The position numbers and the translations under genes were made by a program. Of a stretch of 64,000 bases of DNA, positions 1-64,000 are shown piece by piece; the stretch's first letter is position 1; each line of letters begins with the position of its first letter. The stretch lies in the NCBI GenBank assembly GCA_022768375.1, contig JALEMG010000009.1, forward strand, positions 1-64,000, given 5' to 3'. This DNA comes from Lentisphaeria bacterium. GTDB lineage: Bacteria; Verrucomicrobiota; Lentisphaeria; Victivallales; Victivallaceae. The notes beneath the pieces are model-generated. The model was not told where the DNA came from, did no database searches, and saw only the letters and a program-made list of their open reading frames with translations.

Positions 1-145
1 ACATCAGGTTCTGGCGGCTGTCAAACGGCAAACGGAATAAAAGCGACCAACGGGAGCGGTTATGCCGGATTGCCGCTTGACTGACGACGGGTTCTGATGT
101 ATCTCGCTCTGATTTACCCACAAATTCCCGTGAAGACCCTATTTT
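1..145. other. Intergenic segment at window edge
   Basis: No gene is visible in the first 145 bases. A short inverted repeat (ACATCAG at 1-7 and CTGATGT at 94-100) is the only structure seen. The glycosidase gene on the minus strand stops at 146, and I see no convincing terminator after it. Confidence 0.5.
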
Positions 146-3100
146 TTAATCCTTTTTTTTGAGAATGAATCCGTAAGTCATGCCCGGTTGCGCCGTCCAT
201 TCCGGCGCGTCGGGTGCGAATTTCACTTTCGGCCCGAGGATCTGCTCGGCGACCATCCCCTCCGGGACAAGCAGTTCCTTCCTGCCGCCCGTCACCGCGT
301 GCAGAATGACGAAATCGTTGCCCGCGTGGACGACGTCCGTTCCCCGCTGGTAGAGGCGGACTCCCGCCCTGCGAAACATCTCCTGCAGGGCGCGCGTTTC
401 CGGAACCAGCGCAGCGGAGAAGTAGTCCGTGCGCGTACCGTCCCTGCGTCCGACGACCGCGAGGTTTTTGCCGCTTTTGGCCACGATCACGTCGCCGCCG
501 GTCGGGCGGAAATTCAATCCGGTGGTGAGATACGCCGGATGGAGGCCGCCGCCGAATTCCTTCGTGCTCGCCCAGTCGACGCGCCACGAGGCGTCGATCC
601 GCTCCACCGGAATTCCGGTCATCTCCGTGATGCCCGAAAGATCGACTTTCTTTCCCGGTTTCAGCACGCCCGGAGCGTAGAACCAGAGCCCGTGGGCGTT
701 CTCGTCGGCCAGTCGCCGTTTCAGCGCGGCGCGCTGGGCGTCGTCCAGTTCAAAGAGGTCGAGAAAAACGTAGAACTTGTGCGCCGGGACCTTGCCGGGA
801 GTCAGCAGATCGCTCAACAGCACCTGCCGACAGGATGCGCCGGAATAGGGAACCACTCGGAACATCTCCCGGAGCAATGCCCGGTAGACGCTGTCGCCCA
901 CGCCGTTGGTCGTGCGCAGGACGGCTTTCTCGTCGTTGACGAAACAGACGTCCGGGACCACCGTCCCGGCGGGCTTCTCCGGGAGCGAGCGGTAGAGTTT
1001 CAGCAGTTTGCCCACGTGCTTGTACTGCAGCGGCTCCCGGAACCACCGCTCATGCAGTTCCATCCAGTGACCGCCCGCGCCCCGCGTCAGCGCGAGGCCG
1101 AAGCCCTTGTCCAGCAGACTCAACGTCATCGCCGGAGTGTCCGCCCCGCCGTTGCGGGCCTGATTGGGCATGTATTCGGTGTAGGTGCGGTAGTCGAATT
1201 CCATGATCGGGATGCCGCCGTTGAGCGTGATCGCCTCCGGCGGCTGCATGATGCCGTCCGGATCGCCGGGGAAGCGATTATTGTACACCGTCGGAGCGAA
1301 AAACAGTTCGCAGTCGCCGCTGGAGACCACTTCGTGCAGACGCAGGTGTCCGCCGGGCTGCCAGTTGTGGAACATGCCGCTGAGCATATCATGATAGCCG
1401 TAATACGCGCCGCTCATGATCCGGCGGCCGGTCTCCTTTTTCACCAGCGCGGCAAAGGTGCGGATCGCTTTGGAGCAGCACGCGCTGCGGAAATCCCACC
1501 AGTCGCTCAAGACCCGGCTCTTGTCCGGGTCGAGGAAAATGCCCTCGTCCCGCACGTTCCACGTCTCCGGGCGCGGGACTTGCGGCGCATACGGCGGCCT
1601 GCCGTTGTATTTGGCGTTCACGAACTTGGCGAAAGCCGCGTGATCCGCCTCGGAATCGCCGTGGTGTATGAAAGGAACTTTTCCGCCGTAGGGGTGACTG
1701 GCCCAAATCCATTCGCTGGTCTGCCCGTCGGCAAACGCGATGCCGATGACGTATTTCGCGTCGCCGGTGGCGCGGAGGTGTTCGATCAGCGCCTTGATCC
1801 CGATCTGCGCGTCGCGCACCCACTTCTCCGAGCCGAGGGTCTGATAATAGTTGTGATAGAGGCGGTGCTCCCGGAACCACTTGATGCGGTCGCCGGGATT
1901 GGCGTCCAGCCACCAGTCGGGCATGTAGGTCTTGAATGTGAGAATGACGTGCGCGTCGGGCATGTTGGCGCGGATCGTCGCCAGCGCGAAGTCCAGCGTG
2001 GAGAAGTCGAACTCGTCCGGGCCTTTCCAGAAATCCCGCAGTGCCGCCCACGTCCGCACGATGTTGCTCCCGGCTCTCGCGGCGTTGGCCACGAAGTGCG
2101 CTTTCTGCATCGGCGCGCCGACGAAACTGCCCGGCAAATCGAAGTAGAACGGCGCGAGTTTCCGCCCGTCCACCTCGAAGTAGGGCCGCGTCCCCGCCCC
2201 CACCAGCCGGACCGTGGGAAACTCCGCCCGCTCCACCTTGCGCGGCGTCATGGCGCAGGAGACTTCCCCGGGGACGGAGAAGTATTCCGGGATCAGTCTG
2301 ACGGTGAAGTCCTTGCCTTTCATCCCGGCGGTAAGTTCGGGGTTGAAGTGCAGTTTGACGTCATTCCACTCGCCCTGCTTCCATTCACCGGAACGGGGCG
2401 TGATCTCCACTCCGAGTTTCCGGGCGTCCCCGGTATCGGAGACCACCTCGACGGTGACCTGCCCGTAATCCGGCACGGCGGCGGACGGCTTGACCGCAAA
2501 GCCGGTCTCGCTGAAGTCCCGGAGTTCCGAGGAGATCCGCGGCCCGATGTAGGCGCAATCGACCCGGTCGCCCCAGATGCCGTGCGGCGGGGTGGCCAGT
2601 TCCACGGCGGGACCGGTCTTGTCCCCGTGAACGTAGCGCCAGTTGCGGTCGCTTTTGAGCGTGAAAACTTCGCCGTTTTCCAGTTCGGCGTAGAGTTCCA
2701 GCAGCAGTCCGGCGGCGGAACCGTAGTTGTCCACGTCGACGACGAAGCGGTTGGCTCCCGCTTTCAGCATTTCGGTCACGTCCACCCGGTCGCAGGTGGA
2801 GAAAAGCGACTTCTTGCCGAACTTGTGCCCGTTCAGGTCGACTTCGGCGGCGTCGTCGGCGGTGTAACGCATCTCCGCCCGCTTCACCGGGGCGGACAAG
2901 TTGAAATCCCTCGTGAAGCGCACCTTGCCGACGGGGTCGTCGGCGATGGCCCACCAGATCCACTGCGCCTGCCAGTTCACCTCCTGCGGGTTGCCGAAGT
3001 ACGGCACCTGATCGCAGAGAAGCACCGGACGTCCCGCGCCCGCGCCGTACTCGACCGTGGCGGTGACCGTCTCGTCCGGCGCGGTGAAGTTCAGAGATTT

Positions 3101-4534
3101 CTCCCCAGGCGTGAGCGTGTGCGCGCGCAAAAGTTTGCCGTCCGCGTCCATGAGTTTCACCGTCACCGCGCGACTGCCGCGCCCGCGCCGCGCGAGGGTG
3201 TATTTCGCGCCGGGATGGATCATGTCGATCGGCTTGGTGCCGGAGACGGCGGCATTCGGGATCAGGTTCGGCTCGGAGAGCGCCCGGACCGCGTAAACCT
3301 TGAATTCGGAGCGTGAATGGACATTGGCCTTAAACGAGATCTCGGTGATCCGCCCGCGCCACGCGGGCTGGTGGCCGAAAAAAAACGTCACCGTCCGCCT
3401 TTCGCCGGAGGGTACTGCGGTGCGGGGCACGAATCCGGAGACTTTCTTGCCGTTTGCCTCCCCGGTGAAACGGAACTCGATCTGGCCGCTTTCGGGAAAA
3501 AACGATGCGTCCAACTCCACCGCTTTGATCTCGGCGGCGTTCCAATTCAACTGCGGGCTGACGATCCGGGTGCTCGGTCCGGCGACACCGGAGATGCCGT
3601 CGTTGGAGAAATCCTCCCGGATCGCGTTCTCCACCGCCCACGTCCGGCTCAGCGTCTTGCCGTCGTACCTCCGGCGCGCGGGATCGTTGGGCGGAAGTTT
3701 GCGGACGTGGAGATTGCGGAACTTCACGTTTCCTTTGTCGAATACGAGCAGATACAGCGAGAGTTTCGTCTCGTCCTCCCGCGCGGTGAAGCGCAGCACC
3801 GCCCTGCCGCTCGCGGAGAGTTTTTTCTGCGGAAAAGGCCGCCGTTTGCCGCCGGGCATGGAGAGCATCAGTCCGCCGACGGCCCCCTCCTCAAGTTCCA
3901 TGTCGCAGACGACCTCGTAATTTTTCCCGGGCTCGATCGGCAGTACCGCCCCGTTGCCGGCGATGATGAATCCGGCGTCATTGGTCTTGGTGATGGAGAA
4001 GACCCCGTCGCGGATCTCGCCCTTGCCCTCCGCGCCCTTGTGCTTGTCGCACCTGCCGGTGAACGTGCGGATGTGGTTGTAGGTGTCGGGATCGACCTGA
4101 CTGAACTGCAGATCGCGGAACTTCACGGTCCCTTTGCCGTAGACCACGAAGTACACCGAGAGTTTGGTCTCGTCCTCCCGCGCGGTGAACCGCAACAGCG
4201 CGGTGCCGCTCGACTTCATCTCCTTTCGCGGCCACGGCGTCCGCTTGCCGCCGGGCATATTGACCATCAGCGCGCCGCGGGTCCCGTCTTCGACCTCGAT
4301 GTCGCAGGAAACTTCATAGTCCTTTCCCGGAACCAGCGGCAGCGGTTTGGAACTCCCCGCGATAAGGAACCCCGGTTCGGCGGTCTTGGTGAAAGTGAAC
4401 ACCCCGTTGCGGACGACGCCGCTGCCCTCCGCCTCCTTCTGAGCGTTGACCTTGCCGGAGAAAATCCCCATGTCGATCTCCCGCGCCGCCAGCAGAAGCG
4501 GCAGCGCGGCCAACAGCAAAAGAATCTTTTTCAC
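146..4534 (-). CDS. Large secreted glycoside hydrolase-like protein (TIM-barrel, beta-galactosidase-like)
   Basis: This 1462-aa protein starts at a GTG preceded by AAGGAG, 7 nt upstream; the Shine-Dalgarno lies in the last codons of the upstream gene. A signal peptide (VKKILLLLAALPLLLAA) indicates export. Residues about 40-135 and 175-265 are a tandem repeat of one beta-rich module, both ending in RFTAREDETKLS-like segments. A further beta-sandwich region follows, with a segment resembling the jelly-roll found in rhamnosidases and galactosidases. From about residue 780 comes a barrel-like domain (PFYFDLPGSFVG..., HVILTFKTYMPDWW, IMEFDYRTYTEYMPNQ), then a Rossmann-like domain as in GH42 enzymes. 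Catalytic residues cannot be assigned by eye. It is the last gene of an operon with a prepilin-like gene and a GH78-type gene, so polysaccharide breakdown is the likely role; the substrate is unknown. Confidence 0.7.
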   Translation of the reverse strand: MKKILLLLAALPLLLAAREIDMGIFSGKVNAQKEAEGSGVVRNGVFTFTKTAEPGFLIAGSSKPLPLVPGKDYEVSCDIEVEDGTRGALMVNMPGGKRTPWPRKEMKSSGTALLRFTAREDETKLSVYFVVYGKGTVKFRDLQFSQVDPDTYNHIRTFTGRCDKHKGAEGKGEIRDGVFSITKTNDAGFIIAGNGAVLPIEPGKNYEVVCDMELEEGAVGGLMLSMPGGKRRPFPQKKLSASGRAVLRFTAREDETKLSLYLLVFDKGNVKFRNLHVRKLPPNDPARRRYDGKTLSRTWAVENAIREDFSNDGISGVAGPSTRIVSPQLNWNAAEIKAVELDASFFPESGQIEFRFTGEANGKKVSGFVPRTAVPSGERRTVTFFFGHQPAWRGRITEISFKANVHSRSEFKVYAVRALSEPNLIPNAAVSGTKPIDMIHPGAKYTLARRGRGSRAVTVKLMDADGKLLRAHTLTPGEKSLNFTAPDETVTATVEYGAGAGRPVLLCDQVPYFGNPQEVNWQAQWIWWAIADDPVGKVRFTRDFNLSAPVKRAEMRYTADDAAEVDLNGHKFGKKSLFSTCDRVDVTEMLKAGANRFVVDVDNYGSAAGLLLELYAELENGEVFTLKSDRNWRYVHGDKTGPAVELATPPHGIWGDRVDCAYIGPRISSELRDFSETGFAVKPSAAVPDYGQVTVEVVSDTGDARKLGVEITPRSGEWKQGEWNDVKLHFNPELTAGMKGKDFTVRLIPEYFSVPGEVSCAMTPRKVERAEFPTVRLVGAGTRPYFEVDGRKLAPFYFDLPGSFVGAPMQKAHFVANAARAGSNIVRTWAALRDFWKGPDEFDFSTLDFALATIRANMPDAHVILTFKTYMPDWWLDANPGDRIKWFREHRLYHNYYQTLGSEKWVRDAQIGIKALIEHLRATGDAKYVIGIAFADGQTSEWIWASHPYGGKVPFIHHGDSEADHAAFAKFVNAKYNGRPPYAPQVPRPETWNVRDEGIFLDPDKSRVLSDWWDFRSACCSKAIRTFAALVKKETGRRIMSGAYYGYHDMLSGMFHNWQPGGHLRLHEVVSSGDCELFFAPTVYNNRFPGDPDGIMQPPEAITLNGGIPIMEFDYRTYTEYMPNQARNGGADTPAMTLSLLDKGFGLALTRGAGGHWMELHERWFREPLQYKHVGKLLKLYRSLPEKPAGTVVPDVCFVNDEKAVLRTTNGVGDSVYRALLREMFRVVPYSGASCRQVLLSDLLTPGKVPAHKFYVFLDLFELDDAQRAALKRRLADENAHGLWFYAPGVLKPGKKVDLSGITEMTGIPVERIDASWRVDWASTKEFGGGLHPAYLTTGLNFRPTGGDVIVAKSGKNLAVVGRRDGTRTDYFSAALVPETRALQEMFRRAGVRLYQRGTDVVHAGNDFVILHAVTGGRKELLVPEGMVAEQILGPKVKFAPDAPEWTAQPGMTYGFILKKKD

Positions 4535-4539
4535 TTTTT

Positions 4540-5346
<807 letters not shown>

Positions 5347-5363
5347 GATTCCGACTTCTCCTT

Positions 5364-6980
5364 TCACTTCGACCGTCTCGAATCGGCGGCGGACGACGGT
5401 TTCGACTCGTTCCGCGACTTGCGGCTCAAATACAGACACGGAGCGCAACTCCACGCATGGCAGGCACTCAGCAGATACGCGTCCCCGTACAACTGCTGGT
5501 GCAGGTCGTCCGGGTTGAACATCTCCCAGAACGTGTCCGCGCCCAGTCTCACCATGCCGCCCCAGTAATCGTGCAGCAGACGGTCCCGCTCGGCCTCCAT
5601 GCCGCAGAGGTCGTAGGCTTCCAGCAAATAGGTGAGCAGATACGGATTGCTGGAGGTGACGACGCCGGGAAGCGTTTTCATCTTCGTCAGCGCCGCCCGC
5701 CCCTCGTCCGCGGAGAAGACCCCGGACAGTACACCCCAGATCTGGGAGGCTTCGGAGACCTGCCGCTCCCTGCCGGAGACCAGAAGTCCGGTCTCCGCGT
5801 CCAGCGCCGCGTGCCGGATGTTGGCGTGCCAGCGGACGGCCTCGGCGGTAAGAGCCGCCGCATCCGCGTCATATCCGAGGGCCCGCGCCAGTTCCGCCGC
5901 GTGTTTCAAGGCGAAAATGTAAACGCATATTTCCGGCGTTTCGATCTCCAGTCCGGGGCAGTGGTCGATGAAAAGACGATAGGCCGGATTGCGGTGCAGT
6001 GTGCAGTCCTCCCCCGCGATCATACCCCGGAAGACCCGAAGTTGCTGCACCGCCAGCGGGTAAAACTCCGCAACGAACGCCTTGTTTCCGTACTCCTGCA
6101 GATGGTCCAGCAGCAGCGCGTTGAAAAGCATCATGTAGTCCGGATAATGGCTGTTGGTGAGCATCCCCGGATACTCGAAAGCACACGTCGCGATCATGCC
6201 GAAATCGTTGGTGTTCGCCGCCAGCAGGCAGATCGAACGTTCCACCAGCGCGTTGTCCCGGTAGGTGACGGCGTTGCATTTGGCCTGCAAGTAGAGGTCG
6301 CCCAGCCACAATCTCCGGTCCCGCTTCGGCCCGTCCTCGAAGCAGGTCTGCATGCAGTCCCGCAGCGTCCGGCCGGCCGCCGTATGGAGTTCGCGCTCCT
6401 CCGGCGTCAATCCGGCGGGCGTTTCCGGCAGAAAATTGTGCGCCGCCACCGTATCGAAGCGGACCCGGTCGAAAACCAGCCGGTTCGGCGTGGCGATGAC
6501 GTCGATCCGCAGATAGCGGCAGGCATAGCGCCGGGGCAGACGGACGACCCCGGGCAGTACGTCGATCTTGATGTACTCCTCCTGGATCCACCCCTGACTG
6601 AGTTTGCCCTTGAAATCTTCGCTCCGGTACTCCAGTTCGTACGGAAGTTCCGCCGCCAGCAGCCGCAGCGACACCGGCGAATCGCAATACCCGGTGGCGG
6701 TGTGCATGGTGAATTCAAAATACCCGACATGATGCTCGCCGAAGTCCAGAATCAGCGAACTTTTCTTCGGCCACTCCATGCCCGGCAGTTCCTCCGCGCC
6801 GCCGACGGTCTCCGCCCGGACCCCCTGATATGCCGTTTCGTCCGGCACGGTGCGCACGAAATCGCGGGGAAACGCGTCCCGATGCTCCGGTTCCCGCCGC
6901 AAACTCTCCGCCTGTTCCGCCCACGCCCGGCGCATCGCCGCCAGCCCGGTCAGATCGAACTCCGTCACCTTGAAATCCAT
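5364..6980 (-). CDS. GH78-type alpha-L-rhamnosidase (six-hairpin glycosidase)
   Basis: The 538-aa protein has an N-terminal beta-sandwich ([17 protein letters not shown], then [11 protein letters not shown]) followed by an (alpha/alpha)6 barrel with the GH78 signature [16 protein letters not shown]. Asp and Arg of this segment, and the later [11 protein letters not shown] with [12 protein letters not shown], are typical of family 78, where a Glu acts as general acid. No signal peptide is seen, so it is probably cytoplasmic, acting on oligosaccharides already taken up. It is the first gene of the operon with the prepilin-like and large glycosidase genes, facing a divergent AraC regulator, which fits rhamnoside induction. 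Family assignment is strong; substrate is inferred. Confidence 0.8.
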
Positions 6981-7027
6981 ATTTTTTTCTCATCCCCGCA
7001 GGTTTTCCCGATGTAATACTATAGTTA

Positions 7028-7056
7028 AATATACCCCGGTAAAAACACAAAAACCA
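7028..7056 (-). promoter_or_regulatory. Promoter of the rhamnosidase operon
   Basis: On the minus strand, -10 TATATT (7028-7033) and a poor -35 TGGTTT (7051-7056) are separated by 17 bp. The weak -35 overlaps an AraC-type half-site, as in class II activation. Confidence 0.55.
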
Positions 7057-7080
7057 TGATTTTTCCGTCAATAACCATGA
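7052..7080 (-). promoter_or_regulatory. Putative AraC-family operator: direct repeat TCATGGTT
   Basis: AACCATGA occurs at 7052-7059 and 7073-7080 (TCATGGTT read on the minus strand), 21 bp apart, i.e. two helical turns. The proximal copy overlaps the -35 of the rhamnosidase promoter. The regulator encoded next door is the obvious candidate ligand. Confidence 0.5.
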
Positions 7081-7138
7081 GAAAACGTTCAAATTCATAA
7101 AATCCCCCGGAAATCGCGCGATTTTTTCCGAAGGCGGT

Positions 7139-7167
7139 TTGTAAAAGATCCCGGACGTGGCTACATT
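7139..7167 (+). promoter_or_regulatory. Promoter of the AraC regulator gene
   Basis: TTGTAA (7139-7144), 17 bp, TACATT (7162-7167), about 38 bp upstream of the ATG. Confidence 0.6.
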
Positions 7168-7204
7168 AATTTGCGGACCGGAAAATCCGAACGGGGAAAA
7201 CGAT

Positions 7205-8095
7205 ATGCCGACGGTGAAGGAATACAAATGGGAGCGCTTCCGCAGGATCGCGGATTTCCCGCTGGCCGTGCGGATCGTGCGGGACAGCAGGACCGTCACG
7301 CTTCCCCATTCCCACGACTTCACCGAACTGCTGCTGGTGACCAGCGGGACCGGCAGTTACATCACTCCCGGCGGCGAATACCAGTTGGAACAGGGCGATA
7401 TTTTTCTGCTCACCCCGGGACAGAGCCACGCCTTCGCCAATCAGCACCATCTGATGATCTACAACGTGCTGTGGCAGACGGACATGTTCGATTTCGACCT
7501 CCGGGACCTGACCAGCGCCCCCGGGTACCATCTGTTTTTCCATCTGGAGCCCAACTCCAGGGAAGACAATCAGTTCAAGCGGCATCTGCGCCTGAACGAG
7601 TCCCAGTTGGCCCGGGCCAAAGAACTGATCGAGAAGATCGATCGGGAACTGACCGCGCAGGGGGAATGCTTTCAGTTGGCGGTCTATTCGCTGCTGGGGG
7701 AGTTGTTCGTGATGATCTGCCGGCTCTGCATGGCCGCCCGGGACGACCGCGGCAATGAACTGCAGAAGATCGCCAAAGCGGTCAACTACATGAACGGCAA
7801 TCTGGCCAAACCGCTGACCCGCGCGAAACTGGCGAAGTTGGTCAACATGTCGGAGGCGTCGTTTTTCCGGCATTTCAAGCGCGCCATGGGGCTGTCGCCG
7901 ATGGAATATCTGCAAACGCTGCGCTTGAGCGCGGCGGAAAAACTGCTTCAGACCTCCGAACTGCCGCTGGCGGTCATCGCCGAAAAGTGCGGTTTTTACG
8001 ACAGCAACTACTTCGGGATGGTGTTCCGCAAACGTTACAAGATCACGCCGCACCGGTTCCGGACGCTTTTCCGCAATCGCACCGAAGACGTTTGA
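7205..8095 (+). CDS. AraC-family transcriptional regulator with cupin sensor domain
   Basis: This 296-aa protein has an N-terminal cupin (LPHSHDFTELLLVTSGTGSYITPGG, then LLTPGQSHAF) that would bind a sugar. The C-terminal pair of helix-turn-helices includes LAKLVNMSEASFFRHFKRAMG and LAVIAEKCGFYDSNYFGMVFRKRY. The architecture is that of RhaS/RhaR and other sugar-sensing AraC proteins. The ATG at 7205 was chosen over an upstream in-frame start because it follows GGGGAAAA and keeps the cupin complete. It is transcribed divergently from the GH78 operon and probably activates it in response to rhamnose or a rhamnoside; the ligand is an inference. Confidence 0.85.
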   Translation: MPTVKEYKWERFRRIADFPLAVRIVRDSRTVTLPHSHDFTELLLVTSGTGSYITPGGEYQLEQGDIFLLTPGQSHAFANQHHLMIYNVLWQTDMFDFDLRDLTSAPGYHLFFHLEPNSREDNQFKRHLRLNESQLARAKELIEKIDRELTAQGECFQLAVYSLLGELFVMICRLCMAARDDRGNELQKIAKAVNYMNGNLAKPLTRAKLAKLVNMSEASFFRHFKRAMGLSPMEYLQTLRLSAAEKLLQTSELPLAVIAEKCGFYDSNYFGMVFRKRYKITPHRFRTLFRNRTEDV

Positions 8096-8350
8096 AAAAG
8101 GTACTGAAAGAGGAGTAAAAAATCAAGAAATCCGCCCCCGGGCGGTCGCTTCGCGGGGGACTTCGCGGTGTGGTGTTTTTTGAGGGGGCTCCTCGCCCTT
8201 CAAACTCCCCCCGGCAAGGTTTCGCACCCTTGCACCCCCGGGGAAAAAACTTTTTTTCCCACACCTTCTTTCCTCATCTGCGGAAACGGGTTGACGCCGC
8301 ATCTTTGCTGCGGCCTCCGTTACCCGTATTGCAGCGGCTACGGCCCCCTT
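8096..8350. other. Intergenic region with possible dispersed GC-rich element
   Basis: No gene is supported here. The stretch 8187-8255 shares an ordered pattern (CTCGCCC, then GGCAAGG, then CCCTTGCACCCC) with 37380-37455, suggesting two diverged copies of one intergenic element. Minus-strand translations of it are not protein-like. Confidence 0.35.
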
Positions 8351-8962
8351 TCACCGTGCGCTCTTGACTGCGGCCCCTCCCCGGTGCGGCAACACCGCTG
8401 TCACATCGGTCATGTGCACTTCCGCCGCCGTCTCCCCCATATTCTCCATCGAGTGAGTCTGATCACCCCGATAGCAAAGAAAATCTCCGGTTTCCAAGAC
8501 CGCGCTGTTTTCCCCGCTGGCGAACTTCACCCGCCCCCGGATCACCATGACGTACTCGCGGCACCCGTCCGCGTGCGCCTCCGAAACGTGGCACACTCCG
8601 GGAGCCAGCGTCACATGGTACATTTCCATCCCGTCCGGCATTCCGGGCGCGGTGAGCAGGCGGAAACGGGTCCCGCCGTTCTCGTAATCGATCCGCGCCT
8701 GTTCCTCCGCCGCCAGACGGTGAAAATATTCCGGAGCCTTCCGCTCCCCGCTCACCAGCACGGAAATATCCAGATCCAGCGCCTGCGCCGCTTTCCAGAG
8801 GATCACCAGCGTCGGATTCACCCGTCCGCTTTCGATCTGGGACAGCATCGCCTTGGAAATTCCGCTCGCCCGGGACAGATCTCCCAGCGACAACCGCTGT
8901 GCCAGACGTTCCCGCTTCAAATTTTCGCCGACCGGGGGCGGTTCCGTAAAAGTTCTGTTCAT
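8351..8962 (-). CDS. XRE-family regulator with C-terminal cupin
   Basis: The 203-aa product starts at an ATG after GAAGG. Residues about 12-65 form a lambda-repressor-like HTH (LKRERLAQRLSLGDLSRASG, ISKAMLSQIESGRVNPT). The C-terminal half is a small cupin (MYHVTLAPGVCHVSEAH, FLCYRGDQTHSMEN). This HTH-cupin layout matches PuuR/SutR-type regulators that sense small metabolites. It is divergent from marC and their -10 boxes overlap, so it could control marC, itself, or both. The ligand is unknown. Confidence 0.85.
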   Translation of the reverse strand: MNRTFTEPPPVGENLKRERLAQRLSLGDLSRASGISKAMLSQIESGRVNPTLVILWKAAQALDLDISVLVSGERKAPEYFHRLAAEEQARIDYENGGTRFRLLTAPGMPDGMEMYHVTLAPGVCHVSEAHADGCREYVMVIRGRVKFASGENSAVLETGDFLCYRGDQTHSMENMGETAAEVHMTDVTAVLPHRGGAAVKSAR

Positions 8963-8999
8963 GATAATAACCTTCGTCCAATATTTTTTACAAAACAAC

Positions 9000-9028
9000 T
9001 TGCTTTTTTTCCTTTTCCGATGTATAAT
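9000..9028 (+). promoter_or_regulatory. Promoter of marC
   Basis: TTGCTT (9000-9005), 17 bp, TATAAT (9023-9028). The -10 overlaps the -10 of the opposing XRE-cupin promoter. Confidence 0.65.
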
Positions 9029-9054
9029 ATATCATACAAAAGAAAATATTTCAA
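9026..9054 (-). promoter_or_regulatory. Promoter of the XRE-cupin gene
   Basis: Minus strand TTGAAA (9049-9054), 17 bp, TATATT (9026-9031). Confidence 0.65.
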
Positions 9055-9077
9055 ACACAAGGCAAAATTTGCGGACC

Positions 9078-9674
9078 ATGGAGACATTTTGGAAGGACGC
9101 ATTCAAGATCGCGGTGCTGCTCAACCCCGGTGCGGTGCTGGCGGCGTTTCTCGCGTTGACCGGGAACCGCGGCGCCGCGTTCCGCCGCCGGATCGCGGCG
9201 CTGACGGCGTTGACAACGCTGGCGGCGGGGTGCGTGGTGTTATTCAGCGGCACGATGATCTTTTCCCTGCTGGACATCAACCTGAACCAGTTCCGGGTCG
9301 GCGGCGGAATCATCTTGATGATCTGCGCGATCATGATGGTCTGGGGCCGGGAGGACCGGATCTCCGGCGGACCTGTGCCGGATTCCTCCATCTCGGTCGT
9401 GCCCCTGGCCATTCCCATGGCGATGGGACCGGGAACAACGGCGGGGTTGATCGTCATCGCCGGGGAACACGGAAGTTCCGGCTGGGAATGCGGAACCGCC
9501 GTGAGCGCGCTGGCGGCGGGAGTGCTGGTGCTTTTCGCCGTGCTGACGACGGGCGCCCTCTCGGAGAGATGGTTCAACCGCACGATACTCTCGGTAATCA
9601 CCCGGCTCACGGGACTGTTTCTTTCCGCGATTGCGGCAAAAATGATCCTGATCGGAGTCGGAAATTCCCTGTGA
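9078..9674 (+). CDS. MarC family (UPF0056) inner-membrane protein
   Basis: The 198-aa protein starts METFWKDAFKIAVLLNPGAVLAAFLALTG and shows about six hydrophobic segments. LLNPGAVLAAFLALT and VVPLAIPMAMGPGTTAGLIV are the two half-repeats typical of MarC/YchE/YhgN proteins. Length is normal for the family. Function is unknown; early claims of a role in multiple antibiotic resistance were not upheld for MarC. The start was placed after the promoter; the longer reading frame upstream overlaps the promoter and lacks membrane character. It is probably controlled by the divergent XRE-cupin regulator. Confidence 0.85.
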   Translation: METFWKDAFKIAVLLNPGAVLAAFLALTGNRGAAFRRRIAALTALTTLAAGCVVLFSGTMIFSLLDINLNQFRVGGGIILMICAIMMVWGREDRISGGPVPDSSISVVPLAIPMAMGPGTTAGLIVIAGEHGSSGWECGTAVSALAAGVLVLFAVLTTGALSERWFNRTILSVITRLTGLFLSAIAAKMILIGVGNSL

Positions 9675-9686
9675 CCATCTCCCGCT

Positions 9687-10835
9687 TCAGTCTCCGGTCC
9701 GGCCCCGGCGCAGAAGTTTCTCCAGTCCGTCGGCAAGACGCATGAACCGCGTCTTGCCGGAAGTGATCGCCCCCTGCGGACAATACTCCTGACAGCAGTA
9801 GCACCGGATGCACCCCGGATAGTCGAACCGAGGCTTGCCGGAACGCATTTTCAGCGTCTGCGGCGGACATTTGCTCACACACAATCCGCACCCGACGCAC
9901 TTCGCGGCGTCCAGCACCGGGCGCGCCACCATCCGCCGCCGCAGAAATTCCCGCAGTTTCACCGGAAACCACACCCCCCATGCCAGCGTCGGCGCCGGAG
10001 GTTCCGGCAGGACGACCGGGCGGATCGCCGGAACTTCGCCGCACGTTTCAAACTCCGGCATCATACCCCGCTCCCGCGCCCGCGTCAGCACCGGGATATC
10101 CGGCGCCCCCAGCACCGCCGCCGCAAAAGCGTCCAGCGCCAGCGCGTCCGTCGCCGCCGCCACAAACCTCAGCGCCACCGGTTCGCCGCTGCCGGGACCG
10201 TTGCCCTCCATGCCGATCACCGCGTCCAGCAGGGAAATTTGCGGCCGGACCAGCGTATAGAGGTCCAGCAGCAGATCCGCGAATTTGCCGTAGTCCCGGC
10301 CCACCGCCAGATGCCACCCCAGCCGTTCGCTGCCCCGGATCAAACCGAAAAGATTTTTCACCGCCAGCGTCAGCGTCATCATCGCATGGGTTTTCGCTTT
10401 GGCGAAGTCGATCACCAGATCGTACTCCCGGAACTCCGCGGCGACTTCCAACTGCTTGAAAAGACACGTTTCCGGCATCGCCGTCCGCTCATAACGACGG
10501 CAATTTTCCACCCGCACGCCGAGCGAGGCCAGCGTCTCCGCCACCCCCATGGCCGCCGCGATCGCCGGAGCGGTCCGCACCGCCGGGTTTTCGATCACCG
10601 CCACGTCCGCCGCGCCCGCATCGCGCAAAAGCGCGCACAGCCCCGTCAGCATCACCGGATGCACACAGGCCGGGTCGTCCGGCTTGCGGTACTCCAGAAA
10701 GTTCGGCTTGATCATCACCCGCTTCCCGGCCACCCCACCGCAGTGCGCCAGCACCGGAGCAAGCACCGCTTCCAGCGCGCCGCGCACGGCGGTCGGCTCG
10801 TACCCGGCCAGGCGCCGACAGCAAACCTTTTCCAT
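9687..10835 (-). CDS. DUF362 protein with two C-terminal 4Fe-4S clusters
   Basis: The 382-aa protein starts after GGAGGGAGG. The N-terminal 290 residues are DUF362 (KRVMIKPNFLEYRKPDD, VIDFAKAKTHAMMTLTLAVKNLFG). The C-terminus carries two ferredoxin motifs, CVGCGLCVSKCP and CIRCYCCQEYCP, each with the CxxCxxCxxxCP spacing. Proteins of this type are widespread in anaerobes as putative electron-transfer or iron-sulphur factors, but no reaction is established. It lies downstream of the ybaB terminator and appears to be transcribed separately. Confidence 0.85.
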   Translation of the reverse strand: MEKVCCRRLAGYEPTAVRGALEAVLAPVLAHCGGVAGKRVMIKPNFLEYRKPDDPACVHPVMLTGLCALLRDAGAADVAVIENPAVRTAPAIAAAMGVAETLASLGVRVENCRRYERTAMPETCLFKQLEVAAEFREYDLVIDFAKAKTHAMMTLTLAVKNLFGLIRGSERLGWHLAVGRDYGKFADLLLDLYTLVRPQISLLDAVIGMEGNGPGSGEPVALRFVAAATDALALDAFAAAVLGAPDIPVLTRARERGMMPEFETCGEVPAIRPVVLPEPPAPTLAWGVWFPVKLREFLRRRMVARPVLDAAKCVGCGLCVSKCPPQTLKMRSGKPRFDYPGCIRCYCCQEYCPQGAITSGKTRFMRLADGLEKLLRRGRTGD

Positions 10836-10850
10836 CCTCCCTCCGTCAAC

Positions 10851-10876
10851 AGAAAAGGCCCCGCGTCCACGGGGCC
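10851..10876 (-). terminator. Rho-independent terminator after ybaB
   Basis: On the minus strand GGCCCCG, a 6-nt loop and CGGGGCC are followed by TTTTC, just after the ybaB stop. It should end the yajC-secDF-ybaB transcript. Confidence 0.8.
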
Positions 10877-10894
10877 CGAATCACGATACCGCGC

Positions 10895-11212
10895 TCAGAA
10901 TGCCGGCAGTTCGATGCCCAGCGCACCGGTGACTTCCTTCATTTTCTCCTGCATGGCGCCCCGAGCCGAAGCGTATGCGGAATTCAGCGCACTTTGCAGT
11001 TCGCTCTCCAGATACGTCCGGTCCCCCAGCATTTCCGGAGCAATGCGGATGGCGCGGACGGTGAAGTCCCCGCCCACCGTGACCTGGACTCCGCCGTTGG
11101 CGGTGGCGGCGGTGAACTCCATCTGCGGCAGTTCGTCCTTCAACTTCGCCGCGCTCTCCTGCAGTTCCTTTGCGTGGGACATGAGTTTGATGATATCACC
11201 GAATCCGGGCAT
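10895..11212 (-). CDS. ybaB: YbaB/EbfC family nucleoid-associated protein
   Basis: The 105-aa protein shows the family pattern: an N-terminal helix (MSHAKELQESAAKLKDEL) and a central strand pair (GGVQVTVGGDFTVRAIRIAPEML). YbaB forms tweezer-like dimers that bind DNA. Its usual partners dnaX-recR are absent; instead it starts 1 nt after the secDF stop and closes that operon with a terminator. Size is normal. Confidence 0.85.
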   Translation of the reverse strand: MPGFGDIIKLMSHAKELQESAAKLKDELPQMEFTAATANGGVQVTVGGDFTVRAIRIAPEMLGDRTYLESELQSALNSAYASARGAMQEKMKEVTGALGIELPAF

Positions 11213-11213
11213 G

Positions 11214-13730
11214 TCACCGGCCTCCTTTCGCTTTGGCCGCCCGGCACCGCCGCCGCCACGCGACGAACGGCGCCGAAAGCATCACCGACGAGTAGGTGCC
11301 GAGAATGATGCCCAGCATCATCACGAAGACGAAATCGCTGATCTCCGGTCCTCCCCCGATCCACATCACGAACACCACCGCGAACGTGGTCAGACTGGTG
11401 ATCATCGTCCGGCCGAAGGTCTGATTGACCGAAAGATTGACCATCTCCTCGAAGTTCGCGCCTTCGTGAAGTTTCAGATTCTCCCGGAGCCGGTCGAAGA
11501 TCACCACCGTGTCGTTGATGGAATATCCGATGACGGTCAGGAACGCCGCCACCGTGGTCAGCCCGATGGTCCGGCCGCTGGCCAGATAGATCGCCAGCAC
11601 CACCATCACGTCGTGCAGCAGCGCCAGCACACTGGCAATGGCAAAGGAGAACTCATACCGCAGCAGAATATACGCGCCGATGCCGATCAGCGCCAGCACG
11701 ACGGCATAAATGGCGGTCTTGGTGAATTCCCGTCCGATCAGCCCGTCCAGGTGCTGGGTCCGGGCGGTATCCGGCCTGATGCCCAATTGCGGGTAGTTTT
11801 TGGCCAGCAGTTCGCCGATGGCCCTGCCGGTGGCCAGATCGTCGCGGTCGTCGCCGCGCATGCGGACCTCCATGACATCGCGGGCGGCGCCGACGCCGCT
11901 CTTGTAGGTCACGGAAGCCTGATCGTATCCCGCCGCTTTCAGCGTCCGGGCCATCTGCGAGGTGTTGCCCTTTTCCTTGTATTCATAGGTGACGGCCGAA
12001 CCGCCGGTGAAGTCGATGCCCAGCATGCCCCGCCCGCGGACGAAGAACATCGCAATGAGCAGAACAATCAGCGCGCCGGAGAAGCACAGCGCCTTGGGCC
12101 AACTCCGGATGAAGTCGAACTTCGGCGTGGCAAAAATCTGCAGCATGGAGATGCGCTTGAGATCGAAGTACCGGAACAGATAGTCGTAGACCAGCCGGGT
12201 GACGAACACCGCCGAAAAGAGACTGCTCAGAATTCCGATGCACAGCGTGATGGCAAATCCTTTGATCGCGCCGGTGCCCACATTCATCAGGATCAGCGCC
12301 GTGACCAGCGTGGTGATGTTGGAGTCGACGACGGCGCTCAGCGCCCGGTCGTAACCGGAAGCGACCGCGTTGGCCACGGACTTGCCGGTCTTGAGTTCCT
12401 CCCGGATGCGCTCGTAAATCAGCACGTTGGCGTCCACCGCCATGCCGATGGTCAGCACGATGCCGGCGATGCCCGGCAGTGTGAGCGTACAGTCAAACGC
12501 GGCCATCGCGCCGAGAATGAGCAGGATGTTCAGCGCCAGCGCCGCAATGGCGATGATACCGCTGAACCGATAATAGATCAGCATGAAAAGCGCCACCACC
12601 GCCAGCGAAATGATCCCGACGACGATGCCGTTCTCCACACTGGCCCGCCCCAGCGTCGGATCGGTGTCGAACACCGCCCGCACTTCGATCTTGAAGGGAA
12701 AACTGCCGGACGTGAGCGCGTCGGCGATGGACTTCGCCTCCTCGTCGGTGAAACTGCCGGAAATCTCCGCCGCGCCGCCCGCGATCGCGCTGTTGATCCG
12801 AGGCGCACAGTAGAGTTTGCCGTCCAGCACGATGGCCAGCAGCCTGCCGACATTGGCCTGCGTCACCCGTTTGAAATCATCCGCACCCTGAATATTGAAC
12901 CGCAGCGTGATCTTGCGCTGTCCCATCTCGTCCCGGATCGCCCGGGCCAACGTGATGTTGCGCCCGTCCATCTCCGGACGGACCCGCACCAGAAACCGGC
13001 GGATGAAGGGCTTGCCGTGCTCCAACTCGGTGTACTCCATGTACTCCGTGCCGGGGGGCACACTGTCCGGATTGGCTTTGTAGGAATCCAGTTCGGCCTC
13101 GGAAGCCGACTCCACCAGCCGGAACTCCAGTTTCGCGCTCATCTGGATGATGTCGCGGAGTTTCGCCTTTTCGTCCTTGGTCACCAGCGGGGCCCGCAGT
13201 ACGATGTTGCGCGCTCCGGACGGCGCGATCTCCGCTTCAAAGATGTTCTGCGCCTCCAGACGGCGGCGCAGATTCTCCACCGCCACGTCGCGGTAGTGGT
13301 TGAAGTCGTTCTCCATCTGCGCCTTCATTTCGGCGCTCTGGTTGGCGTCGGGGGTCAGTTCCAAATAGAACTCCACCCCGCCGTTGAGGTCCAGCCCCAG
13401 CCGGATCGAACTGGAAGCCTTTTTGCGGATCAGGCTCATCACGTCCCGGCTGTTGGACAAATCGCTGCCCTTGACCATGGGCGCGAGGTTCACCCCCCGC
13501 TCGTCGGCGGCGGCCAGCAGCGCCTGGGATTCAAACAAATTGACGTCTTTGGACTGTTTGGCCTTCGCCGCGGCGACCAGTTCTCCGGCGACCGGGTCGG
13601 CGGGATTCTTGAGCAGACTTTGGAATACATCGTAATAATTCTGCGGCGCCAGCGGATACATCGCGATCGCAAAGACCGCGATGACCACCAGCACCAGCAG
13701 CGTGCGGAGCAGCAGGGGTTTTTTGTCCAT
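11214..13730 (-). CDS. secDF: Protein translocase subunit SecDF (fused SecD and SecF)
   Basis: At 838 aa this is a single-chain SecD-SecF. SecD: N-terminal membrane helix, LGLDLNGGVEFYLEL, then a large periplasmic P1 region, and membrane helices around GIVLTIGMAVDANVLIYERIRE with the functional Asp. SecF: from about residue 560 (GIDFTGGSAVTYEY) to GYSINDTVVIFDRLREN. It uses the ion gradient to pull exported proteins through SecYEG. The start overlaps the yajC stop by one base, and ybaB follows at once. Fused SecDF is found in several phyla. Confidence 0.95.
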   Translation of the reverse strand: MDKKPLLLRTLLVLVVIAVFAIAMYPLAPQNYYDVFQSLLKNPADPVAGELVAAAKAKQSKDVNLFESQALLAAADERGVNLAPMVKGSDLSNSRDVMSLIRKKASSSIRLGLDLNGGVEFYLELTPDANQSAEMKAQMENDFNHYRDVAVENLRRRLEAQNIFEAEIAPSGARNIVLRAPLVTKDEKAKLRDIIQMSAKLEFRLVESASEAELDSYKANPDSVPPGTEYMEYTELEHGKPFIRRFLVRVRPEMDGRNITLARAIRDEMGQRKITLRFNIQGADDFKRVTQANVGRLLAIVLDGKLYCAPRINSAIAGGAAEISGSFTDEEAKSIADALTSGSFPFKIEVRAVFDTDPTLGRASVENGIVVGIISLAVVALFMLIYYRFSGIIAIAALALNILLILGAMAAFDCTLTLPGIAGIVLTIGMAVDANVLIYERIREELKTGKSVANAVASGYDRALSAVVDSNITTLVTALILMNVGTGAIKGFAITLCIGILSSLFSAVFVTRLVYDYLFRYFDLKRISMLQIFATPKFDFIRSWPKALCFSGALIVLLIAMFFVRGRGMLGIDFTGGSAVTYEYKEKGNTSQMARTLKAAGYDQASVTYKSGVGAARDVMEVRMRGDDRDDLATGRAIGELLAKNYPQLGIRPDTARTQHLDGLIGREFTKTAIYAVVLALIGIGAYILLRYEFSFAIASVLALLHDVMVVLAIYLASGRTIGLTTVAAFLTVIGYSINDTVVIFDRLRENLKLHEGANFEEMVNLSVNQTFGRTMITSLTTFAVVFVMWIGGGPEISDFVFVMMLGIILGTYSSVMLSAPFVAWRRRCRAAKAKGGR

Positions 13731-14188
13731 TATCGGGCGTCTCCGCTCTTATTCTCCCCGTCCTCCACGGAAGCGACGCCATTCTTGACGACCAGAACTT
13801 TGACATTGTCCGCGATCTCCACCAGAAATTCCTTCTCCCGGACCTCGGCCACCTTGCCGTAGACGCCGCTGTTGAGCAGAACTCTCGACCCCTTGACGAT
13901 CCGGTCCAGCATCTCCTGGCGCTTCTGCTGCTGTTTCTTGTTGGAGCGGGAGAAAATAAAAATCATCACCACGATGATCAGAATGGGCATCAGCATCCCC
14001 GTCCACTCCCGTTTCGGTTCGGGTCTGGCCTCCTCCTGCGCCGCGGCGCTGGTGACCACCTCGGCCGTCTGCGGCGCAACGGTCTGCGCCGCCGCCGGAG
14101 CCTTCACCGGAGCCGCTTGAGGCACCTCCGCCAGACAGAACGCCGCGCATCCCAACATCAAGACCAGTACCATCGCTTTGAATTTCAT
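13730..14188 (-). CDS. yajC: Preprotein translocase subunit YajC
   Basis: The 152-aa protein has an N-terminal hydrophobic segment, an Ala/Pro-rich linker that is longer than in E. coli YajC, one strong membrane helix (GMLMPILIIVVMIFIFSRS), and the hallmark KKQQQKRQEMLDRIVKGSRVLLNSGVYGKV. YajC associates with SecDF in the Sec holotranslocon. The first segment resembles a signal peptide (GCAAFCLAEVPQA), so the Ala/Pro part may be periplasmic. First gene of yajC-secDF-ybaB, 29 bp after uxaE with no promoter seen between them. Confidence 0.9.
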   Translation of the reverse strand: MKFKAMVLVLMLGCAAFCLAEVPQAAPVKAPAAAQTVAPQTAEVVTSAAAQEEARPEPKREWTGMLMPILIIVVMIFIFSRSNKKQQQKRQEMLDRIVKGSRVLLNSGVYGKVAEVREKEFLVEIADNVKVLVVKNGVASVEDGENKSGDAR

Positions 14189-14217
14189 TTTCTATTCCCC
14201 TTTCCCTTGTTGAAAAT

Positions 14218-15747
14218 TCAGTTTTTGGCGGCTACGCCCAACAGCCGCAGGTGTTTGTCGAAATGGGCCTCGATCGCAGCGTCGTACTCCGCTTCCAGTT
14301 TGTGCATCGCCTTGAAGAACCGCTCCCGCAGATTCCCGGTGAGGATCGGGCCGTAGTTGATGTGGAGCAACTGCCGCGCCTCGGGCATCTCCATCAGCGC
14401 CGGCAGTTCCTCGTCCTTGAGCGCCTCCACCGCCGGGATCTTCGTGAAGTCGGCGGTGATGTGGTAAAGTTTGAGCATCTCGTTCACGTTGTCCAGCGCG
14501 CACCGGTGCATGTCGCGGTAGAGCGCGGGATCGTGTTTTGCGATGACCGTCACCGCCACCAGCCAACTGGTCCCGGCGGTCTTGAGGTGGAGATAATGCC
14601 GGGTCTCCCGGCCGACGGTGGGATAGACCGCGAACTTGTCGCTGCCGCTGTGCACGGAAATCTTGTAGTTGCCGTAGTTGGCGGCGATCCGCGCGTGGAC
14701 CTTGAACTGCCGGTCGAATTCGGCCAGATCGCCGATGTAGTCGATGGCCTTCTGAAATTCGCCGATGAACCGGGGCGCCAGCGAACTGCATTCCACGCCG
14801 CGCCGACGCAACTCCCGCACGATGAAAAGATGATGGCTCGGCAGCGTGGGACTGCTGGTCTCGTCGATGGAAATTTCCAAATCGAACTCCTCGCCCCGGG
14901 CGGCTTTCAGGTGTTCGTTGACCTCCCGGGCGAAGTCCAGCGCCGCCGTGTACATCACCGCGCACCGTTTGGCGGTCAGCGCGTCGATTTTCACCGACAC
15001 GTCGTCGCCCAGCACGAACTCCTTATCGGCGTACTCGGACAGCACCAGTTTCCGCAGAGACTCCGGCAACTGTGCGAACGCCGCGTCGATTTTTCCGGCG
15101 TCCCAGTCGCCCGCCGCCGCATTCATCACGTCGGAAAGGTCCAGCGTGATCATCGGCATCCCGGCGGACAGCGCCGTGTCGATGTCCTTGATCGTCTTGA
15201 GGTGATCGCCGTCGGCGCCGTACCCGTCCCGGTAGTCGGCGGCAAAGACCATGAAGCAGGCGTCGTCCACCACGCCGCGGAAGGTCCGGTGCGTCATGGT
15301 CAGTTCCCGCATGGACTGCTGAGCCAGAACCGGGGAAATCTGAACTTTTTTCGCCGCCAGAATGTGTCCGGTGGTGGCCAGCCCGAGCCGGTCGCCGCAG
15401 CCGATGGTGGTGCGGACGTTGCGGAGACTGCGGGGCGCGGTCCACGGGAAGTGACGGCGGAGCGCGGCGGCGTTCTTCTCGGAAAGCGCACCGACCAGCG
15501 CGACGGCGCCGTCGGCCAGTTTCACGCTCTCGCCCTCAAATCCGGCGGGAAGTTCCTTTGCGCAGTCCGCAACGACGAGAAGAAACTTTTTCTCCGCGTC
15601 GCGGCCCATCATCACCGCCGCCTTGCCCAGTTTGTGAATCGAATCGGGATAGACGCTCACCGCCCCCGACTGACTGACCATCTCCGACTTCAGGACTTCC
15701 TCACTTTTGCCGAGCAGAACTGCGGCGCTCTCCGCGATTTTTTTCAT
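14218..15747 (-). CDS. uxaE: Tagaturonate epimerase
   Basis: The 509-aa protein matches the UxaE family in length and motifs: VSVYPDSIHKLGKAAVMMGRDAEK near the N-terminus, TTIGCGDRLGLATTGH, FDLEISIDETSSPTLPSHHLFI and YKISVHSGSDKFAVYP. The His, Asp and Glu residues in these blocks are candidate metal ligands. UxaE interconverts D-tagaturonate and D-fructuronate, joining galacturonate (pectin) degradation to the glucuronate branch. It has its own promoter and no other hexuronate genes are adjacent. Confidence 0.85.
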   Translation of the reverse strand: MKKIAESAAVLLGKSEEVLKSEMVSQSGAVSVYPDSIHKLGKAAVMMGRDAEKKFLLVVADCAKELPAGFEGESVKLADGAVALVGALSEKNAAALRRHFPWTAPRSLRNVRTTIGCGDRLGLATTGHILAAKKVQISPVLAQQSMRELTMTHRTFRGVVDDACFMVFAADYRDGYGADGDHLKTIKDIDTALSAGMPMITLDLSDVMNAAAGDWDAGKIDAAFAQLPESLRKLVLSEYADKEFVLGDDVSVKIDALTAKRCAVMYTAALDFAREVNEHLKAARGEEFDLEISIDETSSPTLPSHHLFIVRELRRRGVECSSLAPRFIGEFQKAIDYIGDLAEFDRQFKVHARIAANYGNYKISVHSGSDKFAVYPTVGRETRHYLHLKTAGTSWLVAVTVIAKHDPALYRDMHRCALDNVNEMLKLYHITADFTKIPAVEALKDEELPALMEMPEARQLLHINYGPILTGNLRERFFKAMHKLEAEYDAAIEAHFDKHLRLLGVAAKN

Positions 15748-15812
15748 GACGTTTTCTCCATGATTGCCATGTATGAATGATACGATATTTCCGAAAGCAT
15801 ACGGTTGTCGTT

Positions 15813-15841
15813 AATATAACTCCAAAATGCCCGTTTTACAA
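15813..15841 (-). promoter_or_regulatory. Promoter of uxaE
   Basis: Minus strand TTGTAA (15836-15841), 17 bp, TATATT (15813-15818). Confidence 0.7.
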
Positions 15842-15889
15842 GATTTTCCCGCAAAAACTTACGATTCTTGTTCCGTGCCGGCCTCCCGG

Positions 15890-16342
15890 TCACCGGTGAT
15901 GGTAGGAGCCGCCGTTGAGGAGATTCAGCCCCCGGTAGAGTTGTTCGCAGAAAAGCAGTCGGGCCAGTTCATGGGTGAACGTCAGTTTGGAGAGCGCCCA
16001 AAGCAGAGAAACGTGCGCCTTGACTTCCGGAGAGAGTCCGAAGGGGCCGCCGATGACGAATACGATCTTCCGGTCCGCCCGCTCCAGAAACTCCGCGAAT
16101 TCCGCCGTGGAGAACTCCCGGCCCGTCTCGTCCAGCGCCACGGTCAGCGCATTGCGCTCCTTCGCCAGTTCCCGGAGGATCGCCCTGCCCTCCCCGGCAA
16201 CGTCCGAATCGGGGACGACGATGCATTCGCACCGGCCGTAAGCCCCGGACCGGGTCAGAAATTCATCGCACAACCCCGCCAGAGTCCGGTCCCGCATCCG
16301 GCCGACGGCGACCAGTTTCACCACGCGTTCAAACTTCGCCAT
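15890..16342 (-). CDS. rlmH: 23S rRNA (pseudouridine1915-N3)-methyltransferase RlmH
   Basis: The 150-aa protein shows the SPOUT signature: LDETGREFSTAEFAEFL, FVIGGPFGLSPEV, and the C-terminal LLFCEQLYRGLNLLNGGSYHH. RlmH methylates pseudouridine 1915 in helix 69 of 23S rRNA using SAM. The usual ending is PYH(K/R); here it is SYHHR, a small deviation. Its ATG overlaps the stop of the upstream glycosyltransferase by one base, so they form an operon. Confidence 0.9.
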   Translation of the reverse strand: MAKFERVVKLVAVGRMRDRTLAGLCDEFLTRSGAYGRCECIVVPDSDVAGEGRAILRELAKERNALTVALDETGREFSTAEFAEFLERADRKIVFVIGGPFGLSPEVKAHVSLLWALSKLTFTHELARLLFCEQLYRGLNLLNGGSYHHR

Positions 16343-17715
16343 CAGGAGATCCGCCGGGGCGACGAATACACGGGTTCATCCTTCGCGGCGCGGATCTCCC
16401 GGGTCATCCACTTGGAATTACGCACGGTGATCCACGAGTACACGCAGATCCACGACAGCGCGAACATGTTGAAAATCCCCACCGCAAACGCGTACAGCGC
16501 CCGGATCGGCGATTCCCTTTCGGCGTACAGGATCGCCGGGATCGTGGCCCAGCCCCACCCCACCGCGATCAGGTAATGGAACATCACCTCCGCGTCATGC
16601 GCTCCGGCGCTCAGCACGGCCAGCAGCATCGGCAGCGCCAGCATCGGCAGCATCAGCCCCAGCAGTTGAAACACCAGGATCACCTGCAGTCCGACAATCC
16701 GCCAACTCCGCGGCCAGCGGCGGAAAAAGTACCCGATCATCAGCAGTCCCTCCCGGACATCGCCCCGGGTCCAGCGGATCAGTGTCCGGCACAACTGGGG
16801 ATAATCGGCGGGGACCCGCGTCGTCACCCGGGCCCCGTGCTGCAGCACGACCCGGTAGTCGTGACGCAGCAGAATGCTGGTCAGCGCCCGGTCTTCCCCG
16901 ATGTGGGATGGGCGCCCCATGAAGGTCTGATTCAGCCAGCCGTCCAGATGCGGCAGCAGCGCCGCTTTGCGGTACGCGCTGATCGCACCGGGAGAACACA
17001 GCACCGCGCCGATGGCGCTCTGCGCGCACCGGAGAAAATCGCAACTGAACACGAAGAAAATATCCAGCATCCGCGGCACGAAACCGTCGCGCAGATTCCC
17101 CACCCGGACCGTGCCGGCCACGCCGCCCACGTCCCGGCGGACAAAGGGGCGCACCAGTTCGGCCAGCGTCCCCGGCTCCACCAGAGAATCGCTGTCGATG
17201 GTGACGACGATATCGTGCTTTGCCGCGGTGAAACCGCGGTAAAGCGCGGCCTTCTTGCCCTGATTGCGCTCGAAATTCACCGCTCTGACGATCCCGTCGG
17301 ATTCGCCGGAGACCAGTTTGATCCAATTCCACGTATCATCGGCCGAGCCGTCGTTGACGGCGATGATCTCCAGTTTCTCCCTCGGGTAGTCGCTGCGAAG
17401 CAGACTGCGCAGCGTTTCCGCCACCGCGCTGCCCTCGTTGTAGGCAGGGACCACCACCGTGCAGCCGGGAAGTTCGCCGGACGGATCGTCCACCGGTTTG
17501 TAGAAGCAGACCAGGATCGCCTGAAACAGCAGGTAAAGGACCATCAACACCGAAATGCCCAGCCCGGCGTACGCCGCCGCGCCGGACCAGTCGGACGCTC
17601 CGGCCGAACCGAGCCGTTTGAGCGACGCCTGATACAGCGCCAGGTACGACACGCCGCAGAACACCACGGTGAAAAGCGCCCATGCGCCGATTTTTCTCCA
17701 GTTCATGATCTTCAC
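16342..17715 (-). CDS. Processive family 2 glycosyltransferase, membrane-bound
   Basis: The protein has two N-terminal membrane helices, a GT-A domain and several C-terminal helices. GT2 motifs are complete: VVVPAYNEGSAVAETL, IIAVNDGSADDT, TIDSDS, GEDRALT, and RTLIRWTRGD (the Q/RxxRW block). This order is that of hyaluronan synthase/NodC/PgaC-type enzymes that polymerise and export polysaccharide. I chose the GTG at 17715 because it follows AAGGAAGG at the right distance; TTG at 17736 and ATG at 17706 are alternatives. It is co-transcribed with rlmH. The sugar is unknown. Confidence 0.8.
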   Translation of the reverse strand: MKIMNWRKIGAWALFTVVFCGVSYLALYQASLKRLGSAGASDWSGAAAYAGLGISVLMVLYLLFQAILVCFYKPVDDPSGELPGCTVVVPAYNEGSAVAETLRSLLRSDYPREKLEIIAVNDGSADDTWNWIKLVSGESDGIVRAVNFERNQGKKAALYRGFTAAKHDIVVTIDSDSLVEPGTLAELVRPFVRRDVGGVAGTVRVGNLRDGFVPRMLDIFFVFSCDFLRCAQSAIGAVLCSPGAISAYRKAALLPHLDGWLNQTFMGRPSHIGEDRALTSILLRHDYRVVLQHGARVTTRVPADYPQLCRTLIRWTRGDVREGLLMIGYFFRRWPRSWRIVGLQVILVFQLLGLMLPMLALPMLLAVLSAGAHDAEVMFHYLIAVGWGWATIPAILYAERESPIRALYAFAVGIFNMFALSWICVYSWITVRNSKWMTREIRAAKDEPVYSSPRRIS

Positions 17716-17749
17716 GACGTTTCCTTCCTTGTGCAACTGCCCGAACTAT

Positions 17750-17778
17750 AATATAATCCGTTTCCCGGCCCTTTACAA
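17750..17778 (-). promoter_or_regulatory. Promoter of the glycosyltransferase-rlmH operon
   Basis: Minus strand TTGTAA (17773-17778), 17 bp, TATATT (17750-17755). Confidence 0.7.
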
Positions 17779-17811
17779 GGGAACCGTCCGAAAATCCCCG
17801 TCTCCGGACAG

Positions 17812-19125
17812 TCACTTCACCCGGTTGTCGATGACCCGTTTGGCCTTGCCTTCGCTCCGGGCGATGCTTCGGGGCGCAACCAGTTTCAGTTTGATCCGCA
17901 GACCGATGACCGACTCCACGGCGGCGATGATGCGCTTCTGCAGCGCCTCCAGTTCCCGCACCTGGTCGGAGAAGGACGCCTCGTTGATCTCCACGTCCAG
18001 TTCGATGGAATCCATGCCGTTCTCGGTGGTGAGGATGATCATGTAATTGGCACTGACCCCCTCCACGGTGAGCAGGGCGGATTCGATCTGGGACGGGAAC
18101 ACATTCACGCCCCGGATGATGAACATGTCGTCGCTGCGGGCAGAGATCCGGTCGATCCGGCGGAGCGTCCGCCCGCACTTGCACGGTTCGGTGATGATCC
18201 GGGTCAGATCGCGGGTCCGGTAGCGGATCATCGGCATGGCGAATTTGCTCAGCGTGGTCAGCACCAGTTCCCCGAATTCGCCGTCCGGCAGCACTTCGCC
18301 GGTGTCGGGGTCGATGATCTCGGGATAGAAGCGGTCCTCGAAAACATGCAGTCCCTCGTGCTTCACGCACTCCACCGCCACCCCCGGTCCGATGATCTCG
18401 GAGAGCCCGTAAATGTCGAACGCCTCGATGCCCGCGCCCTGTTCCAGCCGTGCCCGCATCCCCTGCGACCACGGTTCCGCACCGAAAATCCCGACGCGGA
18501 TCGGCAGTTCCCGCATGTCGATCCCGGCGGCATTGGCCTGTTCGATGAGGTGCAGGAAGTAACTCGGCGTACAGCAGATGCCGGTCACGCCGAAATCGCG
18601 GAGCAGCATGACCTGACGCTGGGTGTTGCCCACCGAGGCGGGCACCACGGTCGCGCCGATGGCCTCCACGCCGTCGTGCGCGCCCAGCCCGCCGGTGAAA
18701 AGACCGTATCCGTAGGCCACCTGAACGATGTCGTTTTTCGTCAGGCCCGCCCCGCTCAGCGCCCGCCCCATGACCTCCGCCCACACCGCGAGGTCCTCGC
18801 GGGTATAGCCGACGACGATGGGTTTGCCGGTGGTGCCGCTGGAGGCGTGCAGCCGCACCACTTCGCTCATCGGCACGGCGAACAGTCCGAACGGGTAGGT
18901 GTCGCGCAGGTCCACTTTTTTGAAAAACGGCAGCAGCGCGATGTCCCGCAGGGTTTTCACATGTTCCGGGCGCACGCCGCGCTCCTCCATGCGGGCACGG
19001 AACAGCGGCACATGCTCGTAGGCGTGCCGGACGATATTCTGCAGCCGGGCCAACTGGAGTTCGCGCAGATATTCGACTCCGAGGAAGTCGGACGCGCACA
19101 CATTGTCAATCGTCGCAAGGTCCAT
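17812..19125 (-). CDS. paaK: Phenylacetate-CoA ligase family protein
   Basis: The 437-aa protein is a full-length PaaK-type adenylate-forming enzyme: P-loop LHASSGTTGKPIVVGYT, substrate-pocket DIYGLSEIIGPG, MIRYRTRDLT, and GVNVFPSQIESALL near the C-terminus. A Cys pair (CKCGRTL) is characteristic of PaaK. It would activate phenylacetate or another aryl acid to its CoA thioester. No paa ring-degradation genes are nearby, which in anaerobes often means an indolepyruvate/arylpyruvate branch; the real substrate is open. ATG follows GGAGCGAG. Confidence 0.85.
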   Translation of the reverse strand: MDLATIDNVCASDFLGVEYLRELQLARLQNIVRHAYEHVPLFRARMEERGVRPEHVKTLRDIALLPFFKKVDLRDTYPFGLFAVPMSEVVRLHASSGTTGKPIVVGYTREDLAVWAEVMGRALSGAGLTKNDIVQVAYGYGLFTGGLGAHDGVEAIGATVVPASVGNTQRQVMLLRDFGVTGICCTPSYFLHLIEQANAAGIDMRELPIRVGIFGAEPWSQGMRARLEQGAGIEAFDIYGLSEIIGPGVAVECVKHEGLHVFEDRFYPEIIDPDTGEVLPDGEFGELVLTTLSKFAMPMIRYRTRDLTRIITEPCKCGRTLRRIDRISARSDDMFIIRGVNVFPSQIESALLTVEGVSANYMIILTTENGMDSIELDVEINEASFSDQVRELEALQKRIIAAVESVIGLRIKLKLVAPRSIARSEGKAKRVIDNRVK

Positions 19126-19178
19126 ATTCTCGCTCCATCATGCATTCGCATTCATTCAAAAATTTTGATATTTCGGGT

Positions 19179-19207
19179 AATATAGCACCGGTTCGGCGTT
19201 ACTGCAA
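19179..19207 (-). promoter_or_regulatory. Promoter of paaK
   Basis: Minus strand TTGCAG (19202-19207), 17 bp, TATATT (19179-19184), with TGC before the -10. The -35 lies inside the end of the upstream transglycosylase gene. Confidence 0.7.
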
Positions 19208-19807
19208 GGCGGAATTCCGGCGCGAGGTCAATTCTTTGCGATAGTATTTCATGATGTTTTCGACGTACTGCCTCGTTCCCGGCCAAGTGATCCGGGGGAT
19301 GACCGCCCCGTCGGGATCGTCCGGCTTCCAGCGGGCGGCGTTCTTTTCCCCGGCGTTGTACTGGGCCAGCGCCAGTTCCGTGCCGTGGCGGTAGTCTTGC
19401 CAGCGGCGCATGGCGACGCTCAGATACCAGCAGCCGATTTCCAGATTCGTCTCCACCTCCGCCACCTGACGCCGGGAGGGGACCGGACGCCGGCACACGC
19501 GGGCCCACTCCTTCACCGCACCGGATGGAAGCAGTTGCATCAGCCCGATCTCGCCGTGGGAACCCGCCGCGTCAGCCCGGAATCCGCTCTCCTGCCGGAT
19601 CAGCGCCCGTACCAGCGCCACCGGCAGATGATGTCGGCGGGCGGCCGCCGCGATCTGAGCGTCGTAACGGGTGTCATCGATCCACAGCCGGTCCCAAGGT
19701 CCGCCGCAGCGGATCGCCGCCAGCAGCAGCAGCAGAATACCGCACGCCGCCGGGATCTGCCACCATGTCCGCGGAAGGCGGCGCAGTCTGGCGCGGCGCC
19801 GCTTCAA
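19199..19807 (-). CDS. Lytic transglycosylase (SLT domain), membrane-anchored
   Basis: The 202-aa protein has a basic start, one hydrophobic helix (IPAACGILLLLLAAI) and a lysozyme-like SLT domain. Landmarks are ALIRQESGF (catalytic Glu), GSHGEIGLMQLLPS and LALAQYNAGEKNAARW. It would cleave peptidoglycan to 1,6-anhydro-muropeptides in the periplasm. It overlaps the upstream hypothetical gene by 4 bp and belongs to the aspS operon. Confidence 0.85.
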   Translation of the reverse strand: MKRRRARLRRLPRTWWQIPAACGILLLLLAAIRCGGPWDRLWIDDTRYDAQIAAAARRHHLPVALVRALIRQESGFRADAAGSHGEIGLMQLLPSGAVKEWARVCRRPVPSRRQVAEVETNLEIGCWYLSVAMRRWQDYRHGTELALAQYNAGEKNAARWKPDDPDGAVIPRITWPGTRQYVENIMKYYRKELTSRRNSALQ

Positions 19808-20643
19808 ACCCGCTCCGCGTCGCGGATGTACCGCGCCAGTAAGTCGAAGTCGGAAAATTCAAACCGGAGTTTCGTTCCCTGCTGGAGGACTTTGATCCGG
19901 GAAACGATGTCCGCCGCCCCCTCCGGGGTCAGGCCGGCGTACTCCTGCAGCCACATGGAAAACGCCGTCAGCAGAGCAACCTGACCGAATGCGGCATGCA
20001 TCGGCTGGGCGAAGTCCGCTTCGCCGACCAGCAGCGGGCTGCCGCCGGATTTCCGCAGTTCGGCCTGAAAACTTTTGATGGAACGGAACGGCTCGCTCTT
20101 GATCCGGGGCGTGCCGCCGACCGCCAGCGGAGAACCGGCGGGCAGCATCCGGCGCACTTTCGCCGGAGCGCCGGAGCAGTCCGGCCGGCCGCCGTCGGTC
20201 GGGTCCGGCAGAATGAAAACGCCGACCCTCTGCGCCGGGACGAGAAAAAATCCGCCGTTCAGGTCTTTTCCCGCATTCCGGATCCGATACACCTCCTGCC
20301 CCGAAGTTCCCGCCTCCGCCGCCAGATACGGCTCCAGTTGATTCAGAATCCGCTGCCACGCCTCGTCCGATGCGGCTTCCAGCGCCGCCGTCACCCGGCG
20401 GACTTTGGCATCGGAGGCAAAAACGATCTCCCGGATGTCCTCCCGCGCAATGCCGCAGAGCGTCTCCGGCATCACCGCGGGGATCAGCGCCCGCAAACTC
20501 GGGTCGTTCCGCAGCGCCGCCGCGTCAATCCGCCCGGTCATCGCCGTGTAAGACGGCAGGACCGCCGTCAGATCGGCTCCGGCGGCGCTCCATATCAGCC
20601 ACAGCGCCGCCGCCAGCGGAAAGAACTTCCCGACGCTTCGCAT
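19804..20643 (-). CDS. Exported protein of unknown function
   Basis: The 279-aa product begins with a signal peptide ([23 protein letters not shown]). The rest is soluble and rich in Ala and Pro, with no motif I recognise; segments such as IDAAALRNDPSLRALIPAVMPETLCGI recall PVC-type exported proteins that measure or bind other envelope factors. Its start overlaps the aspS stop by one base and its stop overlaps the transglycosylase start, so translation of the three is coupled. Function is not assigned. Confidence 0.6.
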   Translation of the reverse strand: MRSVGKFFPLAAALWLIWSAAGADLTAVLPSYTAMTGRIDAAALRNDPSLRALIPAVMPETLCGIAREDIREIVFASDAKVRRVTAALEAASDEAWQRILNQLEPYLAAEAGTSGQEVYRIRNAGKDLNGGFFLVPAQRVGVFILPDPTDGGRPDCSGAPAKVRRMLPAGSPLAVGGTPRIKSEPFRSIKSFQAELRKSGGSPLLVGEADFAQPMHAAFGQVALLTAFSMWLQEYAGLTPEGAADIVSRIKVLQQGTKLRFEFSDFDLLARYIRDAERV

Positions 20644-22442
20644 CAGGCGTTCTCCGCCGGGGTTTCGGCCTTTTCCGCCTTTTTCGGCAGTTTGACCTCG
20701 ATGTGCAGTTCCCGCAACTGTTTGATGCCGACTTCGCTCGGGGCATTCATCATCAGGTCCTCGGCCTGCTGGTTGAAGGGGAAGGCGATCACCTCCCGGA
20801 TATTCGGTTCATCGGCCAGCAGCATGACGAACCGGTCCACCCCCGGAGCGATGCCGCCGTGGGGCGGCGCACCGAGTTTGAAGGCGCTGATCATGCCGCC
20901 GAACTTTCGGTCCACCGTCTCCCGCTCGTATCCGGCGATCTCGAACGCCCGGTACATGATGTCCGGCCGATGGTTGCGGATGGCGCCGCTGGACAGCTCG
21001 ATCCCGTTGCAGACGATGTCGTACTGCCACGCCAGGATCTCCAGCGGATTTCTGGTGTTGAGCGCTTCCAGCCCGCCCTGCGGCATGGAGAAGGGATTGT
21101 GGGAGAAAATGATCTCTCCGGTCTCCTCATCCTCCTCGAACATCGGGAAGTCCACGATCCAGCAGAACTTGAATTCGTTTCCATCAATGAGGTCCAGCCT
21201 CCGGCCCAGTTCGGGAATGACCGCACCGCCGATTTTGGAGGCGATCTTTTCCTTGTCCGCGAGAAAGAACAGCGCGTCGCCGTCCTCGATCTTCCCGGCG
21301 GCCTTGAGCCCGTCGATCACCTCCCGGGAAAGGAACTTGACGATGGGGCTTTTTTCCGTCCCCTCGGTCCAGATGATGTAGGCCATGCCTTTGGCGCCGT
21401 TCTCCTGCGCAAAGGCGATCATGTCGTCGAAAAACTTGCGGGGTCTGCCCGCCACCTTCGGGGCCTTGATCGCCCGGACCACCCCGCCATTGGCCACCGT
21501 GGAGGCGAACGCCTTAAACTCACTGTCGCGGAAAAACTCCGAAACGTCGATCATCTCCAGCGGGTTGCGCAGATCCGGCTTGTCCGAACCGAACCGGCGC
21601 ATCGCTTCCCGGTAGGGGATGCGGGGGAAGGCCCCAGTGCTGTATTTTTTGGTGGAGAACTTTTTGAGGATGTCCTGAATCAGCCCCTCGACCACGGCGA
21701 AAATCTCGTCCTGCTCCACAAAACTCATCTCGATGTCCAACTGATAGAACTCCCCGGGGCTCCGGTCCGCCCGCGCGTCCTCGTCCCGGAAGCACGGCGC
21801 GATTTGGAAGTACCGGTCGAATCCGGAGACCATCAGCAGTTGCTTGAACTGTTGCGGCGCCTGCGGCAGCGCGTAGAACTTGCCCGGATGCAGACGGGAG
21901 GGCACCAGATAATCCCGGGCGCCCTCCGGACTGCTGGCGGTGAGGATCGGGGTCTGAAACTCGGTGAATCCGGCATTCTGCATGTAGGCCCGCATCGCGG
22001 CGATGACCCGGCTGCGCAGGATGATGTTCTGATGGAGTTTCTCCTTGCGAAGATCGAGGAAGCGGTACTTCAGCCGCATCGTCTCGGGCGCGCTGTCGTC
22101 CTTGGCCACCTGAAAAGGCAGGACCTCCGCCTCGCCCAGCATCTCCATGCCGGTGGCGACGACCTCGATCTCCCCGGTGGCCAGTTTCGGATTGACCGTC
22201 GCCTCGGAACGCTCGACCACCTTGCCGTCGAACTGCACCACGCTCTCCACCCGCCACTTGTCCAGCGCCTGATAGAAATCCCGCTCCGGGTCGATGACGA
22301 TCTGGGTCAGTCCGTAATTGTCCCGAAGGTCGATGAAAATGACGCCGCCGTGGTCGCGGACGCTGTGAATCCACCCGGAAACCCGGACTTGTTTGCCGGC
22401 GTCCGCTTTGCGCAGTTCGCCGCAGGTGTGAGTACGGTACAT
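20643..22442 (-). CDS. aspS: Aspartyl-tRNA synthetase
   Basis: The 599-aa protein is a bacterial-type AspRS. The OB-fold anticodon-binding domain ([23 protein letters not shown]) is followed by class II motif 2 ([24 protein letters not shown]), the GAD insertion, and motif 3 ([27 protein letters not shown]). ATG at 22442 follows AAAGGA; the 20 extra upstream codons are not conserved-looking. Whether it is discriminating or also charges tRNA-Asn cannot be told here. Head of an operon with two envelope genes. Confidence 0.95.
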
Positions 22443-22492
22443 TTTGCAGTCCTTTGCTCGATTGAAGTTGTTTCGTGCGACAGAGTTTCCAT

Positions 22493-22521
22493 AATATAGC
22501 ACCGCTTTCCGGATTTTTCCA
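22493..22521 (-). promoter_or_regulatory. Promoter of the aspS operon
   Basis: Minus strand TGGAAA (22516-22521), 17 bp, TATATT (22493-22498), TGC before the -10. Confidence 0.65.
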
Positions 22522-22550
22522 TCGCGGGACGGTGTGTTGCGCCAAATCCG

Positions 22551-22571
22551 AAAAAAATCACCCTCCGGCGA
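22551..22571 (-). terminator. Terminator after the flavodoxin-like gene
   Basis: Minus strand TCGCC-GGAG-GGTGA followed by seven T, directly after the TGA stop. Confidence 0.75.
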
Positions 22572-22572
22572 T

Positions 22573-23211
22573 TCAGCGGACGAAATTGGTGAATGCGTCC
22601 GTCCGTATCTCCGGCATCGGGATCCCGGCGTCGCGCCCGGCCCGGAGGCACTTCATCAGCCAGACCATGTTGCGGGCGAGATTCTCCAGCGTCTGCACAC
22701 CTTCCGCATCTTTCGGCACATCCTCTTTCGTCAGCGCGTGAAAATCATTCCAGTAGGTGCTGCCGACCGCGATCATATTGGAGATGCCGAAATATTTGTT
22801 CATCCCGTCGTATGAAGCGGAGCATCCGCCCCGCCGCGCCACCACGATCGACGCGGCGGGCTTGTGATGAAATCCCCCGCGGCCGTCATCCGACCGACTG
22901 CTGAAAAACAGTCGGTCGAGGAAACTCAGCACCCGCCCGGACGGATGGGCATAGTAGACCGGAGTGCCGAAAACGAAACCGTCCGCGCCCCGCGCCTTGC
23001 GGGCAAATTCGTTGACCGCGTCGTCGTCGAAAACACACCGCCCGAGTTCGGAACATCTGCCGCAGGCAATGCAGTCCCGCACCGGCCGGCCGCCGATGCT
23101 GACAATCTCCGTGTCCACGCCCTCTCCGGCGAAAATCTCCGCCATGATGTCCAGCCCCGCTTTCGTGGAGCCGTCGGCATTCCAACTTCCGTTGAGCATC
23201 AGTACGTTCAT
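22573..23211 (-). CDS. Flavodoxin-like NAD(P)H-dependent FMN reductase
   Basis: The 212-aa protein starts [21 protein letters not shown], an FMN phosphate-binding loop of the NADPH-dependent FMN reductase family. [13 protein letters not shown] is the multi-cysteine segment seen in iron-sulphur flavoprotein-like members, but only part of a cluster motif is present. [12 protein letters not shown] is the second flavin loop. It would be a cytoplasmic flavin-linked oxidoreductase of unknown substrate. ATG follows GGAGGA; monocistronic, with its own promoter and terminator. Confidence 0.8.
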
Positions 23212-23265
23212 GTCCTCCTCCGTGTTTGATTCGCGCTCGATTGATTCGGGAAATCCTCGCCCGAC

Positions 23266-23294
23266 AATATAATCACGCCCGGAGGAAAAATCAA
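23266..23294 (-). promoter_or_regulatory. Promoter of the flavodoxin-like gene
   Basis: Minus strand TTGATT (23289-23294), 17 bp, TATATT (23266-23271): the same two hexamers and spacing as inside the CRISPR repeat. Confidence 0.7.
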
Positions 23295-23386
23295 GCCGCC
23301 CCGTCGCGAAAAAAACCTGTTTTCCGCCGACGGGACGGCCGGGCGAAACCGACGGACGAAGTGTCCTCCCGGGAAACCCTTCCGGG

Positions 23387-24250
23387 TCAGGCCTTCCCCG
23401 CGCTGCCGAAAAACCGGATCTTGCGCCGGATGACCTCCCGCATCGCCGCATCGGGATTCTTTCTCAGCACCGCGGGCCACGCCGCCATGTGGGGCGACCG
23501 CTTCAACGCCTCCAGCATGGCGCGATTCCACGCGCTGAGCAGTTCGGAGTAAATATTGACCTTGCTGATGCCGTGCGCGATCGCCCGCGCCATCTGATCG
23601 TCCGGGGTGCCGGAACCGCCGTGAAGAACCAGCGGAATGTCGGAAGCATTGCGGATCTCATCCAGCCGTTCGATGTCCAATTCCGGCGCTTTGATGTAAA
23701 CGCCATGCGCCGTACCGATGGAAACGGCGAGGGCATCGACCCCGGTCCGGTCGACGAATTCGGCGACTTTTTCCGGTTCCGTGAGCATGTCCGGACCGGA
23801 TTCCCCGCCCTCCCCGGAACCGACCCAGCCGTTTCCGACATGTCCGAGTTCCGCCTCCACGGTAATGCCGCGATCCCGCACCGCGTCGACCACCTCCCGG
23901 GAACGGCGGATGTTTTCTTCAAACGGAGCGGCGGAAGCGTCCAGCATCACCGACGAAAAACCGATCTCTGCGGCCCGCTTCACCTGCGCCGGGGTATTGG
24001 CGTGGTCCAGATGAATGCAGATCGGGACCGCCGACCGTTCCGCCGCCAGTTTGGCGAGCGCGAACCAGTATTCCAGCCGGGAACCTTCCAGATCCGGCGC
24101 CAGCGCGCCGAGGATGACCGGCGCGCGCAGCGCTTCGGCCTCCTCCGCGACGGCACGGACCATTTCCAGATCGGAGACGTCAAACATGCCCACGGCATAC
24201 CGCCCGCGCGAAGCGGCCCGGAGCATTTCCTTCAGATTGACCAGCGCCAT
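23387..24250 (-). CDS. Class II ketose-bisphosphate aldolase family protein
   Basis: The 287-aa protein shows the zinc aldolase pattern of FbaA/GatY/KbaY: ICIHLDHANTPAQVKRAAEIGFSSVMLDAS (Asp and His ligands), VEAELGHVGN (Glu), SIGTAHGVY (His), LVLHGGSGTP (His and phosphate-binding Gly), and ISKVNIYSEL. It cleaves a ketose 1-phosphate or 1,6-bisphosphate to DHAP plus an aldehyde. The gene starts 3 nt after the stop of the dehydrogenase and is under a DeoR regulator, so a dedicated sugar or polyol catabolic aldolase is more likely than the glycolytic one. Specificity is not visible. Confidence 0.85.
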   Translation of the reverse strand: MALVNLKEMLRAASRGRYAVGMFDVSDLEMVRAVAEEAEALRAPVILGALAPDLEGSRLEYWFALAKLAAERSAVPICIHLDHANTPAQVKRAAEIGFSSVMLDASAAPFEENIRRSREVVDAVRDRGITVEAELGHVGNGWVGSGEGGESGPDMLTEPEKVAEFVDRTGVDALAVSIGTAHGVYIKAPELDIERLDEIRNASDIPLVLHGGSGTPDDQMARAIAHGISKVNIYSELLSAWNRAMLEALKRSPHMAAWPAVLRKNPDAAMREVIRRKIRFFGSAGKA

Positions 24251-24253
24251 TTT

Positions 24254-25525
24254 TTACTCCTTGTCCCAGGTTACGTTGAAATGATCCAGCAAAATCCGTT
24301 CGGCCTCCCGGTTCCAGAGCCCCCCGTGGGCTTCGCAGCATTCCGCGAGACGGGCAAACAGCGGATCGGATTTCTTTGCGGCGAAATCCGCCACCGCGGT
24401 CAAAGGACAGCGAATCCCGGGATAAATGATCTTCTTGCCTCCGGGGATCAGGGGCAAGCGCATGGTGGTGTCGATAGCGGCGTCCAGACCGCCGATATGG
24501 GTGATCATGACTTCCGGATGAATCCGCCCCTGCTCCATCAACTGCAGCGCCGTCCGCAAATCGCCGACGGTGCCGCCGGAGGTGCCGGTCACATGGGTCG
24601 AAGCATAATGGACGTTGTAAAAATTGAATCCGGCGGAGAAATTCCTGTCCATCGGACCGGCGAAAAAGTTCAGACACCCGTCTTTGGCAAGGACCCGGTC
24701 GGCAAGTTCCACCGCCTCCCTGACCGGCGCCATGCAGAGAATGTCGTCATATCCCCGGCCGTCGGCAAGGTCCATCAGCATCCGGCCGGCATCCCCGGAC
24801 GAAGTATTGACAAACTTCAGCACAACCCCGTTCTCCTCCGCCTTGCGCGGGGAAAAAATCTTTTCCGCCCGGGCCAGACGTTCCGGGTTGATATCCGTGA
24901 CGACCAGTTTTGCCGGTCTGCGATCTCCCCCGTTCAGCACGTAGTCGATCGCGCCCAGTCCCATCGGACCGGTGCCGCCGATGATCGCCATCCGTCCGCG
25001 CTCCGCGATCCCCATTTCATGGGTGTATTCCTCTTTGCCGCTGTGATAAAACGCCCGGAATCCGCCGATAATGCAACTCATGGGCTCCGCAAGGCTTCCC
25101 TTGAAAAAGGCGTCTCCCGTGTACGGCAGAATGCACCCGTGCGCAATGATCTCATTCGGGATGATCACCAGTTCGGCATCGCCTCCGACGGACCCGAAGG
25201 AGTAGCCGATGGTATCGTCCCCCGCCGCCGGGTCCACGACCGGCTGGACGGCAAACCGGTCGCCGCGGTGAAACCGCCCCGCCCACTTCTTCCCGACCTT
25301 CAGGACGACTCCGCACAGTTCGTGCCCGATGATCACCGGGTGTTCCGCGACATCGTCCGGAACCCTCTTGTGCGCGGCCCCCTGTTCCACGGTTTTGTAA
25401 GTGGACATGCATACGCTGTCCGAAACGATCCCGGCCAAAATGCCGTCATCGGGAAGTTCCGGCAATTCAAACGTTTCCAAACGCAGATCGCGTTTCCCGT
25501 ACAATCGTACCGCAGTGGTCTTCAC
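24254..25525 (-). CDS. Zinc-binding medium-chain dehydrogenase (L-sorbose 1-phosphate reductase-like)
   Basis: The 423-aa protein is longer than usual MDRs (about 350 aa) and resembles the SorE/L-sorbose-1-phosphate reductase group. It has VIIGHELCGVVLKVGKKW (GHE motif), RFHRGDRFAVQPV, and a Rossmann GGTGPMGLGAIDYVLNG. The structural-zinc Cys cluster of ADHs is missing. It would oxidise or reduce a sugar phosphate or polyol with NAD(P). First gene of the dehydrogenase-aldolase operon, divergent from a DeoR regulator. Exact substrate unknown. Confidence 0.75.
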   Translation of the reverse strand: MKTTAVRLYGKRDLRLETFELPELPDDGILAGIVSDSVCMSTYKTVEQGAAHKRVPDDVAEHPVIIGHELCGVVLKVGKKWAGRFHRGDRFAVQPVVDPAAGDDTIGYSFGSVGGDAELVIIPNEIIAHGCILPYTGDAFFKGSLAEPMSCIIGGFRAFYHSGKEEYTHEMGIAERGRMAIIGGTGPMGLGAIDYVLNGGDRRPAKLVVTDINPERLARAEKIFSPRKAEENGVVLKFVNTSSGDAGRMLMDLADGRGYDDILCMAPVREAVELADRVLAKDGCLNFFAGPMDRNFSAGFNFYNVHYASTHVTGTSGGTVGDLRTALQLMEQGRIHPEVMITHIGGLDAAIDTTMRLPLIPGGKKIIYPGIRCPLTAVADFAAKKSDPLFARLAECCEAHGGLWNREAERILLDHFNVTWDKE

Positions 25526-25601
25526 TCCGCTCCTCCATATCCGTTTGTCATTGGCGCCGGCACAGGGTCTTGAATTTTCCGTCCCTCCGGCATTGAGTCA
25601 T

Positions 25602-25629
25602 AATATAATCATTTTCGCGGCAAAAACAA
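25602..25629 (-). promoter_or_regulatory. Promoter of the dehydrogenase-aldolase operon
   Basis: Minus strand TTGTTT (25624-25629), 16 bp, TATATT (25602-25607). Confidence 0.55.
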
Positions 25630-25646
25630 TCACGGATGCCGCAAAA

Positions 25647-25673
25647 CGATCATTATCCGGCGATTCGATCATT
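25647..25673. promoter_or_regulatory. Putative DeoR operator: direct repeat CGATCATT
   Basis: CGATCATT occurs at 25647-25654 and 25666-25673, 19 bp apart, between the two divergent promoters. Direct repeats are usual for DeoR-family operators. Confidence 0.4.
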
Positions 25674-25680
25674 TTTTTGA

Positions 25681-25709
25681 TTGAAAACGGGGACCCGATG
25701 TGCTACATT
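25681..25709 (+). promoter_or_regulatory. Promoter of the DeoR regulator gene
   Basis: TTGAAA (25681-25686), 17 bp, TACATT (25704-25709), TGC before the -10. Confidence 0.7.
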
Positions 25710-25736
25710 ATCCCCGGTCATCACGGAGGAAGAAAC

Positions 25737-26537
25737 ATGGGCATTGCCGCCAGACGGAAACGGATTCAGGAATACCTCTCCGAACATGAAATGCTGACCG
25801 TTGACAATGCGGTCCGGCTGTTGCATGCGAGTCCGGCGACCATCCGCCGGGATTTTGCCGACATCGCGCTGGACGGCGGCGTCGCCCGCGTCCGCGGGGG
25901 GATCCGCCGGATTTTGAACCGGCAGGATGAATTGATCCCCTTCATCCTGAGGGAAAAATGGTACTCCTCGGAAAAACGCTGCCTTGCCTGGAGCGTCCAT
26001 GAATACCTCAAAACAGCCGGCTCCATTTTTGTCGACGGCGGCACCACCACGGCGCATCTCGGCATCTTTCTCCGGAATCCGGAACAGGTGGTCATCACCA
26101 ACTCCCTTTCGCTCTGCAACATCATCGCGGAGTTGTTTCCCTCGGGCGGCGGGCCGGAAGTCCGGATCACGGGCGGCCGCTTCCACCCGGAAAGCGGTCT
26201 TTTTCTCGGTCCTCAGGCGGAAACTTCCGTCGCGGCCTATCATGCGGAAGCAACGGTCCTTTCCGCCCGGGGCGTCACCCCGTCGGGCATCTACAATCAC
26301 AATGAGTTGATCGCGGGGATCAATCGCCGCATGATCGAACATTCCGACCGCGTGATCCTGGTCGCAGACCACAGCAAGATCGGGGTCAGCGCCATGAACC
26401 GCGTCTGTTCCCTGCGTCAAATCGAAGCGCTTTTTACCGTGGAAACGGAAGAAAACCGCAATGTTCTGGCGGAAATCCGCGCCGCCGGCGTCAAAGTTTT
26501 CAGCGATCCGCTTTCGATATCGCGGGATCGTCCCTGA
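25737..26537 (+). CDS. DeoR-family transcriptional regulator
   Basis: The 266-aa protein begins with a winged HTH (RRKRIQEYLSEHEMLTVDNAVRLL, then SPATIRRDFADIALDGGVARVRGGI). The C-terminal sugar-phosphate sensor domain contains SIFVDGGTTTAHL, VVITNSL, and VILVADHSKIG, all family hallmarks. ATG follows GGAGGA. Such repressors are released by a phosphorylated intermediate of the pathway they control. The divergent dehydrogenase-aldolase operon is the natural target. Confidence 0.9.
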   Translation: MGIAARRKRIQEYLSEHEMLTVDNAVRLLHASPATIRRDFADIALDGGVARVRGGIRRILNRQDELIPFILREKWYSSEKRCLAWSVHEYLKTAGSIFVDGGTTTAHLGIFLRNPEQVVITNSLSLCNIIAELFPSGGGPEVRITGGRFHPESGLFLGPQAETSVAAYHAEATVLSARGVTPSGIYNHNELIAGINRRMIEHSDRVILVADHSKIGVSAMNRVCSLRQIEALFTVETEENRNVLAEIRAAGVKVFSDPLSISRDRP

Positions 26538-26551
26538 GGCCCGGCGCAATT

Positions 26552-27529
26552 TCAGCGCGCTTCTTCGTCCATCTCCAGCAATGCCCGGGCGACGGATTCC
26601 GCCAGTTTGCCCGCCGCTTTCTGAATCGCCATCTTGCCCGCAATGACGGGCGCGGAGTCCATGGCTCCCGCGTACGCGCTGTCGGCGAAGCGGATCGCGG
26701 AGGTCCGAGTGGAGATCACCTTGACTTCGACCCGGGCACGGGCGGTACTGAAACCGCCGAAACGGTCGCCGTTTTCGGCGATCGCCTCCCCGTAGATCAA
26801 AAAATCGGCATTCTGTTCCCGGGCGAGGTCCAGCAGGGAATTGCGCCCGCCCAGAAGTTTCCGAAGGGCCCCGGGCTCTCCGGCAGTGATCCGACCGGGC
26901 AGTTGTTTGACCGGGAATTTCCACCGCAGCAGTACCCCGGTCAGCATGTTTTCCGCCGCGGGATCCAGCACGGATTCGCTGAAAATGTGCATCTCCGGGA
27001 GAAAGACCACCACCGTCGGACGCTTCCGGTCCGGCGCCGGGACCCCGGTTTCCGCCGCGGGCGAAACACGCTCCTGCCCCCGCTCCTTCAGCAGGGCCAG
27101 GATCGCCGCGACCGTTTGCCTGCCGACCTCCTCGGACTTCCCGGATGCGGCGGTAAGATAATTCATTCTGACCACCCCGCTTTTGACGGAAATCGTTTTG
27201 ACGAATATCCGCAATTTATCTTTTTCGGAACGGATGGAACCGGACACCAGGTAATCCGCCCCCGGCAGGGGGCCGATTTTTTCGACCTCGCCGGATTCCG
27301 CCATGCCGTCGGCACGCATGGCCTTTTCGCGCAACAGCCGGTCCAACTGCTCCCGACTGACGGTCCTGATCCCGTCGGCACAGGAAAGTTCCGCCGCGAT
27401 CATGTCGTTGAGGACCTCCACGTCGGGAACCCCGGCATCCGACTTGAACGGCTGAAAAATCACAACGACATCGGCGCCGTACACGAATCCCGCCGCCGCC
27501 AGCACGAGAAGACAGAACAATCGTTTCAT
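26552..27529 (-). CDS. Exported CsgG/LpoB-like protein
   Basis: The 325-aa protein starts MKRLFCLLVLAAAGFVYGA, a signal peptide without a lipobox. Residues about 20-140 follow the TolB-N/CsgG/FlgO plan: VVVIFQPFKS, DMIAAELSCADGIRTVSREQLDRLL, PGADYLVSGSIRSEKDKLRIFVKTISVKSG. A second copy of the fold may occupy the C-terminal half (FPVKQLP, DFLIYGEAIAENGDRFGGFS). In known members this domain nucleates outer-membrane or periplasmic complexes. It is the last of three genes with a shared envelope character. ATG at 27529 has GAGGGA upstream. Confidence 0.65.
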   Translation of the reverse strand: MKRLFCLLVLAAAGFVYGADVVVIFQPFKSDAGVPDVEVLNDMIAAELSCADGIRTVSREQLDRLLREKAMRADGMAESGEVEKIGPLPGADYLVSGSIRSEKDKLRIFVKTISVKSGVVRMNYLTAASGKSEEVGRQTVAAILALLKERGQERVSPAAETGVPAPDRKRPTVVVFLPEMHIFSESVLDPAAENMLTGVLLRWKFPVKQLPGRITAGEPGALRKLLGGRNSLLDLAREQNADFLIYGEAIAENGDRFGGFSTARARVEVKVISTRTSAIRFADSAYAGAMDSAPVIAGKMAIQKAAGKLAESVARALLEMDEEAR

Positions 27530-27540
27530 GACATGATCCC

Positions 27541-28437
27541 TCATTTTTTCCGATTCGGCTTCGCCTTGTTGAATTCCTCCAGCATGCGGACAAACCGCTG
27601 ACGCTGACGGTTACGCAAATTCTTGTCTTTCGCGGCTTTTTCCAACAGCGGTCCGATCTTCATGGGTTCGTTGGTGCCCCGGGCGTAAAGGGAAAGCAGT
27701 TCGTTATAGCCCGCATCCTGAAAGTCCGGATGCGTTGCCAGCGCCAGAGCCTCTCGGTAATCCTTCTCCGCGGGGCGGAACTGCCTCAGCGCCATATAAC
27801 AGCGGGCGCGGCTCAACAAAAAGAACTGCCGGTCCTCCTCGTCGAGTTCCTTGTACGCCAACGCCTCGTCGAGCATGGCCAGCGCCGTCCGGGGATCCCG
27901 TTTCCCCCACAGCGTTGCGACAGCCGCATTGCCGAGAGCCACCGCGCGGGCGGCGGGAGCCGGATTTTTCATCGCCAGAATTTCCTCCGACGCGTGATCC
28001 CACGCTCCGCCGCACCGGACGGCGATCTTGAGGAAAAGACTGCGGTCATACTCCGACAGTCCCTCCTTTTTCGTTCCGAATCGGATGGCCTTGTTTCGCC
28101 GTTCCTCCCCGGTGCGTTCGGCAATGAATTCGATCAGCGTCCGCATCTGCTCCGGCGGGAGTTCCTCCTCGTAGAGCAGCGATTCCGCGGCCCCGACCGC
28201 GTTGCCGTTCCGAACTTTCTTCAGACTTTCCCAGCAGCCGAATTTCGCCCGGATCCGCTGTTCGGCGGATTTCGTTTCCAGCACGGCGTCCTCGTACGCC
28301 GCCGCCGCGTCCTTGAATTTTTTCTCCCGGAAAAGTTTGTCCGCCCGGGCCGTCAGGTCCTCGTACGCCCCGGCCCGCAACAGGATGGGACCGCACCAGA
28401 CGAGAAGGAAGACCCAAACCGCTTTCTTCATCTTCAC
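27541..28437 (-). CDS. Exported TPR-like repeat protein
   Basis: The 298-aa protein has a signal peptide (KKAVWVFLLVWCGPILLRAGA) followed by helical repeats: AYEDLTARADKLFREKKFKDAAAAYEDAVLE and FFLLSRARCYMALRQFRPAEKDYREALALA are TPR-like, with the Tyr/Ala/Pro spacing of tetratricopeptides. It probably acts as a periplasmic scaffold. Its start overlaps the 810-aa gene's stop by 4 bp, and its own stop is 11 bp before the CsgG-like gene's start. Confidence 0.65.
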   Translation of the reverse strand: MKMKKAVWVFLLVWCGPILLRAGAYEDLTARADKLFREKKFKDAAAAYEDAVLETKSAEQRIRAKFGCWESLKKVRNGNAVGAAESLLYEEELPPEQMRTLIEFIAERTGEERRNKAIRFGTKKEGLSEYDRSLFLKIAVRCGGAWDHASEEILAMKNPAPAARAVALGNAAVATLWGKRDPRTALAMLDEALAYKELDEEDRQFFLLSRARCYMALRQFRPAEKDYREALALATHPDFQDAGYNELLSLYARGTNEPMKIGPLLEKAAKDKNLRNRQRQRFVRMLEEFNKAKPNRKK

Positions 28438-30866
28438 TGCCGAAACTCCTTTCTGTAAAGTTCAAACTGCCTGATTTCCTCATCGGAACAGTAATTGAGC
28501 CAGTTTTGATTGCGAAAACGCATCAGCGCCCGTTTCGGGTTGCCCTGAAGGGCCTTTGCCCGGCACTCCGCGCAAATCCTGAATTCAAATTCGCCGCACC
28601 GCCGCAACTGGTTGACCGCAACGAAAATGCAGGGATAATTGGAACACCACACCGGCTCCCGCATGGTTTTGTAAAGCGCCAGCCGGGCGGCGGTGATCGC
28701 CAGCGTCCTGCTGAAATCCACCTTTTCCCCGGCAATCAGCATCCGGGAAAAAACGGCGAGCGCCGTCGCATGCGCATCGTGATACAGAACTTTGGTCCCC
28801 TCCTCCGCGACGGCGTCATTGGTGATGCAGAGCATCATCAGTCCCGTATCGGGAAACTCCTTCCCCCACGCATAGCGGACGGCCCGGCACAGTTTTTCCG
28901 CGTCGAACGCGTGCGGACCGGCGGAGTAAACGCCCTGAACGGGAAGTTTCCGATCCGGCAGGATCACCGCGGACAACCCCGTGTTCTCTTTCAGCAGTGC
29001 CGCCGCGGTTTGCAATTCCCCGGCGGGAATGCCGCCCAGCCCCTGAAAGTAGACCGGATAAGCGCGACAGGCGTCGAAAAGATCCCTGACCGGATAGAAT
29101 TTCATGGGCGCGACCCGTGCCCGCAAACGGTCGATCCGTGCGGACAGCCGCTTATTCACACGGGTCCGCCACGACAGCCCCTTGCCGGGATGTTCGTCGC
29201 CGTATTTGCAGCAGGCGTCAAACCATTTCAATGCCGCCGTCGCCGACTCACGTTCCTCCAGCAGTTCCAGATAAATCATCGCCACCTCCGGGGAACGGGG
29301 CAGAAAAAGCGGCGTCTGCCGACATCCGGCCCGGTAAGCCGAATCCTTGTCTCCGGCAAGATCGTACGCATACACCGCGCGGGAGAAATCGCCATTGGCC
29401 AAAAACATGTCGCCGCCGGTTTTGAACCGCTTCCGACACACCTCCAACACGGCCATATCGGATTCGGAAATATCCGTCGCTCCATACCGTTTGCTCCGGT
29501 AAATCTCCTCGGCCTCCTCGAAACGCCCCGCGTTGAGAAGCAGCCGAAATCGGAGTTTTCCGTTGGACGCGGAGTATTCCGGCAGACGGAACGTCCCAAG
29601 CCGATCGAGGATCGGCAGCAGAAAATTGGCCAGCGCTTCGCTCTGTTCCGCCGTTGTCGTCAAAACGGGAGGGCCGGAAACGGATCTTCGGCTGTTGCGC
29701 AACTCCCAGTCCTCCGGACAGCCGCTGCGGAAAAGATGATTCACCACCTCATGGCAGAGCCTCTGACACCGGTATGGAAAATTCGCATTCAGCAGGTAAT
29801 AACACTCCGCGAGATCAATGATCTGCGCGGTCAGCACCGGATTGTCCCGCCAGTGGGCACCGGCCCCGGAGATGGCACTCATCAGACGCCGGGACTCGGC
29901 ATCGACATATCGCCGGTCCGACGGAACGGGGCCGGTTCGCGGCGGCAGCGCATCGGGCACCGACAGCAGGCAATGGACAGCGTCCGCAAAAATCTCCTCC
30001 TGCTTCTCCGGGGCGAAAACGCCGGAAAACGCATTGACGACCGCACCGCTTTCACTGGAGATCAGCAGGATATCCAGACGCATCGCTTCCTTACCCGGAC
30101 CATTGGTGATCATACCGTAGACGATTCGATCCGCGGCGAGCAGACGTCCGAACTCGGCGGCGGTCCCGAGACTGACCCGGGTCATGGATCGAAGGCGATG
30201 CTCCTCCATCAGTTTCCGCATATCCTCCCGGGAAACGACATTGCCGATCCCGCCGCTCCGCTGCAGCAGATGGCAGAACAGGTCGGCCTCATGAAACGAG
30301 CGGGCGCGGTCGAAATCCGCCGCCCGAATAATTTTGAGAAACGGCAGAACAGCCCATGTCTCCCCCTTCCGCTCCGGGGCGGGACCACGATACTTCTCTC
30401 TGGGCCGCAGATGGAGTTTTCCGGCGACGGTATCGGCGATGAATCGGATCTCGTCATAGTGCCCGGCCTTTTCGCGGAATACTTCCCGCTGGAGCGCTCC
30501 GCTCGCGGCATCGACCAGCAGCAGTTCAATATCCGTTTCACTCCACCCGCCGGGCATTTTGCGTCCCACCTGATAGGAGCCGCCGACGATCCAGTCCGGC
30601 GCGGGCATGGCGTCCAGCCGTTTCTGAAGCGCGGCGAGTGAACGTTCCCGCTGAAGCACCAGCCCGATGCCGCGTGCGGTCGGAAGGCAGGCATAGCGGG
30701 TAAAAAGTTCCGCGGTCAGCCGGGTCTGAAATGTGTAAGCCTTGTGGGAAAGATACCATCCGATATGATCCAGCATCGGCTCCACGGAAATGACCGGCTC
30801 TTTCGTCCCGGCGCAAAGGGTCCCCAAGATCAGGCAGGCGAGCCAAACGGCAGTTCCGCGATACAT
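28434..30866 (-). CDS. Exported multidomain protein with CsgG-like domains and a degenerate archaemetzincin-like C-terminus
   Basis: The 810-aa protein starts MYRGTAVWLACLILGTLCAG (signal peptide), with GGGGAGGA upstream. Residues about 25-320 look like two FlgO/CsgG-type domains (LDAMPAPDWIVGGSYQVG; AEFGRLLAADRIVYGMI). A helical middle follows. The last 200 residues resemble peptidase M54: YPVYFQGLGGIPAGELQTAAALL, HAFDAEKLCRAVRYAW, TGLMMLCITNDAV, and a C-x4-C...C-x2-C block (CSNYPC, CAECR) placed as in archaemetzincins. The expected HExxHxxGxxH zinc site is absent: the aligned stretch reads LALYKTMREPVW. So the domain should be non-proteolytic. First gene of the cluster with the TPR-like and CsgG-like proteins. 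Domain calls are by eye. Confidence 0.55.
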   Translation of the reverse strand: MYRGTAVWLACLILGTLCAGTKEPVISVEPMLDHIGWYLSHKAYTFQTRLTAELFTRYACLPTARGIGLVLQRERSLAALQKRLDAMPAPDWIVGGSYQVGRKMPGGWSETDIELLLVDAASGALQREVFREKAGHYDEIRFIADTVAGKLHLRPREKYRGPAPERKGETWAVLPFLKIIRAADFDRARSFHEADLFCHLLQRSGGIGNVVSREDMRKLMEEHRLRSMTRVSLGTAAEFGRLLAADRIVYGMITNGPGKEAMRLDILLISSESGAVVNAFSGVFAPEKQEEIFADAVHCLLSVPDALPPRTGPVPSDRRYVDAESRRLMSAISGAGAHWRDNPVLTAQIIDLAECYYLLNANFPYRCQRLCHEVVNHLFRSGCPEDWELRNSRRSVSGPPVLTTTAEQSEALANFLLPILDRLGTFRLPEYSASNGKLRFRLLLNAGRFEEAEEIYRSKRYGATDISESDMAVLEVCRKRFKTGGDMFLANGDFSRAVYAYDLAGDKDSAYRAGCRQTPLFLPRSPEVAMIYLELLEERESATAALKWFDACCKYGDEHPGKGLSWRTRVNKRLSARIDRLRARVAPMKFYPVRDLFDACRAYPVYFQGLGGIPAGELQTAAALLKENTGLSAVILPDRKLPVQGVYSAGPHAFDAEKLCRAVRYAWGKEFPDTGLMMLCITNDAVAEEGTKVLYHDAHATALAVFSRMLIAGEKVDFSRTLAITAARLALYKTMREPVWCSNYPCIFVAVNQLRRCGEFEFRICAECRAKALQGNPKRALMRFRNQNWLNYCSDEEIRQFELYRKEFRQ

Positions 30867-30920
30867 TCCGTCAAATCCTCCCCGGGCGGTTCCAAGTTCG
30901 AAGTTCGCCGTCCATTGTTG

Positions 30921-30949
30921 AGTGTAGCATCGGACGGCCGAAAAATCAA
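30921..30949 (-). promoter_or_regulatory. Promoter of the three-gene exported cluster
   Basis: Minus strand TTGATT (30944-30949), 17 bp, TACACT (30921-30926), TGC before the -10. Confidence 0.65.
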
Positions 30950-30958
30950 GGCGCGGGA

Positions 30959-32413
30959 CTAACCGCCGCCCGATTTTTCGTCCGATGCGGTCGGCCGCCG
31001 CCGGTCCGCTCGCACGTGCGGCGTTTTCCTTTTCCCGGCGAGGAGAATCAGCAGCCCGGAAGCAAAGGCGGCGAGGACCAGCATATTGCCGATATTCCCG
31101 CCGACCGCCTTGCCCGCGAGAGCCAGACTTCCGCCGACGATCATGGCGCAGACGCCGTGCTTCCGACTGGACGGGAGACCGAGAAGAACCCAGGCGGTCG
31201 GCAGAACAAACGCCCCGGAATAGATGCTCAGGGCAAAAAGCAACACGTCCAGTATGGACTTGTTGAACAGCGCAATGCCGCATGCCGTGCCCGCAATGCA
31301 CACCACGCAAATCCGCGTCACCCTGATACTCCGGGCATTCCCGCCGATATCGGGGACGAAGAACTGCGACAGCAGCGCGGATGCGGTGAAAAGCGTCGTG
31401 TCCGCCGAGGACATGATGGCGGAGAGGATCGTGAAATAGAGAAGCAGCGTCATCGGACGCGAAAATTCCGCATTCGCAATGGCAAACAGCACGTTCCCGC
31501 CGCCCGCCGCCCGATGGAAATTTGCGCCGTAGATGCCGAGGTACGCCAAAATGAAAGCCATCGGCACCAGAACCGCCACCGCCACGAGCAGTGACCGCCG
31601 GGCCGTGGAGAGATCGCGGGCGCAGAAAAGCCGGCTGTATATATCCGGTCCCACGAGGTAGGTACTGGAATAGGCGACGATCATCACCGCCAGATCGGAG
31701 AGGGTGAACTTTGCGGAGATCATCGGCAGCGCCTCCAGTTTGGGGTGCCTGAAAAACAGCATCACGAACATGCCGACGATCCCCGTCAGCACAAAGGCCA
31801 ACTGGAAAAGGTCGGTGCGGATGATGGAAAACTGTCCCCCCGTCGCCGTGTAGACGGCCAGCGCCAGCGCGATGAGCGCCACGGCGCTCCGGTAGGGTAT
31901 CCCGCAGATGGTGCCGGTGATCATGCCGGCGCCGATGAGTTGCGCTCCGATCACGCCCAGCCACGCCAGAGCGATCACCCCCGAGGAGACACGCCGCACG
32001 CGCGGACCGTAGAACTTCCCCAGCAATTCGGGAAGGCTGTAGACTCTGAACGACGCCAGCGCTTTCGTCATGAAAAAAAGCGCGGTCAGCCCCAGTGCGC
32101 CGCAGAGCATGAACCATGCCCCGGCCCAGCCCTTGACGTATGCGAAGTCCACGCTGCCGAGGATCGCGGAACTGCCCAGTACGGTCGCCAGCAGCGATCC
32201 GGCGACATTCAGTGCGCCGGCACGACGTCCGGCCACGTAGAAATCGTCAGCATTGCGCACGTTCCGGGTGCATCGCAGACCGATCAGGACGACAACAGCC
32301 AGATAAATAAAAAAAAGCAGGGACGCTGACGATTCGTCGCGGTTCGAGCAGCCGCAGATCGGCAGCAGTGCGGCGGGGGAAAGAATGATCGCCGCGGCGG
32401 AATATCCGGTCAT
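30959..32413 (-). CDS. Sodium:solute symporter (SSS family)
   Basis: The 484-aa protein has about thirteen hydrophobic segments. SSS landmarks are DDFYVAGRRAGALNVAGSLLATVLGSSAILG near the start, YTATGGQFSIIRTDLFQ, the membrane helix YFTILSAIMSSADTTLFTASALLS carrying the sodium-site Ser/Asp residues, and GPDIYSRLFCARD. It imports a small solute with sodium. ATG at 32413 follows AGGTGA; the longer frame upstream runs into non-conserved sequence. The solute is unknown and the gene appears monocistronic. Confidence 0.85.
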   Translation of the reverse strand: MTGYSAAAIILSPAALLPICGCSNRDESSASLLFFIYLAVVVLIGLRCTRNVRNADDFYVAGRRAGALNVAGSLLATVLGSSAILGSVDFAYVKGWAGAWFMLCGALGLTALFFMTKALASFRVYSLPELLGKFYGPRVRRVSSGVIALAWLGVIGAQLIGAGMITGTICGIPYRSAVALIALALAVYTATGGQFSIIRTDLFQLAFVLTGIVGMFVMLFFRHPKLEALPMISAKFTLSDLAVMIVAYSSTYLVGPDIYSRLFCARDLSTARRSLLVAVAVLVPMAFILAYLGIYGANFHRAAGGGNVLFAIANAEFSRPMTLLLYFTILSAIMSSADTTLFTASALLSQFFVPDIGGNARSIRVTRICVVCIAGTACGIALFNKSILDVLLFALSIYSGAFVLPTAWVLLGLPSSRKHGVCAMIVGGSLALAGKAVGGNIGNMLVLAAFASGLLILLAGKRKTPHVRADRRRPTASDEKSGGG

Positions 32414-32520
32414 GATTTCACCTGCTGCTCCGACGGTTGCTTCGTCCGCTTCGTCCCGACTTCGCTTTGCTGCCGCGCACGACCACATCACCCGCGCCGA
32501 TCACAGTTGCCCATTCGGGA

Positions 32521-32573
32521 AAACTCTCCGGACGGGAGTGCTTTTTCTGAATGGCGGAGAGGGAGGGATTCGA
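32521..32573 (-). repeat. Duplicated terminator and tRNA-Ser 3' end, copy A
   Basis: This stretch matches 32705-32757 with only a few differences. It holds a terminator-like hairpin and then the last about 22 nt of tRNA-Ser, including CCA. Identity stops in the T-loop (TTCGA), a usual crossover point for tRNA-targeting integrases, so it could be an attachment-site relic; a decayed second tRNA gene is the alternative. Confidence 0.65.
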
Positions 32574-32631
32574 CAAGGAGCGAAGCGACGCAGTGCGCAA
32601 CCCGCCGGGTCGCGTCAACCCGAGGGTTCGG

Positions 32632-32675
32632 GGCGATTTTTCCCAAAATCGCCGCAAAAAGCAACGGCTTTTTGC
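32632..32675. repeat. Two adjacent perfect 9-bp hairpins
   Basis: GGCGATTTT-TCCC-AAAATCGCC (32632-32653) abuts GCAAAAAGC-AACG-GCTTTTTGC (32654-32675). Shorter inverted repeats (32600-32610, 32617-32628) precede them. Confidence 0.7.
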
Positions 32676-32704
32676 CAAGACCTCAAACGGAGCCATGATA
32701 AAAA

Positions 32705-32724
32705 AAACTCCCCGACGGGGAGTG
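32705..32724 (-). terminator. Terminator of tRNA-Ser
   Basis: Minus strand ACTCCCC-GTC-GGGGAGT followed by a run of T, 12 nt after the CCA end. Confidence 0.8.
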
Positions 32725-32735
32725 CTTTTTCAGAA

Positions 32736-32823
32736 TGGCGGAGAGAGAGGGATTCGAACCCTCGGTACCTTGCAGTACACCACATTTCCAATGTGGCGCC
32801 TTCGACCACTCGACCATCTCTCC
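32736..32823 (-). tRNA. tRNA-Ser(GGA)
   Basis: The 88-nt gene has a GGAGAGA/TCTCTCC acceptor stem, an anticodon stem-loop with TTGGAAA (anticodon GGA, serine UCC/UCU), a long variable arm, the T-loop GTTCGAATC and encoded CCA. Its promoter and terminator are both visible. Confidence 0.95.
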
Positions 32824-32836
32824 ACCGAGTTGGTAT

Positions 32837-32865
32837 AATATAATTCCGGGAAAGGCAAAATGCAA
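32837..32865 (-). promoter_or_regulatory. Promoter of tRNA-Ser
   Basis: Minus strand TTGCAT (32860-32865), 17 bp, TATATT (32837-32842). Confidence 0.75.
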
Positions 32866-32891
32866 GCCTTCATCTCCGGAAAAGCGGAAAA

Positions 32892-34001
32892 TCAATCCGC
32901 CACGACAGCAATCTTGATGCCCTTCATCTGCACGTTGGCTTCCAACGCTTCCTTGATCCGGGAGAGCGGGAAGTGGTGGGTGACGAACTTCTCCACCGGC
33001 AGTCCGATGCCCTTCGCCCGACGCAGAAAATCAAATGTCGTGGGATAATCCTGCGGAGTGTAGACCCAGGAACCGACCGCCGTGACCTCCTTGTTGCAAA
33101 GGTCGTAGTGGGGATTGATGGAGCAGTTGCCGCCGTCAAGAAAGAAACCGACTTCACACAAACCGCCGCCGCGACGGATCAACTTCCATGCCGTGGCATG
33201 AGCCGCCGGCACCCCGGTGCACTGAAAAACGAATTCCGCCCCCAAACCGCCGGTGACGCGTTTGACCTCCGCGACAAGATCCTCCGTGGAGGAAAATTTC
33301 GTGAAGTTGAACGTGTGCGAGGCCCCGATGGTCCGGGCGATCTCCAGCCGGTTGTCGTTGCCGTCCAGCGCAATGATGTTTTCGATCCCCAGCGTCCGCA
33401 CCACGGCCATGACCATCAGTCCGATGGGGCCGCATCCCTGGATCAGCACCGTCGTATCAAAACGCAGCAGTCCGGTGGTCTTGGCCCGCTCGACGCAGTG
33501 AACCGCCACCGCCGCCGGTTCGATCAGCATGCGCTGGTCGAGCGTCATCCCCGTGACGTTGTAGAAGGTCGATCCTTTGCGGATCACGATGTGGCTGGCA
33601 AAATATCCGTTGAGATGGATGTCATCGTCCGGAAAAAGGCCGTAAACTCCGCATTTTTCGCAGAGATTGGTCCGCGCCGGAGTGTTCTTGCAGGCGGCGC
33701 ACTCTCCGCAGGGAATGATGCAGGTGACGATCTTGTCGCCCACGGCGACCGGCTTGCCGGTGGAATCGACCTTGACGTTCCTGCCGAGTCGGACGATCTC
33801 GCCGCTGCCCTCGTGACCGAGGACCACCGGGCAGAGATTGAATGGATCGCGTTTGTACTCGTGGCCGTCGGTACCGCAGACCCCGCATCCCTCGACTTTC
33901 ACCAATATCTGATCGTCGTCTATCTCCGGGATCGGATACTCCCGGAACTCGAATTCACCCGGCCTGACGAGATAAGCCAGTTTCGCCATTTCCGCCATCA
34001 T
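32892..34001 (-). CDS. Zinc-dependent medium-chain alcohol dehydrogenase
   Basis: The 369-aa protein is a standard zinc MDR: VEGCGVCGTDGHEYK (catalytic-zinc Cys), LGHEGSGEIVRLG, four structural-zinc cysteines in CGECAACKNTPARTNLCEKCG, and the Rossmann loop VLIQGCGPIGLMVM. It would oxidise an alcohol or polyol with NAD(P). It lies 25 bp downstream of ddh and shares its promoter, an odd pairing with no obvious metabolic link. ATG follows GAGGAG. Confidence 0.85.
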   Translation of the reverse strand: MMAEMAKLAYLVRPGEFEFREYPIPEIDDDQILVKVEGCGVCGTDGHEYKRDPFNLCPVVLGHEGSGEIVRLGRNVKVDSTGKPVAVGDKIVTCIIPCGECAACKNTPARTNLCEKCGVYGLFPDDDIHLNGYFASHIVIRKGSTFYNVTGMTLDQRMLIEPAAVAVHCVERAKTTGLLRFDTTVLIQGCGPIGLMVMAVVRTLGIENIIALDGNDNRLEIARTIGASHTFNFTKFSSTEDLVAEVKRVTGGLGAEFVFQCTGVPAAHATAWKLIRRGGGLCEVGFFLDGGNCSINPHYDLCNKEVTAVGSWVYTPQDYPTTFDFLRRAKGIGLPVEKFVTHHFPLSRIKEALEANVQMKGIKIAVVAD

Positions 34002-34026
34002 AACTTCTCCTCAATGCTTTTTCCGC

Positions 34027-35025
34027 TCACATGAATTTGGCCAGCAACTCCTCCCGGCTCGCCGGAGAGAAGTAACTCGCGGGAATGTCCAGAATGGTGA
34101 ACGCGCCTTTGCGCCCTTCCCGGGCCATGCGGACGGCAGCGCGGGCGTGAGCGACCAGCACGTTGGCCGTGGCTTCCGGGTTGCTCCCCCACTGACAGCG
34201 GTACTCGACCCGGGCGGAATTGCCCTTGCCGGTAGTCCCGGCGGCCACCACCAGTCCGTCGTGGGGGAACCCGGCGCATTTGGCGTTCAGTTCTTCCTGC
34301 GTCACGAAGTGAATGGTCGTCCGATACGGAGCGAAGTAACCGGGCATCGTGCGAATGGCCTCCGCGATCCTGTCTTTGTCCGCGCCTTCCTCCAGCACCA
34401 CGAAGCACTCCCGGGTGTGCATGTCCCCGGGCTGGAAGGCAGGATTCTCCCCCCGCCGGACCTTTTCGATCGCTTCGGGCACGGCGTGCGTGTACTGCCG
34501 GGCGTCCTTGACGCCGGGAATGGTGCGAAGCGCGTCGCTGTGTCCCATACTCAGACCGCCGGCTTCGCCCAGTCCGTAAAAGCCGTAGGCGCGGCTGCCG
34601 GGAAGAAACGCATTGCCCAGCACCCGTTCCAGCGAAAAGATACCCGGGTCCCAGCCGGTGGAGATCACCGCCACATGCCCGGAGGACGAGGCGGCGGCAT
34701 TCATGGCCTGAAAGTATTCCGGAATCCGGCTGTGATTGTCGAAACTGTCGATGGTGTTGATGCGGGCGCAGAGCGCGGGGCCCTGCACCGGCAGATCGTC
34801 CTTGCTGCCGCCGCAGAGGATGGCGATGTCCGGCTTCAGCGCGGCCAGCCACGCATCCACATCGGCCATGGGCAGGACCGGCAATTCGGTGAAGGAACGC
34901 TTCACCCGCTCGGGGTTGCGGGACACGACGCCGACGCACTCCATGTCGGGATTGTTTTTCAATGCGGCGAGCACGCCGCGGCCGACATTGCCGTAACCGG
35001 CAACCACCACCCGAATTTTCGACAT
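34027..35025 (-). CDS. ddh: meso-Diaminopimelate D-dehydrogenase
   Basis: The 332-aa protein begins IRVVVAGYGNVGRGVLAALK (NADP-binding loop) and carries the Ddh-typical blocks CGGSKDDLPVQGP, NTIDSFDNHSRIPEY, STGWDPGIFSLERVL and FYGLGEAGGLSMGHSDALR. It converts tetrahydrodipicolinate to meso-DAP in one NADPH-dependent step, a lysine and cell-wall route found in a minority of bacteria. ATG at 35025 has GGAGATG upstream. Operon with the downstream dehydrogenase. Confidence 0.9.
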   Translation of the reverse strand: MSKIRVVVAGYGNVGRGVLAALKNNPDMECVGVVSRNPERVKRSFTELPVLPMADVDAWLAALKPDIAILCGGSKDDLPVQGPALCARINTIDSFDNHSRIPEYFQAMNAAASSSGHVAVISTGWDPGIFSLERVLGNAFLPGSRAYGFYGLGEAGGLSMGHSDALRTIPGVKDARQYTHAVPEAIEKVRRGENPAFQPGDMHTRECFVVLEEGADKDRIAEAIRTMPGYFAPYRTTIHFVTQEELNAKCAGFPHDGLVVAAGTTGKGNSARVEYRCQWGSNPEATANVLVAHARAAVRMAREGRKGAFTILDIPASYFSPASREELLAKFM

Positions 35026-35066
35026 AATTTTCATCTCCGGAATTGACGGGGTTTCATTGTTGGGAT

Positions 35067-35095
35067 AATATAATAATCAAGTGCCCTTCTTTCAA
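35067..35095 (-). promoter_or_regulatory. Promoter of ddh
   Basis: Minus strand TTGAAA (35090-35095), 17 bp, TATATT (35067-35072). Confidence 0.75.
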
Positions 35096-35113
35096 GCGCC
35101 GCCGGGGAATTTT

Positions 35114-36019
35114 TCACCGCTTTTTCCGCAGTTGGAGCCGGAATTTGAGCGGAGAAATCCCTTCGCCCCGCTTGAAAAACCGGGAAAAGGCGTAGATGCT
35201 GCCGAAACCGAGCCGGGCGGCGATTTCGGAGATGTTGAGTTCGGTATGGGCGAGCAGGTGGACGGCCCGGCGGCGGCGTTCGTCGGCCCGGACGCGGCCC
35301 GGCGGCTTGCCGACGACCCGTTTGAACAGCGCCCGCAGATGTCCGGCGGAGACCCCCTGTTCCCGGGCAAGTTCGGCAAACGTCCGCGTTCCGCCCCGGG
35401 CCGTCACCAGCACCCGGCAGAGCCGCCGCACCGCGGGCGGCAGTTCCCGCACGTCCGCCGCTTCCCGCCCGTCCGCGCCGCGCAGGGAATTGAGCAGCAG
35501 CGCCAGGCGCAGCAGACATTCGGCGGCGGAAGCGTCCGTCCCGGAACCGGCCCGAAACCGGGCGCAGGCCCCGCGCAGTTCCGCCAGCAGTCGCCGCCGG
35601 ACCGAATCGAAGTGAAACACTTTGTTCCGCATCAGCGTCAGCCATTCCGGTTCCTCGGCCATGGAGAACCGGATCACCAGCCACCGTACCGTCTCCCCGG
35701 CCAGCGGCAGCCGGGCGTGCGGCTGACCGGGACCGACCAGAATAACGTCTCCGGCATCCAGCAGGTACGGCGCGCCGTCCACCGCCAGACATCCCTTTCC
35801 CTCCAGACAGCAGAACAGCATATCATGCCGATGCAGATTGGCGAAGCGTCCCGGTTCGCGTTCCTCCGGTTCCGGGCGCAGAAACAGATGGCAGTCCAGC
35901 GGCACCGCCGCCGTCGCCGCGATATTCAATCTCTGGGAAGCGTCCAAAGATTCTCCGGGAATGGGTTCCGCGTGCTTCACAATCTTCGTTTCGGTTAAAA
36001 AATATCGTTTTTCTGCCAT
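35114..36019 (-). CDS. AraC-family transcriptional regulator with cupin domain
   Basis: The 301-aa protein has an N-terminal cupin (RHDMLFCCLEGKGCLAVDGAP, VILVGPGQPHARL) and a C-terminal double HTH (FAELAREQGVSAGHLRALFKRVVGKP; ISEIAARLGFGSIYAFSRFFKRGEG). It is divergent from a Gfo/Idh oxidoreductase, its probable target. There is no Shine-Dalgarno; the ATG sits where transcription from the matching -10 should start, so the mRNA may be leaderless. Confidence 0.8.
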   Translation of the reverse strand: MAEKRYFLTETKIVKHAEPIPGESLDASQRLNIAATAAVPLDCHLFLRPEPEEREPGRFANLHRHDMLFCCLEGKGCLAVDGAPYLLDAGDVILVGPGQPHARLPLAGETVRWLVIRFSMAEEPEWLTLMRNKVFHFDSVRRRLLAELRGACARFRAGSGTDASAAECLLRLALLLNSLRGADGREAADVRELPPAVRRLCRVLVTARGGTRTFAELAREQGVSAGHLRALFKRVVGKPPGRVRADERRRRAVHLLAHTELNISEIAARLGFGSIYAFSRFFKRGEGISPLKFRLQLRKKR

Positions 36020-36025
36020 TTTTTT

Positions 36026-36054
36026 AATCTAATGCGCGTGTATATTAAATGCAA
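36026..36054 (-). promoter_or_regulatory. Promoter of the second AraC gene
   Basis: Minus strand TTGCAT (36049-36054), 17 bp, TAGATT (36026-36031), then six A and the ATG. Confidence 0.6.
36041..36046 (+). promoter_or_regulatory. -10 of the Gfo/Idh gene
   Basis: TATATT in GTGTATATTAAATGC, with no good -35 at 17 bp. It overlaps the opposing AraC promoter, so activation by that regulator is plausible. Confidence 0.4.
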
Positions 36055-36126
36055 GCCCTCCCTCGCGGGGAAACGCAAAAAAAATCCGGCGGAGCCTGCC
36101 GCCGCAACTGAAAGGAGATGTCGAAA

Positions 36127-37308
36127 ATGGGGAAATGCAAACTTGCGGTCATCGGCTTCGGTCAGCGGGGGTATGATTACGCGGAAATGATCGCCAAAAC
36201 ACCGGCGGCGGAACTGACCGCGCTGTGCGACACCGATCCCAAACGGGCGGAGACGTTCGCCCGGGAACTCGGCCTGGAGGCGGTGCCCCGTTACGGTTCG
36301 CTGGAGGAACTGCTGAAAAAAGGCGACTTCGACGCGGCGATCCTGACCACCCCGGATTTCATGCACCGGGACTGCGCGGTGGCTTGCTGCAACGCGAAAA
36401 AATCCATCATGCTGGAAAAACCCATGGCGCCCACCGCCGCCGAGTGCCGGGAGATCATCCGGGCCTGTCTGGACAATCAGTGCACCATCCAGATCGGATT
36501 CGTGCTGCGCAGTCACCCGGTCTTCCGGCGGGTCATCGAAGTCGCCCGGTCCGGAGTCCTGGGGCAGATCCTCAACATCTTCGCCACCGAACACATCGGC
36601 GTCATGCACGGGGCAAGTTACATGCGCCGCTGGCACCGCAAACTGGCCAATTCCGGCGGGTTCATTCTGGCCAAGTGCAGTCACGATCTGGACATCATCG
36701 CAACGGTGGCCGATTCCCATGTGCGGCGCGTGGCGTCCTTCGGTTCGCTGGATTATTTCACTACCGACAAACTCCGGTACAATTACTGTTCGGAGTGCCC
36801 GGATGCGAATTGCCGGTACCGTTTCAAGGGCGAGTTCGTCCGCATGACGCCGGAGGAGAAAGCGAATCCTTCGGCCAAACCCTTCGACCTCTGCGTCTAC
36901 AACAAGGACAAGGAACTGGTGGATCACGAAGTGGTCATCCTGGATTTCGCCAACGGGATCAAGGCCAATTTCGCCCTCAATCTTTTCGCCCAGGTCCCCA
37001 AACGGACCATCAATATCTGCGGGGTGAACGGCATTCTCTACGCCGATACTTCCGAGGAGTGCATTCATATCCACTACTCCGACGGCAGGGGATACGAACG
37101 GATCGACTGCAAAGCCGACAACACGTCCGGTCACGGCGGCAGCGATCAGACCTTTCTGAATGATTTCATCGACTGCGTGGTCCATCACAGAAAGCCGCAG
37201 GCCGATTACATGGCCGGTCTCGCCTCCACCGTGGTGGGCAATGCCGTGGAAGAGGCGCGGCTGACCAACAAGGTCATCGAAATCCCCGAGGAAGCCTACC
37301 GACTTTGA
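36127..37308 (+). CDS. Gfo/Idh/MocA-family oxidoreductase
   Basis: The 393-aa protein has the N-terminal Rossmann loop CKLAVIGFGQRGYDYAEMI, the EKP motif (IMLEKPMAPTAAECREI), and the C-terminal half typical of inositol or glucose-fructose oxidoreductases, with SHDLDII holding a candidate catalytic Asp/His. A Cys-rich insertion (CSECPDANCRYRF) is present in the middle. It probably oxidises a sugar or inositol with NAD(P). I chose the second ATG (36127) because AGGAG lies 9 nt before it and directly abuts the first. Confidence 0.8.
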   Translation: MGKCKLAVIGFGQRGYDYAEMIAKTPAAELTALCDTDPKRAETFARELGLEAVPRYGSLEELLKKGDFDAAILTTPDFMHRDCAVACCNAKKSIMLEKPMAPTAAECREIIRACLDNQCTIQIGFVLRSHPVFRRVIEVARSGVLGQILNIFATEHIGVMHGASYMRRWHRKLANSGGFILAKCSHDLDIIATVADSHVRRVASFGSLDYFTTDKLRYNYCSECPDANCRYRFKGEFVRMTPEEKANPSAKPFDLCVYNKDKELVDHEVVILDFANGIKANFALNLFAQVPKRTINICGVNGILYADTSEECIHIHYSDGRGYERIDCKADNTSGHGGSDQTFLNDFIDCVVHHRKPQADYMAGLASTVVGNAVEEARLTNKVIEIPEEAYRL

Positions 37309-37703
37309 GGCGGGGCTCAAGCGGGTGTTTTTTCGGCGATCCGCGGTCGGCGGGATGAACGCAAAACGTCTTTTGTCAGGGGAGTGGCTGCTCGCCCCTC
37401 CCCCGACACCCTCGCCCTCGGCAGGGCTTAAAGCCCTGCACCCCGAGGTCTCTTTCGGCGGACCGCGGACAACGGCTCCGGGAAACTCGCGGCCAAATCT
37501 GTGAAAACTTTTCCCGCTTTTCTGCGGAAAAGAGTTTTCACGCTTTGACCGCACTTGCCGCTCCGGGGGAGAACACCCCCGGCCCCCCCTGCGCGTCGGC
37601 TCCGCCTCCGCGCGTCTCGCGCTCCCGCCGGTCGCGCGGCAATCTGCAAACGGTTTGACTGCAAACGGATGCCCGGACCGCGGACTGCACGACCGCTCCG
37701 TTT
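37309..37703. other. Gene-free GC-rich intergenic region
   Basis: No ORF with protein-like composition is seen. It holds a weak terminator-like hairpin after the oxidoreductase (about 37309-37345), a diverged copy of the 8187-8255 element (37380-37455), a perfect inverted repeat GTGAAAACT/AGTTTTCAC (37501-37509 and 37533-37541), and two copies of CTGCAAACGG near 37646 and 37661. Confidence 0.5.
37501..37541. repeat. Inverted repeat GTGAAAACT/AGTTTTCAC
   Basis: Perfect 9-bp arms enclose a further CTTTT/AAAAG-like pairing; a hairpin with no poly-T tail on either side. Confidence 0.5.
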
Positions 37704-38633
37704 CTATCCGTCTTGTGCCTCTCCGCGCCCGGAGATCTCGTGCCACGTCTTGAAGTGCAGTTTGGCCCAACTGCCGAACTTCTCCGGACCCCGCTCCGCC
37801 AGCAAAGTTTCCGCGGCGGCCTTCACCCCCGGCCCGGCGCCTTTGGGCAATTCCATGCCGGCGCTCTCCGTCAGTTTCGCCATCCCCCGCAGAAAGCCTT
37901 CCCGGGCCAGAATGCTCGCGGCGGCCACGGCCACGTCGCTCTCCGCCCGCACCCGCTGGTCCATGACGATCCGCCGCCCCCGGGTCATGAGCGTGTTGCG
38001 GATCAGCCGCTCGTCGCCGAATTTGTCCGACAGCATCCGGGGGCAGTCCGGGCAAAGTTCCAGCAGGTTCTCGATGACCCGGGCGTGTCCCCAGGCCAAC
38101 AGGCGGTTGAGGTTGCCGATCTGACGGTAGAGCCGGTTGTAGGTCTCCGGCATCAGCGTGACCGTGGTGAATGCCCCCGGCGCCAGTCGGCGGATGCCGT
38201 CGGCCAGTTTGCTTATCTTCGCAGCGGAATGGATCTGCTTGGAATCGCACACCCCCAGTTCCCGCAGGGCCTCCCCGGTTTGCTCCGTCACCGCGACGCC
38301 CGCGATGACCAGCGGTCCGAAAAAGTCCCCCTTGCCGCTCTCGTCGATGCCGCCGTGCGGCGTGACGGGTTCCGGCGGCAAAACCGCGTCCCGCCCGTAT
38401 GTGAAGGTATGCAGGATCTCCGGTTCCAGCGTGTAGAGGACGAATTCCTCCGTGCCCTTGCCCTGCACCACCAGTTTGCCGCTCTCATACGCGGCCACGG
38501 AAACATGATCGCCGGAAGCCTTGTACCATCCGTAGGGAAGCGGAGCAAACTCCCAGCCCCGTTTCTCCAGCAGTTCCCGCAAAGTTTCGACCTGTTCCGG
38601 CGTGACGGTCCCGACAAAACTGTTGTTCGCCAT
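37704..38633 (-). CDS. rnhC: Ribonuclease HIII
   Basis: The 309-aa protein has the N-terminal TBP-like substrate-binding domain (LEKRGWEFAPLPYGWYKASG, KLVVQGKGTEEFVLYTLEP) that separates RNase HIII from HII. The catalytic DEDD residues appear in GGIDESGKGDFFGPLVIAG, LGVCDSK and the later SDKFGDERLI and ESDVAVAAASILAR. It removes RNA from RNA-DNA hybrids. It starts 9 nt after nif3 and shares its promoter. Confidence 0.92.
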   Translation of the reverse strand: MANNSFVGTVTPEQVETLRELLEKRGWEFAPLPYGWYKASGDHVSVAAYESGKLVVQGKGTEEFVLYTLEPEILHTFTYGRDAVLPPEPVTPHGGIDESGKGDFFGPLVIAGVAVTEQTGEALRELGVCDSKQIHSAAKISKLADGIRRLAPGAFTTVTLMPETYNRLYRQIGNLNRLLAWGHARVIENLLELCPDCPRMLSDKFGDERLIRNTLMTRGRRIVMDQRVRAESDVAVAAASILAREGFLRGMAKLTESAGMELPKGAGPGVKAAAETLLAERGPEKFGSWAKLHFKTWHEISGRGEAQDG

Positions 38634-38642
38634 AGGTCGCGC

Positions 38643-39404
38643 TCAGAGACCGGTTTCCACTTCCGCGAAATTGGTGGCGATCCCGAATGTTTCCGCCACC
38701 AGTTTCTCCATGGCCAGCACGCCGGTGGTCTCGCTGGCATAGTGCCCCAGCGCGATCACCGCCACGCCGGATTCCAGCGCCGCGTGATGCATGACATGCT
38801 CCAGTTCGCCGGTGATCAGCACATCGGCGCCCGCGTCCCGGGCGGCGAATACCGAATCCATCCCGCCGCCGCCGGAAACCACCGCCGCCCGCCGAACCAG
38901 CCGGCCGCGGTCGCCCCGCAGGACCGGTTCGACCTCCAGCGCTTCGCCCAGAAGACTTGCGACCTCCTCCAGCGCGGCGGCTTCCGGCAGCACTCCGGCA
39001 AAGCCGATGTCCACGCCGTCGTAGCGGAAAAACGGCCGCCGCTCCGTCAGCCCGATCAGGTCGCTCAGCACCGCGTTGTTGCCGTAGACCGGATGGGCGT
39101 CCAGCGGCAGATGCGCGGCGTAGAGGGAGATGCCGTGCGTGAACAGCGTCCGAAACCGCCGGGCGTCCATGCCGACCCACCGCTTCATCCCGCCGCCCCA
39201 ACTCAGCCCGTGATGCACGAAAACAAAATCCGCCCCCTCCGCCGCCGCCAAATCGAAGACCTCCTGACAGCCGTCCACGGCGAAAATCGCCTTGCCGACT
39301 TCCTCCCTTCCCTCGATCTGCAGACCGTTGTTGGAATCGTCGTCCCGGAACCGTTCAAGTTCCAGCGTCTTATCGAGAAACCGCACCAGTTCGTCCCGCT
39401 TCAT
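38643..39404 (-). CDS. Nif3-like dinuclear metal centre family protein
   Basis: The 253-aa protein shows the YbgI/Nif3 pattern: SNNGLQIEGREEVGKAIFAVDGC, FVFVHHGLSWGG (His-His metal ligands), LYAAHLPLDAHPVYGNNAVL, and GADVLITGELEHVMHHAALESGVAVIALGHYASE. Some members are GTP cyclohydrolase I type 2-like, but the true reaction is unsettled. ATG follows GGAGGAAG. First gene of nif3-rnhC. Confidence 0.88.
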   Translation of the reverse strand: MKRDELVRFLDKTLELERFRDDDSNNGLQIEGREEVGKAIFAVDGCQEVFDLAAAEGADFVFVHHGLSWGGGMKRWVGMDARRFRTLFTHGISLYAAHLPLDAHPVYGNNAVLSDLIGLTERRPFFRYDGVDIGFAGVLPEAAALEEVASLLGEALEVEPVLRGDRGRLVRRAAVVSGGGGMDSVFAARDAGADVLITGELEHVMHHAALESGVAVIALGHYASETTGVLAMEKLVAETFGIATNFAEVETGL

Positions 39405-39452
39405 CTTTTTCTTCCTCCGCCTCCGGTGAAACAAAGTTTTTCTCCGGCGTGT

Positions 39453-39481
39453 AATATAGACGGACATTGCCGGTAAATCAA
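39453..39481 (-). promoter_or_regulatory. Promoter of nif3-rnhC
   Basis: Minus strand TTGATT (39476-39481), 17 bp, TATATT (39453-39458). Confidence 0.75.
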
Positions 39482-39491
39482 GCGCCCGGAC

Positions 39492-39520
39492 TTGCAAAAA
39501 AACGCCGGACAGAGTATATT
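39492..39520 (+). promoter_or_regulatory. Promoter of serA
   Basis: TTGCAA (39492-39497), 17 bp, TATATT (39515-39520). Confidence 0.75.
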
Positions 39521-39568
39521 ATAGGGTTAAAAACGATTCTGAGGCCAAACAACCGGGAGAAAAACAGC

Positions 39569-41143
39569 ATGCACAAGGTACTCATTCCGACCAAACTGGA
39601 CAAATTCGCCGCCAATATGCTCACCGAGAAGGGCTACCGTGTCGTCCTCGATGCCGCAACTCCGCTGGAGGAGCAGGTCGCCCGGGATTCCGACGCCGAA
39701 GTCCTCATCGTCCGCAGCGAAAAGGTCACCAAAGAGATCATCGACGCGCTTCCGCAGCTCAAACTGGTCGTCCGCGCCGGAGCGGGGTACAACACCATCG
39801 ACACCAAGTACGCCCGCAAACGCAACGTGGACGTGATGAATACCCCCGGCGCCAACAGCAACGCCGTGGCGGAGGAGGTGATCGCGCTGATCCTCGCGGC
39901 CTTCCGCCACCTGCTGCCCGCCGACGCCTCCACCCGGGCGGGGAACTGGGAAAAAAGCAAATTCATGGGTTATGAACTTACCGGCAAGACCATCGGCATC
40001 CTCGGGCTGGGCCACATCGGGCAGTTGGTGGTGAAGCGGCTGGCCGGATTCGAGGTCAAGGTTCTGGGCTACGATCCCATGATCTCCCCCGCGCGGGCCG
40101 AGGAGATCGGCGCGGAACTCTGCACTGTGGAACGGATCTTTTCCGAGGCCGACTGCATCACGCTGCACATTCCGGAGAACGAGGAGACCCGCGGCATGAT
40201 CGACCGGCACCTTTTCGAGATGATGAAACCCGGCGCCATGCTGGTCAACTGCGCCCGCGCCGGCATCATCAACGAAGCCGACCTCCGCGCCGTCAAAGCC
40301 GAAAAGAAGATCGTCTACTGCAACGACGTCTATCCGAAGGACGCTCCCGGCCCCAAATCCGTCGCGGACGTGGCCGATATCATGATGCCCCATCTGGGCG
40401 CCAACACCTTCGAGGCCAACTTCAACGCCGCCCGGCGCGCCGCCGAGCAGACCATCGCCTACTTCGAGCAGGGCATCACCAACTGCGTGGTCAACAAGGC
40501 CCTGCCCGACGGACTGGACGCCGGGTATCAGAAACTGGCCTACGTCCTCACTTCGCTGACCAAAGCCTACCTCGGAGACAGCAACCCCACCCGGATCGAA
40601 ACCAGTTTCTACGGCAAGCTGGCCGATTACGCCAAGTTTCTGGTGCCGCCGGTGGTGGCGGCCATCGCCAGCGACTTCGCGGTGGAACAGGGCCCGAAGG
40701 AGGCGGAACAGTTTCTTGCCGACGCCGGGGTCGAACTGGTCAACCGCGTAGTGGACAATTCCAAACGCTACGGCGAGGCCATGACCATCGATCTTTTCGT
40801 CGGCAACGGCGGCACCATTTTCAAATCCGGCGCCCGGGGGACCATCACCGAAGGTCAACCCATGATCTCCCGGCTGGACGAGTTCGACCACCTCTACTTC
40901 AACCCGGCGGGCTACCACCTTTTTGTGGAGTACGCCGACGAACCCGGGGTGCTGGGCAAGATCGCCGGCATCCTCGGAGAAAAGAATATCAACATCGTGG
41001 ATATCCGCGCTCCTCAGAACCCCAAATCCGGCCGTTCGCTCAGCGTGGTGACCACGAATGTGGAAGTTCCGGAAATGCTGATCGCCAAGATCAAGGAGGC
41101 GGTCAACGCGAAGAAAGCGTTCAGTTTTTCCTTCGCGGGCTGA
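39569..41143 (+). CDS. serA: D-3-phosphoglycerate dehydrogenase
   Basis: The 524-aa protein is a long-form SerA. VVRAGAGYNTIDTKYA and VMNTPGANSNAVAEEVIALIL lead to the NAD loop IGILGLGHIGQLVVKRL; MLVNCARAGIINEADL and MMPHLGANTFEANFNAA supply the catalytic Arg, Glu region and His. An intervening domain (about 310-440) and a C-terminal ACT domain (LFVEYADEPGVLGKIAGILGEKNINIVDI) follow, the latter probably mediating serine feedback. It starts serine synthesis from 3-phosphoglycerate. ATG has GGGAG upstream. Confidence 0.93.
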   Translation: MHKVLIPTKLDKFAANMLTEKGYRVVLDAATPLEEQVARDSDAEVLIVRSEKVTKEIIDALPQLKLVVRAGAGYNTIDTKYARKRNVDVMNTPGANSNAVAEEVIALILAAFRHLLPADASTRAGNWEKSKFMGYELTGKTIGILGLGHIGQLVVKRLAGFEVKVLGYDPMISPARAEEIGAELCTVERIFSEADCITLHIPENEETRGMIDRHLFEMMKPGAMLVNCARAGIINEADLRAVKAEKKIVYCNDVYPKDAPGPKSVADVADIMMPHLGANTFEANFNAARRAAEQTIAYFEQGITNCVVNKALPDGLDAGYQKLAYVLTSLTKAYLGDSNPTRIETSFYGKLADYAKFLVPPVVAAIASDFAVEQGPKEAEQFLADAGVELVNRVVDNSKRYGEAMTIDLFVGNGGTIFKSGARGTITEGQPMISRLDEFDHLYFNPAGYHLFVEYADEPGVLGKIAGILGEKNINIVDIRAPQNPKSGRSLSVVTTNVEVPEMLIAKIKEAVNAKKAFSFSFAG

Positions 41144-41218
41144 TCTCCGGCGGTGTTCAATCTTCCCGAAACGGCGGATCATCCGCGGTTTCGGGGCAAC
41201 CATTCTCCGGAGGCAGCA

Positions 41219-41905
41219 TTGACCGGACGCAACGATCATCGACCTTCCGAATCTCGGGATCACGGGGGTGATTCCGGGGTCCCGCCCGTGCGCCCGCATC
41301 GCGCCGGCGCGCTGGTCCGGGTCAATCTGCCGCCGCTGATGGGATTGCGGGACGCGGCGCTGACCGGAGCGGAGAAACTGCTGGCCGTGTGCGGGGAACT
41401 GCCGCCGGATACGGTCATCCACGTTCTGGGACCGGCGGTGGCCGGGATGTTCCGGGACGCGGTGAACGTCGGAGAGAGGATCATCGGGATGTTCAACAAT
41501 CCCGACACCATCGCCCGGGAATCCCGACTGCTCAACAACGCCGGGATTCTGGCGGAGATCAGCGGCGCGCTGGCGAATTTCGCGGCGCTGAACCGGCGGA
41601 TGAATGCCGCCGTCGCCGCCGACAACACCGCCGGAGACCGGGACGGCGAATGCGATTACATCGCCCATTTGAACCGGCGGATGACCGACATCGGCGCGGC
41701 GCTGGCCGCCCAGTTGTGCGAAGCCTACGGCCGCTACCGCGAACGGCTCGTCCGTTACCGCGACTACACGGTGAAAAACCTCAGCCCGGAAAACGCGGAG
41801 CGCTACCATCTGGCCTACCGCAACGCCTACGCCGGGTATCAGAAAACGATCGATTCCATATTGCAAACCATATCCACTTCCAAATCAAGGAGTTTTTCCG
41901 AATGA
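41219..41905 (+). CDS. Protein of unknown function between serA and purL
   Basis: I recognise no family. The frame is open from 41153, but the best start is TTG at 41219, which has GGAGG 5 nt upstream, giving about 228 aa; the first 35 residues are then poorly structured. The remainder is predicted mostly helical (GMFRDAVNVGERIIGMF, RESRLLNNAGILAEISGALANFAALNRRMN, TDIGAALAAQLCEAYGRYRERLVRYRDYTVKNL) with no signal peptide or membrane helix. The stop overlaps the purL ATG (ATGA), so translation is coupled to purL. Confidence 0.55.
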   Translation: MTGRNDHRPSESRDHGGDSGVPPVRPHRAGALVRVNLPPLMGLRDAALTGAEKLLAVCGELPPDTVIHVLGPAVAGMFRDAVNVGERIIGMFNNPDTIARESRLLNNAGILAEISGALANFAALNRRMNAAVAADNTAGDRDGECDYIAHLNRRMTDIGAALAAQLCEAYGRYRERLVRYRDYTVKNLSPENAERYHLAYRNAYAGYQKTIDSILQTISTSKSRSFSE

Positions 41906-44871
41906 ACACCTACCGGATCGAACTCGCCCCGCTGCCCCGGTGGCGCGACGCCCGCGGCGAGGCGGTGATCGCACAGGCGAAATCCGTCTGCGGCATTGAA
42001 CTTGAGCACGCCGTCACCCGCGACGTCTACACGCTGGTCGCCGACTGTTCCGCCGCCGAAGCGGAGAAGATCGCCGCGCTGCTTCACAACCCGGTGCTGC
42101 AGATGTGGCGCGTCGGCGCGGCGAGATCCGCCAACTTCGTCCCCGCGGCCCCGTGCGATTACCTGTTGCGGATCGGTTTCAAGCCCGGGGTGACGGACAA
42201 CGTCGGCCGGACGTTCCGCACGGCGGCGGCGGACATCCTCGGCCGGAAACTCCGGGAGGACGAATCGGTTTTCTCCTCCACCGAATATCTGCTTTCCGGC
42301 CCCGGTCTCACCGAAGCGCAGGTGCGCACCATCGGAAGCAAACTGCTGGCCAATGAACTGATCCAAAGTTCGCTGGTCCTCCCCGGGAGCGAAAGCGAAA
42401 ACGTCCCCCACAATCTGCCGTTCGTCAACGCGGCGGAAAAAGTTCAGGTCCGCAAGTACGATCTGGAAGTCTCCGACGCGGAACTGGTGGAGTTGAGCAA
42501 AAAAGGCGTGCTGGCGCTGTCGCTGGAGGAGATGAAGGCCATCCAGCAGTACTTCCGCACCGCCAAAGGCCGGGAGCAGTACGGCCTGGACGCCAATCCC
42601 ACCGACGTGGAACTGGAAGTCATCGCCCAGACCTGGAGCGAACACTGCAAGCACAAGATATTCAGCGCCGAAATCGACTACGAAAATGCCGAAACCGGCG
42701 AAAGACAAACCATCGACAACTGCTACAAGACCTTCATCAAGGGCAGTACGAAGGAGATCGCCGGCAAGGTCGACTGGCTGGTGTCGGTCTTCAAGGACAA
42801 CGCGGGGGTGATCGACTTCAACGACCGGTGCGATGTGGTCTACAAAGTCGAGACCCACAACAGCCCCTCCGCGCTGGACCCCTACGGCGGGGCGATGACC
42901 GGCATCGTCGGCGTGAACCGGGACCCGCTGGGCACCGGTCAGGGCGCGGAACTGCTGATCAACGTCTGGGGCTACTGCCTCGGTTCGCCCTTCACCGCCG
43001 ACAGCAGCGTCCCGGAGGGTCTGCTGCATCCCCGCCGGCTGCGGGACGGCGTGCACAAGGGCGTCATCGACGGCGGCAACCAGAGCGGAATTCCCTACGG
43101 CAACGGCTGGGAGTATTTCGACGACCGCTACATCGGCAAACCGCTGGTCTACTGCGGCACGGTGGGCAAACTGCCCAAAAGCATCAACGGCGTCCCCGGC
43201 AGTTCCAAACGGATCGAACCGGGCGACCTGATCGTCATGGGCGGCGGACGCATCGGTAAAGACGGCATCCACGGGGCGACGTTCTCCAGCGAGGAACTGC
43301 ACAAGGACAGTCCGGTGCAGGCGGTTCAGATCGGCGACCCCATCACCCAGAAGAAACTCTCCGACTTCATCATGGAGGCCCGGAGCCGCGGACTGTACCG
43401 TTTCATCACCGACAACGGCGCGGGGGGGCTCTCCTCCAGCGTGGGAGAGATGGCAGAGGAGTGCAACGGCTGCCGCATGGACCTGGCCAAAGCCCCGCTG
43501 AAATACGCCGGACTTCAGCCGTGGGAGATTCTGGTCTCCGAAGCGCAGGAGCGGATGAGTTTCGCCGTGCCGCCGGAGAAGATCGACGAATTCAAATCTC
43601 TGGCCGCCGAACGGGACGTGGAAGTCTCGGTGCTGGGGGAATTCACCGACGACGGCAAGTTCCACATGCTCTACAACGGCAAGACCGTCGCTTGTCTGGA
43701 CATCGCTTTCATGCACGACGGCCTGCCGAAAATGCACCTCAAGGCCCGCTGGAAGCAGCCCCGCTTCCCCGAACCCGACCTCAAGGGCCGGGATCTGGGC
43801 GCCGACACGATGCAACTCATCGGCGCACTGAATATCTGCTCCGACGAGTACAAGGCCCGCCAGTACGATCATGAAGTCAAAGGCCTGAGCGTCCTCAAAC
43901 CCTTTGCCGGGGTCGGCCGGGACGTGGCAGCCGACGCCACCGTCACCATGATCGAACCGATGAGTAAAGACGGCGTGATCCTCGCGTCGGCCATCCTGCC
44001 CCGGTACAGCGACATCGACACCTACCACATGGCGGCCAGTTGTATCGATCTGGCGGTGCGGCGGATCATCGCGGTGGGCGGAGACCTGAGCATGATCGCC
44101 GGTCTGGACAACTTCTGCTGGCCCGACCCGGTGCAGAGCGAAAAGACGCCCGACGGCGAATACAAACTCGCCCAGTTGGTCCGGGCGAATCAGGCGATCA
44201 GCGACTACACCCGCAAATATCTGGTCCCGTGCATCTCCGGCAAGGATTCGATGAAAAACGACTCCACCCGGGGCGGGCGCAAGATATCCATTCCGCCGTC
44301 GCTGCTGTTCAGCGTGATCTCCCGGCTGGACGATGTGTCCCGGGCGGTCTCCTTTGACGTCAAACAGCCCGGCGACAGCGTCTACGTCATCGGCCTGACC
44401 AAGCCGGAACTGGGCGGATCGGAATACTTCAACATGCTGGGAGCCACCGGCAACCGGGTGCCCCGGGTGGATGCCGACGCCTCGCTGGAAATCTGCCGCA
44501 GGATCAGCGAAGCGACGAAAAAGGGACTGGTGCATTCGCTCATCACTCCGGCGCTGGGGGGGCTGGGCATCGCGCTGGCCAAAAGCGCCATGGCCGGACG
44601 GCTGGGCATGGAGATCGATCTGGACAAAGTCCCGTGCGAAAACTGTTCCGCGCTGGAGGCGTGGTTCTCGGAATCAAACAGCCGCTTTGTCGCCACGGTG
44701 CCGGAGAAACACCGGGCGGAGTTCGAAGCGCTGCTGCAGGGCGTGGTATTCGCCAGAGTCGGACAAGTCACCGCCGGCAAGTCACTCAAGGCATTCGGAA
44801 GAGGAGCCGGATGCTCACTTGAGTTGGATGCGCTGTTGAGCAACTACAAGCGAACGCTCGACCGCGTATAA
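41902..44871 (+). CDS. purL: Phosphoribosylformylglycinamidine synthase with N-terminal PurS-like domains
   Basis: The 989-aa protein makes FGAM in purine synthesis. Residues about 1-75 and 85-175 look like two PurS-type modules (RGEAVIAQAKSVCGIELEH; LRIGFKPGVTDNVGRTFRTAAADILG). The linker and catalytic part follow: TWSEHCKHKIFSAEID, VVYKVETHNSPSALDPYGGAMTG, FITDNGAGGLSSSVGEMAEE and SGKDSMKNDS. The C-terminal glutaminase of the 1300-aa single-chain enzyme is missing, so a separate PurQ must supply ammonia. ATG has AAGGAG upstream. Confidence 0.92.
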   Translation: MNTYRIELAPLPRWRDARGEAVIAQAKSVCGIELEHAVTRDVYTLVADCSAAEAEKIAALLHNPVLQMWRVGAARSANFVPAAPCDYLLRIGFKPGVTDNVGRTFRTAAADILGRKLREDESVFSSTEYLLSGPGLTEAQVRTIGSKLLANELIQSSLVLPGSESENVPHNLPFVNAAEKVQVRKYDLEVSDAELVELSKKGVLALSLEEMKAIQQYFRTAKGREQYGLDANPTDVELEVIAQTWSEHCKHKIFSAEIDYENAETGERQTIDNCYKTFIKGSTKEIAGKVDWLVSVFKDNAGVIDFNDRCDVVYKVETHNSPSALDPYGGAMTGIVGVNRDPLGTGQGAELLINVWGYCLGSPFTADSSVPEGLLHPRRLRDGVHKGVIDGGNQSGIPYGNGWEYFDDRYIGKPLVYCGTVGKLPKSINGVPGSSKRIEPGDLIVMGGGRIGKDGIHGATFSSEELHKDSPVQAVQIGDPITQKKLSDFIMEARSRGLYRFITDNGAGGLSSSVGEMAEECNGCRMDLAKAPLKYAGLQPWEILVSEAQERMSFAVPPEKIDEFKSLAAERDVEVSVLGEFTDDGKFHMLYNGKTVACLDIAFMHDGLPKMHLKARWKQPRFPEPDLKGRDLGADTMQLIGALNICSDEYKARQYDHEVKGLSVLKPFAGVGRDVAADATVTMIEPMSKDGVILASAILPRYSDIDTYHMAASCIDLAVRRIIAVGGDLSMIAGLDNFCWPDPVQSEKTPDGEYKLAQLVRANQAISDYTRKYLVPCISGKDSMKNDSTRGGRKISIPPSLLFSVISRLDDVSRAVSFDVKQPGDSVYVIGLTKPELGGSEYFNMLGATGNRVPRVDADASLEICRRISEATKKGLVHSLITPALGGLGIALAKSAMAGRLGMEIDLDKVPCENCSALEAWFSESNSRFVATVPEKHRAEFEALLQGVVFARVGQVTAGKSLKAFGRGAGCSLELDALLSNYKRTLDRV

Positions 44872-44875
44872 CCGG

Positions 44876-44935
44876 GGAGAGCCAGGGGGCCGTTTTGCGT
44901 CGGCCCCGCCCGGTCGGTCCGCGGGACGCCTCTCC
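44876..44935 (+). ncRNA. Candidate structured leader of the sigma factor gene
   Basis: Between purL and the sigma gene, GGAGAG (44876-44881) can pair with CTCTCC (44930-44935), enclosing hairpins GGGGCC/GGCCCC (44886-44891 and 44902-44907) and GTCC-GCG-GGAC (44917-44927). This makes a three-way junction. It may be a cis-regulatory leader or only a purL 3' structure; no T-run follows. Confidence 0.3.
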
Positions 44936-44970
44936 ACCGTCCCGCGCCAACAGACAAAGGAGAGACGACG

Positions 44971-45714
44971 ATGAGGAGTACAGAGGAGAATGATCGTCGC
45001 AATCTCGAAGCGGAGACGCTGATCCATGAAAATCTGCGGCTGGTCCTGAAGATCGCCAACGATTTTCTCGGACGCGGTCTGCCGTGGGATGATCTGGTCT
45101 CGGAAGGCAACCGGGGACTGGTCATCGCCGCCCACCGGTTCAATCCGGACGTCGGGGCGAAATTCAGCACCTACAGCGCGTGGTGGATCAAACAGGCGAT
45201 CCGGCAGGCGCTGGCGGAGCAGACCTCCACCATCCGGGTGCCGGTCGGAACCCAGTTGAATTCCCGCCGGATCAAGCGTTCGGTGCGGAAACTCGCGCTG
45301 GAACTGGACCGGGACCCCTCGGACGAGGAAGTGGCGCGGGACGCGAATCTGCCGCTGGCCACGGTGGAGCGGCTGCGCAACGTCCGGCAGGTGGACATGC
45401 AGTCGCTCAACGAAATAATCGGCGCGGATGACGCCGACGGCGTGGAACTGCAGGATTTTTTCGCCGACGAACGGACGGTCGCGCCGGACAGAAAGTTGAT
45501 CCAACTGGAGGACATCGACCAGTTGCTGTCCCTGCTGGACACCCTGCCGCCGAAGGAGAAGCAGGTACTGCGGCTCCGTTTCGGGCTGGACGGGGCCGCC
45601 GTCATGACGCTGGAAAGCGTGGGCACAATGCTCAACTGCACCAGCGAACGGGTCCGTCAGATTCAGAATCAGGCGCTCAAGCGGCTGCAGCGGCGGATGG
45701 AGGAAAACGCCTGA
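44971..45714 (+). CDS. Sigma-70 family RNA polymerase sigma factor (regions 2-4)
   Basis: The 247-aa protein has regions 2 (HENLRLVLKIANDFLGRGLPWDDLVSEGNRGLVIAAHRFN, FSTYSAWWIKQAIRQAL), 3 (RVPVGTQLNSRRIKRSVRKLALEL) and 4 (LDTLPPKEKQVLRLRFGLDG...TSERVRQIQNQALKRL), and lacks region 1.1 and the non-conserved region. So it is a small group 2 or 3 factor closer to RpoD than to ECF types. TYSAWWIKQAI is the -10 recognition and melting helix. AAAGGAGAG precedes the ATG. Regulation may involve the structured leader. Confidence 0.88.
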   Translation: MRSTEENDRRNLEAETLIHENLRLVLKIANDFLGRGLPWDDLVSEGNRGLVIAAHRFNPDVGAKFSTYSAWWIKQAIRQALAEQTSTIRVPVGTQLNSRRIKRSVRKLALELDRDPSDEEVARDANLPLATVERLRNVRQVDMQSLNEIIGADDADGVELQDFFADERTVAPDRKLIQLEDIDQLLSLLDTLPPKEKQVLRLRFGLDGAAVMTLESVGTMLNCTSERVRQIQNQALKRLQRRMEENA

Positions 45715-45737
45715 TCCGTCTCACGGCACTGTGCTTG

Positions 45738-45768
45738 GGAGAGGGGGAAAATGTTTTTCCCTCTCCCG
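45738..45768 (+). terminator. Hairpin after the sigma factor gene
   Basis: GGGAGAGGG pairs with CCCTCTCCC (45738-45746 and 45760-45768) with inner GGAAAA/TTTTTCC pairing. There is no long T-run after it, so termination is only likely. Confidence 0.45.
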
Positions 45769-45796
45769 AACCACTTCCTTTTCAAGAAGATCAAGA

Positions 45797-45832
45797 CTTC
45801 CGCCCATTTGTTCTTTATGGGTATATTGTAAG
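45797..45832 (+). repeat. Degenerate CRISPR repeat at the left end of the array
   Basis: It keeps ATTTG, TTT-rich core, GG and TATATT of the repeat with indels, and lies exactly one 30-nt spacer (45833-45862) before the first intact repeat. Its -35 is lost, so the flanking spacer is probably silent. Confidence 0.65.
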
Positions 45833-45862
45833 AACAGCATCAGAGGCGGCAGATCCGCAAGA

Positions 45863-46819
45863 GTTTTGATTTGAGTGTTTTTTAGGTGTATATTAAGGCT
45901 CCGGCGGTCTGGCCTCCAGCACCGACGGGTTTTGATTTGAGTGTTTTTTAGGTGTATATTAAGGAAAGATGATTTGCGGAAGCGCAAATTTGTTGTTTTG
46001 ATTTGAGTGTTTTTTAGGTGTATATTAAGGCGACCTTTCGCATGACCGAAGCGGTGGAGAGTTTTGATTTGAGTGTTTTTTAGGTGTATATTAAGGCTGA
46101 AAAAAGAGACAGAGTTGAATTCTATGTTTTGATTTGAGTGTTTTTTAGGTGTATATTAAGGTCCGGAAGTCGCAGCGCGTCCGCGAATCCCGTTTTGATT
46201 TGAGTGTTTTTTAGGTGTATATTAAGGGCATATTAGGCAGAGTAGCCGCAGAACCTGGTTTTGATTTGAGTGTTTTTTAGGTGTATATTAAGGCGGAGCG
46301 CTTCTACGCCGTCAAGCAACTGCGTTTTGATTTGAGTGTTTTTTAGGTGTATATTAAGGATATGACTACCAATGCCGGGAATGCCATAAGTTTTGATTTG
46401 AGTGTTTTTTAGGTGTATATTAAGGATACCGGGCCGCCGGGACATAGTAATATACGTTTTGATTTGAGTGTTTTTTAGGTGTATATTAAGGTATGCAAAA
46501 AATTAAGGAGAAACGACAAGAGTTTTGATTTGAGTGTTTTTTAGGTGTATATTAAGGGCCTTCGGCCTGCGGATAATATCCGAAGCGGTTTTGATTTGAG
46601 TGTTTTTTAGGTGTATATTAAGGCGCCTTCGGTGTCAGTCGTGACAGTTCTATGTTTTGATTTGAGTGTTTTTTAGGTGTATATTAAGGTTGAACACAAC
46701 TGCATGATGGTGCGGACGGTTTTGATTTGAGTGTTTTTTAGGTGTATATTAAGGTCCACAACTGAGGCTGCTGATTGGTTCTTGTTTTGATTTGAGTGTT
46801 TTTTAGGTGTATATTAAGG
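45863..46819 (+). CRISPR. Type II-C CRISPR array: 15 identical 36-bp repeats, 14 spacers
   Basis: Repeats begin at 45863, 45929, 45995, 46061, 46126, 46192, 46258, 46324, 46390, 46456, 46522, 46588, 46654, 46719 and 46784. All read GTTTTGATTTGAGTG at the left and GTGTATATTAAGG at the right. Spacers are 29 or 30 nt. Within each repeat, TTGATT (positions 4-9) and TATATT (27-32) are 17 bp apart, matching the host promoter, so each crRNA should start about nt 3 of the next spacer and run into the next repeat. GTTTTGATTTGAGTGT pairs with the tracrRNA anti-repeat, fixing the direction as plus strand. cas2, cas1 and cas9 follow on the opposite strand. Confidence 0.98.
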
Positions 46820-46863
46820 AGTAAAACTGCAACAGACTGCCTGACAGATAGTTAAACGGTTTC

Positions 46864-46892
46864 TTGCAATTTCATTCCCGACATGCTATATT
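46864..46892 (+). promoter_or_regulatory. Promoter of the tracrRNA
   Basis: TTGCAA (46864-46869), 17 bp, TATATT (46887-46892). Aligned without gaps to the CRISPR repeat, TTG and the final ten bases TATATTAAGG coincide. Confidence 0.8.
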
Positions 46893-46897
46893 AAGGG

Positions 46898-46973
46898 ACA
46901 CTCAAATCTTAACTGACGAAGTCGGATATTCGGCACCGTGGCTTAACTGCCTCGCCCGCATATCCGATTTTGT
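46898..46973 (+). ncRNA. tracrRNA
   Basis: The anti-repeat ACACTCAAATCTTAAC (46898-46913) pairs with the first 16 nt of the repeat as 3 bp, a 2x2 U.U internal loop, then 11 bp. After it come a small GAC-GAA-GTC hairpin (46915-46923, nexus-like) and a long terminal stem CGGATAT/ATATCCG (46923-46929 and 46960-46966) enclosing GGCA/TGCC, then ATTTTG as terminator. Expected size is about 75 nt. It ends right at the cas2 stop codon on the other strand. Confidence 0.85.
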
Positions 46974-47297
46974 TTACCAGAATTCGAGTTGTTCCGGCAT
47001 CTGCGGCGACCGTACCTTACGCCGAGCGGAATAGTCGGGGCCGATTACCATAATCGCCTCCAGCCATTGCTTGTCGGTGATGAAAAACACCCGCACGTTG
47101 CCGCCTTCAGGGACCATTTCTCGGAGACGCTCCGCGTGCTTGCGCATTCGCTGCCAGTCGACACAGGGACGGGCATACACGGAAAAATTGACCATGGAAT
47201 AGCCGTCATCCAGCAGTTGTTTTCGGAATTTCGTCGCCGCCTTACGCTCATCCGCCGTCATCACCGGCAGATCGAACATCGTCATGATCCAACCCAT
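46974..47297 (-). CDS. cas2: CRISPR-associated endonuclease Cas2
   Basis: From the ATG at 47297 the product is 107 aa: MGWIMTMFDLPVMTADERKAATKFRKQLLDDGYSMVNFSVYARPC, the usual Cas2 ferredoxin-like start with the conserved Asp of FDLP, ending ...VRVFFITDKQWLEAIMVIG and a short tail. It forms the adaptation complex with Cas1. The start lies inside cas1 (50-nt overlap); a further 33 codons are open upstream but run antisense to sense with cas1 and are not Cas2-like. ATGs at 47285 and 47279 are alternatives. No strong ribosome binding site. Confidence 0.9.
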   Translation of the reverse strand: MGWIMTMFDLPVMTADERKAATKFRKQLLDDGYSMVNFSVYARPCVDWQRMRKHAERLREMVPEGGNVRVFFITDKQWLEAIMVIGPDYSARRKVRSPQMPEQLEFW

Positions 47298-48195
47298 TTT
47301 GAAAAGACTGTTCTTCAAGAATCGGACTCCAATATGTTCCTGCGGAATTTTTCTCAAGACATCCGGCAATCGTTTCCACATAAGCATCCACGGCATAGAG
47401 CAACTTCAAAACGCCCCGGGGAGTTGTCACCCGCACTTCCAATAATGCCCGGGCGATCGTCTTGCACCATGCGGAAAAATCCGGAAATCCATCGCTGCCT
47501 CTCACGAAATCAGCGAGAATGAAATCCACAAAAGGTCGAAATGGTTCCATCAAATCGTACACCAGCGGGAATCCCGCAAAACTGGGCAAATGATGAAACC
47601 CTATTTCCGGAAGCAAGCCGTGTCCCGCTATGGCACGGTGGACCAATGCCGTCAGCACCGCATATCCGTAGTTGAGCATATGATTGCCCGAAGTGTCGCC
47701 GTGCCGGTCTCTCCGCTCATCCGGACTGCCGATCGCGGCAAAATACCGCGGCCAGTAAAAACGGGCCGCCGCCGCCTCGTCCGGCGATCCGCCCCCGGCC
47801 CGTCGCGGAATCACCTCCGCAATATCAAGCAACCTCAACACCCGCGACTGATTGTCCACCTTGTCCGCCGATATTTTCTCCCACAGCCGATGGTGCAATG
47901 CCGAATCCAGAGCGCACTGCCGAACCAGCGCCGTCCCCCGAGTGGTATGCGCCAGCGGCGCGGTCACACCGCAAGGACAATATTTGTCGTCACAATGCAA
48001 AATCACCGTCCCGTTTCGGCAAAGCGCACTCAGGATGTCGCTGCTGAACGACACCCCCCGGGCGGCGATAATGACCGCCCGCAAGTCCTCCAGCGCACAA
48101 CGCTTCTCACCGCCGTCACCGCGCAACACCAGTTGTCCGCGCTCCCTGTGCAGGGAACAACCATGCGAGAGGATGTGCAGAACTTGAAAACTCAT
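47248..48195 (-). CDS. cas1: CRISPR-associated endonuclease Cas1
   Basis: The 315-aa protein is a type II Cas1: LEDLRAVIIAARGVSFSSDILSALCRNGTVILHCDD at the N-terminus, then the metal-site blocks DEAAAARFYW (Glu), NHMLNYGYAVLTALVHRAIAGHGLLPEIGFHH (His), and YDLMEPFRPFVD (Glu and Asp). It integrates new spacers with Cas2. It starts 3 bp after the cas9 stop and its own end overlaps cas2, so the three are one operon. No cas4 or csn2 is present, which makes the locus II-C. Confidence 0.95.
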   Translation of the reverse strand: MSFQVLHILSHGCSLHRERGQLVLRGDGGEKRCALEDLRAVIIAARGVSFSSDILSALCRNGTVILHCDDKYCPCGVTAPLAHTTRGTALVRQCALDSALHHRLWEKISADKVDNQSRVLRLLDIAEVIPRRAGGGSPDEAAAARFYWPRYFAAIGSPDERRDRHGDTSGNHMLNYGYAVLTALVHRAIAGHGLLPEIGFHHLPSFAGFPLVYDLMEPFRPFVDFILADFVRGSDGFPDFSAWCKTIARALLEVRVTTPRGVLKLLYAVDAYVETIAGCLEKNSAGTYWSPILEEQSFQNGLDHDDVRSAGDDGG

Positions 48196-48198
48196 CCG

Positions 48199-51100
48199 TT
48201 AACACCGCTTGAGGTTATTGATGATATCCGGGATGGCAGACAGGCTCAACTCAACATCTTCAGCATTGCGGAATAATACAATAACCCGATTACTTTTAAT
48301 CGTCTTTACCATGTATACGCCCGGCATCGCGTGGTTTCTGCCGCTGACGGCCTCTGCCCGCAACTCCACATTGCAACCACTCTGGAAAAACCCGACAATG
48401 GTGAAGCCCTGCGCGAGCAGGCGTTCGCGCTCCCGATAGACGGACGCATGCGCGTATACCGGCGCGACTCGGGGCTTTCCCTTGACATCCAGGTAAATGA
48501 ACTGCCCCTTGTGCTGAGCCCCGCGCCGATATTGGCCGCGGAAAGTATCACCGTCCTTGGAAAAGTTTTTGTACTCATCGGGATTCCACTGGAATATCCG
48601 CACTTTTCTGACCGGCATCCCGGTATCAGGGCTGACCATTCCGGCGCACCACACCTTCCAGCCGGCGGTGTCCCGAATATCGGCCTTATTGAAACTCTCC
48701 TGCAAAAATTCGCGCAATTTCCGATCGCCGACATTGGCAAATTTGGTCAACGCGGATTTTGGGTCAAATTTATTATTCCTAAGCCCCAGGGACTCCAGTG
48801 ATTCCCGTTTGGTCATCACCGCTTTGCCGTCAAGCACACGTTTGCCGTAAATCGTCTGCTCCATCTTCGATTTGGGAAGCATGAGGTAGTGCGGCACGAT
48901 CCGGTCAATGTACCGTCCGAAATAGTAACGGTCCACCTGATCCGGCAGGGCCAATTTGTCCCGCATCGCCGGGTCACGCATCCAGAATGTCGCAAAGGTC
49001 AACACCATGGCATCCAGCGCATGATGGCGTTTGTCTTTGCGGTTTTTCTCCTCAACGGATGCGGCGTCCCGGCATCCGGGCGCCAGCAGAGAATCAATCC
49101 GGTAGCGGCGGCGCAACGCAGCCGTCACCGCCCCGTTCACGACCAATACCCGCCGTTCCTCCCCGGCTGCGCCGTCGCGCCAACCGCACCGCAGCATGGC
49201 GATATCCCGAAATACCCGGGCGATCCACGCGGTGGAACAAAGGTCCGCATATTTCTGATCTAACGTTTCCGCATCCGGAGAGAGCAGCAGACGCTGTTTG
49301 CGCTTGGACAACTTCATCCCCATGACCCGGCGGGTATATGCCGTCCACTGACCGGAAGCACGCAGATACTCATACGGCGTCCGGGGGCCCTTCTCCTCAT
49401 TGGTCGACCTGAGCGTCACCACCTTGTTGGTAAAACTGTCGGAACCGTTTTTTCCGCCGTGACGGGGAACGATGTGGTCGATCTCCAAAACATCAAGATC
49501 GTGCGGGGAGAGCCCTACCCCGGTGTACGGACAGGTATTCCCCTGCTCTTTCAGCAGTTTCATTTTCAGCAGATCGGTGGCATTGAAGTACCCGAGCTCC
49601 TCCGCATCCTTGCGAATTTGTTCATTTTCCCTGCGCCGTTCCTTCATCTCCTTTTCGATCTTGGCTTTCTTCTCGGCGCCGACGAAATCCGTCCGCACCA
49701 ATTCGATGACAATGCGGTCCGGCCTGCCGATAGCCGGATTTTCCAGCATGCGTTTCAACTCCGTGTCAAAAAGTTTCAGCCGAAGCCGGATCAGCGGACT
49801 GCGCTGTTCCGCGATCAAAGTCCGCACCGCGGCATCCGGGTCCGCCATCCCCTGCTGGATTTTGGCCAGTCCCATGTCGGGAACGTAGATCGAATCCCAT
49901 GAATCCGGCATTGTCAGCAAAAATTTGAGATCATCGGCAAGATCGCCGCCGCCGAGATACGCCGGAGGAGATTTCAACAGTTTTTCATGCAGAGTGCGCG
50001 GAGACTCCCCGCTGAGAACAAGTTCCCGCATGATCTTCGCCCCCGGCCGGGAAAATCTTGACCGCCCGGATATCTTCGGCGCTTCCACCTCATCGTTTCC
50101 CGGTAAAACCTCCCAACCCAAAGTTCTGGCAAATTTCTTGAGATCGGTTTTAGTTATCCGGTAACAGGAGGCGATCTCTGATTTCATTTTATCCTTATGC
50201 CATTCTCCGGAGGCCTTAATTTGTGCTTTTTTCTCCCGGATCATTTCGCGTTTGGCATCGAGAATGCTTTTGATGGCATAAGCGGGAAGAACTCTTTCCT
50301 TTCCCTCCGGAGCGGTAAAACGCAACGACTTCAATTTGAGCAAAAACGTCGTCTCCATCACCGCCACGTCATCGGCCTGACAGACGTGCAGCCGCGGAAT
50401 CAGGGCGCAGTACCCGGGCTTGCGATTATCGAATTTGGGAATCTTTTGACCGAGCAGCGACTCCCAATCGGATGCTCCTCCTTCACGGAGGCCGAATTTC
50501 CTGCGCCGGTCAAGGTAATAGGAGGCGTACTGTTCCCGCCCGGGCCCGAAAAGAATCTCATCCGTCTTGCCGGAAAGTCCGGGAAAAAGCCGCGCCGCAT
50601 TTTCCAGCAACTTTCTCAACTCGGCGATGACAAGTTTACGGGGCGGAGTGAAGCCGCGCGCCCGCTGAGCGACATGTGCCGGACGCAAACGGATGGTGTC
50701 GGTGTCCGGCTCCCACAGCCCCATTCTGATGGCGTCAAAATAACACGGATAAAGATATTCCTCCCGGTCACCGACCCATTGCCGCAGAAGTTTTTCGTAC
50801 TCGGTAGCCCTCTTTTCGGTATCGGATTCGTCATCCACTTTCCCCGCGGAACGCCGATTTTTCCACGGGACGTCCGGGTCGAATCCACGACGCTGAAACG
50901 CCGAACGGACCGCTTTGAAAACCTGCCATCCCTCAAGTTTCTCCCCCCGCAGCAGTTTGATGCGCAACAGGCATGAGGTATATACCGTGTTATCCCCGGG
51001 AGTGGCAAATTCACGTTCCAGTCGCGGATCCCCGGAGGAGGGCGCGATACGCGATCCCGCATTCTCCGAGATTCTGGAATGCAAAACCTCGATCCCGGCC

Positions 51101-51309
51101 TCCATGCAGACCCGCACCCAATATGCTTCGCGGGCCGCATGCGCAATCCGGGTCCTGTACTGACGTCTTGCGTCCCGTACCTCTTCAAGACTTCCGGCCT
51201 CCGACGGCAGCAGCAGGGACTCCGCCTTCAAAATATCCAAATCCTTGCGGAAAGCAATTCCCAAAGACCCGGTTCCGACATCGAACGCGAAAACTTTTTC
51301 CGATTCCAT
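48199..51309 (-). CDS. cas9: Type II-C Cas9, compact (1036 aa)
   Basis: RNA-guided DNA endonuclease with all catalytic residues: RuvC-I FAFDVGTGSLG (Asp10), RuvC-II IVIELVRT (Glu536), HNH LEIDHIVPRHGGKNGSDSFTNKVV (His612), RuvC-III DKRHHALDAM (His763, Asp766). The bridge helix (RDARRQYRTRIAHAAREAYW, about 46-65) has fewer arginines than usual. Recognition lobe is short, about residues 70-500; the C-terminal PAM-interacting part spans about 830-1036 and looks unlike well-studied orthologues. ATG follows AAGGAG. I see no good host-type promoter upstream. The operon is less GC-rich than its neighbours, consistent with transfer. Confidence 0.97.
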   Translation of the reverse strand: MESEKVFAFDVGTGSLGIAFRKDLDILKAESLLLPSEAGSLEEVRDARRQYRTRIAHAAREAYWVRVCMEAGIEVLHSRISENAGSRIAPSSGDPRLEREFATPGDNTVYTSCLLRIKLLRGEKLEGWQVFKAVRSAFQRRGFDPDVPWKNRRSAGKVDDESDTEKRATEYEKLLRQWVGDREEYLYPCYFDAIRMGLWEPDTDTIRLRPAHVAQRARGFTPPRKLVIAELRKLLENAARLFPGLSGKTDEILFGPGREQYASYYLDRRRKFGLREGGASDWESLLGQKIPKFDNRKPGYCALIPRLHVCQADDVAVMETTFLLKLKSLRFTAPEGKERVLPAYAIKSILDAKREMIREKKAQIKASGEWHKDKMKSEIASCYRITKTDLKKFARTLGWEVLPGNDEVEAPKISGRSRFSRPGAKIMRELVLSGESPRTLHEKLLKSPPAYLGGGDLADDLKFLLTMPDSWDSIYVPDMGLAKIQQGMADPDAAVRTLIAEQRSPLIRLRLKLFDTELKRMLENPAIGRPDRIVIELVRTDFVGAEKKAKIEKEMKERRRENEQIRKDAEELGYFNATDLLKMKLLKEQGNTCPYTGVGLSPHDLDVLEIDHIVPRHGGKNGSDSFTNKVVTLRSTNEEKGPRTPYEYLRASGQWTAYTRRVMGMKLSKRKQRLLLSPDAETLDQKYADLCSTAWIARVFRDIAMLRCGWRDGAAGEERRVLVVNGAVTAALRRRYRIDSLLAPGCRDAASVEEKNRKDKRHHALDAMVLTFATFWMRDPAMRDKLALPDQVDRYYFGRYIDRIVPHYLMLPKSKMEQTIYGKRVLDGKAVMTKRESLESLGLRNNKFDPKSALTKFANVGDRKLREFLQESFNKADIRDTAGWKVWCAGMVSPDTGMPVRKVRIFQWNPDEYKNFSKDGDTFRGQYRRGAQHKGQFIYLDVKGKPRVAPVYAHASVYRERERLLAQGFTIVGFFQSGCNVELRAEAVSGRNHAMPGVYMVKTIKSNRVIVLFRNAEDVELSLSAIPDIINNLKRC

Positions 51310-51363
51310 GGCGCCCCCTTCTCCTTAATTTTCAAACAAAAAACTTGATGTCGCGCAATACAT

Positions 51364-53430
51364 TCATTCCCCGGCGGCGTCGACGATCATTTCGCCGACG
51401 CCGCGGTAGTAGAGCCCCCCGAGGTGACCGCCGTGGGAGAGCCAGACGATCCGCGGGCCGAGTGTGGCGTCCAGCCACTCCCGGTCCGCTTCGCTCAGCA
51501 GAAAATCGTCGAAGGAGTGGAAGACCCGCACGTCCGGCGAAGTGCTCAGCACCGGTTCCAGCGACCGCAGATCCGAAGCGGCCAGCAGTTCCGCCATCGT
51601 CCGGTCCGGATAACGGGGGAGGAGCAGTTTCTCCGCGTAGTCGGCCATTTCCATGCGGTCAAAAGCCAGATAAAGGGCGTTGCGCCGCCCCCAGCGGTAC
51701 TCCGGAAACCCGGCCAGCGGCGTCTCCTTGTGTACCGCCAGAAGCATCTCCCGCATGGACAGTTTCAGCGAGAGACCGACCAGATACCGGGCGGAATCCC
51801 GTTCCAGCGGCACCTGATACATCCCGGCGGACTGTCCGGGGTCGTCCGGGTCGAAATGCGGATACCGGGCGGAGAGTTTCATCATCAGCGGCCCGCCGGC
51901 GTCGATCAGTCTTGAGAGCAGTTCGCTTTTGTTCCAGTTGGCGCTGGTGCGCACCAGCGCGTCGATCCGCCGCAGCGCGTAAGCGGTGGAAACCGGAGGA
52001 TTGACGGCGATGAACCGCCGCACGCCCAGTTGCGCGCCGCGATGTTCCATCTCCGCCAGTTTCAACGTCTGAAGTCCGCCCATGCTGTACCCGCAGAGGG
52101 TGATCTCCGGGGCGGTGATCCACTCCCGGCGCTTCAGGTCGGCCAGCACCGCCCGCAGCGCCGCGCGTACCCTTTCCGCATCGTCCGGCAGAAATCCGGG
52201 CAGTCCCCGACCGTCCGCCTGTACGAACCGCCACGAAAACGTGCTGTCCAGCCCCAGGACCGCGAATCCGGCCCGCTGAAACTGTTCCGCCAGCGCGATC
52301 AGGGTCCCGGCGGTGCAACTGCCGCCGATACCGGGGAGCAGGATGAGCAGTTTTTCCGGGGACGAGACTCCGCCGGCCGGCTTCGGCGCCTTCCAGAACG
52401 CATAGACCAGTTTCGGCCGGTCCGGGACCAGTTCGACCTTGCGGAGATACGCCGCCTGAAGGAAATCCGAGTTGAAAAGCGACAGCGGCATGTACCAGAA
52501 ATCCCGGGATTTTTCCGGCTGAAACATCACCGACCGCAGGGAATCGGTCACCGGGTCCTGCGGATAGAACCGCCAGAGCGGATAAAAGGCCCCCTGGATC
52601 CACCCCGGGACGGTCAGCGCCTCCGGACCGCCGCCGGTGGCCGCGGCTTCCGCGATCGGGGCATTCTGCCGCAGCGCCTCGATCTGCCGCCGGGTCTCCC
52701 GGTAAAAATACATCCGCAACTGAAGTTCCCGCCGCACCAGCATCAACTGCCGGAAGTTCTTATACGGGTCCAGTGAACCGGACACCACCTGATCGTACCC
52801 CTGCTGGGCAATGACCATCCGGTTGAGAAATGTCGCATACCCGGCGTAGGGGATGTAGGTCTTGAGATCGAACGCGGTGTCGAACAGCAGCCCGATCAGA
52901 TCCCGCCCGTTGAGCGTCGGAGCCACCGGCAGCATGAACGTCTCGCCCGGACCGATGCCCCACCGGGCAAACGCCTGTCCGAAATCCGCTTCCGCCGCCG
53001 GAATGTCCCACCACGCCCGCGCCACGTCGAAAATCCCCGCCAGCCCCAGCGTGGTATTGGCGAAAAACCGGACCGTCTCCGTCCCCGCGACCTCCCACTC
53101 GGCCTGCAGAAGCGAACTCATCAACCGCGCCGGATACTCCAGATTGACGCAGACGTTGTGAAAATGTTCGATGAAGGGACGGGGCAGGATCGTGGTATAG
53201 ACCCTGCCCAGCGGGTCGGCCACATAGTTCATCAGAAAGTCGGTGCAGGCGAACATCGACCGGTTGAATCCTTCCAGCGGATCCTCCCCTCCCAGCAGGT
53301 TTTCGACTTCCGACGGCGTCCACGGTTCCGGATGCGCCTCCGGAAATGCTTTTTCGGGGTGATGACACCCGCACACCAGCAGAAACGCCGCCAGCGCCCC
53401 CGCCCTCGCGATGATTTTCCTGTACCTCAT
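51364..53430 (-). CDS. MlaA (VacJ) lipoprotein fused to an alpha/beta-hydrolase
   Basis: The 688-aa protein has a lipoprotein signal peptide (AGALAAFLLVCGC, lipidated Cys22). Residues about 45-250 are MlaA: DPLEGFNRSMFACTDFLMNYVADPLGRVY, FFANTTLGLAGIFDVAR, ADFGQAFARWGIGPGETFMLPVAP. From about 350 an alpha/beta-hydrolase fold follows with LLILLPGIGGSCTAGT (oxyanion region), GYSMGG (nucleophile Ser), and a late SHGGHLGG that may give the His. MlaA extracts mislocalised phospholipids from the outer leaflet; a joined hydrolase suggests lipid cleavage at the same site. ATG at 53430 has GGAGA upstream. Confidence 0.8.
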   Translation of the reverse strand: MRYRKIIARAGALAAFLLVCGCHHPEKAFPEAHPEPWTPSEVENLLGGEDPLEGFNRSMFACTDFLMNYVADPLGRVYTTILPRPFIEHFHNVCVNLEYPARLMSSLLQAEWEVAGTETVRFFANTTLGLAGIFDVARAWWDIPAAEADFGQAFARWGIGPGETFMLPVAPTLNGRDLIGLLFDTAFDLKTYIPYAGYATFLNRMVIAQQGYDQVVSGSLDPYKNFRQLMLVRRELQLRMYFYRETRRQIEALRQNAPIAEAAATGGGPEALTVPGWIQGAFYPLWRFYPQDPVTDSLRSVMFQPEKSRDFWYMPLSLFNSDFLQAAYLRKVELVPDRPKLVYAFWKAPKPAGGVSSPEKLLILLPGIGGSCTAGTLIALAEQFQRAGFAVLGLDSTFSWRFVQADGRGLPGFLPDDAERVRAALRAVLADLKRREWITAPEITLCGYSMGGLQTLKLAEMEHRGAQLGVRRFIAVNPPVSTAYALRRIDALVRTSANWNKSELLSRLIDAGGPLMMKLSARYPHFDPDDPGQSAGMYQVPLERDSARYLVGLSLKLSMREMLLAVHKETPLAGFPEYRWGRRNALYLAFDRMEMADYAEKLLLPRYPDRTMAELLAASDLRSLEPVLSTSPDVRVFHSFDDFLLSEADREWLDATLGPRIVWLSHGGHLGGLYYRGVGEMIVDAAGE

Positions 53431-53516
53431 ATTCTCCGGTCGCGCCGCGGAAAACGACCGAAGCGCCGCCGCGATGCATTCCTCCTTTCCAGAGCATCCA
53501 TTCCCATTGTTGGTGA

Positions 53517-53544
53517 AATATAGCATTTATGCGGAAAAATACAA
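53517..53544 (-). promoter_or_regulatory. Promoter of the MlaA-hydrolase gene
   Basis: Minus strand TTGTAT (53539-53544), 16 bp, TATATT (53517-53522), TGC before the -10. Confidence 0.65.
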
Positions 53545-53553
53545 CCGCAATAC

Positions 53554-53582
53554 TTGTAAAATCGGCGTTGAGACAGTACATT
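53554..53582 (+). promoter_or_regulatory. Promoter of the dgt operon
   Basis: TTGTAA (53554-53559), 17 bp, TACATT (53577-53582). Confidence 0.7.
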
Positions 53583-53606
53583 CTACTCGGGACAGGAGAA
53601 TTCGTT

Positions 53607-54938
53607 ATGACCTCAATGCAGTGGAAAAACTTGCTCTCGCCGCATCGGTTGGGCAGCGGCGAGCCGGGGCGCATCACCCCGGAGCGGTCGCCGTTTCAGC
53701 GGGATTTCGACCGGATCGTTTTCTCCGGCAGTTTCCGCAGGCTTCAGGATAAAACCCAGGTCTTCCCCTTAAGCGGCAACGACTACGTCCGCACCCGGCT
53801 GACCCACAGTCTGGAAACCAGCAGCATCGCCCGCAGTCTCGGGACCGCCGCCGGAGTTTTCATCTGCCGGGAGTTCGATACCGGAGGCGCCCATCCCAGC
53901 GACATCGGCGCGGCGGCGGCCGCCGCCGCGCTCGCCCACGACATCGGCAATCCGCCGCTGGGACACGCGGGAGAGGAGGCGATCCGGGACTGGTTTGAAA
54001 ATTCCGCCGTGGGCCGGGAGATGCAGGACGAAATGACCCTGCCCGAGCAGGCCGATTTCCGCAAGTACGACGGCAACGCGCAGGGGTTCCGCATCCTCGC
54101 CCGCCTGGAAATGCCGGATCACGTCGGCGGCATGCAGTTGACCTGTGCCACCCTCGGCACGTTTGCCAAGTACCCCGGTTCCGCGACGAGCAGACTGAAA
54201 AAGTGCGGAGTATTCCAGCAGGATTTCGCTTTGTTCGCCGAAGTCGCCGAATCCTGCGGCATGCTGCCGGACGGCGACGCCGCATGGCACCGGCACCCGC
54301 TCAGTTTTCTTCTGGAGGCGGCGGACGACATTGCCTATCTTACCGTGGATTTCGAAGACGCGCTGCGAATGGGACTGATCGAATACGGCGAACTGGAGCG
54401 GCTGTTTCTGGAGATCATCGACAGCGAACACTCCCGGGAGTACGTCAACACCCTGCCCTCGCCGCCGCGCAAGGCGGAATTCCTGCGGGCTCGGGCCATC
54501 GGCGTGCTGGTCCGGGCCGCCGCCGACCAGTTCATCGCCCGCCACGACGAACTGCTGGCCGGAACATGGAAAACCCCGCTGACCGAAGCGATCCCCCAGC
54601 GGGAGACCCTCGCCCGGATCCGGGAGCGCAGCGTGACCAACATCTACAACCACCGTTCCGTGGCCGAAGTCGTCGGCGCGGGGTTTGAACTGGTCACCGG
54701 CATGCTGGATGCCTTCATGCCGTGCCTGAACGAACTGGCCCGCGAACAGTCCGGAGGCCGCCGGGCCAGTTGCCGCAGCAGAAGGATCGGCGCGATGCTG
54801 CCCGACCTCGCCGTCCCCGGAGTGTGCACCGGGACCCCGGCGTACTGCCGGATGCTGCGGATGCTGGATTACATCTCCGGGATGAGCGATCATTACGCGG
54901 TGTCACTGTATCAGAAACTGAAGGGGATATCACTGTGA
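53607..54938 (+). CDS. dgt: dGTPase (HD-domain dNTP triphosphohydrolase)
   Basis: The 443-aa protein has the dGTPase start RSPFQRDFDRIVFSGSFRRLQDKTQVFPL, RTRLTHSLETSSIARSLG, and the HD metal motif LAHDIGNPPLGHAGEEAI. A later LEAADDIAYLTVDFEDAL gives the final Asp. It splits dGTP to deoxyguanosine and triphosphate, tuning dNTP pools or limiting phage. ATG follows AGGAGAATT. First of five overlapping or closely spaced genes; the GTG of the kinase overlaps its stop. Confidence 0.92.
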   Translation: MTSMQWKNLLSPHRLGSGEPGRITPERSPFQRDFDRIVFSGSFRRLQDKTQVFPLSGNDYVRTRLTHSLETSSIARSLGTAAGVFICREFDTGGAHPSDIGAAAAAAALAHDIGNPPLGHAGEEAIRDWFENSAVGREMQDEMTLPEQADFRKYDGNAQGFRILARLEMPDHVGGMQLTCATLGTFAKYPGSATSRLKKCGVFQQDFALFAEVAESCGMLPDGDAAWHRHPLSFLLEAADDIAYLTVDFEDALRMGLIEYGELERLFLEIIDSEHSREYVNTLPSPPRKAEFLRARAIGVLVRAAADQFIARHDELLAGTWKTPLTEAIPQRETLARIRERSVTNIYNHRSVAEVVGAGFELVTGMLDAFMPCLNELAREQSGGRRASCRSRRIGAMLPDLAVPGVCTGTPAYCRMLRMLDYISGMSDHYAVSLYQKLKGISL

Positions 54939-55990
54939 GCAACGTCAATGTCAACGGATTGTCGGGCCGCGAAATCGCCGGATGCGAATTGCTCCGGGAG
55001 TTGGGCAGCGGCAGCAGCGGCGTCGTCTATCTGGCCAATCAGAAACGGCTGGACCGGCTGGTGGCGTGCAAACTGCTGCGCGTCGAGAACACGGAAGATC
55101 AACTTTTCGTCAAAAGTCTTTTCGCCGAAGCGCGCAACGCGGCCAAACTCGCCCACCCCAACGTGGTCCAGGCGCTGGACGTCGGCGTCACCGAGGACGG
55201 CATCAATTACTTCATCATGGAGTACGCCGACGGAAGTTCCCTGGAGACCATCCGGCTGGAGCATCCGGAGATCATCTCCCCCCGATTTCTGCTGGACCTC
55301 TCGCTGCAACTGGCCGGAGCGCTGGATTACGCATGGGAAAACTATTCCATGATCCACGGCGATATCAAACCGGGCAACATGCTCATCCGCAGCAACGATC
55401 ACCAACTGAAACTCTGCGATCTCGGTCTGGCCCACAGCACGGCCGGTGAAGACGATTCCACCGCGGACGACGTCATGGTCACTCCGCTCTACGCCGCGCC
55501 GGAGATCATCCGCCGCCAGAAGCGGACGCCGGACCCCCGCAGCGACATTTACAGTTTCGGCGTCATGCTCTACGAACTCTGCTGCGGAGCCGCGCCCTTC
55601 CGGGGGTCGCTGGAGGAAATCATCGAGGGACACCTCGCCGTCACCCCGCAGCCCCTGATCCGTCAGAATCCGGATATGGACGGCGAAATGGCCGCTTTCA
55701 TCGACCGAATGCTGAAAAAAGACCCCGCCGAACGTCCCGCCAACTGGAAGGAAGTCCGTTCCGTCCTCGGCGCCGTCCGCAAGCGGCTCTACCCGGACGC
55801 CATGCCCATTGTGGCGGTTTCCGGCAATGCCCCGGTCACCGGTCAGACCCGGACCGCCGTCACCGGTTCGTTCGGGGATGAAGTTCCGAAAACTCCCGGA
55901 TTCCTCGCCCGCCATCCCATGCTGCTCCCGGCCGTACTGCTGGCGGTCATCCTGCTGGCGGTGGGGGCGATCCTGCTTCAAATGCGGTAA
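54935..55990 (+). CDS. Hanks-type Ser/Thr protein kinase with C-terminal membrane helix
   Basis: The 351-aa protein starts at a GTG overlapping the dgt stop, with AAGGGG upstream. Kinase motifs: LGSGSSGVVYLA (Gly loop, 23-34), CKLL (Lys46), HGDIKPGN (Asp143, Asn148), CDLG (Asp162, in place of DFG), and APEIIRRQ. The HRD arginine is Gly, so activation-loop phosphorylation is probably not needed. A single helix (LLPAVLLAVILLAVGAILL) ends the protein, so the kinase is cytoplasmic and tail-anchored with no extracellular sensor. Substrate unknown. Confidence 0.9.
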   Translation: MSNVNVNGLSGREIAGCELLRELGSGSSGVVYLANQKRLDRLVACKLLRVENTEDQLFVKSLFAEARNAAKLAHPNVVQALDVGVTEDGINYFIMEYADGSSLETIRLEHPEIISPRFLLDLSLQLAGALDYAWENYSMIHGDIKPGNMLIRSNDHQLKLCDLGLAHSTAGEDDSTADDVMVTPLYAAPEIIRRQKRTPDPRSDIYSFGVMLYELCCGAAPFRGSLEEIIEGHLAVTPQPLIRQNPDMDGEMAAFIDRMLKKDPAERPANWKEVRSVLGAVRKRLYPDAMPIVAVSGNAPVTGQTRTAVTGSFGDEVPKTPGFLARHPMLLPAVLLAVILLAVGAILLQMR

Positions 55991-55999
55991 GGCCGTCCC

Positions 56000-56845
56000 A
56001 TGCGAATCGTGAATTTCGACACGGTCGCCGAAGCGGTGACCGATCTGTGCGGCCGGGCCGCCTGCGATCTGCCGCACGACGTGCTGTCCGCGCTGCGCGA
56101 CGCGGGGACCCGGGAACGCGGCGAACTGGCCGGAGACTTTTTCGCCCAGTACCTCCGCAATGCGGAACTGGCGGCGACGGAACGCCTGCCGCTGTGTCAG
56201 GACACCGGATTCGCGGTATTTTTCGCGGAGATGGGGCGGGACGCGGTGCTGGACCGCGGCACGCTGTACGACGCGGTGACCGCGGGGACCCGGGAGGGAT
56301 ACCGGCGGTTCTTTCTGCGCAAATCCATCGTGGCGGACCCGTTGTTCGACCGGAAAAACACCACCGACAACACGCCGGTCATCCTGCATCTTTCCCAAGT
56401 GCCGGGAGACCGGATCAAACTCGTTCTCGCCCCCAAAGGCGGCGGATCGGAAAACATGAGCGCCCTGCGGATGCTCAAGCCATCGGAGGGACGGCGGGGC
56501 GTGGCGGACTTCGTAACGGACGCCGTCATCTGCGCCGGCGGCAACCCCTGCCCTCCCACCATCGTGGGCGTCGGCATCGGCGGCACCATGGAGTACGCGG
56601 CTTATCTGGCGAAACGGGCGCTGCTGCGTCCCGTGGGGAAGCCATCCCCCGATCCCCGTTACGCGGAACTGGAAGCGGAGATATTGGAACGGATCAACGC
56701 CTCCGGCGTCGGCGCACAGGGGCTGGGCGGCGACATCACCGCGCTGGCCGTCCATATCGAATTTCATCCCTGCCATCTGGCCAGTCTGCCGGTGGCGGTC
56801 AATCTCAACTGTCATGCCGCCCGGCACGCGGAGGTGATCCTGTGA
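56000..56845 (+). CDS. Class I fumarase/tartrate dehydratase, alpha subunit
   Basis: The 281-aa protein carries the three 4Fe-4S cysteines of the family in LPLCQDTGFAVFF, GGNPCPPTIVGVGIGG and VAVNLNCHAARHAEVIL. LAPKGGGSENMS is the substrate loop. With the beta subunit it would hydrate fumarate to malate or dehydrate L-tartrate; the two-subunit form is common in anaerobes. It follows the kinase by 9 bp and overlaps the beta gene. Confidence 0.9.
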   Translation: MRIVNFDTVAEAVTDLCGRAACDLPHDVLSALRDAGTRERGELAGDFFAQYLRNAELAATERLPLCQDTGFAVFFAEMGRDAVLDRGTLYDAVTAGTREGYRRFFLRKSIVADPLFDRKNTTDNTPVILHLSQVPGDRIKLVLAPKGGGSENMSALRMLKPSEGRRGVADFVTDAVICAGGNPCPPTIVGVGIGGTMEYAAYLAKRALLRPVGKPSPDPRYAELEAEILERINASGVGAQGLGGDITALAVHIEFHPCHLASLPVAVNLNCHAARHAEVIL

Positions 56846-57369
56846 AAATCCAACTGCGCACACCGCTGGACGAGACCGCGGTCCGCGCCCTGCGCGCGGG
56901 CGACCGGGTCCAGTTGTCCGGAGTCGTCTACACCGGCCGGGACGCGGCTCACAAGCGGCTCGTCGCCATGCTGGACGCGGGCGAAAAACTGCCGGTGGAA
57001 TTGTCCGGTCAGGCCATTTACTTCGTCGGCCCCTGCCCCGCGCCGCCGGGACGTCCCATCGGTTCGGCAGGTCCGACCACCAGCGGCCGGATGGACGCCT
57101 ACTCCCCCCGGCTCATCGCGGAATGCGGTCTGCGGGCAATGATCGGCAAAGGCGACCGGAACGCCGCCGTCCGAGCGGCCATGCGGAATCACGGCTGTGT
57201 CTACTTCGCCGCCACCGGCGGAGCGGGCGCGCTGATCGCCCGTTCGATCGTCCGCGCGGAGGTCGTCGCTTTCCCCGACCTCGGCCCGGAAGCGATCTAC
57301 CGTCTGGAACTCGACCGTCTGGAACTCGTCGTCGCCATCGATGCCGACGGCAACTCCCTGTACCGCTGA
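56842..57369 (+). CDS. Class I fumarase/tartrate dehydratase, beta subunit
   Basis: The 175-aa protein begins at a GTG overlapping the alpha stop, with the near-perfect GGAGGTGAT site upstream. Family blocks are LSGVVYTGRDAAHKRLVAML, YFVGPCPAPPGRPIGSAGPTTSGRMDAY, and MIGKGDR with the catalytic Lys region; it ends with PEAIYRLELDRLELVVAIDADG. It completes the alpha-beta dehydratase. Confidence 0.9.
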   Translation: MKIQLRTPLDETAVRALRAGDRVQLSGVVYTGRDAAHKRLVAMLDAGEKLPVELSGQAIYFVGPCPAPPGRPIGSAGPTTSGRMDAYSPRLIAECGLRAMIGKGDRNAAVRAAMRNHGCVYFAATGGAGALIARSIVRAEVVAFPDLGPEAIYRLELDRLELVVAIDADGNSLYR

Positions 57370-57398
57370 ACCACCTTCACCCGAAATGGAGTCCGCAT

Positions 57399-58826
57399 AT
57401 GAATGACCTCATCGCGCTGCAACCCGCCGACGTCTGGAATTTTTTCGCCCTGATCTGTTCCATTCCCCACCCCTCCGGTCATGAACGCGCCCTGACGGAG
57501 GCGCTCCGCGACGCCGCCCGCGACGCCGGACTTGCCGCCCGCATGGACGCTGCCGGAAACCTCCGCATCGACCGCCCCGCCGCGCCGGGTCTGGAAGCCG
57601 CGCCGACGGTGATCCTGCAGGGCCATCTGGACATGGTGCCGGAGAGCGATCATCCCTTCGATTTTCTCACCGAGCCGATCAATCCCCGCGTCGACGGGGA
57701 TTGGGTCCGCGCCGACGGCACGACGCTGGGAGGGGACAACGGCATCGGCGCGGCCCACATCATGGCGCTCCTGTGCGACCCGGAACTGCGGTGCGGTCCG
57801 CTGGCCGGAGTTTTCACGGTGGAGGAGGAGACCGGCATGGGCGGCGCGGCCCGTATCGCTCCGGAATTTCTCGCCGGGGATTTCCTGCTCAACTGCGACC
57901 ACGACAACGGCGAGGGGTTCTGCATCGGCTGCGCCGGCGGAGCCCGGCAGACATTCACCTTCGCTCCGAAGTGGGAAAGCGCCGCCGGGAACGGCGTGCT
58001 CGTAACGCTGACCGGACTGCCCGGCGGTCACTCCGGGAACTGCATCCATCTGGACCGGGGCAACGCCATCCGTTTTCTGGCGGAGTTTCTCGATCTGCAC
58101 CCGGAACTGCGCCTTGCCGCGCTGGATGCCGGACGGGTCGACAACGCCATCCCGTCCGAAGCCGTCGCCCGCGCCGTCACCCCCGCGCCGCCGTCCGAGT
58201 TGCAGCGGGCCGCGGACGCATTCGCACTGCTGGTGAAAAAGGAGTGCGCCAACGCCGGCGACATGCGCCTTGCCGTCACCCCCGCGCCGCCGCCGGACGC
58301 GGTCTGGGACGAAGATTCCCGGCGGCGGATCGTTTCCGCCCTCGCGCTGGCCCCCGACGGGGTTATCGTCTGGTCGGAGGAGTTCGGCGTGCCCCGGGAC
58401 AGTTCCAATCTGGCCGTCGTCCGCACCGCGGAGGGCAAGGTGACGGTCTCCACCAGTCAGCGCAGTCTGGAGGACGCGGCCCGGGACCGGGTCTGTGCGC
58501 TGATCGCGGAACACTTCCGTTTGTTCGGCGCCGAAGCGCGGAAAGGCCACGTCTACCCGGCCACCACGCCCGGCCCCCAATCCCGACTGCGGCAACTCGC
58601 CCGACGCATCTGGGCGGAGATGGGACACCCGGATCAGGTGACCGTCGTCCACGCCGGGTTGGAAACCGGCTGGTTCTCCCTCAAAAATTCGGCGCTGGAA
58701 ATCGTCTCCTGCGGGCCGCACATTGAGGAGTACCACACCCCCCGGGAACGGGTCTCCATCGCTTCAGTGGCGGAATTCGACCGCTTTCTCCGCCGTCTGC
58801 TGCGGGAAATCCCGCTCCAGTTGTGA
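57399..58826 (+). CDS. M20 family aminoacyl-histidine dipeptidase (PepD-like)
   Basis: The 475-aa protein shows the PepD/carnosinase plan: ICSIPHPSGHERALTEAL, VILQGHLDMVPES (His, Asp), TTLGGDNGIGAAH (Asp), VFTVEEETGMGGA (Glu-Glu), LNCDHDNGEGFCIGCAGG, and the late PHIEEYHTPRERVSIASV (His). It cleaves small dipeptides using two zinc ions in the cytoplasm. Last gene of the dgt operon; it overlaps the convergent BtuF-like gene by 63 bp. ATG has GGAG upstream. Confidence 0.9.
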   Translation: MNDLIALQPADVWNFFALICSIPHPSGHERALTEALRDAARDAGLAARMDAAGNLRIDRPAAPGLEAAPTVILQGHLDMVPESDHPFDFLTEPINPRVDGDWVRADGTTLGGDNGIGAAHIMALLCDPELRCGPLAGVFTVEEETGMGGAARIAPEFLAGDFLLNCDHDNGEGFCIGCAGGARQTFTFAPKWESAAGNGVLVTLTGLPGGHSGNCIHLDRGNAIRFLAEFLDLHPELRLAALDAGRVDNAIPSEAVARAVTPAPPSELQRAADAFALLVKKECANAGDMRLAVTPAPPPDAVWDEDSRRRIVSALALAPDGVIVWSEEFGVPRDSSNLAVVRTAEGKVTVSTSQRSLEDAARDRVCALIAEHFRLFGAEARKGHVYPATTPGPQSRLRQLARRIWAEMGHPDQVTVVHAGLETGWFSLKNSALEIVSCGPHIEEYHTPRERVSIASVAEFDRFLRRLLREIPLQL

Positions 58827-59609
58827 CCGCAGCGCCTCCAGCGCCGCCGGCATGCGCGGCGTGAGCCGGCAGATATCCTCAATGGCCGGGAAAAGAAACC
58901 GTCCGGCTTTCACTGCGGCGAGGTTGCGGTATTCCCCCCGGGAGAAGTATTTCCGCGCGGATGCCTCCGGCACGAAACTGACGATCACCTCCGGGTCGGC
59001 GGCATGAATGACCTCCGTACTCAGCACGAAGTAGTTCTCCGCCGCGCCCGCCGCGATATTGTCCAGTCCCGCCAGCGCCAGCGCGTCGGTGACGAAACTT
59101 CCCCGCCCGCAACTGACCACCGGCGGCAGTCCCAGCACCACCAGCGCCCGCATCCGGCGCCGGACCGGATGCCGCCGCAACTGCTCCAGTTTGGCGCGCA
59201 GTTCTCCGGCCAGCCGGTCGCCCGCCCGCGCCCGGCCGAGGATCCGGCCCACTTCGGCCACGTTGTCCGGCAGGTCGTCCATCGTCCGCGCCGGCAGCAG
59301 TACCACCCTGACCCCGCATCGCTTCAGCATGTCCCACTGGGGGCCGGGCGCCGCCATGTCGGTCAGTACGAACTTCGCACCGCTTTTCAGCACCGGTTCC
59401 ACGAAGGGACGCCCCAGGTCTCCGACGACGGGGGTCCTCTCCGCCGCCGCCTGATCGCAGGCCGAACTCCGCCCGACCAGTTGCGTTCCGCCGTCCAGCG
59501 CCAGAATCATTTTCGTCACCGCCGGAGAAAGTGAAACCACCTTCACCGGCGCTTCCGCGGCCGCGACAACCCTCAGCGCCGCCAGTGCCAATACCATCAT
59601 CCGCTTCAT
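58764..59609 (-). CDS. BtuF/TroA-like periplasmic binding protein
   Basis: The 281-aa protein begins with a signal peptide (MKRMMVLALAALRVVAAAEA) and has the helical-backbone metal-receptor plan: VKVVSLSPAVTKMILALDGGTQLVGRSSACD, VVGDLGRPFVEPVLKSGAKFVL, then ALVVLGLPPVVSCGRGSFVTDALALAGLDNIA. Such proteins deliver cobalamin, haem or siderophores to an ABC importer. No permease or ATPase gene is adjacent, so it must partner with one elsewhere or act alone. It overlaps pepD by 63 bp, convergently. Confidence 0.82.
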   Translation of the reverse strand: MKRMMVLALAALRVVAAAEAPVKVVSLSPAVTKMILALDGGTQLVGRSSACDQAAAERTPVVGDLGRPFVEPVLKSGAKFVLTDMAAPGPQWDMLKRCGVRVVLLPARTMDDLPDNVAEVGRILGRARAGDRLAGELRAKLEQLRRHPVRRRMRALVVLGLPPVVSCGRGSFVTDALALAGLDNIAAGAAENYFVLSTEVIHAADPEVIVSFVPEASARKYFSRGEYRNLAAVKAGRFLFPAIEDICRLTPRMPAALEALRSQLERDFPQQTAEKAVEFRH

Positions 59610-59652
59610 CGCATCGTCCTTTCTTCATCGCGGGCAATCTCCGCTCCGGCAT

Positions 59653-59681
59653 AATGTATCCCCGCTTTTTGCGGATTGCCA
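59653..59681 (-). promoter_or_regulatory. Promoter of the BtuF-like gene
   Basis: Minus strand TGGCAA (59676-59681), 17 bp, TACATT (59653-59658). Confidence 0.6.
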
Positions 59682-59682
59682 C

Positions 59683-59711
59683 TTGCGAAAACACCTTTTC
59701 CGTGATATGTT
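59683..59711 (+). promoter_or_regulatory. Promoter of the MFS transporter gene
   Basis: TTGCGA (59683-59688), 17 bp, TATGTT (59706-59711); back to back with the BtuF-like promoter. Confidence 0.6.
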
Positions 59712-59749
59712 ATACGGAGACAGTTATTTTTTCAGGAACCTCCGTTTTC

Positions 59750-61042
59750 ATGAACAACTTCGCCTCCACGCTGAGCGCCGGACAGCGGCGCGATCTCCGG
59801 ATCCGGACTTATGTCGCCACATGGTTCGGCGGATTCTCCGATCTGATGCTGGACAATTCCGCCCTCATCATCATCTATCTCACGATGCTTCAGGCGGGAA
59901 ACGCCGCGGCCATGCTCTCCACCGGACTGACCTCGCTGGTTCAGATGTTCACCCTGATCCCCATGGCCGGCGTGGTGGACCGATTCGGGCCGCAGCGGGT
60001 CATTTCCGTCTCCGGGATCACCGCGTGCGCGGGACTGCTGCTGACCGCATGCGCCCCGATCTTCGGTGATTCGGCCAAATTCGCCGCTCTCGCCGGGATC
60101 GCGGGATTCTGTCTCTCCAAGCCGCTGTGGAACGCCTCGTGGTACACCGTGCTGAACTGTATCCTGCTCCCGGAGGAACGCGCGAAATTCTTCGGGTTCA
60201 TGCGCTTTTCCTACAGCATCATCACCGGCGGACTGTTCTTTCTGCTGGGATTGGCCATGGGAAAAAATCCGCCGCTGCTGCTGCTTCAGGCCGCCATCGC
60301 CGTCATCGGACTGCTGGTGCTGGGACGCAGTTTCCTCATCGTCACCATGCCGCTGCCGCCGCACGTGCCGCGGCATTACGACCTCAAAGGCTCGCTGGCG
60401 ATCTCGATCCGCAACAGCCCGCTGAACGGATTCTCCGTGTACGCCGGGTTCATGATGCTGGCCTTTGCCCCGGTCCTGCCCATGGCGATGCTCTATCTGA
60501 AAAAAGGGCTGGATCTGCCGGCGGACGCGGTGCAGATGCTCTCCTGCGCCTGCATTGCGGGCAGCGTCTGCGGGTATTTCCTCTACGACAAGATCGTGAA
60601 AAAATTCGGTCTCCGGGTCCTGGAACTCTCTTTGCACGGGCTTTTTATTCTCGTCGCGCTGGCACTGGCATTCTGCGGGAAAAACGTTCCCGGCGCGGAA
60701 TATCTGGTGGCGCTCCTGCTTTTCGTCGGCAACTTCGCCTACGCCTGCTTCTTCTGCGCGTTTTCACAGGAGATCCTCGCGCTGGCCCGCCCCGGCAATA
60801 CGACCATGGCCGCCGCATTCGCCAACACCTACATGCAGACGGGCATGGCCTGCGGCAGGGGAGCGGCCAGTTTTCTGCTCGGCTGCGGGGCGCTCTCGAC
60901 CCGATGGCGGATGTTGGAGATGCCGTTTACGGATTTCCAGACACTGTTTCTGATTTGCGCCGGACTGGCGTTTTTCGGGCTGACGTTTATTTTCTGTCTG
61001 CCCAGCGTCGTGCCGAAGCATGAAGATTATTACGAACCGTAG
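59750..61042 (+). CDS. MFS transporter
   Basis: The 430-aa protein has about twelve hydrophobic segments. The loop between helices 2 and 3 (GVVDRFGPQRVISVSG) matches the MFS G-x3-D-x2-G-x-[RK] pattern, and LYDKIVKKFGLRVLE is its second-half equivalent. A helical half-repeat is visible. Substrate is unknown; the layout is that of drug or metabolite exporters (MFS_1). It is divergent from the BtuF-like gene. The ribosome binding site is weak (CAGGAA). Confidence 0.8.
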   Translation: MNNFASTLSAGQRRDLRIRTYVATWFGGFSDLMLDNSALIIIYLTMLQAGNAAAMLSTGLTSLVQMFTLIPMAGVVDRFGPQRVISVSGITACAGLLLTACAPIFGDSAKFAALAGIAGFCLSKPLWNASWYTVLNCILLPEERAKFFGFMRFSYSIITGGLFFLLGLAMGKNPPLLLLQAAIAVIGLLVLGRSFLIVTMPLPPHVPRHYDLKGSLAISIRNSPLNGFSVYAGFMMLAFAPVLPMAMLYLKKGLDLPADAVQMLSCACIAGSVCGYFLYDKIVKKFGLRVLELSLHGLFILVALALAFCGKNVPGAEYLVALLLFVGNFAYACFFCAFSQEILALARPGNTTMAAAFANTYMQTGMACGRGAASFLLGCGALSTRWRMLEMPFTDFQTLFLICAGLAFFGLTFIFCLPSVVPKHEDYYEP

Positions 61043-61045
61043 CCC

Positions 61046-61074
61046 TTGAAAAATCCGTCGCGGCAAGGTACATT
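61046..61074 (+). promoter_or_regulatory. Promoter of the M42 peptidase operon
   Basis: TTGAAA (61046-61051), 17 bp, TACATT (61069-61074). Confidence 0.75.
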
Positions 61075-61116
61075 AAACGGCGGACGCGAATGACCGAATT
61101 TGGAGGAGTATTTTTC

Positions 61117-62184
61117 ATGTTCAATCGAAAAAGTCTTGCTTTTCTGGAAACACTGATGCGGACCGCCAGCCCCTCCGGATACGAGGCGGAAGCGGCGCGG
61201 ACCTTCCGGGATTACCTGTCCGACTGCTGTGACGTCCGGTGCGACGTCATGGGCAACACCATCGCCGCCCTCAATCCCGACGCCCCCATGCGGGTGATGA
61301 TCGACGGCCATTACGACGAGATCGGGTTCCAGATCGTCTACATCTCCGACGAGGGGCTGCTGTATTTCCGCAACAACGGCGGCATCGACAAACTCAACGT
61401 GCCGTCCAGCGAAGTTGATATTCTCACCGCGCGGGGCCGGGTCCCCGGCGTCATCGGAAAAAAACCGATCCACCTCCTCTCCACCGACGAACGCAACAAG
61501 GCGGTGGAACTCAAGGAAATGTGGATCGACATCGGCGCGGAAGACCGGGAGGAGGCGGAGAAACTGGTCTCCGTCGGCGATCCGGTGGTGATGCGGAGCA
61601 ACTTCCGCATGCTCAACGCCAACCGCTTCATCTCCAAAGGCACGGACGACAAGATCGGCGCTTTCATCGTGGCCGAGACCATGCGGACTCTGGCCAAACG
61701 CAAACTCAACGTGGCGGTATTCGGCGTCGGCGCGGTGCAGGAGGAGGTCGGTCTGCGGGGAGCAAGCGCCAGCAGTTTCGCCGTGGCGCCGCAGGTGGGA
61801 TTCGCCATCGACGTGGGATTCGCCACCGATCTGCCGGATGTCCCCAAGAAGCAGTACGGCGACATCGCGCTGGGCAAGGGACCGGCGCTCAACCGCAGTT
61901 GCGACAACAACATCGTCCTCGGGCAAATGCTCCGGGATACGGCCAAAGCGAAAAAAATTCCCTATCAGGAATCCGTTTCCCACCGGGCCACCGGAGGCAC
62001 CGACGCGGCGACGATCCAACTCGTCCGGGGCGGAGTGGCCACCGCGCTGCTCAGCATCCCCAACCGCTACATGCACAGTCAGGTGGAGATGTGCGACCTC
62101 CGGGACGCCTTCGCCGCGGTGCAATTGCTGACGGAAACCATCGCCGCCTTTCGGGGGGACGAATCCTTCCTTCCGGTGCGGTGA
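61117..62184 (+). CDS. M42 family metallopeptidase (glutamyl aminopeptidase/tetrahedral aminopeptidase-like)
   Basis: The 355-aa protein shows all M42 metal-site blocks: RVMIDGHYDEIGF (His, Asp), GTDDKIGAF (Asp), GAVQEEVGLRGA (Glu-Glu), AIDVGFATD (Asp) and the late IPNRYMHSQVEMC (His). M42 enzymes form large dodecameric tetrahedra that trim peptides in the cytoplasm. ATG at 61117 follows GGAGGAG; it stops in TGATG with the next gene's start. Confidence 0.9.
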   Translation: MFNRKSLAFLETLMRTASPSGYEAEAARTFRDYLSDCCDVRCDVMGNTIAALNPDAPMRVMIDGHYDEIGFQIVYISDEGLLYFRNNGGIDKLNVPSSEVDILTARGRVPGVIGKKPIHLLSTDERNKAVELKEMWIDIGAEDREEAEKLVSVGDPVVMRSNFRMLNANRFISKGTDDKIGAFIVAETMRTLAKRKLNVAVFGVGAVQEEVGLRGASASSFAVAPQVGFAIDVGFATDLPDVPKKQYGDIALGKGPALNRSCDNNIVLGQMLRDTAKAKKIPYQESVSHRATGGTDAATIQLVRGGVATALLSIPNRYMHSQVEMCDLRDAFAAVQLLTETIAAFRGDESFLPVR

Positions 62185-62360
62185 TGAAAAAACTCGGAGT
62201 GGCCAATTACGTCAACACCGGCGGATTCAACCGGCTGGCGGGGCGGCCGGCCGCTCCGGGCAGTTGGCAGCCGGAACAGACCTCCCGCCGCTGGCGGACG
62301 TTTCTGGTGCTGCTCGGCGCGACGTTTCTGGGCACGGGGCTGTTGTTTATCGCATTCTAA
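62184..62360 (+). CDS. Small single-pass membrane protein, 58 aa
   Basis: It starts at the ATG that overlaps the M42 stop (TGATG). The product begins MKKLGVANYVNTGGFNRLAG and ends with a clear membrane helix (FLVLLGATFLGTGLLFIAF). Basic residues before the helix (TSRRWR) suggest the N-terminus is cytoplasmic. No family is recognised. Confidence 0.6.
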   Translation: MKKLGVANYVNTGGFNRLAGRPAAPGSWQPEQTSRRWRTFLVLLGATFLGTGLLFIAF

Positions 62361-62375
62361 ATTAAGGAACGGTTC

Positions 62376-62900
62376 ATGAGTCATGATTTTGTCACTTCGC
62401 TTCCGGCGCAGGCGGCGGGCCGCTGCATTATCGACACCGCGAAAAGTCTGGACCTGCTGCATGGTCCGCTGAATGTCGCTCCCGAACTGGCGGAGCGGGA
62501 AAAGGCGCTGTTTCTGGCCATGTTCAGTGCGATGGCGGAACGCCGAAAAAGCCGCGGCGACCAACTTGCCGCCGATGAGGTCTGTTCGCTTTTCACCTAT
62601 GTCTTTGCCAAAGCCGCCGAAGCGGTGACCGATCTGTACAATCACCAAACGGGCAAAGTGGATTTCTCCGGCATGTTCGACGGGCAGATCCCGATTTGCG
62701 CGGACGAAAGCATCACCGCGGCATTCAAAGAATCGCCGTTTCCGGCGGAATGCGCCCGCAACTATCTGCAATGGGTAAAAAACGACGCGGCCTACCTGGG
62801 CGGATGCGACATGCAGTTACTGCTCTTTGAAGCGTTGAAATGGTGTTTCCGCATCAGTTGCCACCTCGCGGTGGAGATCGCGGAACCCCAAGTCCGCTGA
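62376..62900 (+). CDS. Protein of unknown function
   Basis: The 174-aa protein follows AAGGAACGG. It is predicted mainly helical (EREKALFLAMFSAMAERRKSRGDQLAADEVCSLFTYVFAKAAEAVTDLYNHQ; ALKWCFRISCHLAVEIAE) without signal peptide or membrane helix. No motif is recognised. It is the last gene of the M42 unit and is followed by a hairpin. Confidence 0.6.
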   Translation: MSHDFVTSLPAQAAGRCIIDTAKSLDLLHGPLNVAPELAEREKALFLAMFSAMAERRKSRGDQLAADEVCSLFTYVFAKAAEAVTDLYNHQTGKVDFSGMFDGQIPICADESITAAFKESPFPAECARNYLQWVKNDAAYLGGCDMQLLLFEALKWCFRISCHLAVEIAEPQVR

Positions 62901-62926
62901 TCTGAAGAACGCGCGCAACTTTTTGC

Positions 62927-62951
62927 GGAAAAATCCCTTGCGGATTTTTCC
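62927..62951. terminator. Perfect 10-bp hairpin between convergent genes
   Basis: GGAAAAATCC-CTTGC-GGATTTTTCC; the A/T-rich arms could terminate transcription from both sides. Confidence 0.5.
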
Positions 62952-62979
62952 ATTCCTCCCCGCACCGGAAGCGCCCGCC

Positions 62980-63186
62980 TCAGTCCAGCAAATCGCGCCA
63001 GTTGCATCCCAGCGCCGCCGCATAGCGCTTCGCCGCAGTCGAACTGCGCAGTCCTTTCTTTTCCGCAAGACATATACAAGCCCGGGATACGTGGAGCATC
63101 CGGGCCAAATCCACCGAACGCAACCCCGATTTCAGCCGGAAAATCTGCAATTTGCTCATCGCGCATAAACGATATATTATCTGCAT
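62980..63186 (-). CDS. Small HTH (XRE-like) regulator
   Basis: The product is 68 aa from the ATG at 63186, or 59 aa from 63159. LKSGLRSVDLARMLHVSRACICLAEKKGL is a compact helix-turn-helix with the Ser-Arg recognition helix. No Shine-Dalgarno precedes either ATG; the first lies about 2 nt after the predicted transcription start, so a leaderless mRNA is possible. It is divergent from another HTH gene and probably regulates that intergenic region. Confidence 0.6.
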   Translation of the reverse strand: MQIIYRLCAMSKLQIFRLKSGLRSVDLARMLHVSRACICLAEKKGLRSSTAAKRYAAALGCNWRDLLD

Positions 63187-63194
63187 TTCCCGAT

Positions 63195-63223
63195 AATATA
63201 CAATAATTGCACGATTTTATCAA
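63195..63223 (-). promoter_or_regulatory. Promoter of the small HTH gene
   Basis: Minus strand TTGATA (63218-63223), 17 bp, TATATT (63195-63200). Confidence 0.65.
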
Positions 63224-63253
63224 GCAAAAAAATACTTTTTCGCCGATTTTTTA

Positions 63254-63282
63254 TTGATTTCAGCCGAAACCCCTGATATGTT
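63254..63282 (+). promoter_or_regulatory. Promoter of the second HTH gene
   Basis: TTGATT (63254-63259), 17 bp, TATGTT (63277-63282). Confidence 0.65.
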
Positions 63283-63310
63283 AAGTGAAAACAAAACATA
63301 GCACGGCATC

Positions 63311-63661
63311 ATGAGTTCATCGACAGCAAATTTCGTGGCGGCCCTTCGGGAAGCGGTACATCGGGCCGGGTCGCAGACGGCGCTCGCCCGTTCGGCGGGG
63401 ATGCAGCAGAGCCGGATTTCGGATTACCTGTCCGGGCGGTACGAATTCGGCAACATCACCATCGGAACTCTGGAAAAGTTGTTCCCGGAACTGCAATTCG
63501 TCTTCTTCCCCTCCGCTCCGTACCCGTCGTCCGGGCTCGAAAGTGAAATGGAGAAGCAGATACTTGAGCACTTCCGCCGACTCTCCCCCGCGGAAAAAGC
63601 CCGCTACATGATGGTCGTCGCCGCCGCATTTCCGGTTGAAGACCACAATTCCGATTCGTGA
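63311..63661 (+). CDS. XRE-family HTH protein
   Basis: The 116-aa protein has an N-terminal HTH (LREAVHRAGSQTALARSAGMQQSRISDYLSGRYEFGNITIGTLEKL) close to the Cro/C1 type, then a helical C-terminal part (LESEMEKQILEHFRRLSPAEKARYMMVVAAAF) that could mediate dimers. No clear Shine-Dalgarno precedes the ATG. Target unknown; the divergent small HTH gene shares its upstream region. Confidence 0.75.
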   Translation: MSSSTANFVAALREAVHRAGSQTALARSAGMQQSRISDYLSGRYEFGNITIGTLEKLFPELQFVFFPSAPYPSSGLESEMEKQILEHFRRLSPAEKARYMMVVAAAFPVEDHNSDS

Positions 63662-63925
63662 CATGGCACCGTTTTCGCCCGTCTCCGGCATGTATCAGGT
63701 GCGGACCTGAAAAATTTTTCCGCATCTCATCCCCCGCAGGCGCCGGACGAAATGTTGCCGGCCCGGGACGGTTGAGCGGGAGGCGGCTAATCGCACGGAA
63801 CAGAAAATCAGGTTTCTTTCAGTACAGAGCCAAGTTTTTTTATTTTCCCGCCCTCTTTGGGCCGCCGATAAAAAAACCCCCGGAGGCCTGCCGCCGCCGG
63901 GAGTTGTTCTTCGCGTCGTTCCGGA
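63662..63925. other. Intergenic region before rpsS end
   Basis: Apart from the rpsS-side terminator (63869-63903) I see no gene or RNA here. In particular there is no rplV frame on the minus strand. Confidence 0.6.
63869..63903 (-). terminator. Terminator after rpsS
   Basis: Minus strand CTCCCGG...CCGGGGG (7 pairs with one G.T) followed by TTTTTTT, 22 nt after the rpsS stop. Confidence 0.7.
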
Positions 63926-64000
63926 TTACTTGCCCGAAACCACCCCGTGGACCTTGAAGACCCGGGTCGGAACAAATTCTCCGAGTTTGTGGCCGACCAT
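63926..64000 (-). CDS. rpsS: 30S ribosomal protein S19, C-terminal part
   Basis: The last 25 codons read MVGHKLGEFVPTRVFKVHGV and VSGK before TAA. MVGHKLGEF is the diagnostic S19 segment that contacts 16S rRNA and S13. The gene runs off the window edge, so the start is not seen. It is normally followed by rplV in the S10 operon, but here a terminator follows. Confidence 0.93.
   Translation of the reverse strand: MVGHKLGEFVPTRVFKVHGVVSGK

Follow-up and report, generated by a model that had tools for sequence, protein, structure and literature searches.

Promoters embedded in CRISPR repeats are an established feature of type II-C systems, as the sequence-only reading of the locus described here had noted for Neisseria and Campylobacter (PMC3656092, PMC7038990). 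In Campylobacter jejuni, each spacer is served by a promoter in the repeat upstream of it, consisting of an extended -10 element (GGTAAAAT) placed at its extreme 3′ end, without a -35 element; dRNA-seq located primary crRNA 5′ ends inside the spacers, with the start at spacer nt 5, and the promoters of the host genes likewise have an extended -10 and lack a clear -35 (PMC3656092). In Neisseria meningitidis and Clostridium cellulolyticum, every repeat closes with an extended -10 of nine nt, and initiation within each repeat has been shown experimentally in Neisseria (PMC7038990). For the II-C systems of Flavobacterium columnare and F. psychrophilum, a host-type repeat promoter has been proposed from a TTG -33 element, 33–35 bp before each spacer; the promoter is of the Bacteroidota type, the supporting reads are few, and the accessible parts of the two reports describe no matching -10 (PMC8092290, PMC10309648). 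As far as the available text of the sources goes, the Cas9s of type II-D (Cas9d) systems are approximately 600–970 aa long, the tracrRNA lies beside the array, cas4 is common to loci of the subtype, and no repeat promoters are described (PMC9755519, PMC11706934, PMC12669027).

The locus analysed here lies in a 64,000 nt window of the genome of a Lentisphaeria bacterium from the gut, and its CRISPR repeats match the host promoter consensus. All 15 repeats share one sequence, GTTTTGATTTGAGTGTTTTTTAGGTGTATATTAAGG, with an array period of 65–66 (Table 1). Since the anti-repeat of the tracrRNA fixes polarity, the crRNA strand is the plus strand; by this polarity and the gene order, the array faces the minus-strand cas genes and would be transcribed toward and opposite them, with the tracrRNA on the array strand. 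The assignment of polarity rests on the anti-repeat because the spacers gave no protospacer matches: none of the 14 had a protospacer in phage records, and three spacers and the repeat were without a match in IMG/VR. The cas2 reading frame overlaps cas1, and the true start of cas2 is probably nearer 47285. Directly 5′ of the array, and co-directional with it, is a gene for an RpoD-like sigma factor (regions 2, 3 and 4; 44971–45714). The product of the gene 5′ of cas9 joins an MlaA domain to one that resembles alpha/beta hydrolases. The short gap before cas9 (51310–51363) holds no host-type promoter (-2.5 bits), and cas9 expression may depend on the upstream mlaA-like gene.

Table 1. Coordinates of the features of the locus, numbered from the first letter of the window
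Feature	Position	Strand	Details
Strong hairpin between the sigma-factor gene and the array	45735..45769	+	fold z -3.1
CRISPR array	45863..46819	+	15 identical 36-bp repeats, 14 spacers of 29-30 nt
Repeat starts 1-8	45863, 45929, 45995, 46061, 46126, 46192, 46258, 46324		
Repeat starts 9-15	46390, 46456, 46522, 46588, 46654, 46719, 46784		
First-repeat promoter (match)	45866..45894	+	-35 TTGATT 45866-45871, 17 bp, -10 TATATT 45889-45894
Last-repeat promoter (match)	46787..46815	+	host model, generic scan
tracrRNA promoter (predicted)	46864..46892	+	TTGCAA-17-TATATT, TGn before -10, 27.3 bits
Predicted tracrRNA, about 78 nt	46898..46975	+	anti-repeat then strong 3′ hairpin, fold z -7.0
cas2	46974..47396	-	PF09827, TIGR01573
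cas1, type II	47248..48195	-	PF01867, TIGR03639
cas9, Cas9d-type by NCBIfam	48199..51309	-	1036 aa; NF049971 850.8 bits (cut-off 375)

The sequence-only reading had pointed out TTGATT, 17 bp and TATATT in every repeat, and both the sequence and a generic sigma-70 scan agree with it in 15 of 15. On the crRNA strand, the two hexamers occupy repeat nt 4–9 and nt 27–32. The generic scan of 45600–47100 returned 16 sites, one in each of the 15 repeats and one at the tracrRNA promoter, where shuffled sequence gave 3.0 ± 1.5. A host promoter model was built from the same genome with the window excluded: genes called on other contigs, 949 kb in total, yielded 313 upstream regions. The model is limited by the draft state of the genome and the simplicity of the gene caller. 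The consensus found de novo was TTGAAA-N17-TATATTAT, and the iterated model was TTGAAAA(t), 17 bp, GtGnTATATTAT. TATATT was the top over-represented hexamer of these regions (114 occurrences vs 6.6 expected), with TATAAT at 24 vs 6.6, and TTG lay 17 bp from TATATT 61 times, 16 bp away 20 times and at no other distance more than five times. The housekeeping -10 of this host (G000, contigs L040–L059 and L072–L111, and also L152–L171) is TATATT(A), not TATAAT, with TTG at 17 bp.

On the host model, the repeat scores 22.3 bits, a value equalled or exceeded in 64 of the 313 host upstream regions; the repeat is thus on a par with the best site of the top 20%. Shuffled upstream regions reached 14.3 bits in 1% of cases and 20.9 bits in 0.1%. 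At least 14.3 bits was found in 159/313 host regions, which approximately bears out the earlier statement that most genes are preceded by this spacing. Two genes singled out at that stage do carry the hexamers and spacing of the repeat on the minus strand: nif3 is preceded by TTGATT-17-TATATTA (-10 at 39458), and the flavodoxin-like gene, a PF03358 FMN reductase, by TTGATT-17-TATATTG (23271). Across the window, 40 sites score at least 14.3 bits, comprising the 15 repeats, the tracrRNA promoter and 24 others, many of them just 5′ of genes. The opposite strand of the repeat scores -3.0 bits; as negative controls, none of five type I-C repeats from the same family exceeded -3.4 bits on either strand, and a repeat of a different type from the same genus scored -5.6 bits. 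The match of the repeat to the host consensus in -35, -10 and spacing is confirmed by these data. The repeat differs from the best host -35 (TTGAAA) in its TTGATT, and has no TGn before its -10.

Such a match might be a by-product of AT-rich repeats, if the array were transcribed from upstream as one long pre-crRNA and processed by RNase III. Read-through from the co-directional sigma-factor gene is possible, but the strong hairpin intervenes between that gene and the array, and the approximately 150 nt before the array lack a host-type promoter (best site 1.4 bits on the host model). AT-rich shuffles also seldom attain the score of the repeat: with nt 1–16 fixed and the rest shuffled, 0.035% did so. 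We consider a long pre-crRNA very improbable as the source of the crRNAs. The hairpin is a possible insulator or terminator and is not followed by a U-tract; together, the hairpin and the lack of a promoter before the array fit a report that II-C arrays are insulated on their upstream side (PMC12080349).

The tracrRNA is encoded just behind the array. Its anti-repeat, ACACTCAAATCTTAAC (46898–46913), pairs with repeat nt 1–16 except nt 4–5, and its 3′ hairpin is followed by UUUUGUUU. The promoter in front of it is of the same kind as that in the repeat, and would place the start at the anti-repeat (46898). A start at the first anti-repeat bases would leave the tracrRNA without a 5′ tail, and repeat nt 17–36 free of tracrRNA pairing. 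The nearest relative of the locus, in the Lentisphaeria bacterium UBA1791 genome (G026, probably record DCFZ01000055), belongs to the same genus as the host and has a Cas9 that is 64% identical; its tracrRNA promoter, TTGCAA-17-TATATTAAG, scores 28.2 bits and is kept, and the DNA between the hexamers has diverged. The sequence TATATTAAGG (46887–46896) at the tracrRNA promoter also occurs where the repeat ends on its 3′ side, with a shorter match in G026. The tracrRNA gene may have grown out of a repeat.

We think it likely that each repeat is both a complete host-type promoter and the start signal for the crRNA of the next spacer. In the proposed mechanism, the TTGATT -35 and the TATATT -10 would form a complete housekeeping-type promoter; because only nt 1–16 pair with the anti-repeat, the repeat would be split into a pairing half, which holds the -35, and a promoter half, which holds the -10. 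RNA polymerase would start at about nt 1–4 of the following spacer. The earlier placement of the start near nt 3 is somewhat too exact; at that position the 14 spacers have A5 G3 C5 T1, a purine preference too weak to count. The 5′ end of the crRNA would then be set by initiation and its 3′ end at the tracrRNA:repeat duplex, resulting in a short crRNA made up of a guide of approximately 27–30 nt and the 5′ half of the next repeat. The transcript of the last repeat meets no further repeat and would run toward the tracrRNA, which would be made from an equivalent promoter with its start coinciding with the anti-repeat. A T6 run follows the pairing half at nt 16–21 of every repeat (e.g. 46010–46015) and is present in G026 too; were the tracrRNA to pair in trans, the run would look like part of a terminator. 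The further suggestion that new spacers need no leader can hold for expression only, as new spacers enter II-C arrays at the last repeat, beside a leader (PMC12080349, PMC8092290).

Comparison with related repeats bears on how much of this promoter is functional. In G026 the repeat, GTTTTGATTTGAGTGTTTTTTGATGGTATATTAGAG, keeps both hexamers and the 17 bp, and the bases before the -10 have changed. The sequence-only reading had looked to relatives for conservation of the two hexamers together, and had taken repeats without the 17-bp spacing as evidence against a promoter; the nearest relative bears out the conservation, but more distant Cas9d repeats fall outside the 17-bp register, with the -10 at nt 31–36, and the II-C repeats of the same order have 16 bp; the repeat–promoter match is specific to the host rather than general to the Cas9 family. 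The II-C-like repeats form two further classes in the host’s order, GYTGGRGCTTGTAGAG... and GTTGTGATTTGAYG..., both with TTG at nt 9–11 and the -10 at nt 31–36. In the type II repeats of this order, a TTG lies 16–17 bp before the -10 slot in 20 of 20 genomes, and the slot contains TATATT in 17 of the 20 (the exceptions being TACATT, TATAGT and TTGATT), a count that is not of independent cases, as related repeats share ancestry. None of eight repeats from other orders has TATATT (TACAAT twice, CATAAT, CAGAAT, TAAATT, TAGGTT and TATAAT twice).

TATATT is also enriched 5′ of genes in two other genera of the host’s order (G092 and G051). The Cas9d repeats of IMCC26134 (G235) and G186 terminate in CATAAT and CAGAAT; 5′ of genes in these two genomes, neither such an enrichment nor a host -10 was found. 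In the Cas9d-type array of IMCC26134 (Verrucomicrobia; L063:11618–13558), an internal C run varies from 7 to 10 between repeats, so that the distance from the 5′ part to the 3′ end differs among them.

The -35 of the repeat lies in the tracrRNA-pairing half, and its sequence may be kept for pairing instead. It is conceivable that only the -10 works, extended or bare as in Campylobacter and Neisseria, with TTGATT present for pairing and incidental to transcription: Cas9d repeats in which a -10-like hexamer lies 21 bp away likewise have TTGA at nt 4, and II-C repeats from other orders (G421 and G289) share the 5′ half, with TTGATG, and differ in the 3′ half. However, a -10-only promoter would be weak here because the repeat has no TGn, the host promoters have a strong TTG at 16–17 bp, and removal of the TTG in silico lowers the score of the repeat from 22.3 to 10.8 bits. 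Furthermore, in the three repeat classes of these hosts TTG is found 16–17 bp from TATATT at differing coordinates. We therefore regard a role for the -10 alone as unlikely, and favour the bipartite promoter. The promoters could also be intact and largely silent, with the array occluded, regulated or unexpressed in this host, a view with which the missing host-type promoter just upstream of cas9 would agree. The identical repeats and the tracrRNA promoter kept in G026 suggest instead a maintained system, and make a silent array, to our minds, quite unlikely.

The earlier label of II-C is not supported as stated. The locus does have cas9, cas1 and cas2 with no fourth gene, which is the gene set of subtype II-C. 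However, the Cas9 scores 850.8 bits with the NCBIfam Cas9d model (NF049971) and 205 bits with the general Cas9 model (TIGR01865), whereas the values for four II-C-like Cas9s from the host’s order are 144–180 bits and 619–659 bits, respectively; these scores do not support a grouping with the II-C Cas9s of related hosts. By profile score the protein is Cas9d-type. We leave subtype II-D unassigned because cas4 is absent and the structures matched best are those of ordinary Cas9s: no Cas4 (PF01930) was found in the genome, which is 94.75% complete, and a profile of six sister Cas9s matched other Cas9s best among solved structures, led by 6jdq, over the HNH and neighbouring parts only, with no chain named Cas9d among the 60 matches listed. 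The 2025 classification, in its available part, gives II-D with cas1, cas2 and cas4 (PMC12669027). In length, the protein and its sister loci (1057–1181 aa) exceed the described II-D Cas9s. By the order of their ORFs, the sister Cas9d-type loci read cas9-cas1-cas2-array. A Cas9 profile search of genome contigs returned four loci with a two-member alignment and none with a one-sequence query; searches of viral contigs gave no match, and those of plasmids distant Cas9s only.

Overall, the sequence-only interpretation is partly supported, and the system resembles each of the described ones in part. As in Campylobacter jejuni, each upstream repeat has a (here predicted) promoter that matches the host sigma-70 consensus and places the crRNA start inside the spacer, and cas9, cas1 and cas2 are the only cas genes; the extended -10 at the repeat end, the missing -35 and the II-C Cas9 of that species set it apart (PMC3656092). 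The repeat had been called a more complete form of such promoters. It does have a full -35/-10 pair, but this largely reflects the promoter type of the host: in C. jejuni the repeat carries an extended -10 since the host’s own promoters are of this type, and the repeat mirrors the host in both cases (PMC3656092). In Neisseria and C. cellulolyticum, no bipartite promoter is described, and the -10 runs to the end of the repeat (PMC7038990), whereas here it stops 4 nt short. As the -10 ends at nt 32, compared with flush in Campylobacter, the start would fall approximately 4 nt earlier relative to the spacer. With Flavobacterium there is a common TTG element of a proposed host-type repeat promoter (PMC8092290, PMC10309648), and with type II-D a Cas9 that passes the Cas9d model and a tracrRNA beside the array (PMC9755519, PMC11706934, PMC12669027), in both cases from the available parts of the reports.

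These differences might, tentatively, reflect tuning of the repeat to the host RNA polymerase in this Cas9d clade, with the -35 recruited from the 5′ pairing half and the -10 shifted inward by 4 nt to meet the host’s 17-bp optimum. If so, CRISPR repeats would be under joint selection for tracrRNA pairing and for the host polymerase; the tuning would set the native guide at 27–30 nt instead of approximately 24–26 nt, and an array moved to another host would depend on re-tuning of its repeat. Joint selection of this kind would predict native guide lengths and may limit the hosts able to use a transferred array.

The accessible literature contained neither a repeat promoter in a Cas9d-type system nor a full -35/-10 pair matched to the measured consensus of a host. 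New here are the Cas9d-like setting, a promoter that has both elements and is matched to the host, and the -10 shifted 4 nt inward, which predicts longer crRNA guides. Our analysis adds a Cas9d-type system, and the Lentisphaeria, to the settings in which repeats probably carry promoters, and indicates that, across the repeat classes of one host order, the -10 of the repeat follows the unusual TATATT consensus of the host.
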